Positions 1-64,000 of a stretch of DNA of 64,000 nucleotides are shown here, piece by piece. Position 1 is the stretch's first letter, and each line of letters opens with the position of its first letter. The stretch lies in assembly GCA_039196715.1 (NCBI GenBank), contig JBCCUP010000014.1, forward strand, positions 1 to 64,000, written 5' to 3'. The DNA is from Pseudomonadota bacterium (GTDB lineage Bacteria > Pseudomonadota > Gammaproteobacteria > CALCKW01). Made by a program: the position numbers and the translations under genes. The notes beneath the pieces were generated by a model. It did no database searches. It worked only from the letters and a program-made list of their open reading frames with translations, and was not told the origin of the DNA.

Positions 1-141
1 AACTCAGACCAACGGGCACGTGCACTCCCTCACTGGCTCCACCGCTACAACTGGCACCGCCCGCACGCCAGTCTCGGCTACCAACAACCCATCACCCGAC
101 TCGGTATCGATGTGAACAACCTACTGGCTATACACAGCTAG
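1..141 (+). mobile_element. IS481-type transposase, C-terminal fragment cut by the window edge
   Basis: Frame 1 is open from the first base and encodes 46 residues ending in TAG. The segment RYNWHRPHASLGY, followed by PITRLG and a terminal NNLL-HS, is the typical C-terminus of IS481-family DDE transposases. The rest of the gene lies to the left of the window, so its integrity cannot be judged. The stop codon overlaps the stop codon of the convergent agmatinase-like gene. There is therefore no room between the genes for a separate terminal inverted repeat, and the right end of the element must either lie inside the neighbouring coding sequence or be lost. Confidence 0.85.
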
Positions 142-1106
142 TTCGTCGGCAGCCCGGCCTGCTGGCGGGCGATGACGCCCATGATGGCCGCGACCAGCCG
201 CGACACGGTCAGGCCGCCAATGCCGTCGATGTCCACCTCCGGCATGATCTCCACCACGTCGACGGCGGCAATCCGACCCCGAGTCGCCGCGCCCATGACG
301 AGTTCGAGCACCTGGTAGTAGCTCAGGCCACCGGGCGTGCGGCCGATTGTGTTCGGCGCGATGGACGGGTCCAGGGCGTCGATGTCGATGCACAGGATGA
401 CCTCGGCGCCCGGTGCGATCCGGTCCAGCGCTGGCTGCACGCCGTGTCGGTGGATCTCGGGGCCGGTGAAAAAGCGCACACCCCACGCGAGCGCGTCGTC
501 GACATCCGAGCTGTGACCCGAGCCGATACCGCGCGCCCCGACCTGGATGATGTGCTCGATGTGGGCCATCTCGGACGCGCGTCGCATGGTTGAGGACAAC
601 CCGAGCGACTCGCCCATGTGGCTCTCGCGCCAGTCGATGTGGGCGTCAATCTGCAGCACCGTGTAACGCGAACCGGTGTCACCCAGGGCATCGAGCATCG
701 GGATCGGCACCGAGTCGTCGCCGCCGACGACCATCGGCACGACACCCTGTCGCGCTACCCGTGACACCGCATCGCGGATGGTGGCCCGGTTGCCGGCGAA
801 ATCCACATCGCTCCAGGGCAGGTCCCCGCAGTCGACCGCCCGCCGGGTGCCGCTCGGGAAGGTCGGCCCACCGAGATCGAAGTTGTGGCGATCGACGTTG
901 GCGGTCAGCGAGGCGATGGCCCGCCGCAGGGAGGCCGGCCCGCCCTGCGCGTACGCCCCCACCGAAGCGTACGGCGTCGCGCACGGTGCACCGATGTACG
1001 CCGAAGACGCGTCGAGCGCATCGAGGTCGTCACACGCCGGCAAACCGAGAAAAGTGCTGGCCTCGGTGGCCCCGAACAACGCAGCCAGGTCGGGTTTGCT
1101 GCTCAT
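138..1106 (-). CDS. Agmatinase/arginase-family ureohydrolase with a GGDDS metal-site variant
   Basis: A 322-residue cytosolic enzyme of the ureohydrolase superfamily, which hydrolyses guanidino compounds such as agmatine or guanidinobutyrate to urea and an amine using a two-metal centre. The family motifs are present as GGDDS (about 128-132), DAHID (154-158) and CIDIDALDP (239-247). Five of the six usual metal ligands are in place; the first motif is normally GGDHS, so the sixth ligand, a His, is replaced by Asp131. I chose the ATG before SSKPDL because the upstream extension has low-complexity, non-homologous character. It converges on the transposase fragment. The exact substrate cannot be told from sequence. 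Confidence 0.85.
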   Translation of the reverse strand: MSSKPDLAALFGATEASTFLGLPACDDLDALDASSAYIGAPCATPYASVGAYAQGGPASLRRAIASLTANVDRHNFDLGGPTFPSGTRRAVDCGDLPWSDVDFAGNRATIRDAVSRVARQGVVPMVVGGDDSVPIPMLDALGDTGSRYTVLQIDAHIDWRESHMGESLGLSSTMRRASEMAHIEHIIQVGARGIGSGHSSDVDDALAWGVRFFTGPEIHRHGVQPALDRIAPGAEVILCIDIDALDPSIAPNTIGRTPGGLSYYQVLELVMGAATRGRIAAVDVVEIMPEVDIDGIGGLTVSRLVAAIMGVIARQQAGLPTN

Positions 1107-1293
1107 GCGGTGACAGTCTCCGGGTCCGCAGGCTGCAGCCGGCTCGGCGTTGCCTTTCACGGACCCCGCACCATACCGCAGGCAGGGGTTGCTATGCTGC
1201 GCGCCGGAACCGCTCGGGTCCCGAGGCGGTCCGAACTGTGCTCGTCACTCCCGTTGCCCCACGCGCCGTTGTCGCCCGCCACACGTACCGCCC

Positions 1294-2373
1294 ATGTCAG
1301 CTTCCAAACCGGCTTCCTGTCACGACAAGGTCATCAACCTCGGCCTGCAGGGCGGCGGTGCACACGGCGCATTTGCCTGGGGTGTGCTCGACAAGCTGCT
1401 CGAAGACGGTCGCCTCGGCATCGAGGCCCTGTGCGCCACGTCCGCCGGCACCATGAACGCCTGCGCACTGGCCTACGGCGACTTGCAGGGCGGGCCGGAT
1501 CGCGCCCGCGAGACGCTGCACGATTTCTGGTGGCGCGTGCACCGCGCCGGCCAACTCTACAGCCCGGTGAAACGCCTGCCGTGGGAAAAACAGCTGTCGT
1601 GGAACATGGACACCTCGGTGGCGTTCTTCCTGTTCGACTCGATGACCCGCATGTGGTCGCCGTACCAGCTCAACCCCTTCGACGTGAACCCGTTGCGCGA
1701 CGTGTTGGCCGAGACCGTCGATTTCGAAGCGCTGCGCCGCTGCCAGCGCACCCAGCTCTTCATCAGCGCGACCAGCGTGCGCACCGGCAAGGTGAAAGTC
1801 TTCCCGACCGACGAGATCACGCTGGACGTCGCGATGGCGTCCGCTTGCCTGCCCTACCTGTTCAAGGCGGTCACCATCGACGGCGAGGACTACTGGGACG
1901 GCGGCTACATGGGCAACCCCGCCCTTTTCCCGCTGTTCTACAAGACCCAGGCCCGCGACATCGTCGTCGTGCACATCAACCCGATGGAACGCGCCGATAC
2001 ACCGCGCACGGCCCCCGACATCATGAACCGCGTCAACGAGATCAGCTTCAACGCCTCGCTGCTGAAGGAGATGCGCGCCATCGCCTTCGTCAAACGCCTG
2101 CTGGACGCCGACATGCTCAAGGACGAGTACCGGGCGCAGTTCAAGAACGTGCTGCTGCATTCGGTGCGCGCCGACGCGGCCCTCTGCGACTTGTCCGTGG
2201 CGAGCAAATTCGATTCGGATTGGGATTTTCTCGTGATGTTGCGCGACCGCGGCCGAGAGACCATGGCGGCGTGGCTCGACCGGCACTACGCCCATATCGG
2301 CGTGCAGGACACCGTGCACTTCGACAACGCGCGCTTTGGCGAGGTGATCGGCCTGCCGGACGACGCCCCCTAG
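1294..2373 (+). CDS. Patatin-like phospholipase
   Basis: A 359-residue patatin-fold lipid acyl hydrolase. The oxyanion-hole motif GGGAHG is at about residues 20-25. The nucleophile elbow reads ATSAG (48-52, Ser50), so the usual first Gly of GxSxG is Ala, a substitution I recall in some bacterial patatins. The catalytic Asp is in DGG at about 202. There is no signal peptide, so it is probably cytoplasmic or peripherally membrane bound. The chosen ATG gives an N-terminus that runs straight into the first beta strand; the open frame upstream is Arg/Pro-rich and unlikely to be translated. It stands alone between oppositely oriented genes. Confidence 0.88.
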   Translation: MSASKPASCHDKVINLGLQGGGAHGAFAWGVLDKLLEDGRLGIEALCATSAGTMNACALAYGDLQGGPDRARETLHDFWWRVHRAGQLYSPVKRLPWEKQLSWNMDTSVAFFLFDSMTRMWSPYQLNPFDVNPLRDVLAETVDFEALRRCQRTQLFISATSVRTGKVKVFPTDEITLDVAMASACLPYLFKAVTIDGEDYWDGGYMGNPALFPLFYKTQARDIVVVHINPMERADTPRTAPDIMNRVNEISFNASLLKEMRAIAFVKRLLDADMLKDEYRAQFKNVLLHSVRADAALCDLSVASKFDSDWDFLVMLRDRGRETMAAWLDRHYAHIGVQDTVHFDNARFGEVIGLPDDAP

Positions 2374-2394
2374 CCGAACAGCCGACGGACGCCG

Positions 2395-2511
2395 TCAACC
2401 GAGCTGCAACGCACCGAGCAACTGGTTCATCAGCGCGTCCAACTCGTCCGCCGACGCCGTCGCAGCGACGTAGAAGTCCGGCCGGATCACCACCTCGGTC
2501 GACACGCTCAT
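2395..2511 (-). CDS. Possible small protein of 38 residues (unrecognised)
   Basis: A short frame downstream of, and on the same strand as, the aspartate aminotransferase gene. It begins with ATG and encodes MSVSTEVVIRPDFYVAATAS followed by an acidic amphipathic stretch (ADELDALMNQLLGALQLG). The composition is protein-like, with no Arg/Pro-rich shadow character, and ends at a TGA. I do not recognise a family and see no strong Shine-Dalgarno sequence. It could be a remnant of a longer gene or simply chance. Confidence 0.3.
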   Translation of the reverse strand: MSVSTEVVIRPDFYVAATASADELDALMNQLLGALQLG

Positions 2512-2580
2512 AGCAGTCGCAGCCCTGCTGCCTCGGCAGCGTGTGATCGGCGTGCGCAGACCGTGCGCAGCAGCGCGGCA

Positions 2581-3813
2581 CTAACCATAGGCATGCAGTC
2601 CATCGCAGAACGCGCGAATGCGGCGACACGCTTCCACGAGGGTGTCGTCGGCTGCGGCGTAAGACAAGCGGAAACACGGCGAGAGGCCGAAGGCCGCGCC
2701 GTGCACGATCGCCACCCCGTGCTCGTTGAGCAGGGCTTTGACGAAGGCCTCGTCACTGTCAATCAGGGCGCCGCCCGCGCTGCGCTTGCCGAGGCAGCCC
2801 GCGAGCGACACATACACGTAAAAGGCGCCGTCCGGCACCGGGCAGACCAGCCCCGGGCAGGCGTCGAGGTCGCGACAGACCTGATCTCGGCGGCGCAGGA
2901 AGGCCGCGCGCGATTCGCTGATGTAGTCCTGCGGACCCTCAAGCGCCGCCAACGACGCGTACTGGCTGATCGAACAGGGGTTGGTGGTCGACTGGCTCTG
3001 AAGCTTGCGCATCGCGTTGATCACGTGCACCGGTCCGGCACCGTAGCCGATGCGCCAACCGGTCATGGCGTAGGACTTGGACACCCCGTTGACGATGAAG
3101 ATGCGGTCGATCAGATCCGGGGCCACCTGCGCCGGCGTTGCGAACGTGGCCGGCGCGTAGACGATGTGCTCGTAGATGTCGTCGCAGAGCCAGCCGACAT
3201 GGGGGTGGGCCCGGACCACCTCGGCGAGCGCGTCGATCTCGGCCCGCGAGTAGACCGCACCGCTCGGGTTCGAGGGCGAGTTGAAGATGAACCACTTGGT
3301 GTTGTCGGTGATCGCGGCAGCGAGTTGCGCGGCCGTGATCTTGAAACCTTGCTCAAGCGAGCCGGGCACGATCACAGGCGTGGCCTGCCCGAGCCGCGCG
3401 ATGTCGGGGTAGCTGACCCAGTAGGGCGACGGCACGATCACCTCGTCACCCGGGTTGAGCGTCGCGACCAGGGCGTTGAACAGCACCTGCTTGCCACCGG
3501 TGCCCACGGAGATGTTTTCCGGCGCGTAGCTCAGGCCGTTCTCCCGCTCGAACTTGCTGCAGATCGCCGCCTTGAGCTCGGCGATGCCGTCGGCCGTCGT
3601 GTAGCGGGTGTGGCCGGCTTGCATGGCGGCGAGCGCCGCGTCCTGAATGTGCTGCGGGGTGTTGAAGTCAGGCTCTCCGGCACCGAGCGCGATGATGTCC
3701 TGACCTTCCGCCTTGCGTTGCGCCGCCAACGCGGTCAGCGCCACGGTCGCCGAGGGCTGCACACTTGAAAGCAGTTGGCTTTGACAGCGGTCAGCAAAGA
3801 GGGAGGAGGCCAT
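2581..3813 (-). CDS. Aspartate aminotransferase-type class I/II aminotransferase
   Basis: A 410-residue fold-type I PLP enzyme that moves amino groups between aspartate (or a related amino acid) and 2-oxoglutarate. It shows NSPSNPSG (about 178-185), the PLP-binding Lys246 in SKSYAMTGWRIGY, and the N-terminal GAGEPDF motif of the AspC/AatA 1-gamma subgroup. The start was placed at the ATG giving MASSLFADRC, which aligns with usual AatA N-termini; another ATG lies 12 bases upstream. No strong ribosome-binding site is visible for either. It lies downstream of the RpiR-type regulator gene on the same strand, separated by 162 bases that contain a hairpin. Confidence 0.88.
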   Translation of the reverse strand: MASSLFADRCQSQLLSSVQPSATVALTALAAQRKAEGQDIIALGAGEPDFNTPQHIQDAALAAMQAGHTRYTTADGIAELKAAICSKFERENGLSYAPENISVGTGGKQVLFNALVATLNPGDEVIVPSPYWVSYPDIARLGQATPVIVPGSLEQGFKITAAQLAAAITDNTKWFIFNSPSNPSGAVYSRAEIDALAEVVRAHPHVGWLCDDIYEHIVYAPATFATPAQVAPDLIDRIFIVNGVSKSYAMTGWRIGYGAGPVHVINAMRKLQSQSTTNPCSISQYASLAALEGPQDYISESRAAFLRRRDQVCRDLDACPGLVCPVPDGAFYVYVSLAGCLGKRSAGGALIDSDEAFVKALLNEHGVAIVHGAAFGLSPCFRLSYAAADDTLVEACRRIRAFCDGLHAYG

Positions 3814-3929
3814 GGCAGCGCACATCTGAACGTGAAAGTGCACCCATGGTAGCAGGGCGTACCCGGACCGCGCCGCCCGCTTCGGGACGCGCGCGCGCAA
3901 TCGGCGGTGTTTCGCATCTCCGGACTGCT

Positions 3930-3972
3930 GCACCTGCGCGGGCGCCGAAGCGCAGCCGTGTTGCGCAGGTGC
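3930..3972 (-). terminator. Hairpin downstream of the rpiR-type gene
   Basis: A perfect 10-base inverted repeat (GCACCTGCGC and GCGCAGGTGC) encloses 23 bases, three bases beyond the regulator's stop codon. A run of seven T's on the minus strand lies at the end of the coding sequence, before the hairpin rather than after it. It could act as a terminator without a U-tract or as a 3'-end stabiliser for the regulator transcript. Confidence 0.45.
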
Positions 3973-3975
3973 CAA

Positions 3976-4872
3976 TCAGAAAAAAAGTGTGTTTTTTCCG
4001 GTGCGCCAGTAGGCGTTGCTCGCCGCCCTGACCGCCTCGTAGTCGCGCGCCCGAGCCGCAGCCGGCGCGCCGCCACGCGCCATCAGCAACGCCAGCAGCG
4101 TGTCGAGCATCGCCATGGGCCCGGCGAAGCAGGCAAAGTGGTGTGTCGACTGCACCGCAGCCGTCAGCGTGTGCGCGGGTTCCAGTTCAGCCAGCGCCAC
4201 CGACGAGTCCGAGAGCAGCACCAGTTGCACGCCGCGTTCGCGTGCGAAGCGACACGCCTCAACGGTCTCGCGTGAATAGGGGTTGAAGCACATCGCGATG
4301 AGCACGTCGTCGCTGCCCGCGTCAGTCAGCTCGTCCACCGCGCTGTTCATGCCACTGGGGATCAGTTGCAAGTGTGGCAACGCCATGCGGCCGACGTAAT
4401 GAAAATAGTAGGCGAGCGCGTAGGTCGCCCGCACCGCGGTGATGTACACCCGCCTCGCCCCCATCAGCAGGTCGATCAGGGCCACCGTCTCGGCAGACGA
4501 CAGCGTCTGCAAGGCATGACGCACATTCGACAGGCCGTTTTCGGACGCGTCGGCCTGGACCGCACCGAGGGCGTCTCGCCGGTGCAGTGCCAGCAGCCAT
4601 TGCGGTGTACCCCCGCCGTCGTCGCGGGCCGACAAGGCCCGTCGAAACGGCTCGCGCAACGCGTCGAAACTGTCGAAACCAAGGTGCTTCGCCATGCGCA
4701 CGAGGGTGTAGGTGCTCACGCCGCAGCGGCTGGCGGTCTGGCGAACCGAGTCGAGACCGAAGTCCACCGGGTTGTCGATGATGTAGCTTGCGACCTGGCG
4801 CAGGCGCGGCGTGAACGCGCCAAGCTCCGCGTGCAGTCGGGACAGAATGCGGTGGCGCAGGGACGGGTCCAT
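3976..4872 (-). CDS. RpiR/MurR-family transcriptional regulator (HTH plus SIS domain)
   Basis: A 298-residue regulator. The N-terminal HTH_6 domain (about residues 1-75; ASYIIDN, then the recognition region SRCGVSTYTLVRMAKHLGF) binds DNA. The C-terminal SIS domain (about 110-265) usually binds a phosphosugar or other small ligand. The preferred start is the ATG preceded by a GAGAG sequence. Another in-frame ATG 36 bases upstream would extend the protein by 12 residues and lies in an AT-rich promoter-like stretch. The gene is divergent from the oxidoreductase/BKACE/aminotransferase operon and is the obvious candidate for its regulator. Confidence 0.88.
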   Translation of the reverse strand: MDPSLRHRILSRLHAELGAFTPRLRQVASYIIDNPVDFGLDSVRQTASRCGVSTYTLVRMAKHLGFDSFDALREPFRRALSARDDGGGTPQWLLALHRRDALGAVQADASENGLSNVRHALQTLSSAETVALIDLLMGARRVYITAVRATYALAYYFHYVGRMALPHLQLIPSGMNSAVDELTDAGSDDVLIAMCFNPYSRETVEACRFARERGVQLVLLSDSSVALAELEPAHTLTAAVQSTHHFACFAGPMAMLDTLLALLMARGGAPAAARARDYEAVRAASNAYWRTGKNTLFF

Positions 4873-4992
4873 CGGATCTCTCGGGGTCTCGCGGCACAAG
4901 AGCGACATAACATAAGTTATTTAAACCCCTACTTGAACCATCTGTGATTTCCGACCACCATCTCGTCACATCTCCGCTGCGGGCGCCCTGCC
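4873..4992. promoter_or_regulatory. Divergent promoter region between rpiR-type gene and N-demethylase operon
   Basis: This intergenic segment contains a locally AT-rich patch (around 4907-4932, including ATAACATAAGTTATTTAAAC) that stands out from the GC-rich surroundings. The patch contains an imperfect TAAC/GTTA dyad. It is the only place where promoters and an operator for the two diverging units could sit. I cannot assign -35 and -10 boxes with confidence. Confidence 0.5.
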
Positions 4993-7404
4993 ATGGCCAC
5001 CCCCTCTTCGATCGAGCTGCCCTCGCACGCGTCGGTTGTCGTCGTCGGCGGCGGTATCATGGGGTGTTCGACGCTCTACCACCTGGCCAAGCTCGGCGTC
5101 ACCGACGCGGTGCTCGTCGAACGCAACGAACTGACGTCTGGCACGACCTGGCATTCGGCGGCCCAGGTGCGCGCGCTGCGGCATTCGCAGAACCTCACGC
5201 GCATGATCCAGTATTCGGTCGACCTCTACGCGCAGCTCGAGGCCGAGACCGGCCAGAGCGTGGGCTGGATTCAGAAAGGCTCGCTGTCGCTCGCGACCAC
5301 ACCGGACAGGCTCACCCACATCCGGCGACAGGCGAGTCTCGCGCAGCTGTTCGGTGTGCGGGCGCAGGCAATCTCGACAGCAGACGCGCTCGAGCGCTGG
5401 CCACTGATGCGGGCCGACGACGTGCTCGGCGCGGTGTGGTCCCCGGATGATGGGCGCGTCTCACCGAGCGACGTGTGCGCCGCGCTGGTGAAGGCGGCCA
5501 AGGCGCTTGGCGCACGGGTGTTCGAACACACCGCCGTCACCGGCGTGCACACAACCAGCGGTCGCATTCGCGGCCTGGAGACAGACCGGGGCACGCTGCG
5601 GTGCGACGCTGTCGCGCTCTGCGCCGGACTCTGGTCACGCGAGCTGGCGCGGATGGCCGACAGCCACGCCCCGCTGCTCGCCTGCGAGCATTTCTACCTG
5701 TTGACCAAACCGGTCGACGGCATCACCGGCAACATGCCAACCCTGTCTGACCACGACAACCACCTGTACATCCGCGACGACTCCGGCGGCTTGCTGGTCG
5801 GGTGCTTCGAGCCACACGCGCGTGCCCTCGACCCGACACGCCTGTCCGGCGAGGTGGGCTTCGAGCTCCTGCAGGAGGACTGGGAACACTTCGAGCCGAT
5901 GATGGTCAACGCACTCAACCGACTCCCCCCGCTCGAACACGCGGAGGTCAAGTTGTTGCTAAACGGGCCGGAGAGCTTCACACCCGACGGCAGTTTCATG
6001 CTCGGCGAGACCGCCGAGACGCGCGGACTGTTTCTCGGCTGTGGTATGAATTCGGTCGGGATCGCGAGCGGAGGCGGTGCAGGTATGCACCTCGCGCACT
6101 GCATCGTCAACGGCCACACCGCCTACGACCTCGCCGACACCGACGCCCGGCGCTTCGACCCCACCTTCGATTCGCTCGAACACCTGATGGCGCGCGCGCC
6201 CGAGGTGCTCGGCACGCACTACGACATCGCCTACCCCGGCACGCAATTCCGCACGGCACGCGGCATCCAGACCTTGCCGGCGCACGACCACCACCGCGCC
6301 GACCGGGCACACTTCGGCCAGACCGGGCACTGGGAGCGGCCGCTCTTTTTCGGCAAGCAGGCAGAGCCACGCTTGCGGTTCACTCGGCCGGACTGGTTCG
6401 CCCGGGTCGCACGCGAAGTCGACGCGGCCCACACTCGGGCAGCGGTGTTCGACGCCAGTTGCTTTGGCAAGATCGACATCAGCGGCACCGACGCGGCACA
6501 GGTGGTGGCGAGGCTGTGCAGCGGCGCCGTCACTCGGCCGCCCGGTTCGCTCAGCTACAACCTCATGCTGAACGCGGGCGGCACAATCGAACTCGACCTG
6601 ACGGTGCATCGGCTCACCACAGACCACTACCGCCTGCTCGTCGGCACCCAGGTCACGCGCAAGGCCGTCGCGCTGGCCCGGGACGCCGCGGTGGGCAGGG
6701 ATGTCCAGGTCCGCGACGTCACCCACGAGCACGCGCTGTTCAGCCTGAGCGGCCCACAGGCCATCGCCCTCGCTCGGCAGCTCGGCGCCACCACCGTGCC
6801 GGGACTCGGCTACTTCAAATTTGCACCCGACACCCTTGCCGGCCGGCCCGTGACCCTGGCCCGCCTGTCCTACGTGGGCGAGGCGGGCGTGGAGATCAGC
6901 TGCGCCGAGGCGGACGCCGTCGCGGTCTACAGCGCCCTGCGGGACGCGGGCGCGGCCCCGGCCGGCCTCTTTGCGCAAACCGCCATGCGAATCGAGAAGG
7001 GCTTCTGTGCCGTTGGCCACGAACTCGACAGCGATACGATACCGGCCGAGGTCGGGCTGGGGTTCGCCTGCCGCGCGTCGGGCGGCTACCTCGGCGCCGA
7101 GGCGGTGGCAGCAGCGGGCACTGTCGCCACGCGGCTGCGCACGCTGGTGTTCGACAACGACCACGCCGTGCCCATTGGCCACGAACCGGTCGTGCACGGT
7201 GATCGGATCATCGGGCAGACGACCTCGGCGGGCTTCGGCCACCGCATCAACGCACCGATAGCGCTGGCGCTGATGCGCGCTGACAGCGGTGACCCGGACC
7301 GCGTCGATGTCGACATCGCCGGTGAACGCTTTCCTGCCCGCGTGCTGACACACGCGGCCTTCGACCCCGACGGCCACCGACTGCGAGAGTACAACACACC
7401 ATGA
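4993..7404 (+). CDS. Dimethylglycine/sarcosine dehydrogenase-type flavoprotein fused to a GcvT-like domain
   Basis: An 803-residue two-module enzyme. The N-terminal DAO-type FAD domain has the Rossmann motif GGGIMG (19-24). It also has TTWHSA (51-56), whose His54 corresponds to the histidine covalently linked to FAD in dimethylglycine and sarcosine dehydrogenases. The C-terminal half from about residue 420 is a GcvT/aminomethyltransferase-like module that normally transfers the released one-carbon unit to tetrahydrofolate. Oxidative N-demethylation is therefore the expected reaction, with the methylamine substrate unknown. It is first in an operon with overlapping stop/start codons. No signal peptide is present. 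Confidence 0.88.
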   Translation: MATPSSIELPSHASVVVVGGGIMGCSTLYHLAKLGVTDAVLVERNELTSGTTWHSAAQVRALRHSQNLTRMIQYSVDLYAQLEAETGQSVGWIQKGSLSLATTPDRLTHIRRQASLAQLFGVRAQAISTADALERWPLMRADDVLGAVWSPDDGRVSPSDVCAALVKAAKALGARVFEHTAVTGVHTTSGRIRGLETDRGTLRCDAVALCAGLWSRELARMADSHAPLLACEHFYLLTKPVDGITGNMPTLSDHDNHLYIRDDSGGLLVGCFEPHARALDPTRLSGEVGFELLQEDWEHFEPMMVNALNRLPPLEHAEVKLLLNGPESFTPDGSFMLGETAETRGLFLGCGMNSVGIASGGGAGMHLAHCIVNGHTAYDLADTDARRFDPTFDSLEHLMARAPEVLGTHYDIAYPGTQFRTARGIQTLPAHDHHRADRAHFGQTGHWERPLFFGKQAEPRLRFTRPDWFARVAREVDAAHTRAAVFDASCFGKIDISGTDAAQVVARLCSGAVTRPPGSLSYNLMLNAGGTIELDLTVHRLTTDHYRLLVGTQVTRKAVALARDAAVGRDVQVRDVTHEHALFSLSGPQAIALARQLGATTVPGLGYFKFAPDTLAGRPVTLARLSYVGEAGVEISCAEADAVAVYSALRDAGAAPAGLFAQTAMRIEKGFCAVGHELDSDTIPAEVGLGFACRASGGYLGAEAVAAAGTVATRLRTLVFDNDHAVPIGHEPVVHGDRIIGQTTSAGFGHRINAPIALALMRADSGDPDRVDVDIAGERFPARVLTHAAFDPDGHRLREYNTP

Positions 7405-8153
7405 TCATGGTTGCCCCCAACGGCGCACGCCGCCAGACATCCGATCACCCGGCACTGCCGGTCACCGCCGAGGCGGTCGCCGACACCGCCGCGGCCTGTG
7501 CTGCAGCGGGTGCCGACGCCGTGCACGTGCACGTGCGCGAGGACGACGGTAGCCACTCGCTCGACACCGGGCGCTACCGGGACACCCTGGCCGCACTGGC
7601 CGAGCGCGCGCCGTCGTTGCGGGTGCAGATCACCACGGAGTCGGCCGGGGTCTTCTCACCGTCCGAGCAGCTCGCCTGCCTGCTCGACCTGGCGCCGGCC
7701 TGGGCAAGTGTCTCGGTGCGCGAGATCGCCGCGGACGACAGCGTTGCCGACCGCTTGTACCGTGCCTGTATTGACCAGGGCACCGAGGTTCAACACATTC
7801 TGTACAGCCCGGCGTGTGCGGCGCAGCTCGCCCGGTGGTGGTCACGCGGCGTGGTCGACGGCGAGCAGAACAGCGTGATCCACGTGCTGGGCCACTACAC
7901 CACGGGTGAACAGGGTGACCCGGCCAGCGTCGCAGCGCGCAGCACGCTGCCGGGCGCCGGCCGCTGGATGGTGTGCGCGTTCGGCGACCGCGAGCACGAC
8001 TGCCTGGTGGCGACCCACCGCGCCGGTGGCGACGTCCGCGTCGGTTTCGAAAACAGTCTGGGACGCGGTGGCGGCCACCGCTGGACCGACAACGCCGAAT
8101 CGGTTGCCGCCTTGCGCAGAGCTCTCGATGCCCACCAGGAACCCAACGCATGA
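7401..8153 (+). CDS. BKACE (DUF849) beta-keto acid cleavage enzyme, short form
   Basis: A 250-residue member of the beta-keto acid cleavage enzyme family. These enzymes condense a beta-keto acid with acetyl-CoA, releasing acetoacetate and a new CoA ester. The zinc-binding motif appears as VHVHVRE near residue 36-42 and the second signature as RVGFENS near the C-terminus. The ligand Glu is kept, while the following position is Asn where characterised Kce has Asp, a variant I recall from other family members. It is shorter than the usual 270-310 residues. Its ATG overlaps the upstream TGA (ATGA), so translation is probably coupled to the demethylase. Confidence 0.85.
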   Translation: MIMVAPNGARRQTSDHPALPVTAEAVADTAAACAAAGADAVHVHVREDDGSHSLDTGRYRDTLAALAERAPSLRVQITTESAGVFSPSEQLACLLDLAPAWASVSVREIAADDSVADRLYRACIDQGTEVQHILYSPACAAQLARWWSRGVVDGEQNSVIHVLGHYTTGEQGDPASVAARSTLPGAGRWMVCAFGDREHDCLVATHRAGGDVRVGFENSLGRGGGHRWTDNAESVAALRRALDAHQEPNA

Positions 8154-9493
8154 GCCACGTCTTCCCTCGCCACTGCCACACCGACTACCCGATCGCGGCT
8201 GCCGGTGACGGCTGTTGGCTCGTCGATCAGAGCGGCAAGCGCTACTTTGACGGGTCGGGCGGCGCCGCCGTCTCCTGCCTCGGCCACAGCAACACGCGGG
8301 TGCGCGAGGCCATCAAGGCGCAGGTCGACGCCTTGGCCTTTGCCCACACCGGCTTCTTCTCGAGCGAGCCGACCGAGCGACTGGCGGAGCTGCTGATCGC
8401 CAACGCCCCCGGCCGGCTCGACCGCGTGTATTTCGTTTCGGGCGGATCCGAGGCCGTCGAGGCGGCGCTCAAGCTGGCACGCCAGTACCACATCGAGAAC
8501 GGCGAACCGGAGCGGCAGCACGTCATCGCCCGGCGACAGAGCTACCACGGCAACACGCTCGGTGCGCTCGCCACCGGTGGCAACGCCTGGCGGCGCGCGC
8601 CCTTCGAGCCGCTGCTGACCCCCGTTTCGCACATCGCACCGTGCTACGCGTACGCCGACTGCGCCGAAGGCGAGACGATCGAGGCCTACGTCGAACGCGT
8701 TGCAGGTGAACTCGACACCGAAATCGTGCGGCTCGGTTCCGATCGGGTCATGGCCTTTGTCGCCGAGCCGGTCGTGGGTGCGACCCTTGGCGCGGTGACG
8801 GCACTGCCGGGCTACTTCAAACGCATCCGCGAGATCTGCGACCACCACGGCGTGCTGTTGATCCTCGACGAAGTGATGTGTGGCATGGGGCGCACCGGTC
8901 ACCTGTTTGCACACGCCGCCGACGGCATCGAGGCCGATATCGTCTGCATCGCAAAGGGACTCGGCGCGGGCTACCAGCCAATCGGTGCAACGCTCTGCAC
9001 CGACGCCGTGTACGCCGCGATCGCCGCCGGCAGCGGTGCGTTTCAGCACGGTCACACCTACCTCGGGCACCCGGTTGCGACCGCGGCGGGCCTCGCGGTG
9101 TTGAACGAGATCCTCGACCGGGCTCTGGTCGACGAGGTCAACGGGCTCGGCGACCACCTGCACACCGTCTTGTGTCAGCGCCTCGGCCAGCACCCGCACG
9201 TCGGCGACATCCGTGGCCGCGGCCTGTTTCGAGGCATCGAACTGGTCGCCGACCGCGACACCAAGCGCCCGTTTGCAGGCACGTCGGGCCTCGCCGCCCG
9301 CATCAAGCGCACCGCCTTCGAATCCGGCTTGATCTGCTACCCGATGGGCGGCACCCGCGACGGCAAGCGGGGTGACCACATTCTCCTCGCGCCCCCCTTC
9401 GTCGCCTCGCGTACCGACATGGAACTCGTTGCAGAACGCGTTCATCGTGCCATCGACACCGCCATCGCGGGGCTCGATCAGACGGCGAGCTGA
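8150..9493 (+). CDS. Class III (omega-)aminotransferase
   Basis: A 447-residue PLP enzyme of the ornithine/omega-amino acid aminotransferase group. Landmarks are VSGGSEA (about 96-102), the cofactor Asp240 in LILDEV, Lys269 in CIAKGLGAGYQP, and the C-terminal LLAPPF. Such enzymes transaminate terminal or beta-amino groups, often with pyruvate or 2-oxoglutarate as acceptor. The start codon overlaps the BKACE stop (ATGA), which fixes the start. As the last gene of the demethylase-BKACE operon it could produce the keto acid that BKACE cleaves; this pathway order is an inference. Confidence 0.9.
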   Translation: MSHVFPRHCHTDYPIAAAGDGCWLVDQSGKRYFDGSGGAAVSCLGHSNTRVREAIKAQVDALAFAHTGFFSSEPTERLAELLIANAPGRLDRVYFVSGGSEAVEAALKLARQYHIENGEPERQHVIARRQSYHGNTLGALATGGNAWRRAPFEPLLTPVSHIAPCYAYADCAEGETIEAYVERVAGELDTEIVRLGSDRVMAFVAEPVVGATLGAVTALPGYFKRIREICDHHGVLLILDEVMCGMGRTGHLFAHAADGIEADIVCIAKGLGAGYQPIGATLCTDAVYAAIAAGSGAFQHGHTYLGHPVATAAGLAVLNEILDRALVDEVNGLGDHLHTVLCQRLGQHPHVGDIRGRGLFRGIELVADRDTKRPFAGTSGLAARIKRTAFESGLICYPMGGTRDGKRGDHILLAPPFVASRTDMELVAERVHRAIDTAIAGLDQTAS

Positions 9494-9585
9494 AGCCAAT
9501 TGCCGACTGCCCGGCGCCGCGCAATTCGCGGGCGCCGTGGCCGATCTGCGATACACTGTCGGGCCGACTCCCACGCTCTCAGACC

Positions 9586-10530
9586 ATGACGCTGCCCGCC
9601 GTTTTCGACACCTTGCGCATCCCGGTCATCGGATCGCCGCTTTTCATCATCTCCAACCCGAAGCTTGTCATCGAACAATGCAAGGCCGGTATCGTCGGCT
9701 CCTTCCCGGCGCTCAATGCGCGGCCTCAATCCATGCTCGACGAGTGGTTGGCCGAGATCACCGAGGCGCTCGAGGCGCACGACCGCGCCAACCCCGATCG
9801 CCCAGCCGCCCCCTTCGCGGTCAACCAGATCGTGCACCGCTCCAACAGCCGCCTCGAAGCGGACATGGAGATCGTCGCAAAGTACAAGGCTCCGATCGTC
9901 ATCACGAGCCTCGGTGCACGGGAAGAAATCAACGCTGCGGTGCACAGCTACGGCGGCATCACGTTGCATGACATCATCAACAACCGCTTCGCACGCAAGG
10001 CCGTCGAGAAAGGCGCTGATGGCCTGATCGCGGTGGCCTGGGGGGCGGGCGGCCACGCCGGCACCCTGTCACCCTTCGCGCTGGTTCAGGAAATCCGAAG
10101 CTGGTTCGACGGGCCGCTGGTGCTCTCGGGGTCGATCGCCACGGGCGGCGCGGTGCTCGCGGCGCAGGCCATGGGCGCCGACCTTGCCTACATCGGCTCG
10201 CCGTTCATCGCCACCGACGAGGCGAACGCCACCGACGCGTACAAAAACGCGGTTGTCGACGGCACTGCCGACGACATCGTCTACACCAACCTCTTTACCG
10301 GGGTGCACGGCAACTACCTGCGCACGTCGATCGAGCAGGCGGGGCTCGACCCCGACAACTTGCCCGAAAGCGACCCGAGCAACATGAATTTCGGCACCGA
10401 CCGCAAGGCGTGGAAAGACATCTGGGGCTGCGGCCAGGGTATCGGCCGGGTGTCGGCAACCCGGCCGACAGGCGAGCTCGTGGCGGAGCTCGAGGCCGAA
10501 TACGCTGCCCGCCGGGCTGCGCTGGCCTGA
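9586..10530 (+). CDS. Nitronate monooxygenase (2-nitropropane dioxygenase family)
   Basis: A 314-residue FMN-dependent TIM-barrel enzyme that oxidises alkyl nitronates such as propionate 3-nitronate, usually as a detoxification. The family motif GAGGHAG (in AWGAGGHAGTLSP) carries the catalytic His region, and the FMN phosphate-binding segment SGSIATGGAVLAAQAMGAD follows. Length and organisation are normal for the family. It has its own upstream region and does not overlap the preceding aminotransferase. A convergent hairpin lies just downstream. Confidence 0.88.
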   Translation: MTLPAVFDTLRIPVIGSPLFIISNPKLVIEQCKAGIVGSFPALNARPQSMLDEWLAEITEALEAHDRANPDRPAAPFAVNQIVHRSNSRLEADMEIVAKYKAPIVITSLGAREEINAAVHSYGGITLHDIINNRFARKAVEKGADGLIAVAWGAGGHAGTLSPFALVQEIRSWFDGPLVLSGSIATGGAVLAAQAMGADLAYIGSPFIATDEANATDAYKNAVVDGTADDIVYTNLFTGVHGNYLRTSIEQAGLDPDNLPESDPSNMNFGTDRKAWKDIWGCGQGIGRVSATRPTGELVAELEAEYAARRAALA

Positions 10531-10573
10531 TTCAACCCAAGGGGACGCGCGCCGCCGCGTGCAGCGCAGCGGA

Positions 10574-10597
10574 GGTCGGGCTGCTCACAGCCCGACC
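10574..10597. terminator. Hairpin between convergent genes
   Basis: A perfect 10-base inverted repeat (GGTCGGGCTG and CAGCCCGACC) with a four-base loop CTCA lies in the 80-base gap between the convergent nitronate monooxygenase and DUF2853 genes. No T-tract follows on either strand, so efficiency as an intrinsic terminator is uncertain, but the location suits a bidirectional terminator. Confidence 0.6.
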
Positions 10598-10610
10598 GGC
10601 CTGGACACAG

Positions 10611-10946
10611 TCAGCCGTAGACGGCTTCTTTGCCGAGGTGCTTGACGATCAGGTAATAGAACACCGGGCGCAGCTTCTGGCGGTTCGACGAACCGATCTT
10701 GTCCACCGCGTGTGCCACGGCCGCATCGGCTGCGGACCCGTCGACACCGAGCTTCTTGGCGATCAGGCGGTCCTTGATGTTGTCCACTTCGCCCTTGTCA
10801 CCGGCTGCTACCAGCAGTGAATCCTTGTTGTAAATCGACGGGCCGAGCGACTTGCAAATCGACTTCAGCAGCGCCTCGTCGCAATCGATGCCACAGCTGT
10901 CCATCTGCGCCTTGCACTGATCCACAACTTCATCAAACTTAGACAT
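10611..10946 (-). CDS. DUF2853-family protein
   Basis: A 111-residue soluble protein resembling the uncharacterised DUF2853 family. It begins MSKFDEVVDQCKAQM and ends with the conserved-looking RQKLRPVFYYLIVKHLGKE. It is alpha-helical and charged, with no membrane segment or signal peptide. A strong Shine-Dalgarno sequence (GGAGG) precedes the ATG. A plausible sigma-70 promoter (TTGAGC, 17 bases, TGATAG) can be read about 30 bases upstream. The function of the family is unknown. Confidence 0.75.
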   Translation of the reverse strand: MSKFDEVVDQCKAQMDSCGIDCDEALLKSICKSLGPSIYNKDSLLVAAGDKGEVDNIKDRLIAKKLGVDGSAADAAVAHAVDKIGSSNRQKLRPVFYYLIVKHLGKEAVYG

Positions 10947-11069
10947 ACACCCTCCGCTATCACAATTGACGTGCTACTTGCTCAAGAGACTAGCACCGTG
11001 TTAGGTGCCGATCCATCACAAAAAGGCAAAGTCGTGACAGGGTTCTGACACTCGGGCACGCACCGAGAC

Positions 11070-11924
11070 TCAGCGCGGGCGCAGCAGCCCCTCCTGGACC
11101 ACCGACGCCACCAGCCGCCCCTGCTCGTCGAACAGGCTGCCGCGACAGAAGCCGCGCGCACCCGACGCGCTCGGGCTGTCCATTGCGTACAGCAACCATT
11201 GGTCGGCACGAAAGGGGCGATGGAACCACATCGCGTGGTCCAAACTTGCGATTTTGGTGTTGCGCAAGTTGGCTTTTTCGGCGTGCGGATTCAACGCCGT
11301 CATGAGCAGATTGTAATCCGAGGCGTAGGCCAGCACACACTGGTGAAATGCATGGTTGTCCCCGAGATCGATCTTGCTGCGCAACCAGATGTTGCTGTAG
11401 GGCGCCTCGGATTGCGGGTTGAACGGGTCATTGACGTGGCTCGCGCGGAACTCGATCGGCCGTGATCGCAGCAGGTGCCGGCGCGCGCCCTCGGGCCAGG
11501 CGGCGGCGTACTCGGCCAGGATATCCTCCACCGGTCTCAGGGTGTCCGGGCCGGGCACATCGGGCATGTCGATCTGGTGGTCATGGCCGGCCTGCTCGAC
11601 CTGGAACGAGGCGGACAGAATGAAGATGTCCCGGCCGTTCTGGATTGCGCGCACACGGCGCGTGACAAAGCTGCCTCCGTCGCGGGTCATGTCGACGTGG
11701 TAGACGATGGGCTTGTGGAAATCGCCGGGCAGAATGAAGTAGGCGTGCAGCGAGTGCGCACAAAAGGCGTCGTCCACCGTGCCCTGAGCGGCAGCGAGGG
11801 CCTGGCCCAACACCTGACCGCCAAACACCTGGGGGCTGCCGATGTCCTCGCTCTGACCACGAAACAAATTGGTCTCAAGCGGTTCCAAGGTCAGCAACGC
11901 TACCAGGCCTGCACCGTCGGTCAT
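11070..11924 (-). CDS. tesB: Acyl-CoA thioesterase II
   Basis: A 284-residue double-hotdog thioesterase that hydrolyses medium- and long-chain acyl-CoA. The C-terminal hotdog contains SLDHAMWFHRPF with the catalytic Asp, and the protein ends near VVQEGLLR, which supplies the catalytic Gln. FGGQVLGQAL in the N-terminal half is typical of TesB. The size matches E. coli TesB (286). I chose the ATG before TDGAGL; an in-frame GTG lies 24 bases upstream. Confidence 0.92.
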   Translation of the reverse strand: MTDGAGLVALLTLEPLETNLFRGQSEDIGSPQVFGGQVLGQALAAAQGTVDDAFCAHSLHAYFILPGDFHKPIVYHVDMTRDGGSFVTRRVRAIQNGRDIFILSASFQVEQAGHDHQIDMPDVPGPDTLRPVEDILAEYAAAWPEGARRHLLRSRPIEFRASHVNDPFNPQSEAPYSNIWLRSKIDLGDNHAFHQCVLAYASDYNLLMTALNPHAEKANLRNTKIASLDHAMWFHRPFRADQWLLYAMDSPSASGARGFCRGSLFDEQGRLVASVVQEGLLRPR

Positions 11925-12037
11925 GAGCACGCTCGCGTGGTCGAACACACCGCCATGTTAGCAGCCCACCGTCACGGCGGACGGGGTTGGCACGCGGCCT
12001 GACATATACTTCCAACCACGTGTTCTGGAGAAACCCG

Positions 12038-13270
12038 ATGCCGACCGAAACGCCCTGGACCCAACCCATGCCCGACGCGCAGTTCGAGCTCATGCGCGAC
12101 ATCATCGGCGCACCCAGCCCCGTGGGATTCGAAGGCGCGATGACGCTCGGCGTGTTGCAGCCGCAGTTTGACCGGTTCATGCCGGCAGGGTGGGCGATGC
12201 ACCAATTTGTCGGCAACGCGGGCGTGGTCTGGGACAGCCACCCCGGCCGCGACGACCTGTTCAGCGTGATGATCTGCGGCCACGCCGACAAGATCCGCCT
12301 GCAGGTGCGAAAAATCGGCGCGGACGGCAAAATCTGGATCAACAGTGACTCCTTCCTGCCCTGCACGCTGCTCGGCCACGAGGCCGTGCTCTTCAGTGAG
12401 GATCCCGAGGCCCCGGGGAGCTACCGGCGCATTCGCGGGGGCACGATCGAAGCGCTCGGCGCCATTCACTTTTCCGAGGCGGCGCACCGCACCGGGGAGC
12501 GCGGCATCAAGCCAACGCAGCTCTACCTCGAGTTGCAGTTGCACGGCGCCGACCGCAAGAAGCAGGTCGAGGCGCTCGGTGTTCGCGTGGGCGACGTGCT
12601 GTTGCTCGATCGGCCGATCAAGCCGGGCTTCGCACCCGACACCTTCTACGGCGCCTACCTCGATAACGGCCTCGGGTGTTTCGTCACCGCCGAAGTCGCG
12701 CGGGTGGTCGCCGAGGCCGGCGGCACCGAGAACGTGCGCTGCCTCTACGCCTGTGCAAGCCACGAGGAAATCGGCCGCTTCGGCAGCCGCGTACTGGCCG
12801 GTGAGCTGCGCCCGGACGCGCTGATTGCGGTCGACGTCGACCACGACTTCGACGCGGCACCGAACATCGGTGACCGGAACATGCAGCCGCTCAAGATGGG
12901 CGGCGGCTTCACGCTCAGCACCGGGGCGATCGTCAGCGAGCAACTCAACCGCCGTATCCAGGACACCGCCAGGACACACGGCATCCCGTTCCAGATGGAC
13001 GTCGCCGGCCGGGACACCGGCACCGACGGCATGGCGGGTGTGCTGGCCAGCGTCGACTGCGCTGCCACCTCGATCGGTTTTCCGATCCGGAACATGCACA
13101 CCATCTCCGAGAGCGGTCACACCGGCGACGTGCTCGCGGCGATACACGTGATTGCCAACACGCTGCTGGCACTCGACGGCGAAACCGACCTCGCTGACGG
13201 GTTTCGCCGTGGCCATGCGCGGCTGGACCAGGCGACGGCACTCGCGCACCACAGCCTCACCGATGACTGA
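12038..13270 (+). CDS. M42-family metallo-aminopeptidase
   Basis: A 410-residue predicted M42 (glutamyl aminopeptidase/deblocking aminopeptidase) zinc peptidase. The metal-ligand segments are CGHADKI (His-x-Asp), YLDNGLG (bridging Asp), CASHEEIG (catalytic Glu pair), VDVDHD, and a late His in MHTISESGHTGD. The start is set by a GGAG sequence eight bases before the ATG. Its end overlaps the start of the next gene, so the two are likely co-translated. The physiological peptide or amide substrate is unknown; some relatives act on non-peptide amides. Confidence 0.82.
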   Translation: MPTETPWTQPMPDAQFELMRDIIGAPSPVGFEGAMTLGVLQPQFDRFMPAGWAMHQFVGNAGVVWDSHPGRDDLFSVMICGHADKIRLQVRKIGADGKIWINSDSFLPCTLLGHEAVLFSEDPEAPGSYRRIRGGTIEALGAIHFSEAAHRTGERGIKPTQLYLELQLHGADRKKQVEALGVRVGDVLLLDRPIKPGFAPDTFYGAYLDNGLGCFVTAEVARVVAEAGGTENVRCLYACASHEEIGRFGSRVLAGELRPDALIAVDVDHDFDAAPNIGDRNMQPLKMGGGFTLSTGAIVSEQLNRRIQDTARTHGIPFQMDVAGRDTGTDGMAGVLASVDCAATSIGFPIRNMHTISESGHTGDVLAAIHVIANTLLALDGETDLADGFRRGHARLDQATALAHHSLTDD

Positions 13271-14279
13271 GGTCAACCTCAGCCTCGAGGCCTGCCACGC
13301 GCTCGCCACGTCGGCCCTGCAGCACCAGGGGTTTTCCACTGCCCAGGCCGACGCGATCGCCGCAACGATCACGGCAGCCGAGCGCGACGGGTGCACCTCG
13401 CACGGGCTGTTTCGGGTCCCGTTCTACGTCAACGCGCTCGCCAACCCCGGCACCGACGCCAAGGCAAAACCGGTGCTGAGCCAGCCCGCGCCCGCGCTGG
13501 TGCGGGTGGACGCGGCCAGCGGCTTTTGCCCACTGGCCCTGCAAGTCGGATTGCCCGCGTTGCGCGACACCGCGCGCGCGCAAGGCATCGCCGCGCTCGC
13601 GATCAACAACGCCTACAACATCGCCGCGCTGTGGCCAGAGGTGGAAACCCTCGCGACCGAGGGCCTGGTGGCAATGGCCTTCACGGCCGCCAACGCCTTT
13701 GTCGCACCGGCGGGCGGCACCAAGCCGCTCTACGGCACCAACCCGATGGCGTTTGCCTGGCCGCGCGGCGATCAACCGCCACTGGTGTTCGATCAGGCCT
13801 CGAGCGTCTCGGCCCGTGGCGAGATCCAGCTGCACCTGCGCGACGGCAAACCGATACCACCGGGTTGGGCGATCGACGCGGACGGCAAGCCCACCACCGA
13901 CCCGGCCGCGGCGCTCGCCGGCGCGCAGTTGCCGTTCGGCGGCCACAAGGGGGCGTCAATCGCCTTGATGGTCGAGTTGCTGGCGGGCGCGATGATCGGG
14001 GACCTGTTCAGCTTCGAGTCGTCCGCGCGTGACACGCACAACACCGGCGCGCCGTTCGGCGGGGAATTCCTGCTCGCCATCGACCCGGCCCGTTTCGGCA
14101 ACGGCGACCTCGCCGCGCGCCAGGCGCACGCGGAACAGCTGTTCGCAGCCATCCTCGAGCAACCCGGCACCCGCTTGCCGGGCGACCGCCGTCGCACCGC
14201 GCGCGTGCGCACGCAGGCCGAGGGTATTCGCATTCCAGCGGCCCTGCACGACCAGCTGACCGCGTACGCCGACACCTGA
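13263..14279 (+). CDS. Ldh_2-family (malate/lactate/ureidoglycolate dehydrogenase-like) oxidoreductase
   Basis: A 338-residue NAD(P)-dependent dehydrogenase of the Ldh_2/YlbC fold. The conserved SHGLFRVP near residue 46 carries the catalytic His. The cofactor region GTNPMAFAWP and the C-terminal FGGHKGASIALMVELLAG are typical. Members reduce 2-keto or cyclic imino acids (malate, ureidoglycolate, delta-1-piperideine-2-carboxylate or delta-1-pyrroline-2-carboxylate). The cyclic imino-acid reductase subgroup is possible here but not proven. The ATG overlaps the M42 peptidase stop region by eight bases. Confidence 0.83.
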   Translation: MTEVNLSLEACHALATSALQHQGFSTAQADAIAATITAAERDGCTSHGLFRVPFYVNALANPGTDAKAKPVLSQPAPALVRVDAASGFCPLALQVGLPALRDTARAQGIAALAINNAYNIAALWPEVETLATEGLVAMAFTAANAFVAPAGGTKPLYGTNPMAFAWPRGDQPPLVFDQASSVSARGEIQLHLRDGKPIPPGWAIDADGKPTTDPAAALAGAQLPFGGHKGASIALMVELLAGAMIGDLFSFESSARDTHNTGAPFGGEFLLAIDPARFGNGDLAARQAHAEQLFAAILEQPGTRLPGDRRRTARVRTQAEGIRIPAALHDQLTAYADT

Positions 14280-14285
14280 GTCCGG

Positions 14286-15116
14286 TCACCCGCGCTCGGC
14301 GCACGAGGCGAGCATCACGGCGACAACGATCAGGCCACCGCCCAGCACGGTTGCCGTGGTCGGCACTTCGGCGAGTAGCCACCAGGCCAGCGCCGGCGCG
14401 ATCGGGGTTTCGAGTGCACTCAGCAGACTGGTGTGGGCCGGGTGCAGGCCGCGCGCGCCAATCATCAACGCGATCGAGGCGAACAGGAACACCGCCGCAA
14501 ACGCCGCGAGCACGGCAATCGCGCTCCACGGCGTCGCGGTCACCGACGCCACCGGCGCGAAGGCCCCCACCAGCAACAGCGACGCCAGCCAGGTCGGCCC
14601 GGCCACCGGGGTTGCTGGCCAGCGTCGATACAGGCAGATCACCACCGCCATGCACACCGTCATGACCGCGGCGAGTGCGTCACCCAGGAGGCCGCCGGTG
14701 GTCAACGAGCCCGAGACCACACTCGCCGCCCCGACCAGGCTCAGCGCACTGCCAAGCAACAGTGACCGGGACGGCGGCGTGCGCAACCAGAGCCAGGCGA
14801 GCGCCCCCGCGACAAAAGGCGCCGTCGCCCAGATGACCGCGACGTTGGCAATCGACGTGTGCAGAAAACTCGGGATGAAGGCCGCCGTGCCGAGCGCGGA
14901 GACCCCGGCGATGGCGAGGCCGGGCCACCCCATCCGCACTTCCTGGCCAATCTGCCCGCGGGCACCCAGCCAGAGTCCGAGCAACACCACCGAGAACGCG
15001 CTGCGCCACCAGACCACGTCCGGCCCGTCCAGCGCCGCCAAGCGCACGAACACCCCCGCACTGCTGAAGGCCACAGCCGACGCAACCAGCCACGCCACCG
15101 ACACCCCTGTACTCAC
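14286..15116 (-). CDS. EamA/DMT-family transporter
   Basis: A 276-residue integral membrane protein with about ten hydrophobic helices arranged as two EamA repeats. The N-terminus VAWLVASAVAFSSAGVFVRL and late repeats such as LLSALETPIAPALAWWLL are typical of drug/metabolite-type exporters. I chose a GTG start because homologous sequence begins there; the frame stays open much further upstream but reads as Arg-rich shadow. The gene is divergent from the WYL-type regulator. The substrate is unknown. Confidence 0.8.
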   Translation of the reverse strand: MSTGVSVAWLVASAVAFSSAGVFVRLAALDGPDVVWWRSAFSVVLLGLWLGARGQIGQEVRMGWPGLAIAGVSALGTAAFIPSFLHTSIANVAVIWATAPFVAGALAWLWLRTPPSRSLLLGSALSLVGAASVVSGSLTTGGLLGDALAAVMTVCMAVVICLYRRWPATPVAGPTWLASLLLVGAFAPVASVTATPWSAIAVLAAFAAVFLFASIALMIGARGLHPAHTSLLSALETPIAPALAWWLLAEVPTTATVLGGGLIVVAVMLASCAERG

Positions 15117-15228
15117 CGCCCTTCCCCGCGCTGCCCGACGAGCGAGCAAGCATGCCGACACACCCCTGACAGCGTGTTGGCAGGGGTGGGGTGGTAGGGT
15201 GGATACGTCAGACCCACGAGGACACGCC

Positions 15229-15918
15229 ATGGCCACCGTGGACCGGCTGTTCAGCCTGATCCAACTGTTGCGCCGCCGCCGGGGGCCGACCACGGCCAGC
15301 GACATCGCAGCCTCACTCGGCGTCTCGGTGCGAACGGTGTACCGCGATATCCAGCGGTTACAGCGCAGCGGCACGCCGATCGCCAGCGAGCCGGGTGTCG
15401 GCTACCGCCTGTTGCCGAGCTACGATCTCGCCCCGGTCAAGCTCACGACAGAGGAGCAACAGGCGCTCGACCTCGCGCTGCGGCTGCTCGCGCGCACAGG
15501 CGACTGCGGCCTCGTGCGCACCGCCGACCGGCTGCGCCAGAAGCTGCCGTGCACCGATTCCCTCGTGGACCCAGTGCTGCACACCTCAACCTGGTCACCG
15601 CTCTTCCCCGCCACCGCCTCGCCCTGTGCGTTGCGCGAGGCCATCGACGACGAGTGCGAAATCGATATCGACTACACCGACGAGCAAGGTCTGACGAGCA
15701 CGCGCCGGTTACGGCCGGTTGCGGTGATCTACTACATCGACGTAACGGTGCTAGCCGCCTGGTGCCACCTGCGCAGCGACTTCAGGCATTTCCGACTCGA
15801 CCGCATCACCGCGCTGCGTCGCTGCCAGACCCGTTTTCCCGGCGAGGGGCCGCGCTTGCGCGCCCGCTGGCACGCCGTGCAACGCGACAACCCGAGGCGC
15901 GTTGGCTCGTTGCACTGA
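15229..15918 (+). CDS. YafY-type transcriptional regulator (HTH_11 plus WYL domain)
   Basis: A 229-residue regulator. The N-terminal winged helix-turn-helix (about residues 5-60; TASDIAASLGVSVRTVYRDI) binds DNA. The C-terminal WYL-like region (about 140-205), containing DIDYTDEQG and RPVAVIYYIDVTVLAAWC, is a ligand-sensing fold. An AGGA-type ribosome-binding site precedes the ATG. It faces away from the DMT transporter across 112 bases and probably regulates it or itself. The protein is shorter at the C-terminus than many WYL regulators. Confidence 0.87.
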   Translation: MATVDRLFSLIQLLRRRRGPTTASDIAASLGVSVRTVYRDIQRLQRSGTPIASEPGVGYRLLPSYDLAPVKLTTEEQQALDLALRLLARTGDCGLVRTADRLRQKLPCTDSLVDPVLHTSTWSPLFPATASPCALREAIDDECEIDIDYTDEQGLTSTRRLRPVAVIYYIDVTVLAAWCHLRSDFRHFRLDRITALRRCQTRFPGEGPRLRARWHAVQRDNPRRVGSLH

Positions 15919-15933
15919 GCTGGCGCGACCGTG

Positions 15934-17025
15934 TCACGCCGTCTTGACCACCGTCATGTAGGCGTGCACGTAGTCCATGCCGTGACCGGTCGGGTCGTCG
16001 AGTACCCGTACACGGTAGGCTTCGTAGTAGTCCTCGATAATGGCCTGCCGTTCGTCCCATGACCGGCTGCCGTCGAGCGCCCCGAGAAAGGTGCTCTGGT
16101 TCCAACTGCGAACCGTGCCCACCAGACCGGCGGCGAAGGTCTCGAGGTCGCCGTCGAGTTGAAACTGCGCCGCGTACGGGCACGCTACGTGGGCGGTCTC
16201 GATGGACTCGAGCTGCATACCGGGAACGGCCCCCGATTCGAACGGCCTGGCGAATTCGTCAACCGTGCGGTAGTACTGGGGCAGCGTCATCCGCGCGAGC
16301 TCCTCGGCGTTGATGACACCGTCGGCGACGAATTCCCGCCAGATGTCCCGCAAGGTGTCGAACATGTTCACACCACCGGTGTTGCCGAGGTAGTGCCCCG
16401 CCGAATCGCGGCAGAAATTCACGAACACGGCGCGCCCACCCGGTCGGAGTTCGGCGTTCCGGTGCTGCAAAATTGTCGACCAGTCCGTATCGGCCTGGGC
16501 TGAAAACGCATCCAGCTCGGCGCTGGACGCGCCCACCATGTGGACGTGCTCCTGGATGTCGCAGGGCTTTTCGGACAACCAGTGCATCGCCGTGGCCGAG
16601 AACACGAAGTCCAGCGTGGCATCCGGCACGGCCTGCAGGTAGAAGGACGAGCCCGACACCAGTGGCCAGACGTTGGCCAGACGCTGCGACCAGCTGTCGA
16701 ACGGGCCGAGGCCATGCGCCATGTGCACCAGGGCGTTGAAGTCGTTGTGAGGCTGGTCTGCATACACCACGGTCGACTGCACAGCGGGCGCCGTGTGCTG
16801 CACCGCATCGAGCACAGCCGAGACCATGTCGAGCGAGGTGCCGCCGTCGGCACAGCCCATGTCTGCCATGGCAAAGCGCGTGCTCGTCGGCGACAACGCC
16901 AGCGCACCCACCGCCGCCAGCACCCGGGGCGTGGCCCGGTCGATCACGTCCTTCGCACCGCGCGTCGCCAGCGAGTAGGTACCGCCGGCGGCCATGGTGA
17001 TGTTGTCTGCCTGTTTCTTGGCCAT
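15934..17025 (-). CDS. SABATH-like SAM-dependent carboxyl methyltransferase
   Basis: A 363-residue class I methyltransferase. MADMGCADGGTSLDM (about 55-70) is the SAM-binding loop, and FVFSATAMHWLSEKP resembles the SSYSLHWLS segment of plant SABATH salicylate/jasmonate/indole-acetate carboxyl methyltransferases. The later NMFDTLRDIWREFVADGVI and the C-terminal FR-type helices also fit that family. The predicted reaction is methyl esterification of a small carboxylic acid. A GGGAG sequence precedes the chosen ATG. The gene ends 15 bases from the convergent WYL regulator. Confidence 0.75.
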   Translation of the reverse strand: MAKKQADNITMAAGGTYSLATRGAKDVIDRATPRVLAAVGALALSPTSTRFAMADMGCADGGTSLDMVSAVLDAVQHTAPAVQSTVVYADQPHNDFNALVHMAHGLGPFDSWSQRLANVWPLVSGSSFYLQAVPDATLDFVFSATAMHWLSEKPCDIQEHVHMVGASSAELDAFSAQADTDWSTILQHRNAELRPGGRAVFVNFCRDSAGHYLGNTGGVNMFDTLRDIWREFVADGVINAEELARMTLPQYYRTVDEFARPFESGAVPGMQLESIETAHVACPYAAQFQLDGDLETFAAGLVGTVRSWNQSTFLGALDGSRSWDERQAIIEDYYEAYRVRVLDDPTGHGMDYVHAYMTVVKTA

Positions 17026-17191
17026 TGCGTGCTCCCTGATGCGCGCATTGTGCGCACTGCCCACCCAGCGCAGCAAGGTTTGACAGGCGCCCGTCCGTGC
17101 GCCGCCGCCCCCGCGCGTCCGGGTTGGTCATCGCCGCGACAGCGCTTACCATGCGGTTCCCCCGACCCCGAAGCGACCCGGAGGACAGCAG

Positions 17192-18589
17192 GTGACACGC
17201 GACATTCCGGCAGCGGTGGCTGCCCTGACAGCCCACTTCGGCGCGCGCGCAAGCACGGGCACCTCCCAGCGCGAGCAACACGCCCACACCACCACCTGGA
17301 TTGCGCCGCAACTGCCGGATCTGGTGGTCTTTGCCGAGTCGGCCGAGGACGTTCAACACACGGTTGCCGTGTGCGCCGAACACCGCTGCCCGATCATCCC
17401 GTTCGGCGTCGGCACCTCGCTGGAAGGGCAGCTGAACGCGCCCGAGGGCGGCGTCTGCATCGACTTCAGCCGCATGGACAAGGTGCTCGAAGTCAACGCG
17501 GCCGACCTGAACGTGACCGTGCAACCGGGCATCACCCGCGAGGCATTGAATATCGCCTTGCGAGACACCGGCCTGTTCTTTCCGATCGACCCGGGGGCCA
17601 ACGCCTCGATCGGCGGCATGACCGCCACCCGCGCAAGCGGCACCAACGCGGTGCGCTACGGCACGATGCGAGAGAACGTTCTCGCCCTTGAGCTGGTCAA
17701 CGCGCAGGGTCAGATCGTGCACACCGGCACGCGCGCGAAGAAGAGCGCCGCCGGCTACGACCTGACTCACCTCATGGTCGGCTCCGAGGGCACCCTGGGG
17801 CTGTCGACCGCCATCACCTTGCGACTGCAAGGCATCCCCGAGCGGATCGTGTCCGGCAGCGCGACCTTCCCGAGCATCGATGCCGCTTGCAAGACCGTGA
17901 TAGACACCATTCAACTCGGCCTGCCGGTCGCCCGTATCGAGCTGCTCGACCCGATGCAAGTGCAAGCCTGCAACCGCTACTCGAGTCTCACGCTGCCCGA
18001 GGCGCCGTTGCTGCTGGTGGAGTTCCACGGCAGCGACGCGACCGTCGACGAGCAGATCGCGCAGTTCGGCGAATTGGCCGCCGACCACGGTTGCAACCAG
18101 ATCGACACCGCCGACTCGCTCGAGGCGCGCAACCGCTTGTGGCAGGCGCGACACGACGCCTACTGGGCCGCACGCGCGCTGAAACCGGGCTGCACCGCGC
18201 ACTCGACCGACGCCTGTGTGCCGATCTCACGGCTGGCCGAATGCATCGCCGAGACCCGCGAGGACCTCGATGCCAACCGCCTCACGGCCCCCATCCTGGG
18301 CCACGTCGGCGACGGCAATTTCCACGTGCTGCTGTTGCTCGACGAGTCGGACACCGAGGAGATCGCCCGCGCCAAGGGTGTGGTCGAACGCCTGGCGGCG
18401 CGCGCGATCCGCATGGGCGGCACCTGCACGGGCGAGCACGGCATCGGCCAGGGCAAGCAGGGCTACCTGCGCGACGAACTCGGTGAAGCGGTGCCGATGA
18501 TGGCCGCAATCAAGCAGGCGCTCGATCCCGACAACATCCTCAACCCCGGCAAGATCTTCCGGCTCGACGGGTTACCGTCAGCCGTGTGA
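17192..18589 (+). CDS. FAD-binding D-lactate dehydrogenase (cytochrome)-type oxidoreductase
   Basis: A 465-residue VAO/PCMH-type flavoprotein close to mitochondrial-type D-lactate dehydrogenase (LDHD/Dld). The FAD-binding segment includes IIPFGVGTSLEGQ and VQPGITREALN, then IDPGANASIGGMTATRASGTNAVRYG. The C-terminal cap has HVGDGNFHVLL and the signature CTGEHGIGQGK. It oxidises D-2-hydroxy acids and passes electrons to a quinone or cytochrome acceptor. The start is GTG, preceded by GGAGG. Its last 12 bases overlap the end of the convergent racemase gene. Confidence 0.9.
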   Translation: MTRDIPAAVAALTAHFGARASTGTSQREQHAHTTTWIAPQLPDLVVFAESAEDVQHTVAVCAEHRCPIIPFGVGTSLEGQLNAPEGGVCIDFSRMDKVLEVNAADLNVTVQPGITREALNIALRDTGLFFPIDPGANASIGGMTATRASGTNAVRYGTMRENVLALELVNAQGQIVHTGTRAKKSAAGYDLTHLMVGSEGTLGLSTAITLRLQGIPERIVSGSATFPSIDAACKTVIDTIQLGLPVARIELLDPMQVQACNRYSSLTLPEAPLLLVEFHGSDATVDEQIAQFGELAADHGCNQIDTADSLEARNRLWQARHDAYWAARALKPGCTAHSTDACVPISRLAECIAETREDLDANRLTAPILGHVGDGNFHVLLLLDESDTEEIARAKGVVERLAARAIRMGGTCTGEHGIGQGKQGYLRDELGEAVPMMAAIKQALDPDNILNPGKIFRLDGLPSAV

Positions 18590-19249
18590 AGCCGGTGCAA
18601 GCCGCACCACCGACTCCGCCAGCGCGACCGCGGCCTTGACGCCGTCGATCACCGGCAGCCCGTAGCGCTGCTCGAGGCGCACCGCGATGTCGGCCATGCC
18701 GGCACAGCCGAGCACGATGGCGCCGACCCCGTCCTCGTCGCGCGCCTGCTCGAGGCGGCTGCTCAGTTTGCGCAATGCCACCGCTGGCTTGCGCTCGATC
18801 TCGAGCACACCGACGTTCGCCGCGTAGACGCGCGCGCACCGGCTGGCAAAACCGTAGGTCAGCAGGTTCTGTTCGATGACCGGCACCGAAATCGGCAGGG
18901 TGGTGACCACGGCAAAACGCGGCGCGCGCAGCATCGCGAGGTGAAATGCGCACTCACCGATGCCGAACACCGGCAGCGCAAACTGCTGCCGGAGCTCGGG
19001 CAAGCCGGTGTCATCAAAGCAGGCGACCACCGCCGCGTCGACCGGCCCGGCTCCGAGCGCCGTGCGCAGCTCCGCCACCACGTGCGGCACGGCGGCGGCC
19101 CCGTCCTCTGAACCCTCGATCGCTGGCGGGCTGCCGGCCGGGTTGCGCGCAACCACCCGGGTGGTGGGTCGTGCCACCGCACGTGCTTCACGCGCGATGA
19201 GCTCGGTCATGGCTGCCGTGCTGTTCGGGTTGATGAACACCAACTGCAT
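18578..19249 (-). CDS. Asp/Glu/hydantoin racemase family protein
   Basis: A 223-residue cofactor-independent racemase. The two catalytic Cys regions are visible as VVACFDDTGLPEL and VLGCAGMADIA, with the N-terminal FINPNSTAAMT typical of hydantoin racemases. Such enzymes interconvert enantiomers of 5-substituted hydantoins or amino acids by a two-base mechanism. It starts one base after the stop of the upstream ABC permease, so it belongs to the ABC operon. That suggests the imported solute, or a product of it, is racemised. Confidence 0.88.
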   Translation of the reverse strand: MQLVFINPNSTAAMTELIAREARAVARPTTRVVARNPAGSPPAIEGSEDGAAAVPHVVAELRTALGAGPVDAAVVACFDDTGLPELRQQFALPVFGIGECAFHLAMLRAPRFAVVTTLPISVPVIEQNLLTYGFASRCARVYAANVGVLEIERKPAVALRKLSSRLEQARDEDGVGAIVLGCAGMADIAVRLEQRYGLPVIDGVKAAVALAESVVRLAPASHG

Positions 19250-19250
19250 G

Positions 19251-20087
19251 TCAGCGCCCGCCGCGTTCGAGGGGTTGCGTGCACCGGGCGACCCGTTGCC
19301 GTTGCATGCGCGCCACGACCAGGAACGCCACGATGATCGACAACGAAAATACCGTCGTGACAGTGCCAAGTGCGTAGAGCACCGGGGTTGTCACGTTGGT
19401 GGTCATGCCGAAGATCTCCAACGGCAAGGTGTTGTAGGAACCCGAGGTCAACAAGGTCCGTGCGAACTCGTCGTAGGACAGGGTGAAACCGAACAGCGCC
19501 ACGCCGATCAGACTCGGCGCAATCAACGGCAGCACAACATGGCGAAGCGTTTGCCACCAGGTGGCGCCAAGGTCGCGCGCGGCCTCTTCGTAGGCGCCGT
19601 CGAAGCGATTGAAAACCGCAAACATGATCAGCAGGCCGAACGGCAGTGTCCAGGTGAGCTGAGACCCGAAGCCGCTGGTGCTCCAGTGCACTTCCCAGTC
19701 GAGCACGTTGAAGACGAGGCCGACACCGAGCGAGACCAGAATCGACGGAATCACCAGACTGGCGATGACGAGGTAGAAAAGTACTGTCGCGCCGCGAAAC
19801 CGCTGCCGGAACGCGAGCCCGCCCATGACGGACACGACCACCGTGGTCACCATGACCATCAGGCCAAGCGCCAACGAGCGACGGAAGGCGCCCCAAAAAT
19901 CCCCGACCGCCTGCTCCTCGAACAGGTCGAAGAACCAGTGCAGCGACGCCCCGTTCATTGGAAAGGTCAGGCCACCGCGCGGCCCCTGAAAGGACAGAAT
20001 GCCGATGGTGATAACCGGCCCGTAGAGGAACAGCACGAAGCCACAGAAGAAAAAGGCAAGCGGGAAGAACGAGCGTGAGCGGCGCAT
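19251..20087 (-). CDS. ABC transporter permease, PotC-type
   Basis: A 278-residue inner-membrane permease with six predicted helices and the EAA loop (YEEAARDLGATWWQTLRHVVLP) that contacts the ATPase. It is similar to PotC of spermidine/putrescine importers. The ATG immediately follows the end of the MITE-like element, which provides a GGAG five bases upstream. An alternative in-frame ATG lying inside the element would add five residues (MDGAL). It is third of four transport genes and translationally close to the racemase gene. Confidence 0.9.
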   Translation of the reverse strand: MRRSRSFFPLAFFFCGFVLFLYGPVITIGILSFQGPRGGLTFPMNGASLHWFFDLFEEQAVGDFWGAFRRSLALGLMVMVTTVVVSVMGGLAFRQRFRGATVLFYLVIASLVIPSILVSLGVGLVFNVLDWEVHWSTSGFGSQLTWTLPFGLLIMFAVFNRFDGAYEEAARDLGATWWQTLRHVVLPLIAPSLIGVALFGFTLSYDEFARTLLTSGSYNTLPLEIFGMTTNVTTPVLYALGTVTTVFSLSIIVAFLVVARMQRQRVARCTQPLERGGR

Positions 20088-20089
20088 TA

Positions 20090-20373
20090 GTGCTCCATCC
20101 ATCTATAACCTGCGAGTTCAGTTGGCGTGTCAGCGTTCACAGCAAGGCGCGCCTCTTGCCCATAGCCACCCGCCACCCTATGGGCAAGAGGCGCAACGCT
20201 GTCGGTGGGCGCCCGGCTAGGGGCGCTGACACGCTAACCCTACGGGCGTCCCTGTGGTGTCCCGCCGCGTCGTTGCAGCGCTCGACAATGGCTCGGCCAT
20301 TGCCTTCGCGCTGCGCCTTGCGGCGACACACTATAGGGGCGCTGAATCCGTAGTTTATAGATGGATGGAGCAC
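20090..20373. repeat. MITE-like non-autonomous element with TA target duplication
   Basis: A 284-base element lies between the two permease genes. Its ends form an inverted repeat: counting the flanking TA, the first 21 bases of each end are identical, starting TAGTGCTCCATCCATCTATA. A further 13 bases match imperfectly (30 of 34 overall). A TA dinucleotide flanks each side (20088-20089 and 20374-20375), as expected for TA-targeting elements such as the IS630/Tc1-mariner group. There is no credible transposase inside. The interior holds two nested perfect inverted repeats of 11 and 17 bases. It looks like a small non-autonomous transposable element mobilised in trans. Confidence 0.85.
20125..20234. 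repeat. Nested hairpins inside the MITE-like element
   Basis: An outer 11-base inverted repeat (GCGTGTCAGCG at 20125-20135 and CGCTGACACGC at 20224-20234) encloses an inner perfect 17-base repeat. The inner arms are GCGCCTCTTGCCCATAG at 20149-20165 and its complement at 20178-20194, with a 12-base loop. The transcript through the permease operon would fold strongly here. No U-tract follows, so simple intrinsic termination is not obvious. Confidence 0.8.
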
Positions 20374-21230
20374 TAGAGTTCCTTGCGGATGTCGACGTAG
20401 CGCAGCATGACCGACACGATCAGCAACACGGTGGCGAGCAGAATGACCGCGTTTGCTGCGGCAGCCGGGTACTGGAGCAAGGCGATCTCGTTCGAGATGA
20501 CACGCCCGACAGAGGCGCTCTGCCCGCCCGACATGAAACGCACGGTGATGAAGTCGCCCATCACCAGGGTCACGATGAAGATCGATCCGATCATCAATCC
20601 GGGCTTGGTCAGCGGCAGGATCACGTGCACCAGCGTTTGCCACCCACTGGCACCGGCGTCACGGGCCGCTTCGATCAGTGAGTGGTCGATGCGCATCATG
20701 GTGTTGAAGACCGGCACCACCATGAACAGCGTGTAGAGGTGCACAAAGGCGAGCACCACCGCAAAGTCGGAGAACAGCAACCACTCCAGCGGTTCATCGA
20801 TCACCCCGACGTCGATCAGCACCGAGTTGGCGATGCCGTTTCGGCCGAGGAAAGGAATCCAGGAGATCATGCGGATGATATTCGACGTCCAGAACGGGAT
20901 CGTGCACAGCAGGAACAGCGCAATCTGCCAGGTCTGACTGCGCACGTGAAACGCGAGGAAGTAAGCGACCGTGAAACCGATCGCGGTGCAGAACACCCAG
21001 GTGATCACGGTGTATTGCAGCGTTCGCAGGTAGGTCGCCCAAGTGACCTTCGAAGAGAAGATGTACGCGTAGTTGTCAACGATGAAGGCCGGAAAGAAAT
21101 GCCATTCGTTGTAGTCCCAGAAACTCACGACAACGATCAGACAGACCGGCACCACCAGAAACAGGGTGAGCACCGCGACCAGCGGGAGCACCAGGAGCCC
21201 GCTCAGGCGGCTAGCGGCGGAAGCAGACAT
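20373..21230 (-). CDS. ABC transporter permease, PotB-type
   Basis: A 285-residue inner-membrane permease with six hydrophobic helices and an EAA loop (IEAARDAGASGWQTLVHVILP), like PotB. It pairs with the downstream PotC-type permease to form the channel of a spermidine/putrescine-class importer. The stop codon TAG is built from the TA target dinucleotide plus the first base of the MITE-like element, so the present stop was created by the insertion. The start ATG before SASAASRL was preferred over an upstream frame extension. Confidence 0.9.
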   Translation of the reverse strand: MSASAASRLSGLLVLPLVAVLTLFLVVPVCLIVVVSFWDYNEWHFFPAFIVDNYAYIFSSKVTWATYLRTLQYTVITWVFCTAIGFTVAYFLAFHVRSQTWQIALFLLCTIPFWTSNIIRMISWIPFLGRNGIANSVLIDVGVIDEPLEWLLFSDFAVVLAFVHLYTLFMVVPVFNTMMRIDHSLIEAARDAGASGWQTLVHVILPLTKPGLMIGSIFIVTLVMGDFITVRFMSGGQSASVGRVISNEIALLQYPAAAANAVILLATVLLIVSVMLRYVDIRKEL

Positions 21231-21265
21231 GCAATGGGGACGCCGGTGCGATAGGGAGTGGGATG

Positions 21266-21322
21266 AAAAAAAGGGCACGGCCCTCCCCGCACAAGGAGGG
21301 AGACGCCACGGGAGGGCCGTGC
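21266..21322 (-). terminator. Intrinsic terminator/attenuator after the binding-protein gene
   Basis: On the minus strand a perfect 13-base stem (arms GCACGGCCCTCCC and GGGAGGGCCGTGC, 22-base loop) is followed by seven consecutive T's, a classic intrinsic terminator. It lies just downstream of the solute-binding protein gene and before the permease genes. Partial read-through here would give more binding protein than permease, as is common in ABC importer operons. Confidence 0.85.
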
Positions 21323-21344
21323 ACAAACAGCGTCAATCAGTGCG

Positions 21345-22655
21345 TCAGGCGGCGATGAACTCGTTCCACTTGCGCACCATGTATTTATTCTCATCCATGA
21401 CCGCGTTCCAGCACGCGACAGCCCCCATCCGGTCGTAGAACGACCCGCCGTCCCTGACCGAGCCAGCCTTCTCCATCACATCGCCAAAGGGGTTGGTGAT
21501 GTCCCCCGTTGCAGCCTTGCCTTCGAACCAGAAACCCCACTCGTCTTCGGACATGTAGTTCTTCGAGGTCTCCGGCACCGCCGAGTAGTAGCCCTGGCGC
21601 ATCAGGAAGCCGCCGACCCAACCGTCGAGGTACCAGTTGATGTACTCGTACGCCGCGTCCAGCTCGAGGCCGGAGAGGTTGGCCGACAGGCCGAGACCAC
21701 CACCCCACGACCGGTAGCCTTCTTTCAGCGGCTGGTACACGCAGGGGATGCCCTTCGAGCGCACCGCGGTGATCGCCGGCGACCACATCGACTGGATCAC
21801 CACTTCGCCCGAGGCCATGAGGTTCACGCTCTCGTCAAAGGACTTCCAGAACGCCCGGAACTGACCGGCTTTTTTCGCCTCGGTGAAGATCGCCATGGTC
21901 TTGTCGATCTCTTCCTTGGTCATGTTGCCCTTGTCGCCGTACGTGACCTCGCCCATCGCCTCACAGACCATGGCGGCGTCCATGATGCCGATCGAGGAGA
22001 TGTCGAGGATCGAGGCCTTGCCCTTGAACTCGGGATTCAACAGCTCCGTCCAGCTGCTGATCGGGCGACCGATCAGGTCGGGCCGGATGCCGAGGGTGTC
22101 GGCGTTGTAAATCGTCGGAATCAGCGTCATCCAGCCGGTTTCGGAATCGGCGAAGGTCTTGCCATCCGGTCCTTCGACAAAGCCGACCGTGTGTGGCGCC
22201 GTGCCCTGGGCAATGACCGAGTCGGGTGTCAGCTTGCCACTCTTGAAGGTGCCAACGATCTTGTCGTAGTTCTTGATCTTCGAGGTGTCCATCGCCTGCA
22301 GGTTGCCGGCGCCCCAGACCTTCTTGCAGATCCAATACTCGATGTCGGCGATGTCGAAGGACTTCGGCTGAGTCGCCGCGCGCTGGGTGACCGAGTCGGA
22401 ATCGAGGGCCGTCATCTCGAGCGTGAAGCCGAGGTCTTCCTTCACCTTGGCGGCCACCTCGTTGAGGTTGGAGACACCGGTGCCGAACTGCCGCAGCGTG
22501 ACGTTCTTGATGTCCTGTGCCCAGATCATCGGGAAACCGGTGATGGCCCCGGAACCGACGGCGGCACCCGCAGCCGCAGCCGACCCCTTGAGCAGCGCGC
22601 GGCGCGTGATGCCCTTGGGCTTTGCCGACGTGGGTGTATTGGTGTCGTCTGTCAT
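21345..22655 (-). CDS. PotD-like ABC transporter substrate-binding protein with Tat signal
   Basis: A 436-residue extracellular solute-binding protein of the spermidine/putrescine (family 1) class. The N-terminus carries a twin-arginine motif (ITRRALLKG, about 16-24) followed by an Ala/Gly-rich hydrophobic stretch ending near WAQD, so export by the Tat pathway is predicted. The mature part has the two-lobed binding-protein pattern, including WTELLNPEFKGKASIL and an Asp/Trp-rich cleft. It follows the ATPase gene and is followed by an intrinsic terminator. The ligand could be a polyamine or another small organic amine or acid. Confidence 0.9.
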   Translation of the reverse strand: MTDDTNTPTSAKPKGITRRALLKGSAAAAGAAVGSGAITGFPMIWAQDIKNVTLRQFGTGVSNLNEVAAKVKEDLGFTLEMTALDSDSVTQRAATQPKSFDIADIEYWICKKVWGAGNLQAMDTSKIKNYDKIVGTFKSGKLTPDSVIAQGTAPHTVGFVEGPDGKTFADSETGWMTLIPTIYNADTLGIRPDLIGRPISSWTELLNPEFKGKASILDISSIGIMDAAMVCEAMGEVTYGDKGNMTKEEIDKTMAIFTEAKKAGQFRAFWKSFDESVNLMASGEVVIQSMWSPAITAVRSKGIPCVYQPLKEGYRSWGGGLGLSANLSGLELDAAYEYINWYLDGWVGGFLMRQGYYSAVPETSKNYMSEDEWGFWFEGKAATGDITNPFGDVMEKAGSVRDGGSFYDRMGAVACWNAVMDENKYMVRKWNEFIAA

Positions 22656-22696
22656 CACTCTGTCCTCTGGTCTGTTCAGGTTGCGGTGCAGTGGGC

Positions 22697-23680
22697 TCAA
22701 GCGGCCAGGGCGTGGGCGTCCTGTTCACGCCACGTCAGACAGACCGGCTCGCCCACCGCGAAAGGATCTTCAAAGAAACGGTCGTCACCGAGCTGAGCGA
22801 CCACCGGTTCCGAATTGCCGTTGAGCTCCGAGGTGATCAGCACCGTCGCACCGAGGAACTCGATGTCGGTGACCGTGGCCATCAACCCGTCGCGCGAGGG
22901 TCGGCCGATGCCCATGCGGTCGACGCGGATCGAGACCCGCTGATCCTCAAAAGTCAGCACGTTGTGTCCGCCGATGAAGCGCGCAACAAACTCGCTGTCG
23001 GGCTTGTTGAACACATCAAAAGCCGACGAGGATTGCTGAATCTCGCCGTGGTTCATGACCACCACCTGGTCCGCCAGTGCGAGCGCCTCGTCCTGGCTGT
23101 GGGTCACGTGCACAAAGGTCACGCCGAGGTCTCGCTGCAACTGGCGAAGCTCACTGCGGATCTGCACGCGCAGGAAGGGGTCGAGGGCCGACAACGGCTC
23201 GTCGAGCAGCAACACCTGCGGTTTGGTGATCATTGCGCGCGCGAGTGCAACACGCTGCTGCTGGCCGCCCGACAGTTGTGCCGGGAAGCGGTCGGCGTAG
23301 GGGTGCATCTGCACCCGTTCGAGCATGGACTCGGCCTCGCGGTGGCGGGCGGCGAGCACCTCGCCCCGCATGCGCAAGGGGAACGCGACGTTGTCGCGCA
23401 CGCTGAGGTGGGGGAACAGCGCGTAGCTCTGAAACATCATGGCGGTGCCGCGCTGCGCCGGCGCCAATGATGTGATGTTCCGGTTCGCCAACACGATATC
23501 GCCAGCCGTCACGGTTTCGTGGCCCGCCACCATTCGCAGCAGGGTCGACTTGCCACAGCCAGACGGCCCGAGAATGCAGACGTACGCACCCTCGGCCACA
23601 GTCAAGCTCACACCCGAGACGGCGGGTGTCGCGTCAAAACGCTTGCTGACGTTGACCAATTCGAGGTGACGGTTGTTCAC
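22697..23680 (-). CDS. ABC transporter ATP-binding protein, PotA-type
   Basis: A 327-residue ATPase that energises the importer. Walker A is GPSGCGKST (about 39-47 from the chosen start), then the Q-loop MFQSYALFPHL, signature LSGGQQQR, Walker B VLLLDEP and the switch His in HVTHSQDEA. A C-terminal TOBE-type regulatory domain follows. The proposed start is a GTG giving VNNRHLELVNV. The frame is open to an ATG 87 bases upstream, but that start would leave only 22 bases to the divergent LysR gene. It is the first gene of the importer operon. Confidence 0.88.
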   Translation of the reverse strand: MNNRHLELVNVSKRFDATPAVSGVSLTVAEGAYVCILGPSGCGKSTLLRMVAGHETVTAGDIVLANRNITSLAPAQRGTAMMFQSYALFPHLSVRDNVAFPLRMRGEVLAARHREAESMLERVQMHPYADRFPAQLSGGQQQRVALARAMITKPQVLLLDEPLSALDPFLRVQIRSELRQLQRDLGVTFVHVTHSQDEALALADQVVVMNHGEIQQSSSAFDVFNKPDSEFVARFIGGHNVLTFEDQRVSIRVDRMGIGRPSRDGLMATVTDIEFLGATVLITSELNGNSEPVVAQLGDDRFFEDPFAVGEPVCLTWREQDAHALAA

Positions 23681-23789
23681 GGCAGGGCCTGTCTGGACCG
23701 GTTGCGGCGCAGTGTGCCGACGGTGAGCTGTGCTGAGAACAGTTAATTTTGCACTTGACCGATGCATTTATTGCAGCGGTAATAACGCC
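23681..23789. promoter_or_regulatory. Divergent control region between the importer operon and the LysR gene
   Basis: Three TGCA tetrads occur at 23750-23753, 23763-23766 and 23772-23775; the first two form the dyad TGCA-N9-TGCA around TTGACC. The stretch is AT-rich relative to its surroundings. It is the natural site for a LysR-type regulator controlling both directions. A precise operator assignment is not possible by eye. Confidence 0.45.
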
Positions 23790-24707
23790 ATGCGAAACCT
23801 GGACTTGCTCAAGAGCGTTGAGCAGATTGCACGCCTCGGCTCCATTCGGGCCGCAGCGGAGGCCCAGTCGATCACGTCGACCGCGCTCAACCGGCAACTG
23901 ATCGGCCTCGAGGACGAGCTCGGGCAACCACTCTTCGAACGCTTGCCGCGTGGCGTCCGACTGAACACGGCCGGCGAGATGTTCCTGATGTACGCCCGCC
24001 AGCAGATCACCGATTACGAACGGCTCAAGGTGCAACTGGCCGATTTGAGCGGGGTGAGGCGCGGGCACATCACCGTGGCCTCAACTCGCGCGGCGATCCC
24101 CTACTTTCTGCCGAGCCAAATCAACCGCTACCTCGACCAGCACCCGTTGGTATCCTTTGCGGTGAACCCCTGTGACATCGACACGGCGCAAGCGCAGCTG
24201 ATCTCGCTTGAGGCCGACATCGCGCTGATCTTCGAGCCCCCGCTACGACGGGAATTTCAGATCATCGACAGCCTGGACCAGGACATCGTCGCGGTGTTTC
24301 CGGCACACCATCCGCTGGCCGCGACCTCGGGCCCGGTGCGGCTGACCGAGTGCCTCAACCACCCGTTGGCCTTGCCGGCCCGCTCGACCGGTGTGCGCAC
24401 CCTGCTCGAGCGGGCCGCCCAGCGCGCCGCGTTGCCGATGACGGTTGCCGTCGAATCCGAGGACGCACAGTTCCTGCTCAACACCGTCAAGGACGGCCAG
24501 TTGCTGACCTTCGACATCCCGCTGAGCCTGTCCAAGCAGGCGCTGGTGCAGAGCGGCCTCGCCTGGCGCCTGCTGCGGCCCTCGGACGTCACCGCCGGGC
24601 GGTTGTACATCGGCCAACTGGCCAACCGCACCCTCTCGATCGCCGCGATGAAATTCGCCAACCAGCTGATTTCAGCGCTGCAGCACCACACGTCGCTCTG
24701 CGACTGA
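23790..24707 (+). CDS. LysR-family transcriptional regulator
   Basis: A 305-residue LTTR. The N-terminal winged helix-turn-helix (about 1-60) contains GSIRAAAEAQSITSTALNRQLIGLEDELGQPLFER, with the usual RLN--G at the end. The substrate-binding domain (about 88-295) starts RGHITVAST. It is divergent from the PotABCD-type operon and is probably its regulator. The start ATG follows an in-frame upstream extension that lacks HTH homology. Its end is only four bases from the convergent DUF1989 gene. Confidence 0.92.
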   Translation: MRNLDLLKSVEQIARLGSIRAAAEAQSITSTALNRQLIGLEDELGQPLFERLPRGVRLNTAGEMFLMYARQQITDYERLKVQLADLSGVRRGHITVASTRAAIPYFLPSQINRYLDQHPLVSFAVNPCDIDTAQAQLISLEADIALIFEPPLRREFQIIDSLDQDIVAVFPAHHPLAATSGPVRLTECLNHPLALPARSTGVRTLLERAAQRAALPMTVAVESEDAQFLLNTVKDGQLLTFDIPLSLSKQALVQSGLAWRLLRPSDVTAGRLYIGQLANRTLSIAAMKFANQLISALQHHTSLCD

Positions 24708-24711
24708 GCCC

Positions 24712-25569
24712 TCAGCGCGCGGGCACCCCATGGCCACCGCCGTAGCGGCCGTCGAGCCGAGGGTCGGTGCCGGCCACCACCGCGTGCGCCGGCGCCAGGA
24801 TTTCCACGTCGAGCGGGTAGCAGGGTGTGGCGTCGTCGGAGTGGCTGCTGCCGCAGTTGCCCCCCGGGCACGCCGAGAGGCCACCGAGCAACGCTGTGTG
24901 AGCAAAGAAGGTGATGCTGTCACCGGCCCGTGCAGGCGTCGCCTTCATGAAGTACTGGTGGGTGTCGAGTGTGAAGCCGGTGCACATGAACACGTTGATC
25001 ACGTCGTGCACGTGTTGCTCCGCCGCGTCGAGCGCGAGGCCGGTGTGGGCCGCGAGCGCGCGCGTGAGGTTACTGTGGCAACACTGGTGGTAATCCTCCC
25101 CGCGCAGGCGGAAGTTGGTGTACGGGTCGCAGCGGGTGCCGATGACGTCGTGCACGCTGCCACCGTACTCGTCGATGCCGTACCAGGCGAGCGAGTCTGC
25201 AACGACGGTGGCGAGCGGGTTGAGGTGCGGCAGATTGCTCCACACGTGGTCGCCCACCGTGATGTGACTGGCTTGCAATTGGCGGGTCTTGCCACTGTAG
25301 AAGCGCTCGTCGAGGTTGGCCAGCGACCAGAGATTGAGGTCGCCCACCTGGTGGCCGTCGGGGTTCACGATTCGGAAGTAGTGCCCCGCCGGCACCTCGA
25401 AGCAGGCGGCGTCGCGCGGTGGCACCCGAACGGTGTCGACGGTGCGCGCGCCGGCGAGACCGGCTTGCATCGCGTCGAGGTCGAGATCGGGCAGCTTGCT
25501 GGTCTCGTAGCAGACGACGGGTTTCACGCCGCGGCGCGCGTCGGCATCGGGTGGGGCGCTGGTCACCAT
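24712..25569 (-). CDS. Urea carboxylase-associated (DUF1989) family protein
   Basis: A 285-residue DUF1989 protein. Family members accompany urea carboxylase; related pairs form carboxyguanidine deiminase (CgdAB). Visible conserved features are GHYFRIVNPDGHQVGDLNLW, TNFRLRGEDYHQCCHSNL and a Cys-containing C-terminal region ACPGGNCGSS. Only one DUF1989 gene is present, so a CgdAB heteromer is not implied. A GAGGA sequence precedes the ATG. It is divergent from pxpA by 89 bases, suggesting joint control with the oxoprolinase genes. The reaction is unknown. Confidence 0.82.
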   Translation of the reverse strand: MVTSAPPDADARRGVKPVVCYETSKLPDLDLDAMQAGLAGARTVDTVRVPPRDAACFEVPAGHYFRIVNPDGHQVGDLNLWSLANLDERFYSGKTRQLQASHITVGDHVWSNLPHLNPLATVVADSLAWYGIDEYGGSVHDVIGTRCDPYTNFRLRGEDYHQCCHSNLTRALAAHTGLALDAAEQHVHDVINVFMCTGFTLDTHQYFMKATPARAGDSITFFAHTALLGGLSACPGGNCGSSHSDDATPCYPLDVEILAPAHAVVAGTDPRLDGRYGGGHGVPAR

Positions 25570-25658
25570 GCAAAAGGTCCTCTGGTTGGCCCCGCCAAGT
25601 TTGCCATCGATGCGCCGCTGTCCATAGACTGCGCTGTCCCCCGACACGGAATGCGAGT

Positions 25659-26423
25659 ATGGCCGGCACCTCCATTGACCTCAACGCCGACCTCGGCGAA
25701 GGCTATGGGCCGTGGCCGCTGACCGACGACGCCGGTTTGATGTCGGTGATCAGCAGCGCCAACATGGCCTGCGGTTTTCACGCCGGCGACGCAAACCACA
25801 TGGCGTCGGTGTGCGCGCTCGCGGTCGAGCACGGCGTCTCGCTGGGCGCCCACCCCGGCTACGACGACAAACCGTATTTCGGCCGCCGGCCGTTGAGCCT
25901 GCCGCTGGCCGATATCACCCGCATGGTGGCCTACCAGATCGGCGCGGCGCAGGCGATGGCGGCGCTGGCCGGGACCCGCATTCGCTATGTCAAGGTGCAC
26001 GGCGCTCTCTCGAACCAGTCGGCCGAGAACCCCGCGCTGGCTGCCGCGCTGGCCGACGCCATCGCTGGCGTGGACCGCGAGCTCGTGTGGTTGGTCATCA
26101 GTGGCAGCGCCCACATTGACGCCGCCGAGAAGCAGTCGCTGAGCTACCGCCAGGAGGCGTTCATCGACCGCGCCTACGCCGCCAACGGGCAACTCGCGCC
26201 CCGGAGCCAAGCCGGCAGCGTGCACACGGATGTCGATGTGATGCTGCGCCAGGTCGAGCAGATCGTGACCGCCGGCACGGTGACAACCATCGACGGCGAG
26301 ACCCTGCCGCTCGCCGCCGACAGCCTGTGCCTGCACGGCGACGGGGTGCACGCATTGGAAACCGCGCAGCGGGTGCGCGCCCACATCGAGCAGCTCGGGG
26401 TGGCGGTCGCACCCTTCTGTTAG
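25659..26423 (+). CDS. pxpA: 5-oxoprolinase subunit A (LamB/YcsF)
   Basis: A 254-residue LamB/YcsF protein. With PxpB and PxpC it forms an ATP-dependent 5-oxoprolinase that opens pyroglutamate to glutamate. The family hallmarks are LNADLGEGYGPW near the N-terminus, ANMACGFHAGDAN, GAHPGYDD and YVKVHGAL. Length matches E. coli PxpA (about 244). It is separated from pxpB by an unusually long 321-base gap, although pxpB and pxpC overlap as normal. Confidence 0.92.
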   Translation: MAGTSIDLNADLGEGYGPWPLTDDAGLMSVISSANMACGFHAGDANHMASVCALAVEHGVSLGAHPGYDDKPYFGRRPLSLPLADITRMVAYQIGAAQAMAALAGTRIRYVKVHGALSNQSAENPALAAALADAIAGVDRELVWLVISGSAHIDAAEKQSLSYRQEAFIDRAYAANGQLAPRSQAGSVHTDVDVMLRQVEQIVTAGTVTTIDGETLPLAADSLCLHGDGVHALETAQRVRAHIEQLGVAVAPFC

Positions 26424-26744
26424 CGGCCTCTGCGCGCAACGTGCAATCCCGAGCGTCGCTGCCCGGCGAGCCCGCGCTGCAACCGCCTGAATGCCCGCGC
26501 CGGCGCGCAGCGGAGTCGGGCACCGGCGGACTTATGCACCGCGCCGTGGTGGACCGTCGAACGGGATTTGTATGTGGTGCGCGGAGTTCGGCAAAATGCC
26601 CCCCAGTCCGTTGCGACGCAGGGCGCGCTGCCGTTCGCCGAGACCATGCTTGCCTCGACGCTCGCCTTGATCGCTCTGTGTCGCTCGCACAGTGGTTGCC
26701 TGGCGTCCTCGGCGGGCACTGACCACCAAGCGATGACCTGTGCA
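26424..26744. other. Unexplained gap between pxpA and pxpB
   Basis: No recognisable gene was found. The pxpB frame is open through the second half of the segment, but its translation (for example VERDLYVVRGVRQNAPQ) has no Kip/Pxp homology and uses fewer GC-ending codons than the neighbours. The opposite strand also has open but unconvincing frames. It may be the scar of a decayed insertion or carry an independent promoter for pxpBC. Confidence 0.4.
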
Positions 26745-27485
26745 ATGACCCCTCCCACCTCACTGGACGCCCGACCGGACTGGCGAGCCGTGCCCCTCGG
26801 CGACGGGGCATTGCACATCGAATTCGGCCGCACCGCCAAACCGGCGTTTCAGCACCGAGCACGCGCCTTGTCGCGCGCGCTCGGCGAGGCCGACCTGCCC
26901 GGCCTGCTCGACCACTTGCCGAGCTACGCAGCGGTGTTGGTGCGCTACGACCCTGACCGCCTGGCGCACGGTGACCTGCTCGCCGCCGTGGCGGAACTGA
27001 TCAGCCGTGCCGACACCGGCACGACCGCGGGCACGGCCTGGCGCGTACCCGTCTGCTACGACCCTGCCGTCGCCGAGGACATCGGCGAGGCGGCAGACGT
27101 CCTCGGCATCAGTGTCGACGCGCTCGTGCGCGCCCACACAGGCACCCGCTTCGAGATTGCACTCTACGGTTTCGCCCCGGGGTGGGCCTACCTCGCCGGC
27201 TGCCCCGACAGCCTGAACCTGCCGCGGCGTGAGAAACCGCGCCCACCGACGCCGGACGACGCGGTGATGATCGCCGGGGGTCAGGCCATGATCACCGCCC
27301 GCGCGATGCCCACCGGCTGGTATGTCATCGGTCGCATCGCGCAGCCGACACTGCAGCTCGAGGCAGACCCACCGGTGTGTTTCGACGTCGGCGACAGCGT
27401 GCAATTCGACGCCGTGGGCCTCGATGACTGGCGCGCGCTCTACGCCCGCGCTTGCGCCGGTGAACGTGTGGCGACCCCGCTGTGA
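26745..27485 (+). CDS. pxpB: 5-oxoprolinase subunit B (KipI/allophanate hydrolase subunit 1 family)
   Basis: A 246-residue cyclophilin-like-fold subunit of the PxpABC oxoprolinase. Diagnostic stretches are the early PLGDGALHIEF, the central ALYGFAPGWAYLAG and the late AGGQAMITARAMPTGWYVIGR. Another ATG lies 12 bases upstream of the chosen one. The end overlaps the GTG start of pxpC by four bases, implying coupled translation. The related KipI protein of Bacillus inhibits a sensor kinase, but the context here favours the enzymatic role. Confidence 0.9.
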   Translation: MTPPTSLDARPDWRAVPLGDGALHIEFGRTAKPAFQHRARALSRALGEADLPGLLDHLPSYAAVLVRYDPDRLAHGDLLAAVAELISRADTGTTAGTAWRVPVCYDPAVAEDIGEAADVLGISVDALVRAHTGTRFEIALYGFAPGWAYLAGCPDSLNLPRREKPRPPTPDDAVMIAGGQAMITARAMPTGWYVIGRIAQPTLQLEADPPVCFDVGDSVQFDAVGLDDWRALYARACAGERVATPL

Positions 27486-28474
27486 GCCTGCACATCGTCC
27501 AGGCCGGGCCGCTCACGACGCTGCAGGACCTCGGGCGGACCGGCTATCTGCGCTACGGCATCAACCAGGCCGGTGTCATGGACGCGGTCGCCGCCGCCGC
27601 TGTCTGGCGCCTGCTCGGCCACGCACCGGGCGAGACGCCCCTGATCGAAATACCACTCGGCGGACTGAGCGTGTCGGTCGACAACCCGACCACCGTCGCG
27701 GTAACCAGCCCCGGCTTCCGCGTCAGCCTGGACGGTGAGGCTTGCGGTGCGAGCGCCAGGCTCACACTGCAGCCCAATCAGGTACTTGATATCAAGCCCG
27801 GCCCCAACGGCCGCTTCGCGTATTTCGGCGCACACGCCGACTGGTCCGTGGCACCCGTGCTCGGCGCCTACGCCACACACCTGCGCTCCGGTGTGGGGCC
27901 ACATGGGCCGCTGAGCGCCGGCGATCGATTCGAACTGCGCCCCCACGCGCCACTGGCCGAACGCCGCTCACTGCCCCCGCTGGACCACGGTGCACCGGAG
28001 CTGCGCGTGCTGCCGGGGCCACAGCTGGATTACTTTCCCGACGAGGCGGTGGCACGGTTCTACAGCCAGACCTGGACTGTCGGGCCGGCCAGTGACCGCA
28101 TGGCGACCTCGCTGGTCGGCGACGCACTCACCCACCGTGGCAGCCACGACATCCTCTCCGACGGCATCGCGTTTGGCGCTGTCCAGGTGCCCGGCAGCGG
28201 TCAGCCCTTTGTGCTCATGGCTGACCGCGGCACCACCGGAGGCTACCCGAAGATCGCCACCGTGATCAGCGTCGACCTGCCGCGGGTCGCGCAGGCCCGG
28301 ACCGGCGACACGCTGCGCTTCGTCCCGTGCTCCCTGGACGAGGCTGCGCACCTGCGCACAGCGCAGGCCGCCGCACTCGCGGATTGGCTTCGCACACCGG
28401 GCGCGCTCGACGGGACGCGCCTGCTCTCTGCAAACCTCATCAGCGGCGTGGTGTCTGCCACCCGGACGCCGTGA
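27482..28474 (+). CDS. pxpC: 5-oxoprolinase subunit C (biotin-dependent carboxylase-like, allophanate hydrolase subunit 2 family)
   Basis: A 330-residue subunit forming the catalytic complex with PxpB. The conserved N-terminus LTTLQDLGRTGY and the MDAVAAAAVWRLLGH segment are typical, as is the late GGYPKIATVISVDLPRVAQ. The GTG start is fixed by the four-base overlap with pxpB. It closes the pxp operon, converging on the VOC gene ten bases further on. Confidence 0.92.
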   Translation: MSLHIVQAGPLTTLQDLGRTGYLRYGINQAGVMDAVAAAAVWRLLGHAPGETPLIEIPLGGLSVSVDNPTTVAVTSPGFRVSLDGEACGASARLTLQPNQVLDIKPGPNGRFAYFGAHADWSVAPVLGAYATHLRSGVGPHGPLSAGDRFELRPHAPLAERRSLPPLDHGAPELRVLPGPQLDYFPDEAVARFYSQTWTVGPASDRMATSLVGDALTHRGSHDILSDGIAFGAVQVPGSGQPFVLMADRGTTGGYPKIATVISVDLPRVAQARTGDTLRFVPCSLDEAAHLRTAQAAALADWLRTPGALDGTRLLSANLISGVVSATRTP

Positions 28475-28484
28475 CAGCGCACGC

Positions 28485-28868
28485 TCAGACGTAGCTCACG
28501 ACCTCCACCTCGAGGCCATTGGGCAGTTTGAAGTAGAACCGCCGCCCGGGCTCGTAGTCGGCATGGCTGTGCGGCTCGAGCCCGGCCGCGACTACCCGCG
28601 CTTCGACGGTGTCCAGCGCCTCCACCGTCACGCTGACGTGGTTTAACCCACGGGCCGTGTTGTACGAATCCACCGCATCCGCTGCGTCCCCTGCCGGCGT
28701 GTACAGCGCGATGTAGCTCGACGGGCCACCCACGTGCATCGAGAAGCCGCTGTAGATCGAGTCGCCCTGCCACCGGACCTGCCAGTCGAACAGCTCACAC
28801 AGGAGGGATGCCGTGCTCTCGATGTCCGGCACGGTCACGTTCAGGTGTTCGAGTACGGCAGGTTGCAT
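28485..28868 (-). CDS. VOC (glyoxalase/dioxygenase fold) family protein under a SoxR-type promoter
   Basis: A 127-residue single-domain-pair VOC protein. Metal-ligand candidates are His8 in LEHLNVTV, the second-module His in GLNHVSVTVE and the terminal Glu in LEVEVV. The family includes glyoxalases, antibiotic-binding proteins and extradiol dioxygenases, so the reaction is open. An AGGAG sequence precedes the ATG. The promoter upstream has the 19-base spacer and dyad expected of SoxR targets, so induction by redox-cycling agents or nitric oxide is likely. The gene diverges from the soxR homologue. Confidence 0.82.
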   Translation of the reverse strand: MQPAVLEHLNVTVPDIESTASLLCELFDWQVRWQGDSIYSGFSMHVGGPSSYIALYTPAGDAADAVDSYNTARGLNHVSVTVEALDTVEARVVAAGLEPHSHADYEPGRRFYFKLPNGLEVEVVSYV

Positions 28869-28897
28869 GTCGGTGCTCCTTGAGTCAGTGTGGCGAC

Positions 28898-28928
28898 AGT
28901 CTACGATCTAAAGTCAACTTGAGATCAA
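28898..28928 (-). promoter_or_regulatory. SoxR-type promoter and operator for the VOC gene
   Basis: On the minus strand TTGATC (28928-28923) and TAGACT (28903-28898) are separated by 19 bases, the overlong spacer diagnostic of MerR-family activated promoters. The spacer region contains the dyad GATCTAAAGTC/AACTTGAGATC (28905-28926), with 9 of 11 paired positions. It closely resembles the known enterobacterial SoxR box (CCTCAAGTTAACTTGAGG). It lies just upstream of the soxR start codon, so SoxR may also control its own synthesis. Confidence 0.82.
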
Positions 28929-28935
28929 GCCCCGC

Positions 28936-29382
28936 ATGAAAGAACCGCATCTGGCCATTGGCCAGCTCGCCAAACGCAGCGGCGTCGCGGTCTCCGCGAT
29001 TCGGTACTACGCCGACGCCGGCCTGCTCCAGGCCCGCCGCAGCACCGGCGGCACGCGCCTGTTCCCGCGCTCCAACCTGCGGCGGCTGGGGTTCATCCGC
29101 ATCACGCAACAACTGGGCTACAGCCTGGAGACCATCGGGGCTCTGCTGCGCCACCTGCCAGACGAACGCACGCCGACACAGGCTGACTGGCGGCGGCTGG
29201 CGCAGCGCATACGGCATGATCTCGACGCCCGCATCGCCACGCTGGAACGCACCCGCGACGCGCTCGACGGCTGCATTGGCTGTGGCTGCCTCTCGCTGAA
29301 ACGCTGCCACCTCTACAACCCTGACGACCGGGCGGCGAGCGGCGGCGCGGGTCCGCGGTACGTGCTGCCCGATGACGGCTGA
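28936..29382 (+). CDS. soxR: Redox-sensitive MerR-family regulator SoxR
   Basis: A 148-residue MerR-type activator. The N-terminal helix-turn-helix (AIGQLAKRSGVAVSAIRYYADAGLL, written in parts at residues 7-20 and 21-31) is followed by a dimerisation helix. The C-terminal cluster has Cys113, Cys116, Cys118 and Cys124, the exact CX2CXCX5C spacing that binds the [2Fe-2S] sensor in SoxR. It is divergent from the VOC gene across a matching operator. No soxS-like gene is nearby, consistent with the direct-regulation type of SoxR known outside enterobacteria. Confidence 0.93.
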   Translation: MKEPHLAIGQLAKRSGVAVSAIRYYADAGLLQARRSTGGTRLFPRSNLRRLGFIRITQQLGYSLETIGALLRHLPDERTPTQADWRRLAQRIRHDLDARIATLERTRDALDGCIGCGCLSLKRCHLYNPDDRAASGGAGPRYVLPDDG

Positions 29383-29577
29383 AGCGACGCGCCGATACAC
29401 CGCACGCCGTCGTCATGACGTGCGGGCGCGCACGGTACAGCCTTGAAAAAAGGCGCTACAATGCGCGGTTTGCGCCGTCCGGCGCCTGCTGACGGCACAG
29501 CCCGTGCAGTCTGCCGGTAGCGGCGTGTGCGGGTCGACCCGCCGCCCCCTAGCGACACGTTTCAAGTTGAGGACCTC

Positions 29578-30498
29578 ATGAGCACCCTGATTTTTGGCCA
29601 CAAGTCACCGGACACCGATTCCACCGGGTCGCCGATCGTGTGGAGCTGGTACCTCAACGAAGTCAAGGGGATCGCCGCCGAGCCGCGGCTGCTCGGTGAA
29701 CCGAACACCGAGGCCGCATTCGTGCTCAAGCGCTGGGGCTTCGAGCAACCCGAGATCATTGACGACATCGACACCGACGCCGACTGCGTCATCGTCGACA
29801 CCAACAACCCGGCCGAATTGCCGGCCAACATCAACAACGCCAACGTCACGGCGATCATCGACCACCACAAGCTGGTCGGCGGACTCGAAACCCGCGGTCC
29901 GATCGACATCACGGTGCGGCCGCTGGCTTGCACCGCAACGATCATGATCGATCTGATGGGCGACGACGCCGCGCGCATGCCCGACCCGATCAAGGGCGCG
30001 GCCCTGTCGTGCATCCTCTCCGACACGCTCGCGTTTCGCAGCCCGACCACCACCGACCACGACATCGCCGTCAGCCGACAACTGGCCGACGACCTCGGCG
30101 TCGACATCACGGCCTACAGCGACGAGATGTTCGCGGCCAAATCGGACGTCTCGCGCTTCTCGGACGCCGAGCTCCTGCGCATGGACTCGAAGGAATACAG
30201 CGTGGGCGGCACCGCGTTCCGCGTCTCCGTGCTCGAGACCACCTCACCCGACACGGTCCTCACGCGCAAGGCGAGCCTGATGCAGAGCATGGCAACGGTC
30301 GCGGCCGAGGACGGTGCGGACCAGGTGCTGTTGTTCGTGATCGACATCCTCAAGGAAGAAGCCACCCTGCTGGTGCCCAACGACACCGTCAAGGCGGTGG
30401 CCGAGAAATCCTTCAACGCGAGCGTCGACGGCGACACCGTGGTCCTGCCCGGCATCATGAGCCGCAAGAAGCAGATCATCCCGAGCCTGAGCGTCTGA
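29578..30498 (+). CDS. ppaC: Manganese-dependent inorganic pyrophosphatase (family II)
   Basis: A 306-residue DHH-family enzyme hydrolysing pyrophosphate to phosphate in the cytosol. The metal-binding motifs are GHKSPDTDS (His8, Asp12, Asp14), VDTNN around Asp74, and the family-defining DHH at 95-97. The C-terminal substrate-binding segment SRKKQIIP is intact. Length matches family II enzymes. The ATG was chosen over an upstream in-frame ATG because homology begins at MSTLIFGHKSP. The 195-base upstream gap contains a TACAAT-like -10 at 29457-29462 without a good -35. Confidence 0.94.
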   Translation: MSTLIFGHKSPDTDSTGSPIVWSWYLNEVKGIAAEPRLLGEPNTEAAFVLKRWGFEQPEIIDDIDTDADCVIVDTNNPAELPANINNANVTAIIDHHKLVGGLETRGPIDITVRPLACTATIMIDLMGDDAARMPDPIKGAALSCILSDTLAFRSPTTTDHDIAVSRQLADDLGVDITAYSDEMFAAKSDVSRFSDAELLRMDSKEYSVGGTAFRVSVLETTSPDTVLTRKASLMQSMATVAAEDGADQVLLFVIDILKEEATLLVPNDTVKAVAEKSFNASVDGDTVVLPGIMSRKKQIIPSLSV

Positions 30499-30524
30499 GC
30501 CGACGCGCACGCTGAGTGCGCGGC

Positions 30525-31445
30525 ATGGCATCGCACGACTTGTCGGCCTCGCGCACCGCGGCGTGCGTGCTGACGGCGATGTTCATCCTCGGCATCGCCG
30601 ACAACCTGATCCGCCTGATCGCGGCCGACATCGGCCTGCACCAATTCCACCTCCTGCGCTCGCTGCTGGCCGGCTGCGGTCTGCTTGCGTTCGCACGCTG
30701 GCGTGGGCTGCCGCTCGGGTGGCAACGCGGCGCGCCAGTCGTGTGGCGCGGCGTGCTGGTCGGCCTCGCGATGTACCTCTATTTCGCGTCACTCGCCTTC
30801 CTGCCGATCGGCACCGTGGTCGCGGGCCTCTTCACCGCACCGGTCTTTGTCGTCCTGATCAGCAGACTCGGGTTCAAGCACCCCCTCCGGCGCCGCCACG
30901 TGGTCGCTGTCGCACTCGGCTTCGCCGGCATGGCCTGCATCACGCTGCCTGGCGGTGGTGAGGCCAGTGCCATTCTGACCCTGCCGGTGCTGGCCGGCTT
31001 CTTCTACGCCTGCGCCAATGTCATTGCCCGGGAGTACTGCCCTGACGAATCCACCGTGGTGCTCTCGATTGCGGTATTCACCGCGCTCGGCGCCCTTGGG
31101 GCCGTGGCGTTGGTGGGGATCGCCGTCCTGTCACCGGCGTTGCCGGCATCGGCGCCAGCGTTCGTGACGCTCGGTTGGCAACCACTGACTCTGCAGGCAG
31201 CCGGGCTGACTGCCTTCCATGCCCTGTGTGCCAGTCTTGCAATCGGTCTCCTGACCTTCGCTTACCAGCACGGGCTGCCCACGCGCGTCGCGGTCCTCGA
31301 GTACACCCTGCTGGTGTTCGCCTCCGCCTTTGCCTGGTTGTTCTGGCGCGAGTGGCCGAGCGCACTCGCCGTGACGGGCATGGCACTCATCGCCCTGTCG
31401 GGTTGGCTGATTTCCCGCCCGGGCCAGACGCCGCAACGCGGTTGA
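30525..31445 (+). CDS. EamA/DMT-family transporter
   Basis: A 306-residue protein with about ten transmembrane helices in two EamA repeats; examples are LVGLAMYLYFASLAFLPIGT and VLEYTLLVFASAFAWLFW. It follows ppaC by 26 bases on the same strand and may be co-transcribed. An in-frame GTG nine bases upstream is an alternative start. Such proteins commonly export amino acids, nucleosides or other metabolites; the substrate here cannot be read from sequence. Confidence 0.85.
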   Translation: MASHDLSASRTAACVLTAMFILGIADNLIRLIAADIGLHQFHLLRSLLAGCGLLAFARWRGLPLGWQRGAPVVWRGVLVGLAMYLYFASLAFLPIGTVVAGLFTAPVFVVLISRLGFKHPLRRRHVVAVALGFAGMACITLPGGGEASAILTLPVLAGFFYACANVIAREYCPDESTVVLSIAVFTALGALGAVALVGIAVLSPALPASAPAFVTLGWQPLTLQAAGLTAFHALCASLAIGLLTFAYQHGLPTRVAVLEYTLLVFASAFAWLFWREWPSALAVTGMALIALSGWLISRPGQTPQRG

Positions 31446-31471
31446 GTCGGGCCGACGCGCTGTGTGCAGCT

Positions 31472-32785
31472 TCAGGTCGGCGGTGCGGGCCAGGCGGACA
31501 CCACGTTGTCGACGTGCGCCTCGGTGTCGAGCGCTGATGCCACCAACGACACAGCCGCACGCACCTGGTCGTTACGCGACCGACCGGCGTCGAGCGCCGC
31601 CTGCAGCGTGGACCGGGCCGGGTCGGCGACCCCGACACCCTGCGCGATGTCGGCCGCGCTTTGTGCAACCCAGGCAGCCAGTGCCCGGTAGCACGCCGGG
31701 CTTGGCAGGCCCCGCGCAGCGCGCTCAAGCAGCACCGGTGCCACACGGACACCGAGCTTGATACTGCTGTCGACGGCGATCTGCGCCAGCGCGTGGCGCA
31801 ACGCCGGGTTCGCGTAGCGTGTTTTCAATGCACTGCAGTAGGCCACCACCCCGTCGGCCGCAGTCCCCACGAGGGTGTCAACGGCCTCGGCCATCAGGTC
31901 GTCGACTGCGGCCTCGACCACCGGGTCGGCGATGGCTTCGTGGACGTACGTGTGTCCTCGCCAGCGGCCAAGGTGCGCCATCAGCGTGTGCGTGCCGTTC
32001 AGCAACCGCAGTTTGCGCTGCTCGAACGGCGCCACGTCGTCGACCCACTGCACCCCGACGGCGCCCCAGTCGGGCACCGTGCCAACGGTGCGGCGCTCGA
32101 TGACCCACTCACTGAAGCGCTCGGTTTCCACCGCCGCCCGACTCGGGCCCGAGGCCTGCGCCTCGCACTCCGCCTCGAGCGCCGGAGTGGTCGCTGGCGT
32201 GATGCGGTCCACCATGCTGTCCGGAAACGCCGCGATCGAAGCCAACGGCACCTCGATGCCGGCGAGCGCACAGAAGCGGGCCACAGCCCGCTGCAGTTTC
32301 CGCCCGTTGCCGGGCAGGTTGTCACAGCTGAACACGGTGATCGCCGGGGCTCGCTGCGCCACCCGACGCGCCAGCCCGCGTGCGAGGTACCCGACCAGCG
32401 TGCGAGGTGACGCGTTCTGCAGGTCGTGCTGCACGTCCGGGTGCTGTGTGTCGAGCTCGCCCTCGGCGTCGAGGGTGTAGCCTTTCTCGGTCACCGTGAT
32501 GGTGACGCAGGCGGTGTCCACAGCTGCGACGGCGTCGAGCACCGCCTCCGGGGACTCCGGCGCGACCAGCACACCGCGCAACACACCGAGGGTCTCGTAG
32601 TGGGCACCACGGTGGTCCTTGATCGCGAGTGTGTAACGCCAGCCCTGCGCGGCGAGCGCATCGCGCACCGACGCCGAGCGCAACGACACCCCGAGAATCG
32701 ACCACGTTCCGGGCGCGTGGGCGGTGTACCAGGCCTGGTGCGCACGGTGAAAGTTGCCAAGCCCGAGGTGCAGCACCGTGGTCAC
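31472..32785 (-). CDS. uxuB: Mannitol dehydrogenase-family fructuronate reductase
   Basis: A 437-residue NAD-dependent polyol-specific long-chain dehydrogenase. The N-terminal HLGLGNFHRAHQA is the cofactor-binding motif. VTEKGYTLD contains a family Lys, and KLRLLNGTHTLMAHLG carries the substrate-site Asn and His. In the uxaC-uxuA setting the expected reaction is interconversion of fructuronate and mannonate. The GTG start overlaps the upstream uxaC stop by four bases. Mannitol or arabinitol 2-dehydrogenase is a less likely alternative; the protein is shorter than E. coli UxuB (486). Confidence 0.85.
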   Translation of the reverse strand: MTTVLHLGLGNFHRAHQAWYTAHAPGTWSILGVSLRSASVRDALAAQGWRYTLAIKDHRGAHYETLGVLRGVLVAPESPEAVLDAVAAVDTACVTITVTEKGYTLDAEGELDTQHPDVQHDLQNASPRTLVGYLARGLARRVAQRAPAITVFSCDNLPGNGRKLQRAVARFCALAGIEVPLASIAAFPDSMVDRITPATTPALEAECEAQASGPSRAAVETERFSEWVIERRTVGTVPDWGAVGVQWVDDVAPFEQRKLRLLNGTHTLMAHLGRWRGHTYVHEAIADPVVEAAVDDLMAEAVDTLVGTAADGVVAYCSALKTRYANPALRHALAQIAVDSSIKLGVRVAPVLLERAARGLPSPACYRALAAWVAQSAADIAQGVGVADPARSTLQAALDAGRSRNDQVRAAVSLVASALDTEAHVDNVVSAWPAPPT

Positions 32786-34191
32786 GCGGCGCGCTCCGCG
32801 TCGATTGCCTGCATCACCGGGCCCAGGCAGTAGGCGTCCACCGCCAGGTCCACTGACAGCCGACGTGCCAGCACCTCGGCGTCCGTGCGGCCAAAGTGGC
32901 CGCGCGCCACTTGCCCGGCGAGGTGGTTCGCGACGCAACGGCGCCACAGGTCATGCCGTGCCGGGATGGAGAGAAAGGCCCGCGTGTCGTCGTTGAAGCC
33001 GGCGAGGTTGCCGTACCCGGCGGTCTCGACGACCTGATCGAAAAACCGCGCGATGCCGTTCGGGCTGTCGTGGAACCACCACGGCGGTCCGAGGCGAAGC
33101 GCGGGCCAGTGCCCAGCCATCGGCGCGAGTTCCCGAGCATAGGCTGACTCGTCAAGGCTGAACGCGATCAAGCGCATCGACGGGTCGTTGCCAACCACGT
33201 TGAGCAGCGCGTCCAGGCCGCCGACCCAGTCGGCACGGTGCGGAATGTCCGCGCCCATGTCGGGCCCGTAAGCCTCAGCGAGTGCGCGGTTGGTCGAGCG
33301 GGTGGCGCCGACGTGCAGCTGCATGACCAGGCCATCGTCGCGCGACATCAGGGCGAGTTCGACCAGCATGTGGCCGTACAGCTCACGCCGCTGTGCAACC
33401 GAAGCCTGCCCGGCACGCACCCGACTGAACAGCCGATTCGCCTGTTCCTCGGCCAGCCACTGTGTGTGCAAGTGCGGCACGTCGTGGTCGGTCGCGGTCG
33501 CGCCGTGGGCCAGGAAGTGGGCACGCCGCGCCCGCAGCGCATCGCACCAGCTGCGGATGTCGATGATGGCGAGGTCAGTCAGCGATTCGAGGGCAGCGAG
33601 GTCGGTATCGAAACGGGGGTGTTCGGGGTTGACCACCGAGTCCGGCCGGAAGGTCGGCACCATGCGCCAGCCCCGTGTCTCGGCGGCGACGCGCGCGTGG
33701 GCCGCCAAGTCGTCGAGCGCACCGTCGGTGGTGGCCAGCACGCGCACGTCCATCTGCTCGATCAGGGCCCGCGGTCGCAACGCGGGGGTCTGCAACGCGG
33801 CGTCGATCCGGTCGTAGACCGTGTCCGCTGTCTCGTCGTTCAGGGCACCGTCGTAGCCAAATTGTGTTCGCAGTGTGTGACCGATCCAGAGCCCGCTCGG
33901 GGTGCCGAGAAAGTGGTGCCAATGACTGGCAAAGCGCCGAAACACGGTGCGCGGGTCACTCTCGGCGCCAGGACCGATGCCGAGTGCACCGAGCGACACA
34001 CCGTGGCTGTAGAGCAGCCGGAACACGTAGTGATCCGGCGTCACCAGCAGTGCCGCCGGGTCACTGAAGGGGGAATCTCCGGCAAACCAGTGCGGGTCAC
34101 AGTGCCCGTGAGGCGACACGATGGGCAAGTCGGCCACGGTTTCGTACAACGCGGTCGCGCCGGTGTCGAGCGCCAAGACAGGGGTCGCCAT
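32782..34191 (-). CDS. uxaC: Glucuronate/uronate isomerase
   Basis: A 469-residue TIM-barrel metal enzyme converting glucuronate to fructuronate and galacturonate to tagaturonate. The conserved PIVSPHGHCDPHWFA segment near the N-terminus carries metal-binding His residues. MQLHVGATRS and GFNDDTRAFLSIPARHDLWRR near the C-terminus are typical. Length equals E. coli UxaC (470). It is translationally coupled to uxuB and divergent from uxuA across 81 bases, a shared control region for hexuronate catabolism. Confidence 0.94.
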   Translation of the reverse strand: MATPVLALDTGATALYETVADLPIVSPHGHCDPHWFAGDSPFSDPAALLVTPDHYVFRLLYSHGVSLGALGIGPGAESDPRTVFRRFASHWHHFLGTPSGLWIGHTLRTQFGYDGALNDETADTVYDRIDAALQTPALRPRALIEQMDVRVLATTDGALDDLAAHARVAAETRGWRMVPTFRPDSVVNPEHPRFDTDLAALESLTDLAIIDIRSWCDALRARRAHFLAHGATATDHDVPHLHTQWLAEEQANRLFSRVRAGQASVAQRRELYGHMLVELALMSRDDGLVMQLHVGATRSTNRALAEAYGPDMGADIPHRADWVGGLDALLNVVGNDPSMRLIAFSLDESAYARELAPMAGHWPALRLGPPWWFHDSPNGIARFFDQVVETAGYGNLAGFNDDTRAFLSIPARHDLWRRCVANHLAGQVARGHFGRTDAEVLARRLSVDLAVDAYCLGPVMQAIDAERAA

Positions 34192-34272
34192 TGCATTATC
34201 CTGGTGTTGCCAGAGCGGCAAACGGGCCGCTAGCATAGCAGTTCCCAGATGCACGAATTCAGTGAGGCCCCG

Positions 34273-35493
34273 ATGCAACAGACCTGGCGTTGGTTCGGCC
34301 CGGACACCGACCCGGTGCACGTTCAACACATGCTGCAGGCCGGCGTCGAGGCGGTGGTCACCGCGCTCTATGACGTGCCCAACGGCGAGGTGTGGACCGA
34401 ACCGGCCATCCGCGCCCGTCAGGCGGCACTGCAGCAGCGCACGGACGGTGGCGAGGGCGGGCTCGCCTGGTCGGTGGTCGAGAGCCTGCCGGTGTCGGAT
34501 GCGATCAAGCGCAAGGCCGCCGACTTCAGCCGACACGCAGCGAACTACCGCACCAGCCTCGAGAACCTGCACGCCTGCGGCATCGACACGGTCTGCTACA
34601 ACCTCATGCCGGTGCTCGACTGGACCCGCACGTCGCTGCGCAAACGCCTGCCACACGGCGGCACGACGATGGCCTTCGACCTCGTCGAGTTCGCGGTGTT
34701 CGACATCCACCTGCTGGCCCGCGAAGGAGCCGCAGACGACTTCGACGACGCCACCGTCGCCGCAGCCGACGCGCGCCTGTCCACGCTCTCCGAAGAGGAC
34801 AAACAGACCCTGATCAACAACGTCGTCGCCGGCCTGCCGGGTGCCAACGATCAACTCAGCCTCGGCGAGGTGCGTGACATGCTCGCGGCCTGGCAGTGCG
34901 TTGACGCCGCAACACTGCGGGCCAACGCCACCGATTTTCTCGCCGAGGTGGTGCCCACCGCCGAGCGGCTCGGCATGCGCCTGTGTTGCCACCCGGACGA
35001 CCCCCCGTTCGCCCTGCTCGGGCTGCCGCGTATCCTCTCGACCGAAGCAGACTACCGCTGGCTTGTCGACGCCGTGCCGTCGGCCGCCAACGGCATCACC
35101 TTCTGCACTGGCTCACTCGGGGTGAGCCCGGGCTTCGACCCGGTGGGTTTTGTCGAACGCCTGGGATCGCACATCCACTTCGTGCACCTGCGCACCACGC
35201 GTCGCGACGGCCCGGTCGGTGGCGGCAAGGTCTCGTTCTTCGAGGATGAGCACCTCGCCGGTGACACCGACCTCGTGGCCACCCTCGGCGCCTTGCTGGA
35301 CGAGGAAGCCCGCCGGCGCGCGGCAGGGCGAGACGATCACACGATCCCGTTCCGCCCGGACCACGGCCACGACCTGCTGGACGACCTCGGCCGCGATGGT
35401 ATGCCGGGCTACCCACTGATCGGCCGGCTGCGCGGCCTCGCCGAGCTCCGCGGCGCGATGGCCGCGTTCACGCACTCGCGCGCCTCGATCTAA
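34273..35493 (+). CDS. uxuA: Mannonate dehydratase
   Basis: A 406-residue TIM-barrel enzyme dehydrating D-mannonate to 2-keto-3-deoxygluconate. The N-terminus MQQTWRWFGPDTDPV matches UxuA starts, and a GAGG sequence sits upstream, so I chose the second in-frame ATG (the first adds eight residues). The metal-site motif HPDDPP begins at His240 and the late FRPDHGHDLLDD is conserved. Its last bases overlap the stop of the convergent histidine kinase gene. Confidence 0.94.
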   Translation: MQQTWRWFGPDTDPVHVQHMLQAGVEAVVTALYDVPNGEVWTEPAIRARQAALQQRTDGGEGGLAWSVVESLPVSDAIKRKAADFSRHAANYRTSLENLHACGIDTVCYNLMPVLDWTRTSLRKRLPHGGTTMAFDLVEFAVFDIHLLAREGAADDFDDATVAAADARLSTLSEEDKQTLINNVVAGLPGANDQLSLGEVRDMLAAWQCVDAATLRANATDFLAEVVPTAERLGMRLCCHPDDPPFALLGLPRILSTEADYRWLVDAVPSAANGITFCTGSLGVSPGFDPVGFVERLGSHIHFVHLRTTRRDGPVGGGKVSFFEDEHLAGDTDLVATLGALLDEEARRRAAGRDDHTIPFRPDHGHDLLDDLGRDGMPGYPLIGRLRGLAELRGAMAAFTHSRASI

Positions 35494-37121
35494 GCAGCCA
35501 CGGGCTCCGACGCGCCAGCCTGGATCGGCAAGCGAATCGTGAAGGTCGTGCCACGCCCAAGCTCGCTGTCGACGCTGATCTCGCCGCCGTGGTCGGTGAC
35601 GATACCGTAGACGATGGCCAGCCCGAGACCGGTACCCTGCCCGACCGGTTTGGTCGTGAAGAAGGGTTCAAACAGCTTGTCGAGGTGCGCCTGCTCGATG
35701 CCCGTGCCGGTGTCGGCGATGGCGATTGACACGGCATCCCCCTGGTGTTCGGTGGTCACCGTGATCGCGCCCCGCTCCTCGATGGCGTGACTCGCGTTGA
35801 CGATCAGGTTGAGTACAACCTGGTTCAACTGCCCCGCGTTGCAGTGAACCGCGGGTATGTCCGCGAGCGACGTGATCACCTCGCACTTGTATTTCAGTTC
35901 GTTGGCCGCGACCTTCAGCGCCGAGTCGACGCAGGCGTTGACATCAACCCACTCGCGCTCGGTGCTGTCGGCGTGCGAGAAGTTCTTCATGCCCTGGACG
36001 ATCTCGCGCACGCGCTTGGCGCCCTCGATCGAATCACTCAACAACGAGCGGATATCGTCGTTGACGAAGTCGAAGTCCTCGTCGTCCTCCAGTGTGGCAA
36101 TGTCGGCGGCCAGCGCGGCGCGCGCGTCGGCGTCGTCGAGCTGCGCCAACTCGGCGTAGCGCGCGATCAGGCCCTGGTAGAGCACAATGTAATCTCGCAG
36201 GGTCTCGAGGTTGCTGTTGATGAAGCCGACCGGGTTGTTGATCTCGTGCGCCACACCCGCAGCCAGCTGACCTACCGACGCCATCTTCTCGGACTGCAGC
36301 AACTGCGCTTGCGCCGACTTGATCGTCTCGTAAGCGTCTGACAACTCGTCGTTTTTTTCCTGCAATGACAGCGTGCGCCGCGCGACCCGGTCCTCCAGGG
36401 TGCGGTTGAGCTCCTCGAGCTCGCGGTCGTACTGGTCGCGCCGTTTGCGCGTCTCGCGCAGGTTGCCGACCATCGCGTTGAACGCCACCGCCACGTCCGC
36501 GACCTCGTCACGGCCCCGCACCGGCACGTCGACTTCCAGCTCACCTTCGGAAATCTGCTGCGCGCCGCGGTGCAGCGCCTTGAGCTGGTGCGTCAGATAG
36601 GTGCCGAGGAAAAACGAGAACAACGCCACAAGACCCATCTCGGCAAGCGCGATTGACCCCGCCAGCTTGCGCGCCTCGGCCAGAGCCACAGCGATGCTGT
36701 CGGTGCTCAGCCCGAGTTGGACCTGGCCGTAGGTCACACCGCCCTCTTCAATGGCGGCAGACTGGTCGAACACGCCGTCGGTGACGCCCTCGAGTGTGGC
36801 GTCGCTCTCGAACGGGCGCGTCAGGGCCTCGGCGTCGCCCGCTTCGGCAAACACCGAGCCGTCCGACCCAACCACGCGCGCGTACACCATCCCCGGGTTT
36901 TTCAGGGCCTCGAGCGTAAACGCGTCCAAGGAGGCCAGGTCGAAAGACAGCACCGCGTCCTTGGTGGTCGTCGCAAACAACGCAGACGCGGTTTCCGCGC
37001 GCTGGATCAGCGCTTGCTCGCTGTCACTTCGCATGAAATTCAGCACGGTGGTGACCAGCAGTGCCAGCAGCACCGCCTCGATCGCGGCCACCCCCAGGAT
37101 GGTTTTGAGCCTCAACGACAC
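35490..37121 (-). CDS. Membrane sensor histidine kinase (HAMP, coiled coil, HisKA, HATPase)
   Basis: A 543-residue kinase. Two transmembrane helices (about 8-29 and 155-177) bracket a periplasmic sensor. A HAMP linker (about 178-230) and a coiled coil (230-285) follow. The phospho-accepting His292 is in GVAHEINNPVGF, and the ATP-binding domain has NLIVNASHAI, DTGTG and GTGLGLAIV. No receiver domain is fused. It lies 91 bases downstream of a PhnD-like binding-protein gene on the same strand, so periplasmic ligand capture may feed this kinase. Its likely partner is the divergent REC/HD-GYP protein. Confidence 0.9.
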   Translation of the reverse strand: MSLRLKTILGVAAIEAVLLALLVTTVLNFMRSDSEQALIQRAETASALFATTTKDAVLSFDLASLDAFTLEALKNPGMVYARVVGSDGSVFAEAGDAEALTRPFESDATLEGVTDGVFDQSAAIEEGGVTYGQVQLGLSTDSIAVALAEARKLAGSIALAEMGLVALFSFFLGTYLTHQLKALHRGAQQISEGELEVDVPVRGRDEVADVAVAFNAMVGNLRETRKRRDQYDRELEELNRTLEDRVARRTLSLQEKNDELSDAYETIKSAQAQLLQSEKMASVGQLAAGVAHEINNPVGFINSNLETLRDYIVLYQGLIARYAELAQLDDADARAALAADIATLEDDEDFDFVNDDIRSLLSDSIEGAKRVREIVQGMKNFSHADSTEREWVDVNACVDSALKVAANELKYKCEVITSLADIPAVHCNAGQLNQVVLNLIVNASHAIEERGAITVTTEHQGDAVSIAIADTGTGIEQAHLDKLFEPFFTTKPVGQGTGLGLAIVYGIVTDHGGEISVDSELGRGTTFTIRLPIQAGASEPVAA

Positions 37122-37155
37122 ACAGTCACCCCGCTACTCCAGTGATGGACTGGTA

Positions 37156-37194
37156 CGTCAACCGCGGGCACGCGCCACCCGGTGCGGGTTGACG
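37156..37194 (-). other. Hairpin between the PhnD-like and kinase genes
   Basis: A perfect 8-base inverted repeat (CGTCAACC and GGTTGACG) encloses 23 bases rich in further GC pairing. It lies inside the presumed PhnD-kinase transcript. It could moderate read-through or stabilise the upstream message; there is no T-tract. Confidence 0.4.
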
Positions 37195-37212
37195 CGTGCG
37201 CGCTGTGGACAC

Positions 37213-38031
37213 CTATTGGACGAGATCAGCGAGCAGCTCGATGCCGAGCCCGCGCACGTCGTTCCAATCGGCGTTGACGGCCGTCTGCATGCCCGTGAAA
37301 TTGATGGACTTGAGCAAGGCCTGACCTTTGGGGTCGCTGTTCATGTCGAGCATCGCCTGCGCGATGTCATCGACCACCGCTTGCGGCACGCGTGGGTGCG
37401 CCGCGAAGGCGTGCGGTGTGTAGGTCTTGGTTGTCCACAGCACCTTGAGTTGGTCGCGCACGGCCTGATCGGTGTTGTTGAACGTGCGCATCACACCACC
37501 GCCGGCCGGGAACAGGCCCCGGGCAACACCAAGGTACACCGAGTCGTGAGACGACACGTACTGAGGCGTGAAGTCGATCGCTTCCGAGCGCAAGTGGGAA
37601 CGCGGCAGCACGCTCGCGGCGAAGGCGGCAGGCGACGGAAAGGCCAGCTTCTCGCCCTCGAGCTCCTCGAGCTCGGTGACAGGACTGTCTTTGCGCACGA
37701 TCATGATGCCCTTGATGCGCTTGTCTTGCTGCCGTGCAAAGGCCTCGTAGCCAGGTGACGCGCTGAACACGGTGTAGTGGTACGGGTTCATGTACGCGAG
37801 ATCGTATTGCCCCTCTGACAAACGCTGCTCGAATGTCGGAATGTCCTTGGCGGTGGTGAACCGGACATCGTGTCCTGTCTTCTCACTGAGATAGACGACG
37901 ATCGGCGTCCACAAGCGCGCCAGCTTGCTGGCGGACTGTTGCGGTACAACGCTGAACGTGACGGTCTCGGCCTTGATCACACCTGACAGCGTGAGACACA
38001 AGGCAGCAGCAACGAAAGGGGTTTTCTTCAC
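37213..38031 (-). CDS. PhnD-like periplasmic phosphate/phosphonate-type binding protein
   Basis: A 272-residue periplasmic solute-binding protein of the PhnD/PtxB class. A Sec signal (VKKTPFVAAALCLTLSGVIKA) precedes the mature sequence ETVTFSVVPQQ. Typical segments are YDLAYMNPYHYTVF and FPSPAAFAASVLPR. The GTG start follows GGAG by eight bases. No ABC permease or ATPase genes accompany it; instead a sensor kinase follows. A sensory role for phosphonates or related oxyanions seems more likely than transport. Confidence 0.85.
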   Translation of the reverse strand: MKKTPFVAAALCLTLSGVIKAETVTFSVVPQQSASKLARLWTPIVVYLSEKTGHDVRFTTAKDIPTFEQRLSEGQYDLAYMNPYHYTVFSASPGYEAFARQQDKRIKGIMIVRKDSPVTELEELEGEKLAFPSPAAFAASVLPRSHLRSEAIDFTPQYVSSHDSVYLGVARGLFPAGGGVMRTFNNTDQAVRDQLKVLWTTKTYTPHAFAAHPRVPQAVVDDIAQAMLDMNSDPKGQALLKSINFTGMQTAVNADWNDVRGLGIELLADLVQ

Positions 38032-38272
38032 AGGCAATGGCTCCGATGGTTTGACCCGACCCCGGTTGTCGACCGCTCGAGCACGAACTTGAGTGACATC
38101 CCAGCCAACCTCTACCCCTGAACCGGTGGCCAACCACGCTCAAGTTTCCGCTGGCGCTGCCGCCTTGTGGGGAGCACGCAGCGCGACCGGAACCCCTGTG
38201 TTTCCAGTTGGCAAGCTGCCCACACCGCCACGCAGGGACGCCTGGCCCACTGACGCAAACGGAGGACGTCCC

Positions 38273-39586
38273 ATGCAAACTGCACACGAAATTCACCCTG
38301 TCTCAGAGCCACCGACCCGCCCTGTCGTGCTGTGCGTCGACGACGAAGCCAGCATCCTCGCCTCGCTCAAACGCGCGCTGCGCAAGCAGTCGTTCGAGCT
38401 GCTGATCGCCAACAGCGGCGAAGAAGCCTTGGCGGTGTTCGAGGAGCGCACAGTCGATCTGGTCATTTCCGACATGCGGATGCCGACCATGACCGGGGCC
38501 GAGCTGTTGGCCCGGATCTACAAGCAGTGGCCGGACACCATGCGCATCCTGCTGACCGGCTACGCCGACATGGAGTCCACCGTGTCGGCCATCAACGACG
38601 GTCAGATCTTCCGCTACCTCAACAAGCCCTGGAACAACGACGACCTGACAGTCGCGATCCACAGCGCGCTGGAACACAAGCGGCTGCGCGACGAGCACGC
38701 CGCACTGACGGCACTCACCCAACAACAGAACGCCGAGCTGCAGTCGTTCAACACCGAACTTGAGGCCAAGGTGGCTGCGCGCACCGAGGAGCTTGCGAGC
38801 GCCCACGCCGATCTGCGCGACAGCTACCAGCGCGCCATCGGCGTGTTCGCCCAGCTGATCGAGCTGCGCGAAGGCACGAGCTACAACCACAGCCAGGTGG
38901 TGGCAGACTTGTCACTGCAGCTGGGCCAGGCCCTGTCGATGGACGACACCGCACTGGCAGACCTGCAAAACGCGGCCGTGCTGCACGATGTCGGCAAGAT
39001 CGGCTTCACCGATGCGCTCACCTCGACCCCGTGGGTGAAGATGACCCCCGATCAGAAGCGCACCTACCAGACGCACCCCGGTATCGGTCAAGCGGCGCTG
39101 CTGTCGATTCCGGCGCTGGAGAACACCGGGCGCATCATTCGCGCGCACCACGAGCAGATCAACGGTGGCGGCTTCCCGGACGGTCTGGCTGGCGACGCCA
39201 TCCCGCTGGCGGCGCGGATCATCAGCGTCGCAGCGGATTTCGACGACCTGCAGACGGGGATGTTGCTCGAACGCCCGCTGTCGACCAGCGAGGCACTCGA
39301 CCACATCAAACGCGGCGCCGGGTCGGTGTACGACGTCGCGGTGGTCGAGGCACTGGAGGCCTTGGTCAGCTGCGATGCAGACGACAACGCCAGCCCGATC
39401 CAGGAGTACACGGTCCACCTCAACGACCTACAGCCCGGCATGCGCACCGCGCGCAACATCAACGCCCTGAACGGCATGCTCCTGCTCGGCGCCGGGCAGG
39501 AACTGACCGAATCCCTGATCGAGCGGATCAACCGCTGCCTCGACGACACCGGCGGTTCGAAACTCATCTCGGTGATCAAACAGTGA
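38273..39586 (+). CDS. Response regulator with receiver and variant HD-GYP domain
   Basis: A 437-residue RpfG-type protein. The receiver domain (about 17-135) has the phospho-acceptor Asp67 in VISDMRMP. A coiled coil (about 140-180) leads to an HD-GYP domain (about 185-385) expected to degrade cyclic di-GMP. The HD pair is present (LHDVGKIG, 238-239), and so is HHE (292-294). The signature loop reads NGGGFP instead of DGxGYP, so Asp and Tyr are replaced and activity may be altered. A C-terminal segment of about 50 residues follows. GGAGG precedes the ATG. It diverges from the PhnD-kinase pair. Confidence 0.9.
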   Translation: MQTAHEIHPVSEPPTRPVVLCVDDEASILASLKRALRKQSFELLIANSGEEALAVFEERTVDLVISDMRMPTMTGAELLARIYKQWPDTMRILLTGYADMESTVSAINDGQIFRYLNKPWNNDDLTVAIHSALEHKRLRDEHAALTALTQQQNAELQSFNTELEAKVAARTEELASAHADLRDSYQRAIGVFAQLIELREGTSYNHSQVVADLSLQLGQALSMDDTALADLQNAAVLHDVGKIGFTDALTSTPWVKMTPDQKRTYQTHPGIGQAALLSIPALENTGRIIRAHHEQINGGGFPDGLAGDAIPLAARIISVAADFDDLQTGMLLERPLSTSEALDHIKRGAGSVYDVAVVEALEALVSCDADDNASPIQEYTVHLNDLQPGMRTARNINALNGMLLLGAGQELTESLIERINRCLDDTGGSKLISVIKQ

Positions 39587-39689
39587 TCTGCACGCGCGCT
39601 GTGACGGCCTTGCGTTGACGTCACGGCGCGCGCGGCGGTGAAAATCGGCGATAATACGGGCCAGCGAATCCGCACACCGAACAGGCACC

Positions 39690-41354
39690 ATGGCCCAGTA
39701 CATCTACACCATGAACGGGGTGGGCAAAGTCGTCCCACCCAAGAAGGAAATCCTCAAGGACATCTACCTGAACTTCTTTCCCGGCGCGAAGATCGGCGTG
39801 CTGGGCTACAACGGCGCAGGTAAGTCGACGCTGCTTCGCATCATGGCAGGCGTGGACACCGACATCATCGGCAAGGCCCGCCCACAACCGGGCATCAACA
39901 TCGGGTACCTGCAACAGGAGCCGGAGCTCGACGACGCCAAGACGGTGCGCGAAACGGTCGAGGAGGCGCTGGGCGAGATCAAACAGGCCCAGGCCCGACT
40001 CGACGAGGTCTACGCGGCCTACGCCGATCCGGACGCCGATTTCGACGCGCTGGCCGCCGAACAGGCCAAACTCGAGAACATCATCGAGGCCGCCGACGCC
40101 CACAACCTCGAACGCAAACTGGACGTGGCCGGTGATGCCTTGCGGCTGCCCGCCTGGGACGCGGTGGTCGGCACACTCTCGGGCGGCGAGCGGCGACGCG
40201 TCGCGCTCTGCCGCCTGCTGCTGTCAGCCCCGGACATGCTCATCCTCGATGAGCCCACAAACCACCTCGACGCCGAGTCGGTCGGCTGGTTGGAGCAGTT
40301 TCTCGGCGAGTTCACGGGCACGGTCGTGGCCGTCACGCACGACCGCTACTTCCTCGACAACGTCGCAGGCTGGATCCTCGAGCTGGATCGCGGGCGCGGC
40401 ATCCCGTGGGAAGGCAACTACTCGAGCTGGCTCGACCAGAAAGAGACGCGGCTCTCACAGGAGGCGAAATCCGAAGCGGGCCGCCAGAAGGCCATCAAGG
40501 CCGAACTCGAGTGGGTCCGCTCAAACCCCAAGGGCCGACGCAGCAAGAGCAAGGCACGCCTCGCGCGCTTCGAAGAACTGCAGAGCAAGGAAGTCCAGCA
40601 ACGGTCCGAGACGCAAGAAATCTACATTCCGCCCGGCCCCCGACTCGGCGACCTGGTGATCGAAGCCGAGGGTGTGTCGAAGTCCTTCGGCGACAAGCTG
40701 CTCTACGAGAACCTCTCCTTTTCCCTGCCGAAGGGCGGCATCGTCGGCATCATCGGGCCGAACGGTGCGGGCAAGACGACGCTTTTTCGTCTGATGACCG
40801 GCCAGGACCAACCGGATTCGGGCAGCTTCCGTGTTGGCGAAACCGTCGACGTCGCCTACGTCGATCAGAGCCGTGACGCGCTCGACGCCAACAAAACCGT
40901 GTTCGAAGAGATCTCGGACGGCCAGGACACCATCCGCGTCGGCACCTACGAGACCGCCGCACGCGGCTACGTCAGCCGCTTCAATTTCAAGGGCGGCGAC
41001 CAGCAGAAAAAGGTCGGCGACCTGTCGGGCGGTGAGCGCAACCGAGTCCACCTGGCCAAGCTGCTCAAGCGCGGTGGCAACGTCCTGCTGCTGGACGAAC
41101 CGACCAACGACCTCGACGTCGAAACCCTGCGCGCACTCGAGGAGGCGCTGTTGAGCTTTCCGGGCTGTGCCGCGGTGATCTCGCACGACCGCTGGTTTCT
41201 CGACCGCATCGCCACCCACATCCTGGCGTTTGAGGGCGGCAGCCAGGTCACTTTCTTCGACGGCAACTACAGCGAGTACGAAGAGGACTACAAACGGCGA
41301 CACGGCGATGACAGCGGCCCCACGCGAATTCGCTACAAGCGCATCGACGCCTGA
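39690..41354 (+). CDS. ettA: Energy-dependent translational throttle protein EttA (ABC-F ATPase)
   Basis: A 554-residue ABC-F protein that binds the ribosomal E site and gates elongation by cellular energy state. It has two ATPase modules: Walker [10 protein letters not shown] and signature LSGGERRR in the first, GPNGAGKTT and LSGGERNR in the second. They are joined by the linker region [16 protein letters not shown]. Length is almost identical to E. coli EttA (555). It is a housekeeping gene embedded between signalling genes. A GATAAT -10-like sequence (39650-39655) lies 34 bases before the start, without a convincing -35. Confidence 0.96.
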
Positions 41355-41617
41355 CCCCCGAGCCACAACAGGCACGCACGATCCTCTGGCGCCGCTGCGC
41401 TGCGCACAAAACCGACGCCGCGTTCAGACCTGGGGGCAAAACTGTTGGGCAGACCGCACCCGCGGTGAGCGCACGGTTGGGCGGGTGAATACCCATACCA
41501 TTGCGCTGCGGCCCGAGAGCAGCGAGCGCCCGGCGCGCTTGGGGCCAGGGATTGCCCCCTCTCGGGTCGCACCCGAAGCCTGCCGGGTCGACGTTGTGGC
41601 TGAGCGGCGCGCGTCGC

Positions 41618-42769
41618 TCAGGCGACGTCCTCGAGGGTTTCCAACCAGGTGTCAGCGAGGTCGCTGTCCTGCGCGAGGTGCGCAAACGCAGGCTGAAGCC
41701 GCGTCGCCACCGTGTCGGGATCGGCCGCATCGTCGGCCTGGCTCGCCTCCAGGGCCAGCCAGGCTGCCCGCACGCAGTCTGCCGCACTGACCCCGGTCGG
41801 GTTGGGTGCGTCCTCGGTGTTGACCGCCGTCCGGTGTCCGGCGACGGCCTCGACAATCGGGTCTGCCATGGCCCACAAGCTGAGCAGGTACGCGGCGATC
41901 AGCGGCGGTTCGATCTGATCGTCGCCACCTCCGGGCGCACCGCGGTCGAGCAGAATCATGTCACCCAGGCCCGACACCATGCCGGCGAGCTGAGTGTGGT
42001 CGGCGTCGCGTTTGCTCAATTTGGCGGATCGGGCAAATCGGTGGGAAAGCGCACTGAGCGATTTCGAGACACCGTTGATACGCTCCAGCTCATCGGTGTC
42101 GGCCTTGTCAAATTGCTTGACAAGTTTCTCGGTGAGCACGATGTTCTTGATCGTGTCGGAGCCGAGCATGGACACCGCTTGTTGCAGCGATTCGATGGAG
42201 CCGAAATTGCCGAAGAAGGCCGAGTTCACGATCTTCAGCACCGTTGCCGAAAGCCCGACATCGGCTTCGATCAGCGCCGAGACATCCTCGAGCGCAAAGT
42301 CGTCACTGCTGATGAGTTGCATCAGTTCATCGTAGATGTGCGGCAAGGACGGCAAGGCGCCGAGTGCCCCGACGTAGCCGTGCAAGGACGGTTGTGAGAG
42401 CTGCTCCTGCAGCGTCATGCTGCGCGTGACCGCCGCACAAATCGTGTCGATGTCTGCCGGTTTCGCGATGTAGCGGTGGATGGCGTGAACCGATTCGAGT
42501 ATCAATTCCGAGTCGGCGTAGCCCGACAAGGCGAGGCGCAAGGTCTCAGGCCGCGTCGACTGCACCGACTGCAGCAGCTCAGCCCCGTTCATGCCAGGCA
42601 TGCGCATGTCGCTGACGATGGCGTCGACGGGGTTGGCCTGCACGAACGACAAGGCCTCGGCCGGCTCGGCAAAGAAGTGCATGTCCCACTCTCGGCGCAT
42701 GCGGCGCAAATTGCGCCTCAAGCCCTCTAGAATGGACACTTCGTCGTCAACAAAGATGACGGTTTTCAC
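41618..42769 (-). CDS. Response regulator with receiver and HDOD domains
   Basis: A 383-residue signalling protein. The receiver domain (about 1-120) carries the phospho-acceptor Asp54 in IVSDMRMPGMNG and the switch Lys in RYIAKP. The HDOD domain (about 135-325) contains the hallmark LPSLPHIYDELMQLI and ADVGLSATVLKIVNSAFFG. HDOD proteins lack phosphodiesterase activity and act as adaptors in regulation of motility or cyclic di-GMP signalling. Two in-frame GTG codons are possible starts; I chose the one preceded by AGGGA. The likely partner is one of the nearby histidine kinases. Confidence 0.9.
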   Translation of the reverse strand: MKTVIFVDDEVSILEGLRRNLRRMRREWDMHFFAEPAEALSFVQANPVDAIVSDMRMPGMNGAELLQSVQSTRPETLRLALSGYADSELILESVHAIHRYIAKPADIDTICAAVTRSMTLQEQLSQPSLHGYVGALGALPSLPHIYDELMQLISSDDFALEDVSALIEADVGLSATVLKIVNSAFFGNFGSIESLQQAVSMLGSDTIKNIVLTEKLVKQFDKADTDELERINGVSKSLSALSHRFARSAKLSKRDADHTQLAGMVSGLGDMILLDRGAPGGGDDQIEPPLIAAYLLSLWAMADPIVEAVAGHRTAVNTEDAPNPTGVSAADCVRAAWLALEASQADDAADPDTVATRLQPAFAHLAQDSDLADTWLETLEDVA

Positions 42770-43022
42770 GCTGGCATTCCCTTGCACTGTGAAATGGGGT
42801 TGACGTGGTCGCCATCAGCAACCGGGAGCGAATCGAATGACCCGCTTCAGAGCGGTGTGGGCCACCGGGCGACGGCGCCTGCGGGGCAGGCCCGGCCGCC
42901 GGAGCGGTCCGCACGATCCTGTGCAAAACCGGTTCAGCAATCCGTGGCGCACGCGCTATCTCACTATAGCACTTGTCATTCCGGCCACCCGGCCGCAGCA
43001 CGCCCACTGATTCATTCAGGCT

Positions 43023-43610
43023 ATGCAACCCCGTTTTCGACTGGCAGCCTTGATCACGCTCGCGGTGTTGAGCATCGCGGCGATGGCGTGGGTGTGGGCC
43101 ACCCAGCACGCGGTGCTGTGGCCGGCGATCGTGGGTACCGTGCCGCTGTTGAAGAAACTGTTGACCTGGAAAACGCTGGTCGCACTCGCGAAAAAAGTGC
43201 CCTGGTTCTTCGCCGCCGGGTTGAAGAAGTACGTGCTGAAAATTGTCGGCTCGCTGACCACGGTGCACATCGGGCTGCGCTTCCCGTGGGTCCGTGCCCA
43301 GATCGACGCGATCAAGGCGCACGCCACCGTGCTGCTGACCCGCGTGCGCGACCACTGGCAAACCTGCAGCCTGTTCGAGAAGTGCCTGATCGTCGTGTTC
43401 AGCACCATGCTCGCCCTGCTGGCGATCGCGTTGATTCTGTTGTCGAAATCGGTGCAATTGCTGACCCTGCGAAAAGGCAGCGAGACCACCGCCGAGCAGC
43501 TGATCAAACGCGGTGTGCCCAAAGCCGTCGACTCGAAGTTGAAGAAACTGACCAAGCAAGAGGACACGCACGAGGCAGCCGAGTCACGTGAACCGACCGA
43601 CAGCCGCTAG
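43023..43610 (+). CDS. Hypothetical membrane protein
   Basis: A 195-residue protein I do not recognise. It has a hydrophobic N-terminal helix (about 8-27), a Lys-rich amphipathic middle with further short hydrophobic stretches (KKVPWFFAAGLKKYVL), and a strong transmembrane helix at about 121-144 (CLIVVFSTMLALLAIALILL). The tail is charged, rich in Lys, Glu and Asp. Codon use is like the neighbours, so it is probably real. It sits between two signalling genes, its stop overlapping the stop of the convergent kinase. No function can be assigned. Confidence 0.7.
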   Translation: MQPRFRLAALITLAVLSIAAMAWVWATQHAVLWPAIVGTVPLLKKLLTWKTLVALAKKVPWFFAAGLKKYVLKIVGSLTTVHIGLRFPWVRAQIDAIKAHATVLLTRVRDHWQTCSLFEKCLIVVFSTMLALLAIALILLSKSVQLLTLRKGSETTAEQLIKRGVPKAVDSKLKKLTKQEDTHEAAESREPTDSR

Positions 43611-45514
43611 GCGGCGCGGTCCGAGTCGAGGTTCGCCGAGGCCAAAGCGGGCAAGCGAATGGTGAAAATCGTTCCGCTGCCCACTTCACTGTCGACGGCA
43701 ATCGTCCCGCCGTGTGCGGTGATGATCTTGCGTGCGATGGACAAGCCCTGGCCCGTTCCCTTGCCCTGTGCCTTGGTGGTGAAGAACGGGTCGAACATGC
43801 GCTGGATCGTGTGCTCGCCCATGCCCATGCCGTTGTCTTCGATATAGATGTGCACGTGGTCGTCGAGCGTGCGCGTCGACACGCTGATGCGACCCTGGTG
43901 GTCGGGCGACTGCTCGCGCCGCTCGGCGATGGTGTGGCCGGCGTTGACCACGAGGTTCAACACCACCTGGTTGATGTCTGACGGTATGCACTCGACCATC
44001 GGCATATCCGAGCCGAAATCGGTAACCATCTCGGCGTGGTACTTCCACTCGCCCTTGGACACCGTGATGGTCTTTTCGATGTTGACGTTGATGTCGACAC
44101 GCTGCATCGATTCGCCCGGATGGGCGTAGTGCTTCATCGCCTGCACGATGTGGGCGACGCGGTTGATCCCGTCCAGGGATTCAGACAACGCGCGCGGCAA
44201 CTCCTGCATCACGAAATCGATATCGGCCGCGTTCAGCGCGCTGTGGACATCGTCGCGCAGCGACGTGTCCTCGGTGTTGGCAACGCGGAACTTGATCGAC
44301 TCGACCGCGGCCAACAGGTCGCCCGCGGCCTCGTCGACAAACTGCAGGTTGTCACCAATGAACTGCGCTGGTGTGTTGATCTCGTGGGCGATGCCCGCAG
44401 CCAGCTGGCCAACGGACTCGAGTTTCTGTGCCTGCAGCAGTTCGGATTCGAGCCGCTTGAACGGGGTCAGGTCCTGCATGATGACGGTGTACATGCGCGC
44501 GCCGTCGGCGAGCACGACTTCACTCACGGCCAGTCGCAACGAGAAAGGCCGGTCCCCGCGACGCCCCTTGAGCTCTTTGCCCTCGGCCGAGTCCAGCAAC
44601 GCATCGAGCTGCACGTCTTCAACAAACAACGTCGAGAACGGCGTGCCGACGAGCTCGGCGTCACCGAGTTCGAACACCGAGTTCACGGCGCGGCTGGAGA
44701 AACGGATGGTGCCGTCGCGGTTGACCAACACGATCGGATCCGGTGCGTGCTGGGTCACTGCCTTGAAGAACGCCAGGCTGTCGGTCAGCTCGCGCTCACG
44801 CTCGAGCAGTTGTGCGTTGTTGGTTTCCAGCTCGCGCACAAGGCCCAGCGCAGCGCGACGGAGGTACCAGAAAATCGGCGTCATGATCAGGATGATCAGC
44901 GCGAACTGCCACATCTCGTCGCGCAGCAGCACCGTGTGTGCCGCCTTGATCTCAGCGCCGTCGATGCGCGTGCCAACGACGATCGACCACGGCGAGAACC
45001 GCTTGGCAAAGTAGATCGCGTCGAGGTTCGCCGGCATCACCTCGGCGCCCTCGACATTCGAGGTCGCACTGAACACGGTGCTCTCGCCGTCGGAAAAAGC
45101 TTCGCGCAGGAGTTGCTTGATCACGGACTTGCCGTGGGCGTCGGTCAGGCCGTAGAGGTTTTGCCCGACGAGGTCGGGGTCGGCGCCGTTCACCAGCACC
45201 ACGCCGTTGAGGTTGAAGACGAAGAAATGGCCACTGCCACCGAATTCGAGGGCCTGTATCTCTTCGAAAGCCAGCTCGCGCGCCTCGGTCACGCCAAGGT
45301 CACCGCGCAGCCAGCGCGCGTGGTAGGTTTGCACGATATCGTGCGATATATCAGAGACTTGCCGGGCTCGATCGACAGACAGGTCAATCAATTCGCGGTC
45401 GAGCTGGCGCACAATCATCAATTCGACGGCACCGATAATCAGGTAGCCGAGCAGCAACAGGCCCGGCAGATAGACTGACAGGAACCGCAGATTGACAATG
45501 TTCACTCGCGGCAC
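43607..45514 (-). CDS. Membrane sensor histidine kinase (Cache, PAS, HisKA, HATPase)
   Basis: A 635-residue kinase. The first transmembrane helix (about 8-36) precedes a periplasmic Cache-type sensor (about 40-195; GHFFVFNLNGVVLVNGADP). A second helix (about 202-218), then a PAS domain (about 245-350) and the phospho-acceptor His377 in GIAHEINTPAQF follow. The ATPase domain has NLVVNAGHTI, DNGMGM and GTGQGLSIA. The start is a GTG preceded by GGAG. No receiver is fused. It is downstream of the Zorya-like operon on the same strand by 115 bases, and is a second kinase of the same style as the one near 36 kb. Confidence 0.9.
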   Translation of the reverse strand: MPRVNIVNLRFLSVYLPGLLLLGYLIIGAVELMIVRQLDRELIDLSVDRARQVSDISHDIVQTYHARWLRGDLGVTEARELAFEEIQALEFGGSGHFFVFNLNGVVLVNGADPDLVGQNLYGLTDAHGKSVIKQLLREAFSDGESTVFSATSNVEGAEVMPANLDAIYFAKRFSPWSIVVGTRIDGAEIKAAHTVLLRDEMWQFALIILIMTPIFWYLRRAALGLVRELETNNAQLLERERELTDSLAFFKAVTQHAPDPIVLVNRDGTIRFSSRAVNSVFELGDAELVGTPFSTLFVEDVQLDALLDSAEGKELKGRRGDRPFSLRLAVSEVVLADGARMYTVIMQDLTPFKRLESELLQAQKLESVGQLAAGIAHEINTPAQFIGDNLQFVDEAAGDLLAAVESIKFRVANTEDTSLRDDVHSALNAADIDFVMQELPRALSESLDGINRVAHIVQAMKHYAHPGESMQRVDINVNIEKTITVSKGEWKYHAEMVTDFGSDMPMVECIPSDINQVVLNLVVNAGHTIAERREQSPDHQGRISVSTRTLDDHVHIYIEDNGMGMGEHTIQRMFDPFFTTKAQGKGTGQGLSIARKIITAHGGTIAVDSEVGSGTIFTIRLPALASANLDSDRAA

Positions 45515-45629
45515 CGCACAACTCCGTTTGCCCCGCAACGTCAGAGAGCAAATGCCAGAGGCGTGCCACGCGCACCGCTCTGGTCCGACGAAACCCGCGC
45601 GGTAATGTTGCGTTGGGGACAGGGGTGTG

Positions 45630-46508
45630 TCAGCGAGGCCCGAAGGTCTGCTCGTACCGGTGGTGTGTCACGCGGTTTCGCAGATACCCGTGGCCAGGTT
45701 CACGGGCATGGCAGTGCACACAGAGGCTTTGAAGTTGTGCAAAGTGCGGGAACCCCGGGATGCTGCCTGCGTAATGCGCTTGCATGAAGCCCTGCATGGT
45801 CTCATCCGAACAGTCAGGGTGCGGACACTGCTCACCCTGGCACTGGAAACCGGTCAGGCTGAGAAAATGCTTCTCGATTCTCGCCCAGTCGTCACGCAAG
45901 GACTCCGGCACATCACGACAGCTGATGTTGGGAGACGTCGAGCCCAGTGGCACCCGCTCGAACGGTCGGCCGAGCAGCTTGCCGGGCACGAAATCCGCCG
46001 CATCGAGATCGCCGTGTCGGCCAAGCCGGGCGTTGAGCCGGCTCAGGCACTCCGGACACGGGCGCAGGCGTTGGTCGTCGATTTCAATCACGGTTTGCGC
46101 GCCGCGCGTGAAGCGCACGCGGAACCGACCATCGGCACGTTGGCTGATAGCGTACTCACCCGGCCAATTGTGCAAGGCCGCTTGGACGAGCGCCGGACAT
46201 TCAGTCACGTAGTAGGGGTGCAGCGCAGTGACGACAGGCTCGGCATTAAACCCCCCGTGGTGTGCGTGCTTGTCGAACAACGGCCCCAGCGTCTCGCTGT
46301 CGATGTCGTTGTCAACGCGGTACAGCACAACCTGCGTCAGTGCGCCGCCCGGGGTCAGACGGTAGATGCCTGTCTCGCCAAACACGAGTGTGTCCGGGTC
46401 GACGTACTCGACGTCATCGGCAAGTTGGTGCGCCAGCAGGCTCACGCCCGGTTTGCCGCCGACCAACGACACCGCGTACTCCAGACGCGAGAAGCGGGTC
46501 AGCCTCAC
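45630..46508 (-). CDS. ZorE-like Cys/His-rich protein with degenerate HNH-type motif
   Basis: A 292-residue third gene of a Zorya-like operon. Its N-terminal half is unrecognised. The C-terminal region has Cys pairs at 151/154 and Cys 223/228/233. These are followed by FMQAHYAGSIPG (His245) and LCVHCHAREPGH (Cys263, Cys266, His267, His273), a layout typical of zinc-ribbon HNH nucleases. The usual His-His pair at the catalytic strand reads His-Tyr here, so the general base may be missing. In type II Zorya the effector ZorE is an HNH nuclease. The GTG start overlaps the zorB-like stop by three bases. Confidence 0.62.
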   Translation of the reverse strand: MRLTRFSRLEYAVSLVGGKPGVSLLAHQLADDVEYVDPDTLVFGETGIYRLTPGGALTQVVLYRVDNDIDSETLGPLFDKHAHHGGFNAEPVVTALHPYYVTECPALVQAALHNWPGEYAISQRADGRFRVRFTRGAQTVIEIDDQRLRPCPECLSRLNARLGRHGDLDAADFVPGKLLGRPFERVPLGSTSPNISCRDVPESLRDDWARIEKHFLSLTGFQCQGEQCPHPDCSDETMQGFMQAHYAGSIPGFPHFAQLQSLCVHCHAREPGHGYLRNRVTHHRYEQTFGPR

Positions 46509-47203
46509 GCAGCGTCACCGGCTTGCTGCAGGATGCGGTAGATCTTGTCCTCGGTGCGGGTCAGCACGCGAAATTCGACCCGACGAGAGCGTTCGGAGTC
46601 TTCACGCCCGTCGGCGTGCAACACCGGGACGGCGTACGACAGGCCGTTTGCACGCAGCACCGACACCAGCCAATCGCGTGTGCCGCCGGTCTCCGCCTGC
46701 AGGCTGAAGACGTAGTCGAGCACGGAAAACGACCGGTCCTGGGACAACTTGGCGTTCTTGATGTACACCTCGCCGGGGTCGCTCGCGCCCTGCCAGTCGG
46801 ACGAGGTGTGGCCCTCGATGCGGATCTCGGACACTTCAGTCTGGAACGCCGGCCGCTCGAGGATACCGATGTAGCGCGGGAAGAAATCGTCGAGGATCGT
46901 GCGGAACGCCGGCTTGATCGAGGCGCTGTTGACGTCAAACAGCACATCGGGCTCGCGGAAGCGCACGGTGTTGTCAGGCAGGATCTCCGCGTCCCAGCGC
47001 GGCAGGTCGTCGGCGAACTCTTCGATCAAGGCCCGGTTCAGCGCCGTGCGCGACTCGTCGTAGGCCACCGCGATCTCGGAAATCGCGTTCTTCTCCTGCT
47101 GCACCTGCCACATGAAGCCGATGGCGATGAGCATGAACACCATCATCAGGCCCGCCATCATGTCGGTGATCGACACCCACTCGCTGTCGCTGCGTCGTGC
47201 CAT
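46505..47203 (-). CDS. zorB: ZorB-like MotB/OmpA-domain protein
   Basis: A 232-residue stator subunit. The short cytoplasmic N-terminus leads into one transmembrane helix with the proton-conducting Asp14 (SITDMMAGLMMVFMLIAI). The periplasmic part is an OmpA/MotB-type peptidoglycan-binding domain with FDVNSASIKP (89-98), IRIEGHTSSDW (127-137), NAKLSQDRSFSV and SRRVEFRV. In Zorya this subunit pairs with ZorA to form a membrane proton-driven motor triggered by phage perturbation of the envelope. It is three bases from the zorA-like gene and overlaps the effector gene. Confidence 0.75.
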   Translation of the reverse strand: MARRSDSEWVSITDMMAGLMMVFMLIAIGFMWQVQQEKNAISEIAVAYDESRTALNRALIEEFADDLPRWDAEILPDNTVRFREPDVLFDVNSASIKPAFRTILDDFFPRYIGILERPAFQTEVSEIRIEGHTSSDWQGASDPGEVYIKNAKLSQDRSFSVLDYVFSLQAETGGTRDWLVSVLRANGLSYAVPVLHADGREDSERSRRVEFRVLTRTEDKIYRILQQAGDAA

Positions 47204-47206
47204 GCC

Positions 47207-48214
47207 TCAGTCCTCGGTCACCAGTTGACGGTAGCGGTTGAGAAACTGGCGGTAGTCTTCGGCGAAGCGGCTGGTCAGGCCGGTCAGAGTATTCTCCAGC
47301 TGCCCCAACGACTGCGGCACCTGCCGCTCGAGTTCGCGGGTCAGGCGCGCCACGGTGTCGCTCTGTGCCTGCAGACCGCCCTGCAGGTTGGCGAAGGCCT
47401 CATCGAGTTGGTGGAACGCGGCACTGGCGCTGTCGCTCAGACGGGCGTACTCGGCGGTCTGGGTCTGCAGCATCGCGAGCTGGCTGTGGCTGGTGTTGAT
47501 GATGTCGGCCAGGCCGTTGTACACGGCTTGCGTCTCGGCGTTGCGCTCGGCGACAACGCTCAGCGTCTGCGCCGAGGTGTCGAGCGAGTCCTGCACCTGC
47601 TGCATCAGCACGGCGTCACGCGAGAGGATGTCGCGGTAGTTCTCCTGCCACTGCAGAAGCGCGGTCACACCCTCGTTGAGCTCGCGGAAGTTCTCGCCGA
47701 ATTGCGCTGTCAGGTTGGCGTTGAAGTCCGCCACCACCGACTCGAGCGCGGCGACGATCTCCTGTGTCGCCCCTTCGCTGACCTTGTCGAGCGCCGCGTT
47801 CATCGAGCTCAGGGTTTGCTCCTGCGCGTCGCGCAACAGCCGCGCCTCGCTGGCGAGGGTCGGCAGGGCATCGAGTTTGTCGCGAATCTGGGCGAGCAGT
47901 TCGGGCTCGTCGGACGCGCCGGTGCGCAGGCGCATCCAGATGCTGAGGATGACCGACAAGCCCATGCCGACGATCGACGTGAGAAAGGCGGTCTTCATGC
48001 CCTCGAGCAGCAACGGCACGCTCGCGCCTATGTCGGCGGTGTTGAAACCCTGCAGCCCGATGAACACCCCGACGAAGGTCCCGAGCACCCCGACGGTGAC
48101 AATGATGGACCGGCAGTCCCGGTGGTGCCGCACACTGAAGGACGAGAGAAAATCAATGACGAACAGGACGCCCATCACCGCACAGAAGGCGAGTGTGACG
48201 GTGTTGAATTCCAT
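47207..48214 (-). CDS. zorA: ZorA-like MotA/TolQ/ExbB-family proton channel with long coiled-coil tail
   Basis: A 335-residue membrane protein. Three transmembrane helices (about 5-25, 36-56, 73-95) contain MotA/ExbB-like small-residue patterns (TVGVLGTFVGVFIGLQGF and FLTSIVGMGLSVIL). The remaining 240 residues are almost entirely a predicted coiled coil facing the cytoplasm, the feature that separates ZorA from ordinary MotA or ExbB. The ATG giving MEFNTVTLAF starts directly at the first helix. It is first in the operon. Flagellar or TonB-linked functions are unlikely because no flagellar or tonB genes are near. Confidence 0.75.
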   Translation of the reverse strand: MEFNTVTLAFCAVMGVLFVIDFLSSFSVRHHRDCRSIIVTVGVLGTFVGVFIGLQGFNTADIGASVPLLLEGMKTAFLTSIVGMGLSVILSIWMRLRTGASDEPELLAQIRDKLDALPTLASEARLLRDAQEQTLSSMNAALDKVSEGATQEIVAALESVVADFNANLTAQFGENFRELNEGVTALLQWQENYRDILSRDAVLMQQVQDSLDTSAQTLSVVAERNAETQAVYNGLADIINTSHSQLAMLQTQTAEYARLSDSASAAFHQLDEAFANLQGGLQAQSDTVARLTRELERQVPQSLGQLENTLTGLTSRFAEDYRQFLNRYRQLVTED

Positions 48215-48514
48215 AGCGATTCCGAGTTGTGCGGGCGGGCGGAGGCGCGTCCGTGGCGCCAGGGAGTCCGTGCCGGGGCGATGGCGCGGCCCCCCGATCC
48301 GCGGCGCGCTGCCGGCGGGCTCGGCGTTGCCCTGACTTGCCCCGCAGGACGCTGATGCAGCGGCACACGCAACGGTGTCACAGCGTTGCCGCCATGCTAC
48401 CGCCAGCGCCTGGCGCAGGCAATCGCGCGGACCTATCCAACTGGCAAGGTTGCCGTGGTTGCACACGAGACTGGACTAAGCTCATGGTCCTGACCTGACA
48501 ACCCGAGTTCTGCC
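48215..48514. other. Intergenic region between the Zorya-like operon and the IalB-like gene
   Basis: This 300-base divergent region must contain the promoter of the zorA-like operon and that of the ialB-like gene. It is GC-rich in the half near zorA and more balanced near ialB. No strong sigma-70 pair, operator dyad, repeat or small gene could be identified by eye. Confidence 0.4.
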
Positions 48515-49030
48515 ATGCCCACGCTCACCGCCCGGTCACTGCTGCTCTGTGCCCTGCTGCTCAGCGGTTTCGCCCTGCCCAGCCACGGCGTCGACGACGG
48601 TCAGGCCTTTCGGGACTGGACCGCACGCTGCACAGTGGAACCCAACACCCAGTCCAAAGTCTGCGTGCTGGAGCAGGTCGTGTTCAGCGACGATGGCCAG
48701 CGGCCGATGCTGCGCGCGGCGGCCGGCTACCTCGAACAGCCCGGCGGCGTCTTCGAACCGGCCATCCTGACCACGGTGCCGTTGATGGTGGCGCTGCAAC
48801 CCGGCCTCGCGGTCAGCGTCGACGGCGGCGACGCCTTCATTGCCGACTTTCACCACTGCACCCCTGAAGGCTGCGTCGCCGGCCTGCCGCTCGACGAGCG
48901 CGTCATGGGGGCGTTTCGCCGCGGCGCCGACGCGGAGATCCGGGTGGCGACGATCGACGGCGCCACCGTTGCGATGACCCTCTCGCTGCGCGGCTTCTCG
49001 GCCGGCTTCGACGCCCTGCCCGCGCTCTGA
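48515..49030 (+). CDS. Invasion-associated locus B (IalB)-family periplasmic protein
   Basis: A 171-residue predicted secreted protein. A Sec signal (about 1-25, ending near PSHGVD) precedes a domain with the IalB pattern: FRDWTARC, KVCVLEQVVF, a central hydrophobic stretch ending GLAVSVDGG, FHHCTPEGCVAGL, and the final LSLRGFSAGF. Four Cys suggest two disulfides. The family is named from Bartonella but is widespread in free-living bacteria, where its role is not known. It stands alone, divergent from the Zorya-like operon. Confidence 0.82.
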   Translation: MPTLTARSLLLCALLLSGFALPSHGVDDGQAFRDWTARCTVEPNTQSKVCVLEQVVFSDDGQRPMLRAAAGYLEQPGGVFEPAILTTVPLMVALQPGLAVSVDGGDAFIADFHHCTPEGCVAGLPLDERVMGAFRRGADAEIRVATIDGATVAMTLSLRGFSAGFDALPAL

Positions 49031-49153
49031 GCCACCGCGCGCCCGGCGCGATCCGGCCCGCGTTTGCACGTGCCCGCGCCGCGGGTGCGCCGTGCCAATG
49101 GCGACCCCGTTCACCACACAACCGGCAAGGTCTTGCCGAGCGGAGTGGCAAAG

Positions 49154-49169
49154 CGGCACGCAGTTTGCT
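49154..49169 (+). promoter_or_regulatory. Candidate sigma-54 promoter upstream of the FimV-domain gene
   Basis: The sequence CGGCACGCAGTTTGCT matches the sigma-54 consensus TGGCACG-N4-TTGCW at all defined positions except the first base. The GG (49155-49156) and GC (49167-49168) are separated by exactly 10 bases, as required for the -24/-12 elements. Transcription would begin near 49180, about 45 bases before the GTG start of the next gene. Confidence 0.6.
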
Positions 49170-49225
49170 GATTCCCTCCCAGTCAGCGCGCCAGCGCCAA
49201 AAATCCGTGACAGGGAGCTTATCTC

Positions 49226-50365
49226 GTGAACTCGACCCTCGCCGCAGTCAAACGCCTTGCGATTGCCACAGGCACCGTCGTGGCCGCGTTCGGTGTCAGC
49301 CCACACGCCCACGCGCTCGCGCTAGGGAACATCAGCGTGCTCAGTGGCCTCAACCAACCCTTGCGCGCCGTCGTCCCCTTGTTGTTCGAAGACGGCGAGA
49401 ACGCCGAGCTGCTCGAGCTGGACATCGCCGGTGACGCCGACGCGATCAAGCTCGGCGCCCTGCCCAACCTGCTCGGTCAGGAGGTCGATGTCGTCATGTC
49501 ACTGCAAGGCGACCGCATCGAGGCCCTGATCACCACCGAGTACCCGGTCAAGGAGCCGCACCTCGACGTGGTGTTGCGGGCCGAGATCGGGGGCACCCGC
49601 CACATGCGTGTCTACCCTGTGCTGCTCGACCTGCCGTCCGGCTTCTTCGAGATCGAGTCCGTCGACGACTACAAGATCACCGAGTTCTCCGACGGCACCA
49701 TCTGGAACGGCAAGCCGTCGGACCGCCAGCGCGAACAAATGAATGAACCGGCCGAACTCGCATCACTGCAGGTCGGGGGCACCGAGAGCCTGCCGATCGC
49801 CGTGGGTGGCCTGCCACCGACCGGCTACGACGACCCCTACGAGGAGACCGTCTCACTCGCCAGCGGTGACGACGTCGAAGCCGTGCGGGCGCACCAGCTC
49901 AAACGTGTGGAGACCGACGCGACGGCCTACGCCGCCGACGCCGAGAACGTCGGCACGGTGTTGCCTGAAGCCTCCACCCTCGCCACTGCCGAGGTGAGTG
50001 ACAACCTGGGAGCACGCCTGCCCACCGCCGGCATCGACGAAGCCATGGAGTCGCTGGCACCCGACACCGCCGACACCCGGTTGGCCGCGCTCGATATCGA
50101 CGAGCCTGACCTCGCGCCTCGGCAGGACCCGGCGGCCGACCCGAACCTCAAGTCGTGGACACTGTCGTCGCAGGCTGCGACCCCGGACACCGGCGTGTCA
50201 CCGCAGCTCGATCTCGCCAATTGGTCGAGCCGCAAGGCCGTGCTGCCCTTGCCTGAAGCTGTGTTGCTGGCCGAGGTGCCCGATGACATCGGCGCCGCCG
50301 TGGATCAACCCGCGCCCACCGTAGACGCCCTCTACTCGTCACGCTGGGATCGGCCCTACGACTGA
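49226..50365 (+). CDS. Short protein with FimV/HubP-type N-terminal domain
   Basis: A 379-residue exported protein. The signal sequence (about 1-31) ends in an Ala-rich stretch, HAHALALG. Then comes the pattern seen at the N-terminus of FimV/HubP polar landmark proteins: LALGNISVLSGLNQPLRAVVPLL, given here in parts (LGNISVLSGLNQPL; VVPLLFEDGE), and YPVLLDLP. In FimV this domain is followed by LysM, a transmembrane helix and a long acidic TPR-containing tail; here only an acidic, Thr/Asp-rich tail of about 230 residues with no evident transmembrane helix remains. The GTG start follows GGGAG. Its role may be peptidoglycan- or pole-associated. Confidence 0.65.
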   Translation: MNSTLAAVKRLAIATGTVVAAFGVSPHAHALALGNISVLSGLNQPLRAVVPLLFEDGENAELLELDIAGDADAIKLGALPNLLGQEVDVVMSLQGDRIEALITTEYPVKEPHLDVVLRAEIGGTRHMRVYPVLLDLPSGFFEIESVDDYKITEFSDGTIWNGKPSDRQREQMNEPAELASLQVGGTESLPIAVGGLPPTGYDDPYEETVSLASGDDVEAVRAHQLKRVETDATAYAADAENVGTVLPEASTLATAEVSDNLGARLPTAGIDEAMESLAPDTADTRLAALDIDEPDLAPRQDPAADPNLKSWTLSSQAATPDTGVSPQLDLANWSSRKAVLPLPEAVLLAEVPDDIGAAVDQPAPTVDALYSSRWDRPYD

Positions 50366-50500
50366 GCCGGCTCGGAGACTGCGCACCCCCACCGACACCC
50401 TGCTTTTTCTGGCCGGCGCAGCGCGTAACACGCATCCCGTCTGCCGCACGGTGCGTGCGCCAAGCTGGTAATCTGGGGGATTGCCATCGACGCAGCCCCG

Positions 50501-51376
50501 ATGCCCGCCACCGACCGCAGCCGACTGACCGCACTGGGCTTGATGTTCGGTGCCACCCTGGCCCTGTCCTGCATGCACGGGATCATCCGCTTGCTGGGCG
50601 ACGACGTGCACCCGTTCATCATCCTGTTCCTGCGCAACCTCTTTGGCCTGGTCGCGGTCACGCCGCTGCTGCTGCGCACCGGTTGGAGCGGCCTGCACAC
50701 CCCCGACATGCCGTGGTTTCTGTTGCGCGGTGTGATCTCGGTCGTTGCCATGGCCTCGTGGTTCTACGCGTTGACGCGCGCCCCCATCGCCGAGGCCACG
50801 GCGCTGAGTTTCACTGCCGCACTCTTTGCAAGCCTGGCAGCTGTCATTCTGCTTGGCGAGCGCATTCGGGCTCGTCGGATCACGGCACTGGCGCTCGGTT
50901 TCCTCGGCGTGACCGTCGTGCTTCAGCCCGGCCAGCAGGCGCTGTCACCGGCCATGTGGATGGTGTTGTTCTCAAGCGTGTGCTGGGGGATATCGGTGGT
51001 CCTGGCCAAGCGGCTCACCGTGCGCAACAGCAGCACGACCGTCGTTGCCTGGATGACCATCATCCTGTCGGTGGTCTCCCTGCCCATGGCGATCTGGGCC
51101 TGGCATCCGCTCGAGCCCGCGCACTGGCTCTGGATGGGGCTCGGCGGCGCACTGGCCACGCTGGGGCACCTGAGCATGACGCAAGCGCTGAAGATGACCG
51201 ACACCACCGCCGTGATGTCGATCGACTTCTGCCGTCTGCTCTGGACCACCCTGATCGGCGCTCTGGTGTTTGGCGACCCGATGCACCCGAGCACCTACCT
51301 CGGCGCGGTCATCATTTTCGCGTCGGGGTTGTATATCACCTACCGCGAGTCGCAACTTCAGCGAGACGCGCGTTGA
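50501..51376 (+). CDS. EamA/DMT-family transporter (RhaT/RarD-like)
   Basis: A 291-residue membrane protein with about ten helices in two EamA repeats. Examples are ALSFTAALFASLAAVILLGERIRARR, here split at ASLAA, and SIDFCRLLWTTLIGALVFGD, which match the S-adenosylmethionine/small-molecule exporter pattern of the family. It has its own upstream gap of 135 bases and converges on the ICMT-like gene with ten bases between stops. Substrate unknown. Confidence 0.87.
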   Translation: MPATDRSRLTALGLMFGATLALSCMHGIIRLLGDDVHPFIILFLRNLFGLVAVTPLLLRTGWSGLHTPDMPWFLLRGVISVVAMASWFYALTRAPIAEATALSFTAALFASLAAVILLGERIRARRITALALGFLGVTVVLQPGQQALSPAMWMVLFSSVCWGISVVLAKRLTVRNSSTTVVAWMTIILSVVSLPMAIWAWHPLEPAHWLWMGLGGALATLGHLSMTQALKMTDTTAVMSIDFCRLLWTTLIGALVFGDPMHPSTYLGAVIIFASGLYITYRESQLQRDAR

Positions 51377-51385
51377 GCGTGCCAA

Positions 51386-51847
51386 TCAGAGCCAACGGCG
51401 AACGCGCTGGCAGTACTGCTCGTAGGCAACGCCGAAACGCGATTGCAGCGCCACTTCCTCCGGCACGATCTGGAAGCGCGAGATGTAGACGACAAACACC
51501 ACTGGCCCGAGCAACGCCGGCACCGACCCGAGAAAGACCGCCCAGGCGAGCAGCAGCAATGCCACGCCGAGGTACATCGGGTTGCGGCTGCGGGCGAACA
51601 CGCCCTCGGTGACCAGCGTACTCGCACGGTCGGGCCGCCGTGGGTCGACTGTCGTGCGTGCACCCCGAAACGCCCAGAGCGCCGACACACCAACGTAGAT
51701 TGCCGACGCAAGCAAGGTGGCGATGAGCAACTCGCGCAGCGCACCGGGCAGGGCGAATGACCCACCCAGGGTTGCAACAAACCACATCGTCACCGCACAG
51801 ATGAGCGCCACAAGCGGTGGCGGAACAGTGTTCTCGAGGGCAGACAT
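51386..51847 (-). CDS. Isoprenylcysteine carboxyl methyltransferase-like membrane protein
   Basis: A 153-residue integral membrane protein with about four hydrophobic helices. The C-terminal half has the ICMT/PEMT-type signature FARSRNPMYLGVALLLLAW and the final EEVALQSRFGVAYEQYCQRV pattern (SAM-binding segment of the family). Bacterial members methylate unknown small or lipid substrates. The chosen ATG (MSALENTVPP) avoids an Arg-rich upstream extension. It lies 41 bases downstream of the class V PLP enzyme gene on the same strand and may be co-transcribed. Confidence 0.8.
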   Translation of the reverse strand: MSALENTVPPPLVALICAVTMWFVATLGGSFALPGALRELLIATLLASAIYVGVSALWAFRGARTTVDPRRPDRASTLVTEGVFARSRNPMYLGVALLLLAWAVFLGSVPALLGPVVFVVYISRFQIVPEEVALQSRFGVAYEQYCQRVRRWL

Positions 51848-51888
51848 CGGGGCGTTGCGGGTCGATTCGGGTGAGTGGAACGCCGGGG

Positions 51889-53145
51889 TCAGGCGGCCCC
51901 GGCGATGGGTCGCATCACGTCCAGAAACCGGGCGACCTCGTCGGTGGTGTTGTAGTGGCACATCGACACCCGCACCGCCGCATCGAGGCCGAGCGGGCTG
52001 AGCACGTTGGCCGAGTAGTGGTCCGCTTTGCGCGTGTGGGTGCGGATGCCAGCGTCGTTCAGGCGCGTGACAACGTCCGCCGCGGCGACGCCGTCGACGG
52101 TCAGGCAGACCAGGCCTTCCCGGTGAGGGTTGTCAACGCCACCGATCACGGTCACAGCCTCCATGTCGGCGAGTCCCGGGAGGTTTCCGGTGCCGTGCAG
52201 CATGGCCCCGGTGAGCGCCTGTTCGTGTGCCGCAATGGCGTCGGCGGCCTGGCCGATGTTGCTGCGGCGGTTGCCGCGGTCCTGCCCGACCTGCTGGCCA
52301 AGCCAATCGAGGTAGGCCGCGACCTCGGTCCAGCACGCGTAGGCCGAGGTGTCGCGGGTGCCGAGCTCCCACTGCGACGGCGGCGTGCCGTAGAGCTGGT
52401 CGTGCGGCAGCTCGCTCAGCCGGTCCGATGCCCAGGCGATGCCGTAGTTGTGGCGGGAGAACACCTTGTAGGGCGAGATCACATAGCCGTCGATGCCGTA
52501 GCCGTCGATGTCAACGTGGCCGTGCGCCGCGTGCTGGATGCCGTCGATCACGATGAAGCACTCGGGAGCGCGCTCGCGGATCAGCGCCGCGATCGCCGCG
52601 ACATCGACACCGATACCGGTCACGGGGCTGGCCTGGATGATCGTCGCGACGCGCGTGTCAGCCGTCACATACTTGGCATAATCGTCGACAGTCACGCCGC
52701 CGGTCGCGTCGCTGTGCGGCACGTTGACCAGCCGCTTGCCCGCCACTGCGGCCCAGCGGCGGCGCGCGCTCGCCGTGGCCGGGTGCTCGAGCGTGGTGCC
52801 GACCACATCGCCGCCCTCAGGCGAGCCAAGGCAGGCTGTGCGCACCAGGCGGAACAAGAGCTCCGTGCCACTCTCGCCGATGAAAACGGGGCCCGCTGCG
52901 CAGCCGAGGAAGGCCCGCATGTCGGCCCGGCCCTGCTCGATGATCGACACGAGCGCATGAGAGGCGGGGTTGTCGCGCCCCTGGTTGTCGGGCACGCCGA
53001 GCAGTTCGCCTGCCCGCTCGACCACCGACGCCAGGGTCAGCGCGCCCCCGGCATTCTCGAAAAAGACCCGTTCGCCGGTGAAGGGGCAGCGGTCGGTGTG
53101 CATGAATCGATCACGGACAGCCGCTTGCAACGATGGCGTGAACAT
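51889..53145 (-). CDS. Class V aminotransferase/cysteine desulfurase-like PLP enzyme
   Basis: A 418-residue fold-type I PLP protein of the SufS/NifS-related group. The stacking His121 (TLEHPATA), cofactor Asp201 and His205 (VIDGIQHAAHG) and the Schiff-base Lys227 (ISPYKVFSRHNYG) are visible. There is no obvious flexible Cys loop as in true cysteine desulfurases, so the reaction could be another elimination or transamination. No suf or isc genes are nearby. Codon use is typical for the region. Confidence 0.82.
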   Translation of the reverse strand: MFTPSLQAAVRDRFMHTDRCPFTGERVFFENAGGALTLASVVERAGELLGVPDNQGRDNPASHALVSIIEQGRADMRAFLGCAAGPVFIGESGTELLFRLVRTACLGSPEGGDVVGTTLEHPATASARRRWAAVAGKRLVNVPHSDATGGVTVDDYAKYVTADTRVATIIQASPVTGIGVDVAAIAALIRERAPECFIVIDGIQHAAHGHVDIDGYGIDGYVISPYKVFSRHNYGIAWASDRLSELPHDQLYGTPPSQWELGTRDTSAYACWTEVAAYLDWLGQQVGQDRGNRRSNIGQAADAIAAHEQALTGAMLHGTGNLPGLADMEAVTVIGGVDNPHREGLVCLTVDGVAAADVVTRLNDAGIRTHTRKADHYSANVLSPLGLDAAVRVSMCHYNTTDEVARFLDVMRPIAGAA

Positions 53146-53286
53146 GGTCCGGCTTACCTGTGCGGTGGATCTGATAACGGGCCGCTAGGGTACCGTATTC
53201 GAGGCGCACCGTGCGCCCAAAACGGCCGCGTCACACCCGCCCGACAGCGTCCACGGCCGCGGCCGTCTCGCCATCCAGCCGGCCGA

Positions 53287-54093
53287 TTAGCTCAGCACGA
53301 TCTCGAGCCCGTCGAAGCCCACCTCGATGCCGTCGGGCAGCTCGGCCGAGAGCGTTGCGTAATCGAGGTCGGTGTGCATGTTCGTCAGCACCGTGCGCCG
53401 CGGGCGCAGCTCGTCGATCAGAGCCAGGGCCTCCTCGACGTTGAGGTGGCTCGGGTGCGGCGCGCGGCGCAGGGCGTCGAGCACCAGCACCTCGAGCCCG
53501 CTCAACGCCGCGCGACTCGACGCGCGCAGGACGGTCTTGATGTCGGGCACGTAGGCGAAGTCGCCGACCCGCACCCCGAGAGCGTGGATGTCACCGTGCT
53601 CGACCTGCAAAGGCCGAATGGACAGCGGCCCGCCGGCGCCGTCGACCTCGAAGGGGTTGTCCGCTTCGATCCGGTGCTCGATGCAGATCGGCGGGTAGCT
53701 GCTGCCCTCGGGCTGGCGAAAGCAGTAGTCGAACGCCTGCATCACACGCTCCGACGTGGCGTCATCGAGGTAGACGTCAACGCACTCGCGCATGCGGATC
53801 TTGACCTGGCGCAGGTCGTCGAGACCGAAGATGTGGTCGGCGTGGGCGTGCGTGATGACCACGCCGTCGAGTCGCTCGACCCGCGCATCGATGAGCTGTT
53901 CGCGCATGTCGCAGCCGGCGTCGACGAGCACGGTGGTGCGGGCACCGTCGTCGGCCTCGCGTGTCATCAGCAGCGCGCAGCGGCGACGGCGGTTGCGCGG
54001 CTCGGTCGGGTCGCAAGCGCCCCAGTCGTTGCCAATGCGCGGCACGCCGCCCGACGATCCGGTACCGAGCAAGGTGAATCGAAGCGCTGTCAC
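53287..54093 (-). CDS. PhnP-like metallo-beta-lactamase-fold phosphodiesterase
   Basis: A 268-residue MBL-fold hydrolase. LGTGSSGGVPR (9-19) and the zinc-ligand motif THAHADHIFGLDDLR (81-95) are those of the PhnP/RNase Z-like subgroup. The Cys/Arg-rich CDPTEPRNRRRR after the first strand and the late TNMHTDLDY are specific to PhnP-like proteins. In phosphonate catabolism PhnP opens cyclic phosphoribosyl phosphate. Here no phn lyase genes are adjacent, so the role as a general cyclic phosphodiesterase is open. Confidence 0.85.
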   Translation of the reverse strand: MTALRFTLLGTGSSGGVPRIGNDWGACDPTEPRNRRRRCALLMTREADDGARTTVLVDAGCDMREQLIDARVERLDGVVITHAHADHIFGLDDLRQVKIRMRECVDVYLDDATSERVMQAFDYCFRQPEGSSYPPICIEHRIEADNPFEVDGAGGPLSIRPLQVEHGDIHALGVRVGDFAYVPDIKTVLRASSRAALSGLEVLVLDALRRAPHPSHLNVEEALALIDELRPRRTVLTNMHTDLDYATLSAELPDGIEVGFDGLEIVLS

Positions 54094-54210
54094 GTCCTGC
54101 CCTGCTCCGTGGTTTCACGGGTGGCGTTCAACCCGCAGATCCGCGTCGGCAACGCCCATCTCCGGCCGGTCTGTGCGTTCCCTCGACGTGGTGTCACCGC
54201 GCGCAACCGA

Positions 54211-55584
54211 TCAGCTGATCTGCTGCAGCAGGGCGTCGACCGAGGCTTTCGCATCGCCGTAGAACATTCGCGTGTTGTCTTTGAAGAACAGCGGGTTCTC
54301 CGCGCCGGAATAGCCCGCGCCCGAACCGCGCTTGGAGACGAACACCTGTTTGGCCTTCCAGACCTCCAGCACCGGCATGCCGGCGATGGGGCTGTTCGGG
54401 TCGTCCTGTGCCCCCGGGTTCACGGTGTCGTTGGACCCCACGACCATGACGACGTCGGTGTCCGGAAAGTCGTCGTTGATCTCGTCCATCTCGAGCACGA
54501 TGTCGTACGGCACCTTGGCCTCGGCCAGCAGCACGTTCATGTGACCCGGCAGGCGCCCGGCCACCGGGTGGATGGCAAAGCGCACCGACTTGCCCTGGGC
54601 GCGCAGGCGGCGAGTCAGTTCGGAGATCGATTGCTGCGCCTGCGCCACGGCCATACCGTAGCCCGGCACGATGATCACGCTGTCGGCGTCCTCGAGCGCC
54701 GCGGCCACACCACCGGCGTCGATCGCGATCTGCTCGCCGTCGATCTCCATCGCAGGCCCGGCACTGCCGCCGAAACCGCCCAGGATCACCGAGACGAAAT
54801 TGCGGTTCATCGCCTTGCACATGATGTACGAGAGGATCGCGCCCGACGAACCGACGAGCGCGCCGGTGACGATCAGCAGGTCGTTGCCGAGCATGAAACC
54901 GGTCGCCGCTGCCGCCCAGCCGGAATAGCTGTTGAGCATCGACACCACCACCGGCATGTCGGCGCCGCCGATCGCCATGACGAGGTGCGCACCGATCACG
55001 AAAGCGATCAGCGTCATGAGGATCAAGGTCCAGATGCCGGCGTGGTTCAGGAACAACGCACCGAGTGCCAGGCAGGCGATCAGCATGCCGAGGTTGAGCG
55101 CATGGCGGCCGGGCAGGGTCAGCGGCTTGCCGTCGATACTGCCTGCGAGCTTGCCGTAGGCGACGATCGAGCCGGTGAAGGTGATCGCGCCGATGAACAC
55201 GCCGAGGAAGATCTCGACCTCGTGGATTGTCTTCTCAACATCGCTGAGCCCGGGGGGCGGCGCAATCTCGGAGTTGATGCCGATGAAGACGGCGGCCAGA
55301 CCGACAAAACTGTGCAATGCCGCGACGAGCTGCGGCATGCCGGTCATCTCGACGCGCTGCGCGACGACCGTGCCGATGCCCGCACCGATGACCATCATCG
55401 GGATGATCCAGCCAAGGCCCGTGACCGCTTCGGAGCCAACGGTCGCGAGCACCGCGATCGCCATGCCGACAATGCCGAACCAGACGGCGCGCTTGGCGCT
55501 CTCCTGGTTGCTCAGGCCGCCGAGGCTGAGAATAAAGAGCACACTTGCCGCGATGTAGGCTGCGGTAACCAATCCAGAACCCAT
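54211..55584 (-). CDS. pntB: NAD(P) transhydrogenase subunit beta
   Basis: A 457-residue subunit of the proton-translocating transhydrogenase. The N-terminal half has about eight transmembrane helices (dII). The C-terminal dIII domain binds NADP(H), with [38 protein letters not shown] (in parts) and [20 protein letters not shown] as hallmarks. It uses proton motive force to drive hydride transfer from NADH to NADP+. It follows pntA by ten bases. Confidence 0.96.
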
Positions 55585-55594
55585 CTCGCTCTCC

Positions 55595-57154
55595 TCAGCT
55601 CTTCTGAAACATCGCCAGCATGCGGCGCGTGACCATGAATCCGCCGACGATATTGATCGTCGCGATCAACACCGACACGGCGGCGAGAAAGGTCACAAGC
55701 CCAGAAGGCGACCCGACCTGCAGCAAAGCCCCGACAATGACGATCCCGGAGATCGCGTTGGTCACGGCCATGAGCGGCGTGTGCAACGAGTGCGACACAT
55801 TCCAGATCACCTGGAAGCCGACGAAGCAGGACAGCACGAAGACAATGAAGTGCTGCATGAAGCTCGCGGGTGCGTAGGCACCGATCAGCCACATCAGGGC
55901 CCCGCCCGCGCACAGCAGCTGAATCTGCTGCTTGCCGCGCGCCCGCTCGGCGGCGAGTTCGGCGGCCTTGATCTCCTCGGGCGTGGGTTCGGCTTTCTTC
56001 GGTTGCGGTTTGGCCTGCGCCGCCACCTTGAGCGGCGGGGGCGGAAAGCTCAGCTCGCCGCCGTGGGTCACCGTGGCGGTGCGGATGACGTCGTCGTCCA
56101 TGTCCCAGACGACCTTGCCGTCCTTCTCCGGCGTGAGGTCGGCCATCATGTGGCGGATGTTGGTCGCGTAGAGGCTCGACGCCTGGGTTGCCATGCGGCT
56201 CGGGAAATCGGTGTACCCGACCACGCGCACGCCGTTGGCCGATTCGACGATCTCGCCGGCGACGGTGAGGTCGCAGTTGCCGCCCATCTCGGCCGCGAGG
56301 TCGACGACCACCGAGCCGGGTTTCATGGCCGCGACCATGTCGTCGAGCCAGAGCTTGGGCGCGGCGCGCCCGGGGATCAACGCAGTGGTGATGACGATGT
56401 CGATCTCGGGTGCCAGCTCGCGGAAGCAGGCGAGCTGCTTCTCGCGGAACTCGGGCGAGGACGGTGCGGCGTAGCCGCCCTCCCCGCCACCGTCCTCCTC
56501 GAAGTCGAGGAAGACGAACTCGGCGCCCATGGACTCGATCTGCTCGGCGACCTCGGGGCGCACATCGAAGGCCTTGACCACCGCGCCGAGCGACTGCGCG
56601 GTGCCGATGGCGGCAAGGCCTGCAACCCCGGCCCCGATCACCAACACCTGGGCGGGCGGGACCTTGCCCGCCGCGGTGATCTGGCCGGTGAAGAAACGGC
56701 CGAACTGGTTGCCTGCCTCGATGACCGCGCGGTACCCGGCGATGTTCGCCATGGACGACAGGGCGTCCATTTTCTGCGCGCGGCTGATCCGCGGCACCAT
56801 CTCCATGGCGATGGCGCTGGTGCGCTTGACCCGAAGCGCCTCGAGCAACTCGGGCGACTGGGCCGGCGCGAGAAAACCGATGAGCTGCTTGCCCTCCGGC
56901 ATGGCCTCGACCTCGGCCAGCGAGGGCGCGCGTACGCGGGCGATGATGTCGGCGGCGTTCAAGACCGCGTCGGCCGAATTGACAACCTCGACACCGGCCT
57001 CCCGGTAGGCGTCGTCCGCAAACCGCGCGGCGGCGCCGGCGCCGCTCTCGATCACGCAGTCGTGACCGAGCTTCTGCAACTGCCTGGCGCTGTCCGGGGT
57101 GAGCGCAACGCGTTGCTCGCCGTCAGCGGTTTCTCTCAACGCACCGAGTTTCAT
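55595..57154 (-). CDS. pntA: NAD(P) transhydrogenase subunit alpha
   Basis: A 519-residue subunit containing the NAD(H)-binding dI domain and about four C-terminal transmembrane helices. [18 protein letters not shown] at the N-terminus and [22 protein letters not shown] are typical of the alanine dehydrogenase/PntA N-terminal and NAD-binding domains. [18 protein letters not shown] is also conserved. A Lys/Pro-rich linker at about residues 375-400 joins dI to the membrane part. It is an unsplit alpha subunit, as in E. coli (510 residues), rather than the two-piece alphaproteobacterial form. Confidence 0.96.
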
Positions 57155-57342
57155 AACAACCTCGTCGGGTGAATCTGGCGGGGGGCGCCGTCACGCACAG
57201 GGCACGCGCCGACGCGCTGGACCGCAGCCCGGGCACTCCGGCGCGGTTGTCAGCGCAATCCCCAAGTATCGCAGAACAGCGCGCCGTTTTCAGGCGTGGG
57301 CTACCACGTAGAACCGGCACTAAAGTGCCACTGCGCGGGTGC

Positions 57343-58257
57343 TCAGCCGGCGGCTGCGACCGCAAAGGTGCGTGCCGGACCGGCCAACGCCAGCTTGCCG
57401 TACAGCGTCTCGCCGGGCAGCCAGCGGTCGAGCTGGTTGCGCACCGCGAGCATCGCGTCGATGTCGACACCCGTGGCCAGGCCGAGGTTCTCGAGCAGGT
57501 ACACACAGTCTTCGGTGGCAATGTTGCCGCTCGCACCCGGCGCAAAGGGGCAGCCGCCGAGGCCACCGAGCGACGCATCAAAGTGGCGCACCCCGGCATC
57601 GGCCGCCGCGACCACGTTGGCGAGTCCGAGCCCGCGCGTGTCGTGAAAATGCGCCGCGAGCGGGCCGTCTGTCTGCCCCGCGGCCGCCGTGAACAGCGCG
57701 GACACCGCGGTCGGGCTCGCGTAACCCACCGTGTCGGCCAGCGTGATTTCGCCTGCGCCCATGCGGCTGAGCTCGGCGACGATCGCCAACACCTGCTCCG
57801 GCGCGACATGGCCCTGCAGGCTGCAGCCGAACGAGGTGGAGATCGCCGCACCGACAAAAGCGCCGTGCTCGCGCGACAGCGCGACGATGTCCGGGAAGCG
57901 TGCGACCGCCTCGTCTGTGCTGCAACGCACGTTGGACTGGCTGTGTGCCTCGGACGCCGACACCACGTAGGTCAGGTGCCTGGCGCCCGCGGCGATCGCC
58001 CGCTCCGCGCCCTTGAGATTCAGCACCAACGACACTGCGGTCAGGTCGGCCACGGCGTTGGCGCCGGCGACCACCTCCGCGGCGTCGGCAAACTGCGGCA
58101 GCAGTTTCGGCGGCACAAACGACGTGACTTCGATCTCGCGAAAACCCGCTGCCGCCTGGCGGCGAATCCACTCGAGCTTGGTCTCGGTGTCGAGTCGGGT
58201 GGCGGTCAGTTGCAGGCCGTCCCGCAGGCCGACCTCACGAACACACGCTGTTGTCAT
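57343..58257 (-). CDS. Hydroxymethylglutaryl-CoA lyase family enzyme
   Basis: A 304-residue HMGL-like TIM-barrel aldol lyase. REVGLRDGLQ at the N-terminus provides the metal and catalytic Arg/Asp. HFHDTRGLGLAN carries two metal-binding His. The flexible-loop signature GGLGGCPFAPGASGNIATED contains the catalytic Cys. It splits HMG-CoA, or a related 3-hydroxyacyl-CoA such as citramalyl-CoA, into acetyl-CoA and an acid. It is divergent from a CoA-transferase gene, its likely partner in activating the acid substrate. Confidence 0.9.
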   Translation of the reverse strand: MTTACVREVGLRDGLQLTATRLDTETKLEWIRRQAAAGFREIEVTSFVPPKLLPQFADAAEVVAGANAVADLTAVSLVLNLKGAERAIAAGARHLTYVVSASEAHSQSNVRCSTDEAVARFPDIVALSREHGAFVGAAISTSFGCSLQGHVAPEQVLAIVAELSRMGAGEITLADTVGYASPTAVSALFTAAAGQTDGPLAAHFHDTRGLGLANVVAAADAGVRHFDASLGGLGGCPFAPGASGNIATEDCVYLLENLGLATGVDIDAMLAVRNQLDRWLPGETLYGKLALAGPARTFAVAAAG

Positions 58258-58398
58258 CGTTGTGACCCGTTGGTGACAAGGGCATCGCATCCCCACCCGG
58301 TACCCTACCACCGCACACCCGGGACCACGTAGCCCGGACTGGCCCCGACGCGCCCGGCATGCCACCCTTTGCCGGGTTCGCGATTCCCGAGGCCTGCC

Positions 58399-59544
58399 AT
58401 GCCGCTTCACAACGAGCTCGAAGGCACCCTGGTCGTCTCCCTGGAGCAGGCGGTCGCCGCGCCCTACGCCGGCTTGCTGCTGGCCGACGCCGGCGCGCGC
58501 GTGATCAAGGTGGAGCGGCCCGAGGGCGATTTCGCCCGGGGCTACGACGCCGGCGCGGCCGGCCAGAGCACGGTGTTCGCCTGGCTCAACCGCGGCAAGG
58601 AATCGATCGCTCTGGACTTGCGAAACAGCGACGACCGGGCGCTGATGACCCGCCTGCTCGCACGCGCCGACGTTTTTCTCAGCAACCTCGCGCCTGGCGC
58701 AGTCGACCGTCTCGGCCTCGACACCGCCACCCTGCAACACGCCAACCCCGGTCTCGTCTGCGTCCGGATCACCGGCTACGGCGAGACCGGCAGCGCCGCC
58801 GAGCGCAAGGCCTACGACGCACTCGTGCAGGGCGAGAGCGGCGTGTGCAGCGTGACCGGGACGCCCGAGCAACCGAGCCGGGTCGGGGTCTCGCTGACGG
58901 ACCTGTCCACCGGGCTCACGGCGTTCTCGGCCGTATTGCGCGCCCTGCTGCAACGGCACCGCACCGGCCGCGGCTGCGAGATTTCGATCTCGATGTTCGA
59001 CGTCATGGCCGACTGGATGAACATGCCACTGCTCGCCCACCGCTACGGCGGCGGGGCGCCGCAACGCACCGGCTTGCAACACAGTTTCATTGCCCCCTAC
59101 GGTGCGTTCACCTGCGCACGCGGTGAACCGGTGCTGTTGTCGATCCAGAGCAACCGCGAATGGGCCGCATTCTGCGAGCAGGTGCTCGAACAGCCGGAGC
59201 TGATCGACGACCCACGCTACCGCGACAACCCCGACCGTTACGCCAACCGCGCCAGCCTGGATGCGACCGTGAACACGGCCTTTGCGTCGCTGCCGCGCGA
59301 AACCGTGCTGCAACGCCTGGACGCCGCGCGCATCGCCAACGCGCGGCTCAACAGTGTCTCCGAGCTCTCCGATCACCCCCAGTTGCGCGAGTTGACCGCG
59401 GTGCACAACGGGGTCGAGATTGCGATGGCAGCACTGCCGGTCCCGAGCGCACAAGGACCGCACACGGCGGTGCCGCAAGCCGACGAACACGGTGACCGCA
59501 TCCGCGCCGAATTCCCCCCCGCCACCCACGGCGACCCACCCTGA
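58399..59544 (+). CDS. CaiB/BaiF (family III) CoA-transferase
   Basis: A 381-residue family III CoA-transferase, which moves CoA from a donor acyl-CoA to a carboxylic acid. The N-terminal VVSLEQAVAAPYAGLLLADAG, given partly here, has the usual A-P-ADLGA-like pattern followed by VIKVERPEGD. The catalytic Asp is in KAYDALVQGESG. A CGAGG sequence precedes the ATG. It is followed by the MmgE/PrpD gene after 16 bases (likely operon) and is divergent from the HMG-CoA-lyase-like gene. Confidence 0.9.
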   Translation: MPLHNELEGTLVVSLEQAVAAPYAGLLLADAGARVIKVERPEGDFARGYDAGAAGQSTVFAWLNRGKESIALDLRNSDDRALMTRLLARADVFLSNLAPGAVDRLGLDTATLQHANPGLVCVRITGYGETGSAAERKAYDALVQGESGVCSVTGTPEQPSRVGVSLTDLSTGLTAFSAVLRALLQRHRTGRGCEISISMFDVMADWMNMPLLAHRYGGGAPQRTGLQHSFIAPYGAFTCARGEPVLLSIQSNREWAAFCEQVLEQPELIDDPRYRDNPDRYANRASLDATVNTAFASLPRETVLQRLDAARIANARLNSVSELSDHPQLRELTAVHNGVEIAMAALPVPSAQGPHTAVPQADEHGDRIRAEFPPATHGDPP

Positions 59545-59560
59545 ACCCGGACCGCTTGCC

Positions 59561-60877
59561 ATGTCCGTCACCGACACCCTCGTCGACTTCGCCCTCGCAC
59601 CCGCCCAGCCGACCGAGCGCATGCACCGGATCACGTTGCTGTCGCTGTTCGACTGGTGCGTCGTCTCGCTCGCCGGCCGTGACGAACCCGTGGCCGCGGC
59701 GGTGCGCGCCTACGTGGCACAGAACGGCGGCACACCCGAGTCCTCCGCCATCGGCAGCACCCTCGCCATGCCGGCGACCTCGGCGGCGCTGGTGAACGGC
59801 ACGGTGTCCCACGCGCTCGACTACGACGACACCCACTTCGACTACATCGGGCACCCGTCGGTCGCGGTGATTCCGGCGGCCCTGGCCGTCGCAGAGGCCA
59901 CGCAGGCGTCGGACACCGCGCTGCTCGAGGCGCTCGTGGTCGGGCTCGAAACCGTAACGCGGGTCGGCCGCTGGCTGGGTCGCGGCCACTACGCCGCCGG
60001 GTTTCACATCACCGGCACGGCCGGCAGCGTCGGTGCCACGGTTGCCGCTGCGCGCCTGCTCGGCCTCGCGCCCGCCCAGGTGGCCAATGCCCTTTCCCTG
60101 GTCGCCTCACGCGCATCCGGCTTGCGTACCCAGTTCGGCAGCATGGCCAAGCCCTGGCACGCCGGGCTCGCGGCGAGCAACGGCGTCGAGGCCGCGCGGC
60201 TCGCCCTGCACGGCGTAGTGCCGGCACCGGACGCGTTGGCCGCCCACCAGGGTTTGTCCGATACCCACCGGGGCGACGCCGATGCCACCGCCTTCGATGG
60301 CCTGTCGACGGCGTTCCGCTTTGAGGATGTGACCCACAAGTTCCACGCCTGTTGCCACGGCACACACGCGATGATCGATGCGCTGCTGTCCCTCTGCGCA
60401 GGCCAACCCATCGATCCGGCAGACGTAGACGCGGTCACCGTGCGTGTCACGCCTGCGTTTCAGCACGTGTGCAACCAGCTGGCCCCCGACACCGGGCTCG
60501 GCGCCAAGTTCAGCTACCGGCTGCTCGCCGCGGCGACGCTCTGCGGCCACGACACCGCCCGCCTCGATACCTACACCGATGCGCTGTGCCACGACCCAGC
60601 CGTGGTCGGCTTACGGGACAAGGTGGTGATCGAATTCGACAGCGCCGTCGCCGAGACTGCGGCCGACGTGACGGTGCATGCACGGGGCCGCTCAAACACC
60701 GCAACAGCCGACCTGCTCGACAGCGACTTCCTCGCCGACACACCGGCGCGAGAGGGTCGGGTGCGCGCGAAAGCGGCAAGCGTCGTCGGCGCGGAACGCG
60801 CCGCCACGCTGTGGCAGCACGTCACAGAACCGCGCGACGAGCCACTCCGCGCGCTGCCGGGTGCGCTCAACCGCTGA
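59561..60877 (+). CDS. MmgE/PrpD-family protein
   Basis: A 438-residue member of the 2-methylcitrate dehydratase/cis-aconitate decarboxylase family. LVNGTVSHALDYDDTHFD is the conserved active-site region, and GFHITGTAGSVGATVAAARL plus FGSMAKPWHAG are typical further segments. Members dehydrate or decarboxylate tricarboxylic or related acids. It is paired with the CoA-transferase gene and opposite an HMG-CoA-lyase-like gene. No prpB, prpC or prpF is present, so a methylcitrate-cycle role is unlikely. Confidence 0.9.
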   Translation: MSVTDTLVDFALAPAQPTERMHRITLLSLFDWCVVSLAGRDEPVAAAVRAYVAQNGGTPESSAIGSTLAMPATSAALVNGTVSHALDYDDTHFDYIGHPSVAVIPAALAVAEATQASDTALLEALVVGLETVTRVGRWLGRGHYAAGFHITGTAGSVGATVAAARLLGLAPAQVANALSLVASRASGLRTQFGSMAKPWHAGLAASNGVEAARLALHGVVPAPDALAAHQGLSDTHRGDADATAFDGLSTAFRFEDVTHKFHACCHGTHAMIDALLSLCAGQPIDPADVDAVTVRVTPAFQHVCNQLAPDTGLGAKFSYRLLAAATLCGHDTARLDTYTDALCHDPAVVGLRDKVVIEFDSAVAETAADVTVHARGRSNTATADLLDSDFLADTPAREGRVRAKAASVVGAERAATLWQHVTEPRDEPLRALPGALNR

Positions 60878-60901
60878 CCGCCGTGCTGTCGGGGCCCGGG
60901 A

Positions 60902-61261
60902 TCAGTCGAGGCCGTGCTCAGCCCGGGCCTTGCGGCTCAACCCTGCCGCAACCAGCCGGTGCGAGGCCACCAGGTAGTCCTCGAGTTCACCGGCGGGCAG
61001 CGACGCCGCGTCCACGCACTGAATCCAGCTCATGCCCCGGCTGGCGAAATACGGGGCGGGACGGTACCCGGGCTCTTCGCTGAGAAAGTGGAAATCGGAG
61101 ACCGAAGTCTTGAAGGTGAAGGCCGGTCCGCGGTCGGTGTCCCAGCCACCGACCGCGAACACCTTGCCAGCCACCTTCCAGACATCCGCACCGCCCCACT
61201 GCACGACGTGCGACGTCGCGGTCAAGCGGGCACAAAAGGCGTTGAAGCGCTCTGGGGTCAT
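60902..61261 (-). CDS. MmcQ/YjbR-family protein
   Basis: A 119-residue protein of the YjbR/CyaY-like fold. It has the early pattern VVQWGGADVWKVAGKVFAVGG (given partly) and the later WIQCVDAASLPAGELEDYL that define the MmcQ/YjbR family. The family is often annotated as DNA-binding, though evidence is thin. The ATG giving MTPERFNAF was preferred over an 18-residue extension. It converges on the PrpD-like gene with 24 bases between. Confidence 0.85.
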   Translation of the reverse strand: MTPERFNAFCARLTATSHVVQWGGADVWKVAGKVFAVGGWDTDRGPAFTFKTSVSDFHFLSEEPGYRPAPYFASRGMSWIQCVDAASLPAGELEDYLVASHRLVAAGLSRKARAEHGLD

Positions 61262-61360
61262 GGCACCGGTACCTGAAGTTGACAGCCAGCCGCAAAGACA
61301 CGCGGACGGCGACACGTACTGACCATACCACCGACGGCCGCTACAGCAGTGTCGGCGGCC

Positions 61361-62653
61361 TCAACCTTGCCGGTCGCGCGGGCGTGTCGGTTCGGGGTAG
61401 CGGGCAAAGACAGCAGCGGCGATCAGAAAGGCCACTGCGGGGAAGGCCGCAAAAAAGAGCCGGATACCGTCGCGGGTCTCGACGGTCTGGATCTGGTTCG
61501 CCTCGAAGCCGAGCAGCGAGAGCACGGCACCGCCCAACGCGACCGACAACGCGATGCCAACTTTCAGTCCGAGGTTGAGCACGCCAGTGAACGCGCCCTC
61601 CTGACGGATGCCACTGCGCTGCTCAAGCGCGTCAACGAGATCCCCCATGACGGCGATGGCCATCACCCCACCGCAGCCCATCGAGGCACCCGCGAGCACC
61701 AGCGCGAGATACAGCAGCGGCACCGACGTGAGCGAGAGGTAGGTCAGTGCAAAGCCGACCGCCCCGAGCACCATCGCCGCAAGCCACGTCGCTTTCTTGC
61801 CCCAGACGCGCGACAGCGCGATCCAGAGCGGCACCGAGGCGATGCCCGCAAACGCATACACGGCGGGCAAAACGCCGACCAGTTCAGGCCGTTCCAACAC
61901 GTAATCGGCGTAGAACGGCGCGAGCCCACCGACCACGCCGGCGCCGAGGTTCTCGATGAACCACACCAGCAACACCGTCACGGTGCCAGGCTGGTGAAAC
62001 ACCGCACGGTAGCCCGCGACAATCGGCGCACTGTGCGCCTCACCGACGGCCTCGGTTGTCCTGAGCAGCGCCGGCGTCACCGCGCACAGCAGCACCGCGG
62101 CGACCACCACCGCCCCCATCAAGGCCAACACCGCCGGCTGATCCAGGCCACTGCCAAGCTGGACGACGGCAAAGGCGGCGAAGAGGCCGACCGTCCAAAA
62201 CACGTGACGGGCCCCGAAAGCGCGCACGCGCTGGTGGCGCTGTGGCGACAACTCCACGCCGAATGACACGTGCGGCACCGAGTGCAGGCTGAAACCGGTG
62301 AAGAACACCAACAGGGCTGCGAGGGCCAGCGCCAGCTTGAGCGACGGCGCGACGTCCACGGGTATCGCCCAGAGCGCGAGAAACCCCACGCCCATGACCG
62401 GCAGCGACCACCACATGAAAGGCCGTCGGCGACCGCCTGCGCCACGGTAGCGGTCGCTCGCCGCCCCGATCACCGGGTCGGACACCGCATCCCAGAGTTT
62501 GGCCACGGCCATCAGGGCGCCGACCGTCGCCGGCGACAACAGCAGCACTTCCGCGCCGTATTTGAGGAAGAAGAACTGCACCGTGAACAGGAGCGCCGCG
62601 AGGCCCAGTGCCGGCGTGGCGTAGGCGACCAGCGCGCCCGCGCTCAGCCGCAC
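61361..62653 (-). CDS. MFS transporter, glycoside-pentoside-hexuronide (MelB-like) type
   Basis: A 430-residue membrane protein with about 12 helices. The early ATVGALMAVAKLWDAVSDPV and IGAASDRYRGAGGRRRPFM are the loop 2-3 signature of GPH symporters, which import sugars or uronides with a cation. The middle loop is short, as usual in this family. The GTG start is preceded by a G-rich ribosome-binding sequence. It is not next to the hexuronate genes at 31-35 kb, so its substrate is uncertain. It shares its direction with the RidA and LysR genes upstream. Confidence 0.88.
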   Translation of the reverse strand: MRLSAGALVAYATPALGLAALLFTVQFFFLKYGAEVLLLSPATVGALMAVAKLWDAVSDPVIGAASDRYRGAGGRRRPFMWWSLPVMGVGFLALWAIPVDVAPSLKLALALAALLVFFTGFSLHSVPHVSFGVELSPQRHQRVRAFGARHVFWTVGLFAAFAVVQLGSGLDQPAVLALMGAVVVAAVLLCAVTPALLRTTEAVGEAHSAPIVAGYRAVFHQPGTVTVLLVWFIENLGAGVVGGLAPFYADYVLERPELVGVLPAVYAFAGIASVPLWIALSRVWGKKATWLAAMVLGAVGFALTYLSLTSVPLLYLALVLAGASMGCGGVMAIAVMGDLVDALEQRSGIRQEGAFTGVLNLGLKVGIALSVALGGAVLSLLGFEANQIQTVETRDGIRLFFAAFPAVAFLIAAAVFARYPEPTRPRDRQG

Positions 62654-62692
62654 CCGTTGCCCCCCTGCGCGCGACGCACCGACACCGAGCCG

Positions 62693-63064
62693 TCAGGCCG
62701 CGTCACACACCGCGACCGCGGTGATCTCGACGCGCCACGCCCCACCGAGCTGCACGCCGACGCAGGCCCGCTGGGGCCAGCAACCGGGGTCGGATCCGAT
62801 CCAGGGACCCCAGACCGCGTCGAAAGCCGGTTTGTCGGTGATGTCTGCGAGGAAGACTTGCACCGAGACCAGACGCGACTTATGCGACCCGAGCGCGGCC
62901 AGGTTGACGTCCAGTTGCGCCAAGGCCTCTTCGGCCTGCTGTCGAATGTCGCCCGTGTCCGCATCGGCGGTCGCAACGGCCCAGATCAGGTCGCGGTAGG
63001 CCGATGCCTGGCTGCGGCCGGCCGGGTACCCCGCCTGGCGGCGGACGATGGGTTCACGTGTCAC
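62693..63064 (-). CDS. RidA (YjgF/YER057c/UK114)-family protein
   Basis: A 123-residue enamine/imine deaminase-like protein. AEEALAQLDVNLAALGSHKSRLVSVQVFLADI, given partly here (AEEALAQLDVNLAALGS), and the C-terminal RACVGVQLGGAWRVEITAVA follow the RidA pattern; the Arg before ACVGV corresponds to the conserved carboxylate-binding Arg. The start is a GTG (VTREPIVR). It lies between the LysR gene and the MFS transporter in one direction. RidA-like proteins hydrolyse reactive 2-aminoacrylate-type intermediates of PLP enzymes. Confidence 0.82.
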   Translation of the reverse strand: MTREPIVRRQAGYPAGRSQASAYRDLIWAVATADADTGDIRQQAEEALAQLDVNLAALGSHKSRLVSVQVFLADITDKPAFDAVWGPWIGSDPGCWPQRACVGVQLGGAWRVEITAVAVCDAA

Positions 63065-63174
63065 GGCACGCGTTCGAAGTCGCTGGTGTGAGCGGGTGAC
63101 TGTACCGGAACCGATCACGCTCGTCGCCCTGTGGGCAACGGCCCGGGGGCAGGCCACCGCCACGCACGCGTCAC

Positions 63175-64000
63175 TCATTTGCCACGGACACCGCCCAGCG
63201 CGGTCATTCTCTCGAGCAGGGTGGATTGGAACGATTGCATCAAGCGCGACGCCGGGCGGTAGTCCGGGGTCAACACCGACACGCGGTAACCCACCACCGG
63301 CTTGAACGGGCGGAAAACCAGGCCCGCGTCGTCGCCACGGTTCAGCCGGTAACTCTCGACCGCGATGGGGTCGACAATCGCGTAGGCGACACGCTTCTCG
63401 ACGTAGGTCAGCAACGGGATGAAATACTGCGTCGTGAACTTGATGTTCAGTCGGCAACCAGTGTCGTTGAACACCCGCCGGGTGTTGGTGTGAATCTCGT
63501 GCCCCTTGTACAGGGTCGCCAGCGGCTTGCCGTCGAGGTCCTGCGGCTTGATCACGCGCTTGGCCGCCAGTGGGTCGCCCTTGGGAATCGCGCAGATGCA
63601 GGTGAAGTGAAACACGCGCTCGGACACCAGCGACGTGCTGTCCACCTTGCCGACGGCGTGGTCAGCCAGACCGAGGTCGTACTGCTGCGCTGCGACCAGT
63701 TGGAACACCGCCTCGGAGCTGCGCGAGATCAGGCTGCACTCCATGTCGGGTTTTTCCAGCGCGAAATCGGCGACCATGTGCGGCAGCAGGAACACCGAGG
63801 GGCCCGGCATGCAGACGATGTCCAGCCGCCCGCCCTTGAGGGCCTTGATGCCCTGCATGTTCTTGCGCAACTGGTCGATGCGGCCAAGCAGCTCCGAACA
63901 CTCCTCCTTGAGGTAGTGCGCCTCGGGCACCGGGTGCAGCCGGCCGTTGCGGCGCTCGAACAGTTTCATGCCGAATTCGGCCTCGAGGCCCGCGATCAGG
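63175..64000 (-). CDS. LysR-family transcriptional regulator, 5' end beyond the window
   Basis: At least 274 residues are visible and the frame is open to the last base. The first visible residues LIAGLEAEFGMKLFERRNGRL are the end of an LTTR helix-turn-helix, so only about 40 N-terminal residues are missing. The substrate-binding domain follows from GGRLDIVCMPGPSVFLLPHM onward. It lies upstream of ridA and the MFS gene on the same strand. The internal ATG at FGMKLFERR is not the true start. Confidence 0.9.
   Translation of the reverse strand, partial: LIAGLEAEFGMKLFERRNGRLHPVPEAHYLKEECSELLGRIDQLRKNMQGIKALKGGRLDIVCMPGPSVFLLPHMVADFALEKPDMECSLISRSSEAVFQLVAAQQYDLGLADHAVGKVDSTSLVSERVFHFTCICAIPKGDPLAAKRVIKPQDLDGKPLATLYKGHEIHTNTRRVFNDTGCRLNIKFTTQYFIPLLTYVEKRVAYAIVDPIAVESYRLNRGDDAGLVFRPFKPVVGYRVSVLTPDYRPASRLMQSFQSTLLERMTALGGVRGK

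Follow-up and report, generated by a model that had tools for sequence, protein, structure and literature searches.

The window (the whole 64-kb stretch of DNA analysed) contains an ABC operon with two BPD_transp_1 permease genes, an SBP_bac_8 binding protein gene, and an ATPase gene. The junction between the two permease genes is occupied by a palindromic element (Table 1). The first-pass annotation had described this as a 284-base element with near-identical inverted ends and TA duplications, and its coordinates and sequence are exact: the element is 284 bp long between two copies of TA. Counting TA, the inverted repeat is 34 nt long with 30 of 34 positions identical, and the outer 21 nt are perfect. 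The termini read GTGCTCCATCC...GGATGGAGCAC. The 20-nt outer motif occurs twice in the 64 kb, once at each end of the element, against an expectation of zero. Only mechanical ORFs are found in the 284 bp, which are thus non-coding. The RNA is predicted to fold at -175.9 kcal/mol (z = -11.7). As a MITE should be, the element is short, non-coding, and bounded by inverted terminal repeats.

Table 1. Features at the permease junction (positions in the window)
Feature	Positions	Strand	Remarks
Upstream ABC permease (BPD_transp_1)	20373..21326	-	TAG stop at element border; true start may be further downstream
Downstream ABC permease (BPD_transp_1)	19251..20087	-	ATG 20087-20085; alternative in-element ATG at 20102
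MITE, non-autonomous, palindromic	20090..20373	none	Inverted ends; 3 more full copies in the genome (81-84%); fold z = -11.7
TA target copy adjoining the downstream permease ATG	20088..20089		
TA target copy, upstream-permease side	20374..20375		Yields the TAG stop (20375-20373, minus) together with the first base of the element
Terminal inverted repeat, ATG-proximal arm	20088..20121	+	GGAG at 20096-20093 (minus strand)
Terminal inverted repeat, stop-proximal arm	20342..20375	-	
Lobe A, hairpin with CAAGG/AACG internal loop	20259..20329	-	Model R1, 79.5 bits, E 3.4e-17
Lobe B, mirrored hairpin with CAAGG/AACG internal loop	20134..20210	+	Model R1, 54.6 bits, E 1e-10

When the element is removed together with one TA, the minus strand reads CTC-TAATG, as first proposed. 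With the element in place, the upstream permease ends in CTC-TAG, where TAG consists of TA and the first G of the element. The ATG of the downstream permease immediately adjoins the other TA copy (20088-20089), and orthologs of this permease begin at the equivalent codon. GGAG is found within the terminal repeat, 5 nt 5' of this ATG, and the alternative ATG inside the element is in frame and would add MDGAL to the protein. The MITE would have entered the TA of the stop/start overlap and duplicated it. TA being the first two bases of TAA or TAG and the element beginning with G, insertion would have restored a stop in the form of TAG; next to the other TA copy, the downstream ATG would have stayed as it was. 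With a TA-first stop, a G-first element, and a spare TA before the ATG, both genes survive, and both are indeed intact.

The genome that contains the window (4.95 Mb, 169 contigs, 96% complete) has further copies of the element at unrelated loci. Three are full copies (on contigs C22, C74, and C109; 81-84% identity), one is decayed (C43), and one is a palindromic 32-nt remnant (C2). Since such copies exist elsewhere in the genome, the window element is a mobile MITE. Two of the full copies lie a few bases 5' of aspS (G000:C22:17421-17686) and between icd and aceK (C74:1840-2105); in these regions the GGAG end of the element is now near the starts of housekeeping genes. The remnant (G000:C2:119987-120018, L014) is a perfect 32 nt, TAGTGCTCCATCCATCGATAAATGGAGCACTA, located between convergent genes, where it supplies the stop of a sulfatase-like gene. 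It does not supply the stops of both genes: that of the LysR gene lies 4 nt beyond it.

Orthologous operons without the element are common. Two congeners with an upstream permease of 88-91% identity have an element-free junction (AAGGAGCTGTGACCGTG and AAGGAGTTGTGACCGTG). Among 80 orthologous loci, about 65 further junctions are readable and all of them are element-free, with the count leaving aside a minority of loci whose reported match started at another position. Genomes G003 and G002 lack the C109 copy (paaK-tetR), and G003 also lacks the C74 copy (icd-aceK). Empty junctions are therefore seen at three loci, along with a TA/TA duplication at the window copy; in several other copies the flanking TA is altered by one base at one end. 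A conserved, immobile intergenic RNA of the operon could have been suspected from the strong structure within an operon. With congeneric and distant junctions lacking it and copies present at unrelated loci, this explanation is refuted and its probability is practically nil. The mobile-MITE reading proposed at the outset is borne out by these copies, by the empty junctions, and by the intact genes. Both outcomes that the first-pass annotation had named as refuting were looked for, and neither was obtained.

The orthologous junctions are tight, mostly 0-5 nt, and have AAGGAG within the end of the upstream gene, which suggests that translational coupling at this junction is plausibly ancestral. 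An empty TAATG site had been anticipated in orthologs. The empty junctions are there; the exact TAATG overlap is absent from the closest relatives, in which the junction is TGA-CC-GTG, and one distant ortholog (L133) shows TAATGG.

A search with the window element also finds, in other families, relatives that have different ends. What they share is a hairpin whose CAAGG/AACG internal loop is nearly invariant, seen in 14 aligned lobes from the window's genome, four other genomes of the same class, an Azotobacter plasmid, and a Comamonas plasmid. Two-sided changes occur in 17 of 21 base pairs of the lobe and 90.8% of cells pair, values reached by none of 500 shuffles; this covariation is not proof of an RNA function, since the alignment also served to derive the structure and homogenisation at the DNA level is possible in palindromes. 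The covariance model of the lobe matches 119 of 369 same-class genomes (E <= 1e-4), about one third of the sample. In 864 kb of the window's genome and G018 (a relative from another family), the lobes of the elements reach 54-80 bits and no other sequence exceeds 21, one probable second lobe getting only 17.

Members of this superfamily are about 268 bp long (262-288 bp when delimited). The mean identity of terminal repeats between types is 37%, and the internal spacing is nearly constant. Of 24 ends, 22 have CAAGG at a distance of 52-62 nt (shuffle mean 0.2, maximum 3) and 20 have AACG at 99-109 nt (shuffle mean 0.7, maximum 4); finding members with the lobe model biases these counts toward the motif, not toward its distance from TA or the mirror copy. 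The window element has two mirrored lobes, with CAAGG 56 nt from both ends and AACG 108 and 102 nt from them, one lobe being longer; the general spacing is about 56 and 102 nt. It belongs to this class-wide two-lobed superfamily of elements with mirrored hairpins and differing terminal repeats. Two-lobed elements of about 268 bp with the same lobe spacing are also seen at L265-L291 in same-class genomes (e.g., L267, L270, L284, L288, and L290), with many unrelated TA-flanked terminal repeats such as TAGTACTCTTTCAAGG, TAGTATCGTGACCC, TAGTGTACTGCGTC, TAGGGAGTCTCTGC, and TATTAACCCGGCAA; these are possibly one superfamily with exchanged ends. A strict end pattern was too narrow for use across the 369 genomes. 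Another hairpin of this type, with a single lobe and its own inverted flanks, is found 3' of ruvA on a Comamonas plasmid (L240) and is possibly a one-lobe relative. A match in Methylobacterium (L239) lacks inverted ends and appears to be a chance hit. Neither the element nor the superfamily has a credible Rfam match; the SRP and TwoAYGGAY matches are flanking sequence or partial overlaps. Searches of the open-access literature with terminal and lobe sequences found no paper on the superfamily, although a name may exist in ISfinder or in subscription papers, which are outside that scope.

At four of the six sites in the window's genome (the window copy, C109, C43, and C2), the TAG stop of a gene is formed by the border of the element. 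G018 has about 20 related sites, and at 7 of 20 (35%) the border coincides with the end of a called gene. These shares are approximate, since genes were called with a simple codon-usage caller. From all non-coding TA, a share of 8-9% is expected, and four or more of six sites would have P = 0.0006. A dedicated mechanism by which the element seeks stop codons or gene ends could be proposed from these numbers. The target is narrower than TA, however: it is CTAA at the window copy and mostly CTAG in G018 and other superfamily members. Stops make up 30% of non-coding CTAG in both genomes (19/63 in 400 kb of G018 and 13/44 in 464 kb of the window's genome). Because the flanks in G018 are mostly CTAG, its 35% is what the target predicts. 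The choice of CTAG or YTAR, together with the loss of insertions into coding sequence, explains G018 fully and the window's genome nearly (P = 0.02 against YTAR and 0.07 against CTAG). Moreover, TA followed by the element's G always reads TAG, so that insertion at a stop codon is silent for the upstream protein. Landing on stop codons requires no special targeting. A dedicated mechanism becomes unneeded once non-coding CTAG is taken as the null, and we regard it as quite improbable. A 4-bp YTAR duplication is likewise disfavoured by the flanks of the copies on C14 (the window copy), C2, and C43.

Several sites in G018 retain only one end of the element (L168, L169, L172, L181, L183, and L186), and several of these ends are directly at the TAG of a gene. 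Stop-proximal ends may have been retained because their deletion would remove the stop. At L182 (around 2089, also in G018), GA stands in place of the flanking TA, and the stop of the called gene now lies about 19 nt inside the element, which may lengthen the C-terminus of the protein slightly.

The related full-length TA-targeting transposon with the same terminal repeat, which the first-pass annotation had suggested looking for, did not turn up: searches of the window's genome, plasmids, and viral contigs yielded no autonomous element with these ends and no partner for this terminal repeat, although one may exist beyond these sequences. Two viral-contig matches to the end motif have it once each with no inverted partner in the stretch examined and look like chance. 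Neither a DDE_Tnp_1 gene nor a DDE_3 gene is found in the window's 96%-complete genome, its three congeners, or G018. Other terminal-repeat types of the superfamily do have partners. The Azotobacter member ends in CTAG-GGTCTGTTGACG, and ISPa67, an IS5-family element (DUF4096 and DDE_Tnp_1), has these at both ends. A second type, TAGGGAATCTCTGCACGAAT, lies next to IS5-family transposase genes on two plasmids: a single end is visible on Pseudomonas pADP-1, and both, in diverged form, on an Acidovorax plasmid. Between them, ISPa67 and the pADP-1 IS5 element match two other two-lobed members in termini and CTAG/YTA flanks, but they are autonomous, with a transposase gene, and their ends are unlike the GTGCTCCATCC of the window element. 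Since sister terminal-repeat types match IS5-family ends, we infer that an IS5-family DDE transposase acting in trans is the most likely source of mobility for the window element.

An origin from IS630/Tc1-mariner-type transposons, which also duplicate TA, would make the element comparable to RUP of Streptococcus pneumoniae, which is small, TA-targeting, moved in trans, and attributed to IS630-Spn1 (PMC2229807). It would agree with the clean TA duplication, with the G/C as part of the element, at the copies on C14, C2, and C43. Against it, the one full IS630-type gene of genome G024 is without matching ends, the DDE_3 search came out empty as stated above, and it is IS5-family elements that match two sister terminal-repeat types. 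This origin is rather unlikely, and RUP also differs in length (107 bp; PMC2229807).

IS5-type mobilisation in trans has a parallel in MITEPsy1 of Pseudomonas syringae, an IS5-derived, non-coding element with inverted ends and a CTAG or YTAA target (PMC3189936). It differs in being 100 nt long with 18-nt ends of another sequence and a reported 4-bp duplication, and the available part of the source describes no two-lobe core (PMC3189936). MITEs, TA-flanked palindromes, and IS5-derived MITEs are already known (PMC3189936, PMC2229807, PMC10969869). Entry of a MITE into an operon also has a precedent, the Chunjie MITE of Geobacter uraniireducens, which by its title (cited in PMC10969869) is inserted in an operon and leaves the operon structure undisturbed; Chunjie is 178-235 bp long and from another lineage.

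In the predicted mRNA, the two terminal repeats pair as a helix of about -40 kcal/mol, in which GGAG is wholly buried. With the ends paired, the UAG stop and GGAG-AUG would occupy the two strands at the base of a single helix. When nucleotides under a ribosome stopped at UAG are masked, GGAG is only partly freed, its four bases having unpaired probabilities of about 0.25, 0.03, 0.35, and 0.006. A ribosome terminating on the upstream permease would partly free the next start, and our preferred inference is a weakened, termination-dependent, hairpin-gated reinitiation at the downstream permease. Loss of coupling, RNase III cleavage, or early transcription termination would be alternatives on the same footing. 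The element had been thought to replace a coupled junction with its own stop and ribosome-binding site. GGAG is present but buried in the predicted helix, and is at most a putative working site in place of the coupled junction. The stop is not the element's own: a TA target and a G-first terminus re-form TAG automatically from the old stop, presumably TAA.

We know of no CAAGG/AACG two-lobe core in ERIC/RU-1 or Correia/NEMIS, and these have other sequences and lengths. What they share with the window element is that they are TA-flanked intergenic palindromes with strong transcript folding, inserted beside or in genes (PMC2229807, PMC2759123). Another possibility is that the element now serves to regulate permease stoichiometry (as an attenuator, RNase III target, or translational switch). 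The very stable intercistronic hairpin and the GGAG buried in the end helix speak for it, and transcripts with ERIC and NEMIS (PMC2229807) are precedents. Yet the site is occupied in this species only among the genomes read, with no conservation, and copies elsewhere resemble ordinary insertions. Such recruitment is unlikely.

The explanation as a whole, which we hold with considerable confidence, is that a member of the ~268-bp superfamily (262-288 bp), whose inverted ends target TA/CTAG and whose two mirrored lobes keep a fixed distance from those ends, would have inserted at CTC-TAATG, mobilised in trans by an IS5-family DDE transposase of which none is found in the window's genome, and left a gated form of coupling.

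This junction illustrates cleanly, in a natural setting, that a TA-targeting, G-first element can enter an operon at a stop codon with zero coding cost, and element-free relatives are available for comparison with the occupied junction. More important, it exposes a two-hairpin superfamily in about one third of the sampled genomes of the same class. Tentatively, and with odds against it, the lobes could be a portable structured module under their own selection, paired with many unrelated IS5-type ends and riding changing transposases, with the paired ends gating reinitiation at the next gene in operons. A conserved factor, of the host or of transposition, would recognise such a module in its folded DNA or RNA form. 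The superfamily keeps its internal structure and spacing while the terminal repeats change, whereas the opposite is expected of a random internal-deletion derivative of an IS. What recognises the lobes therefore becomes directly testable.
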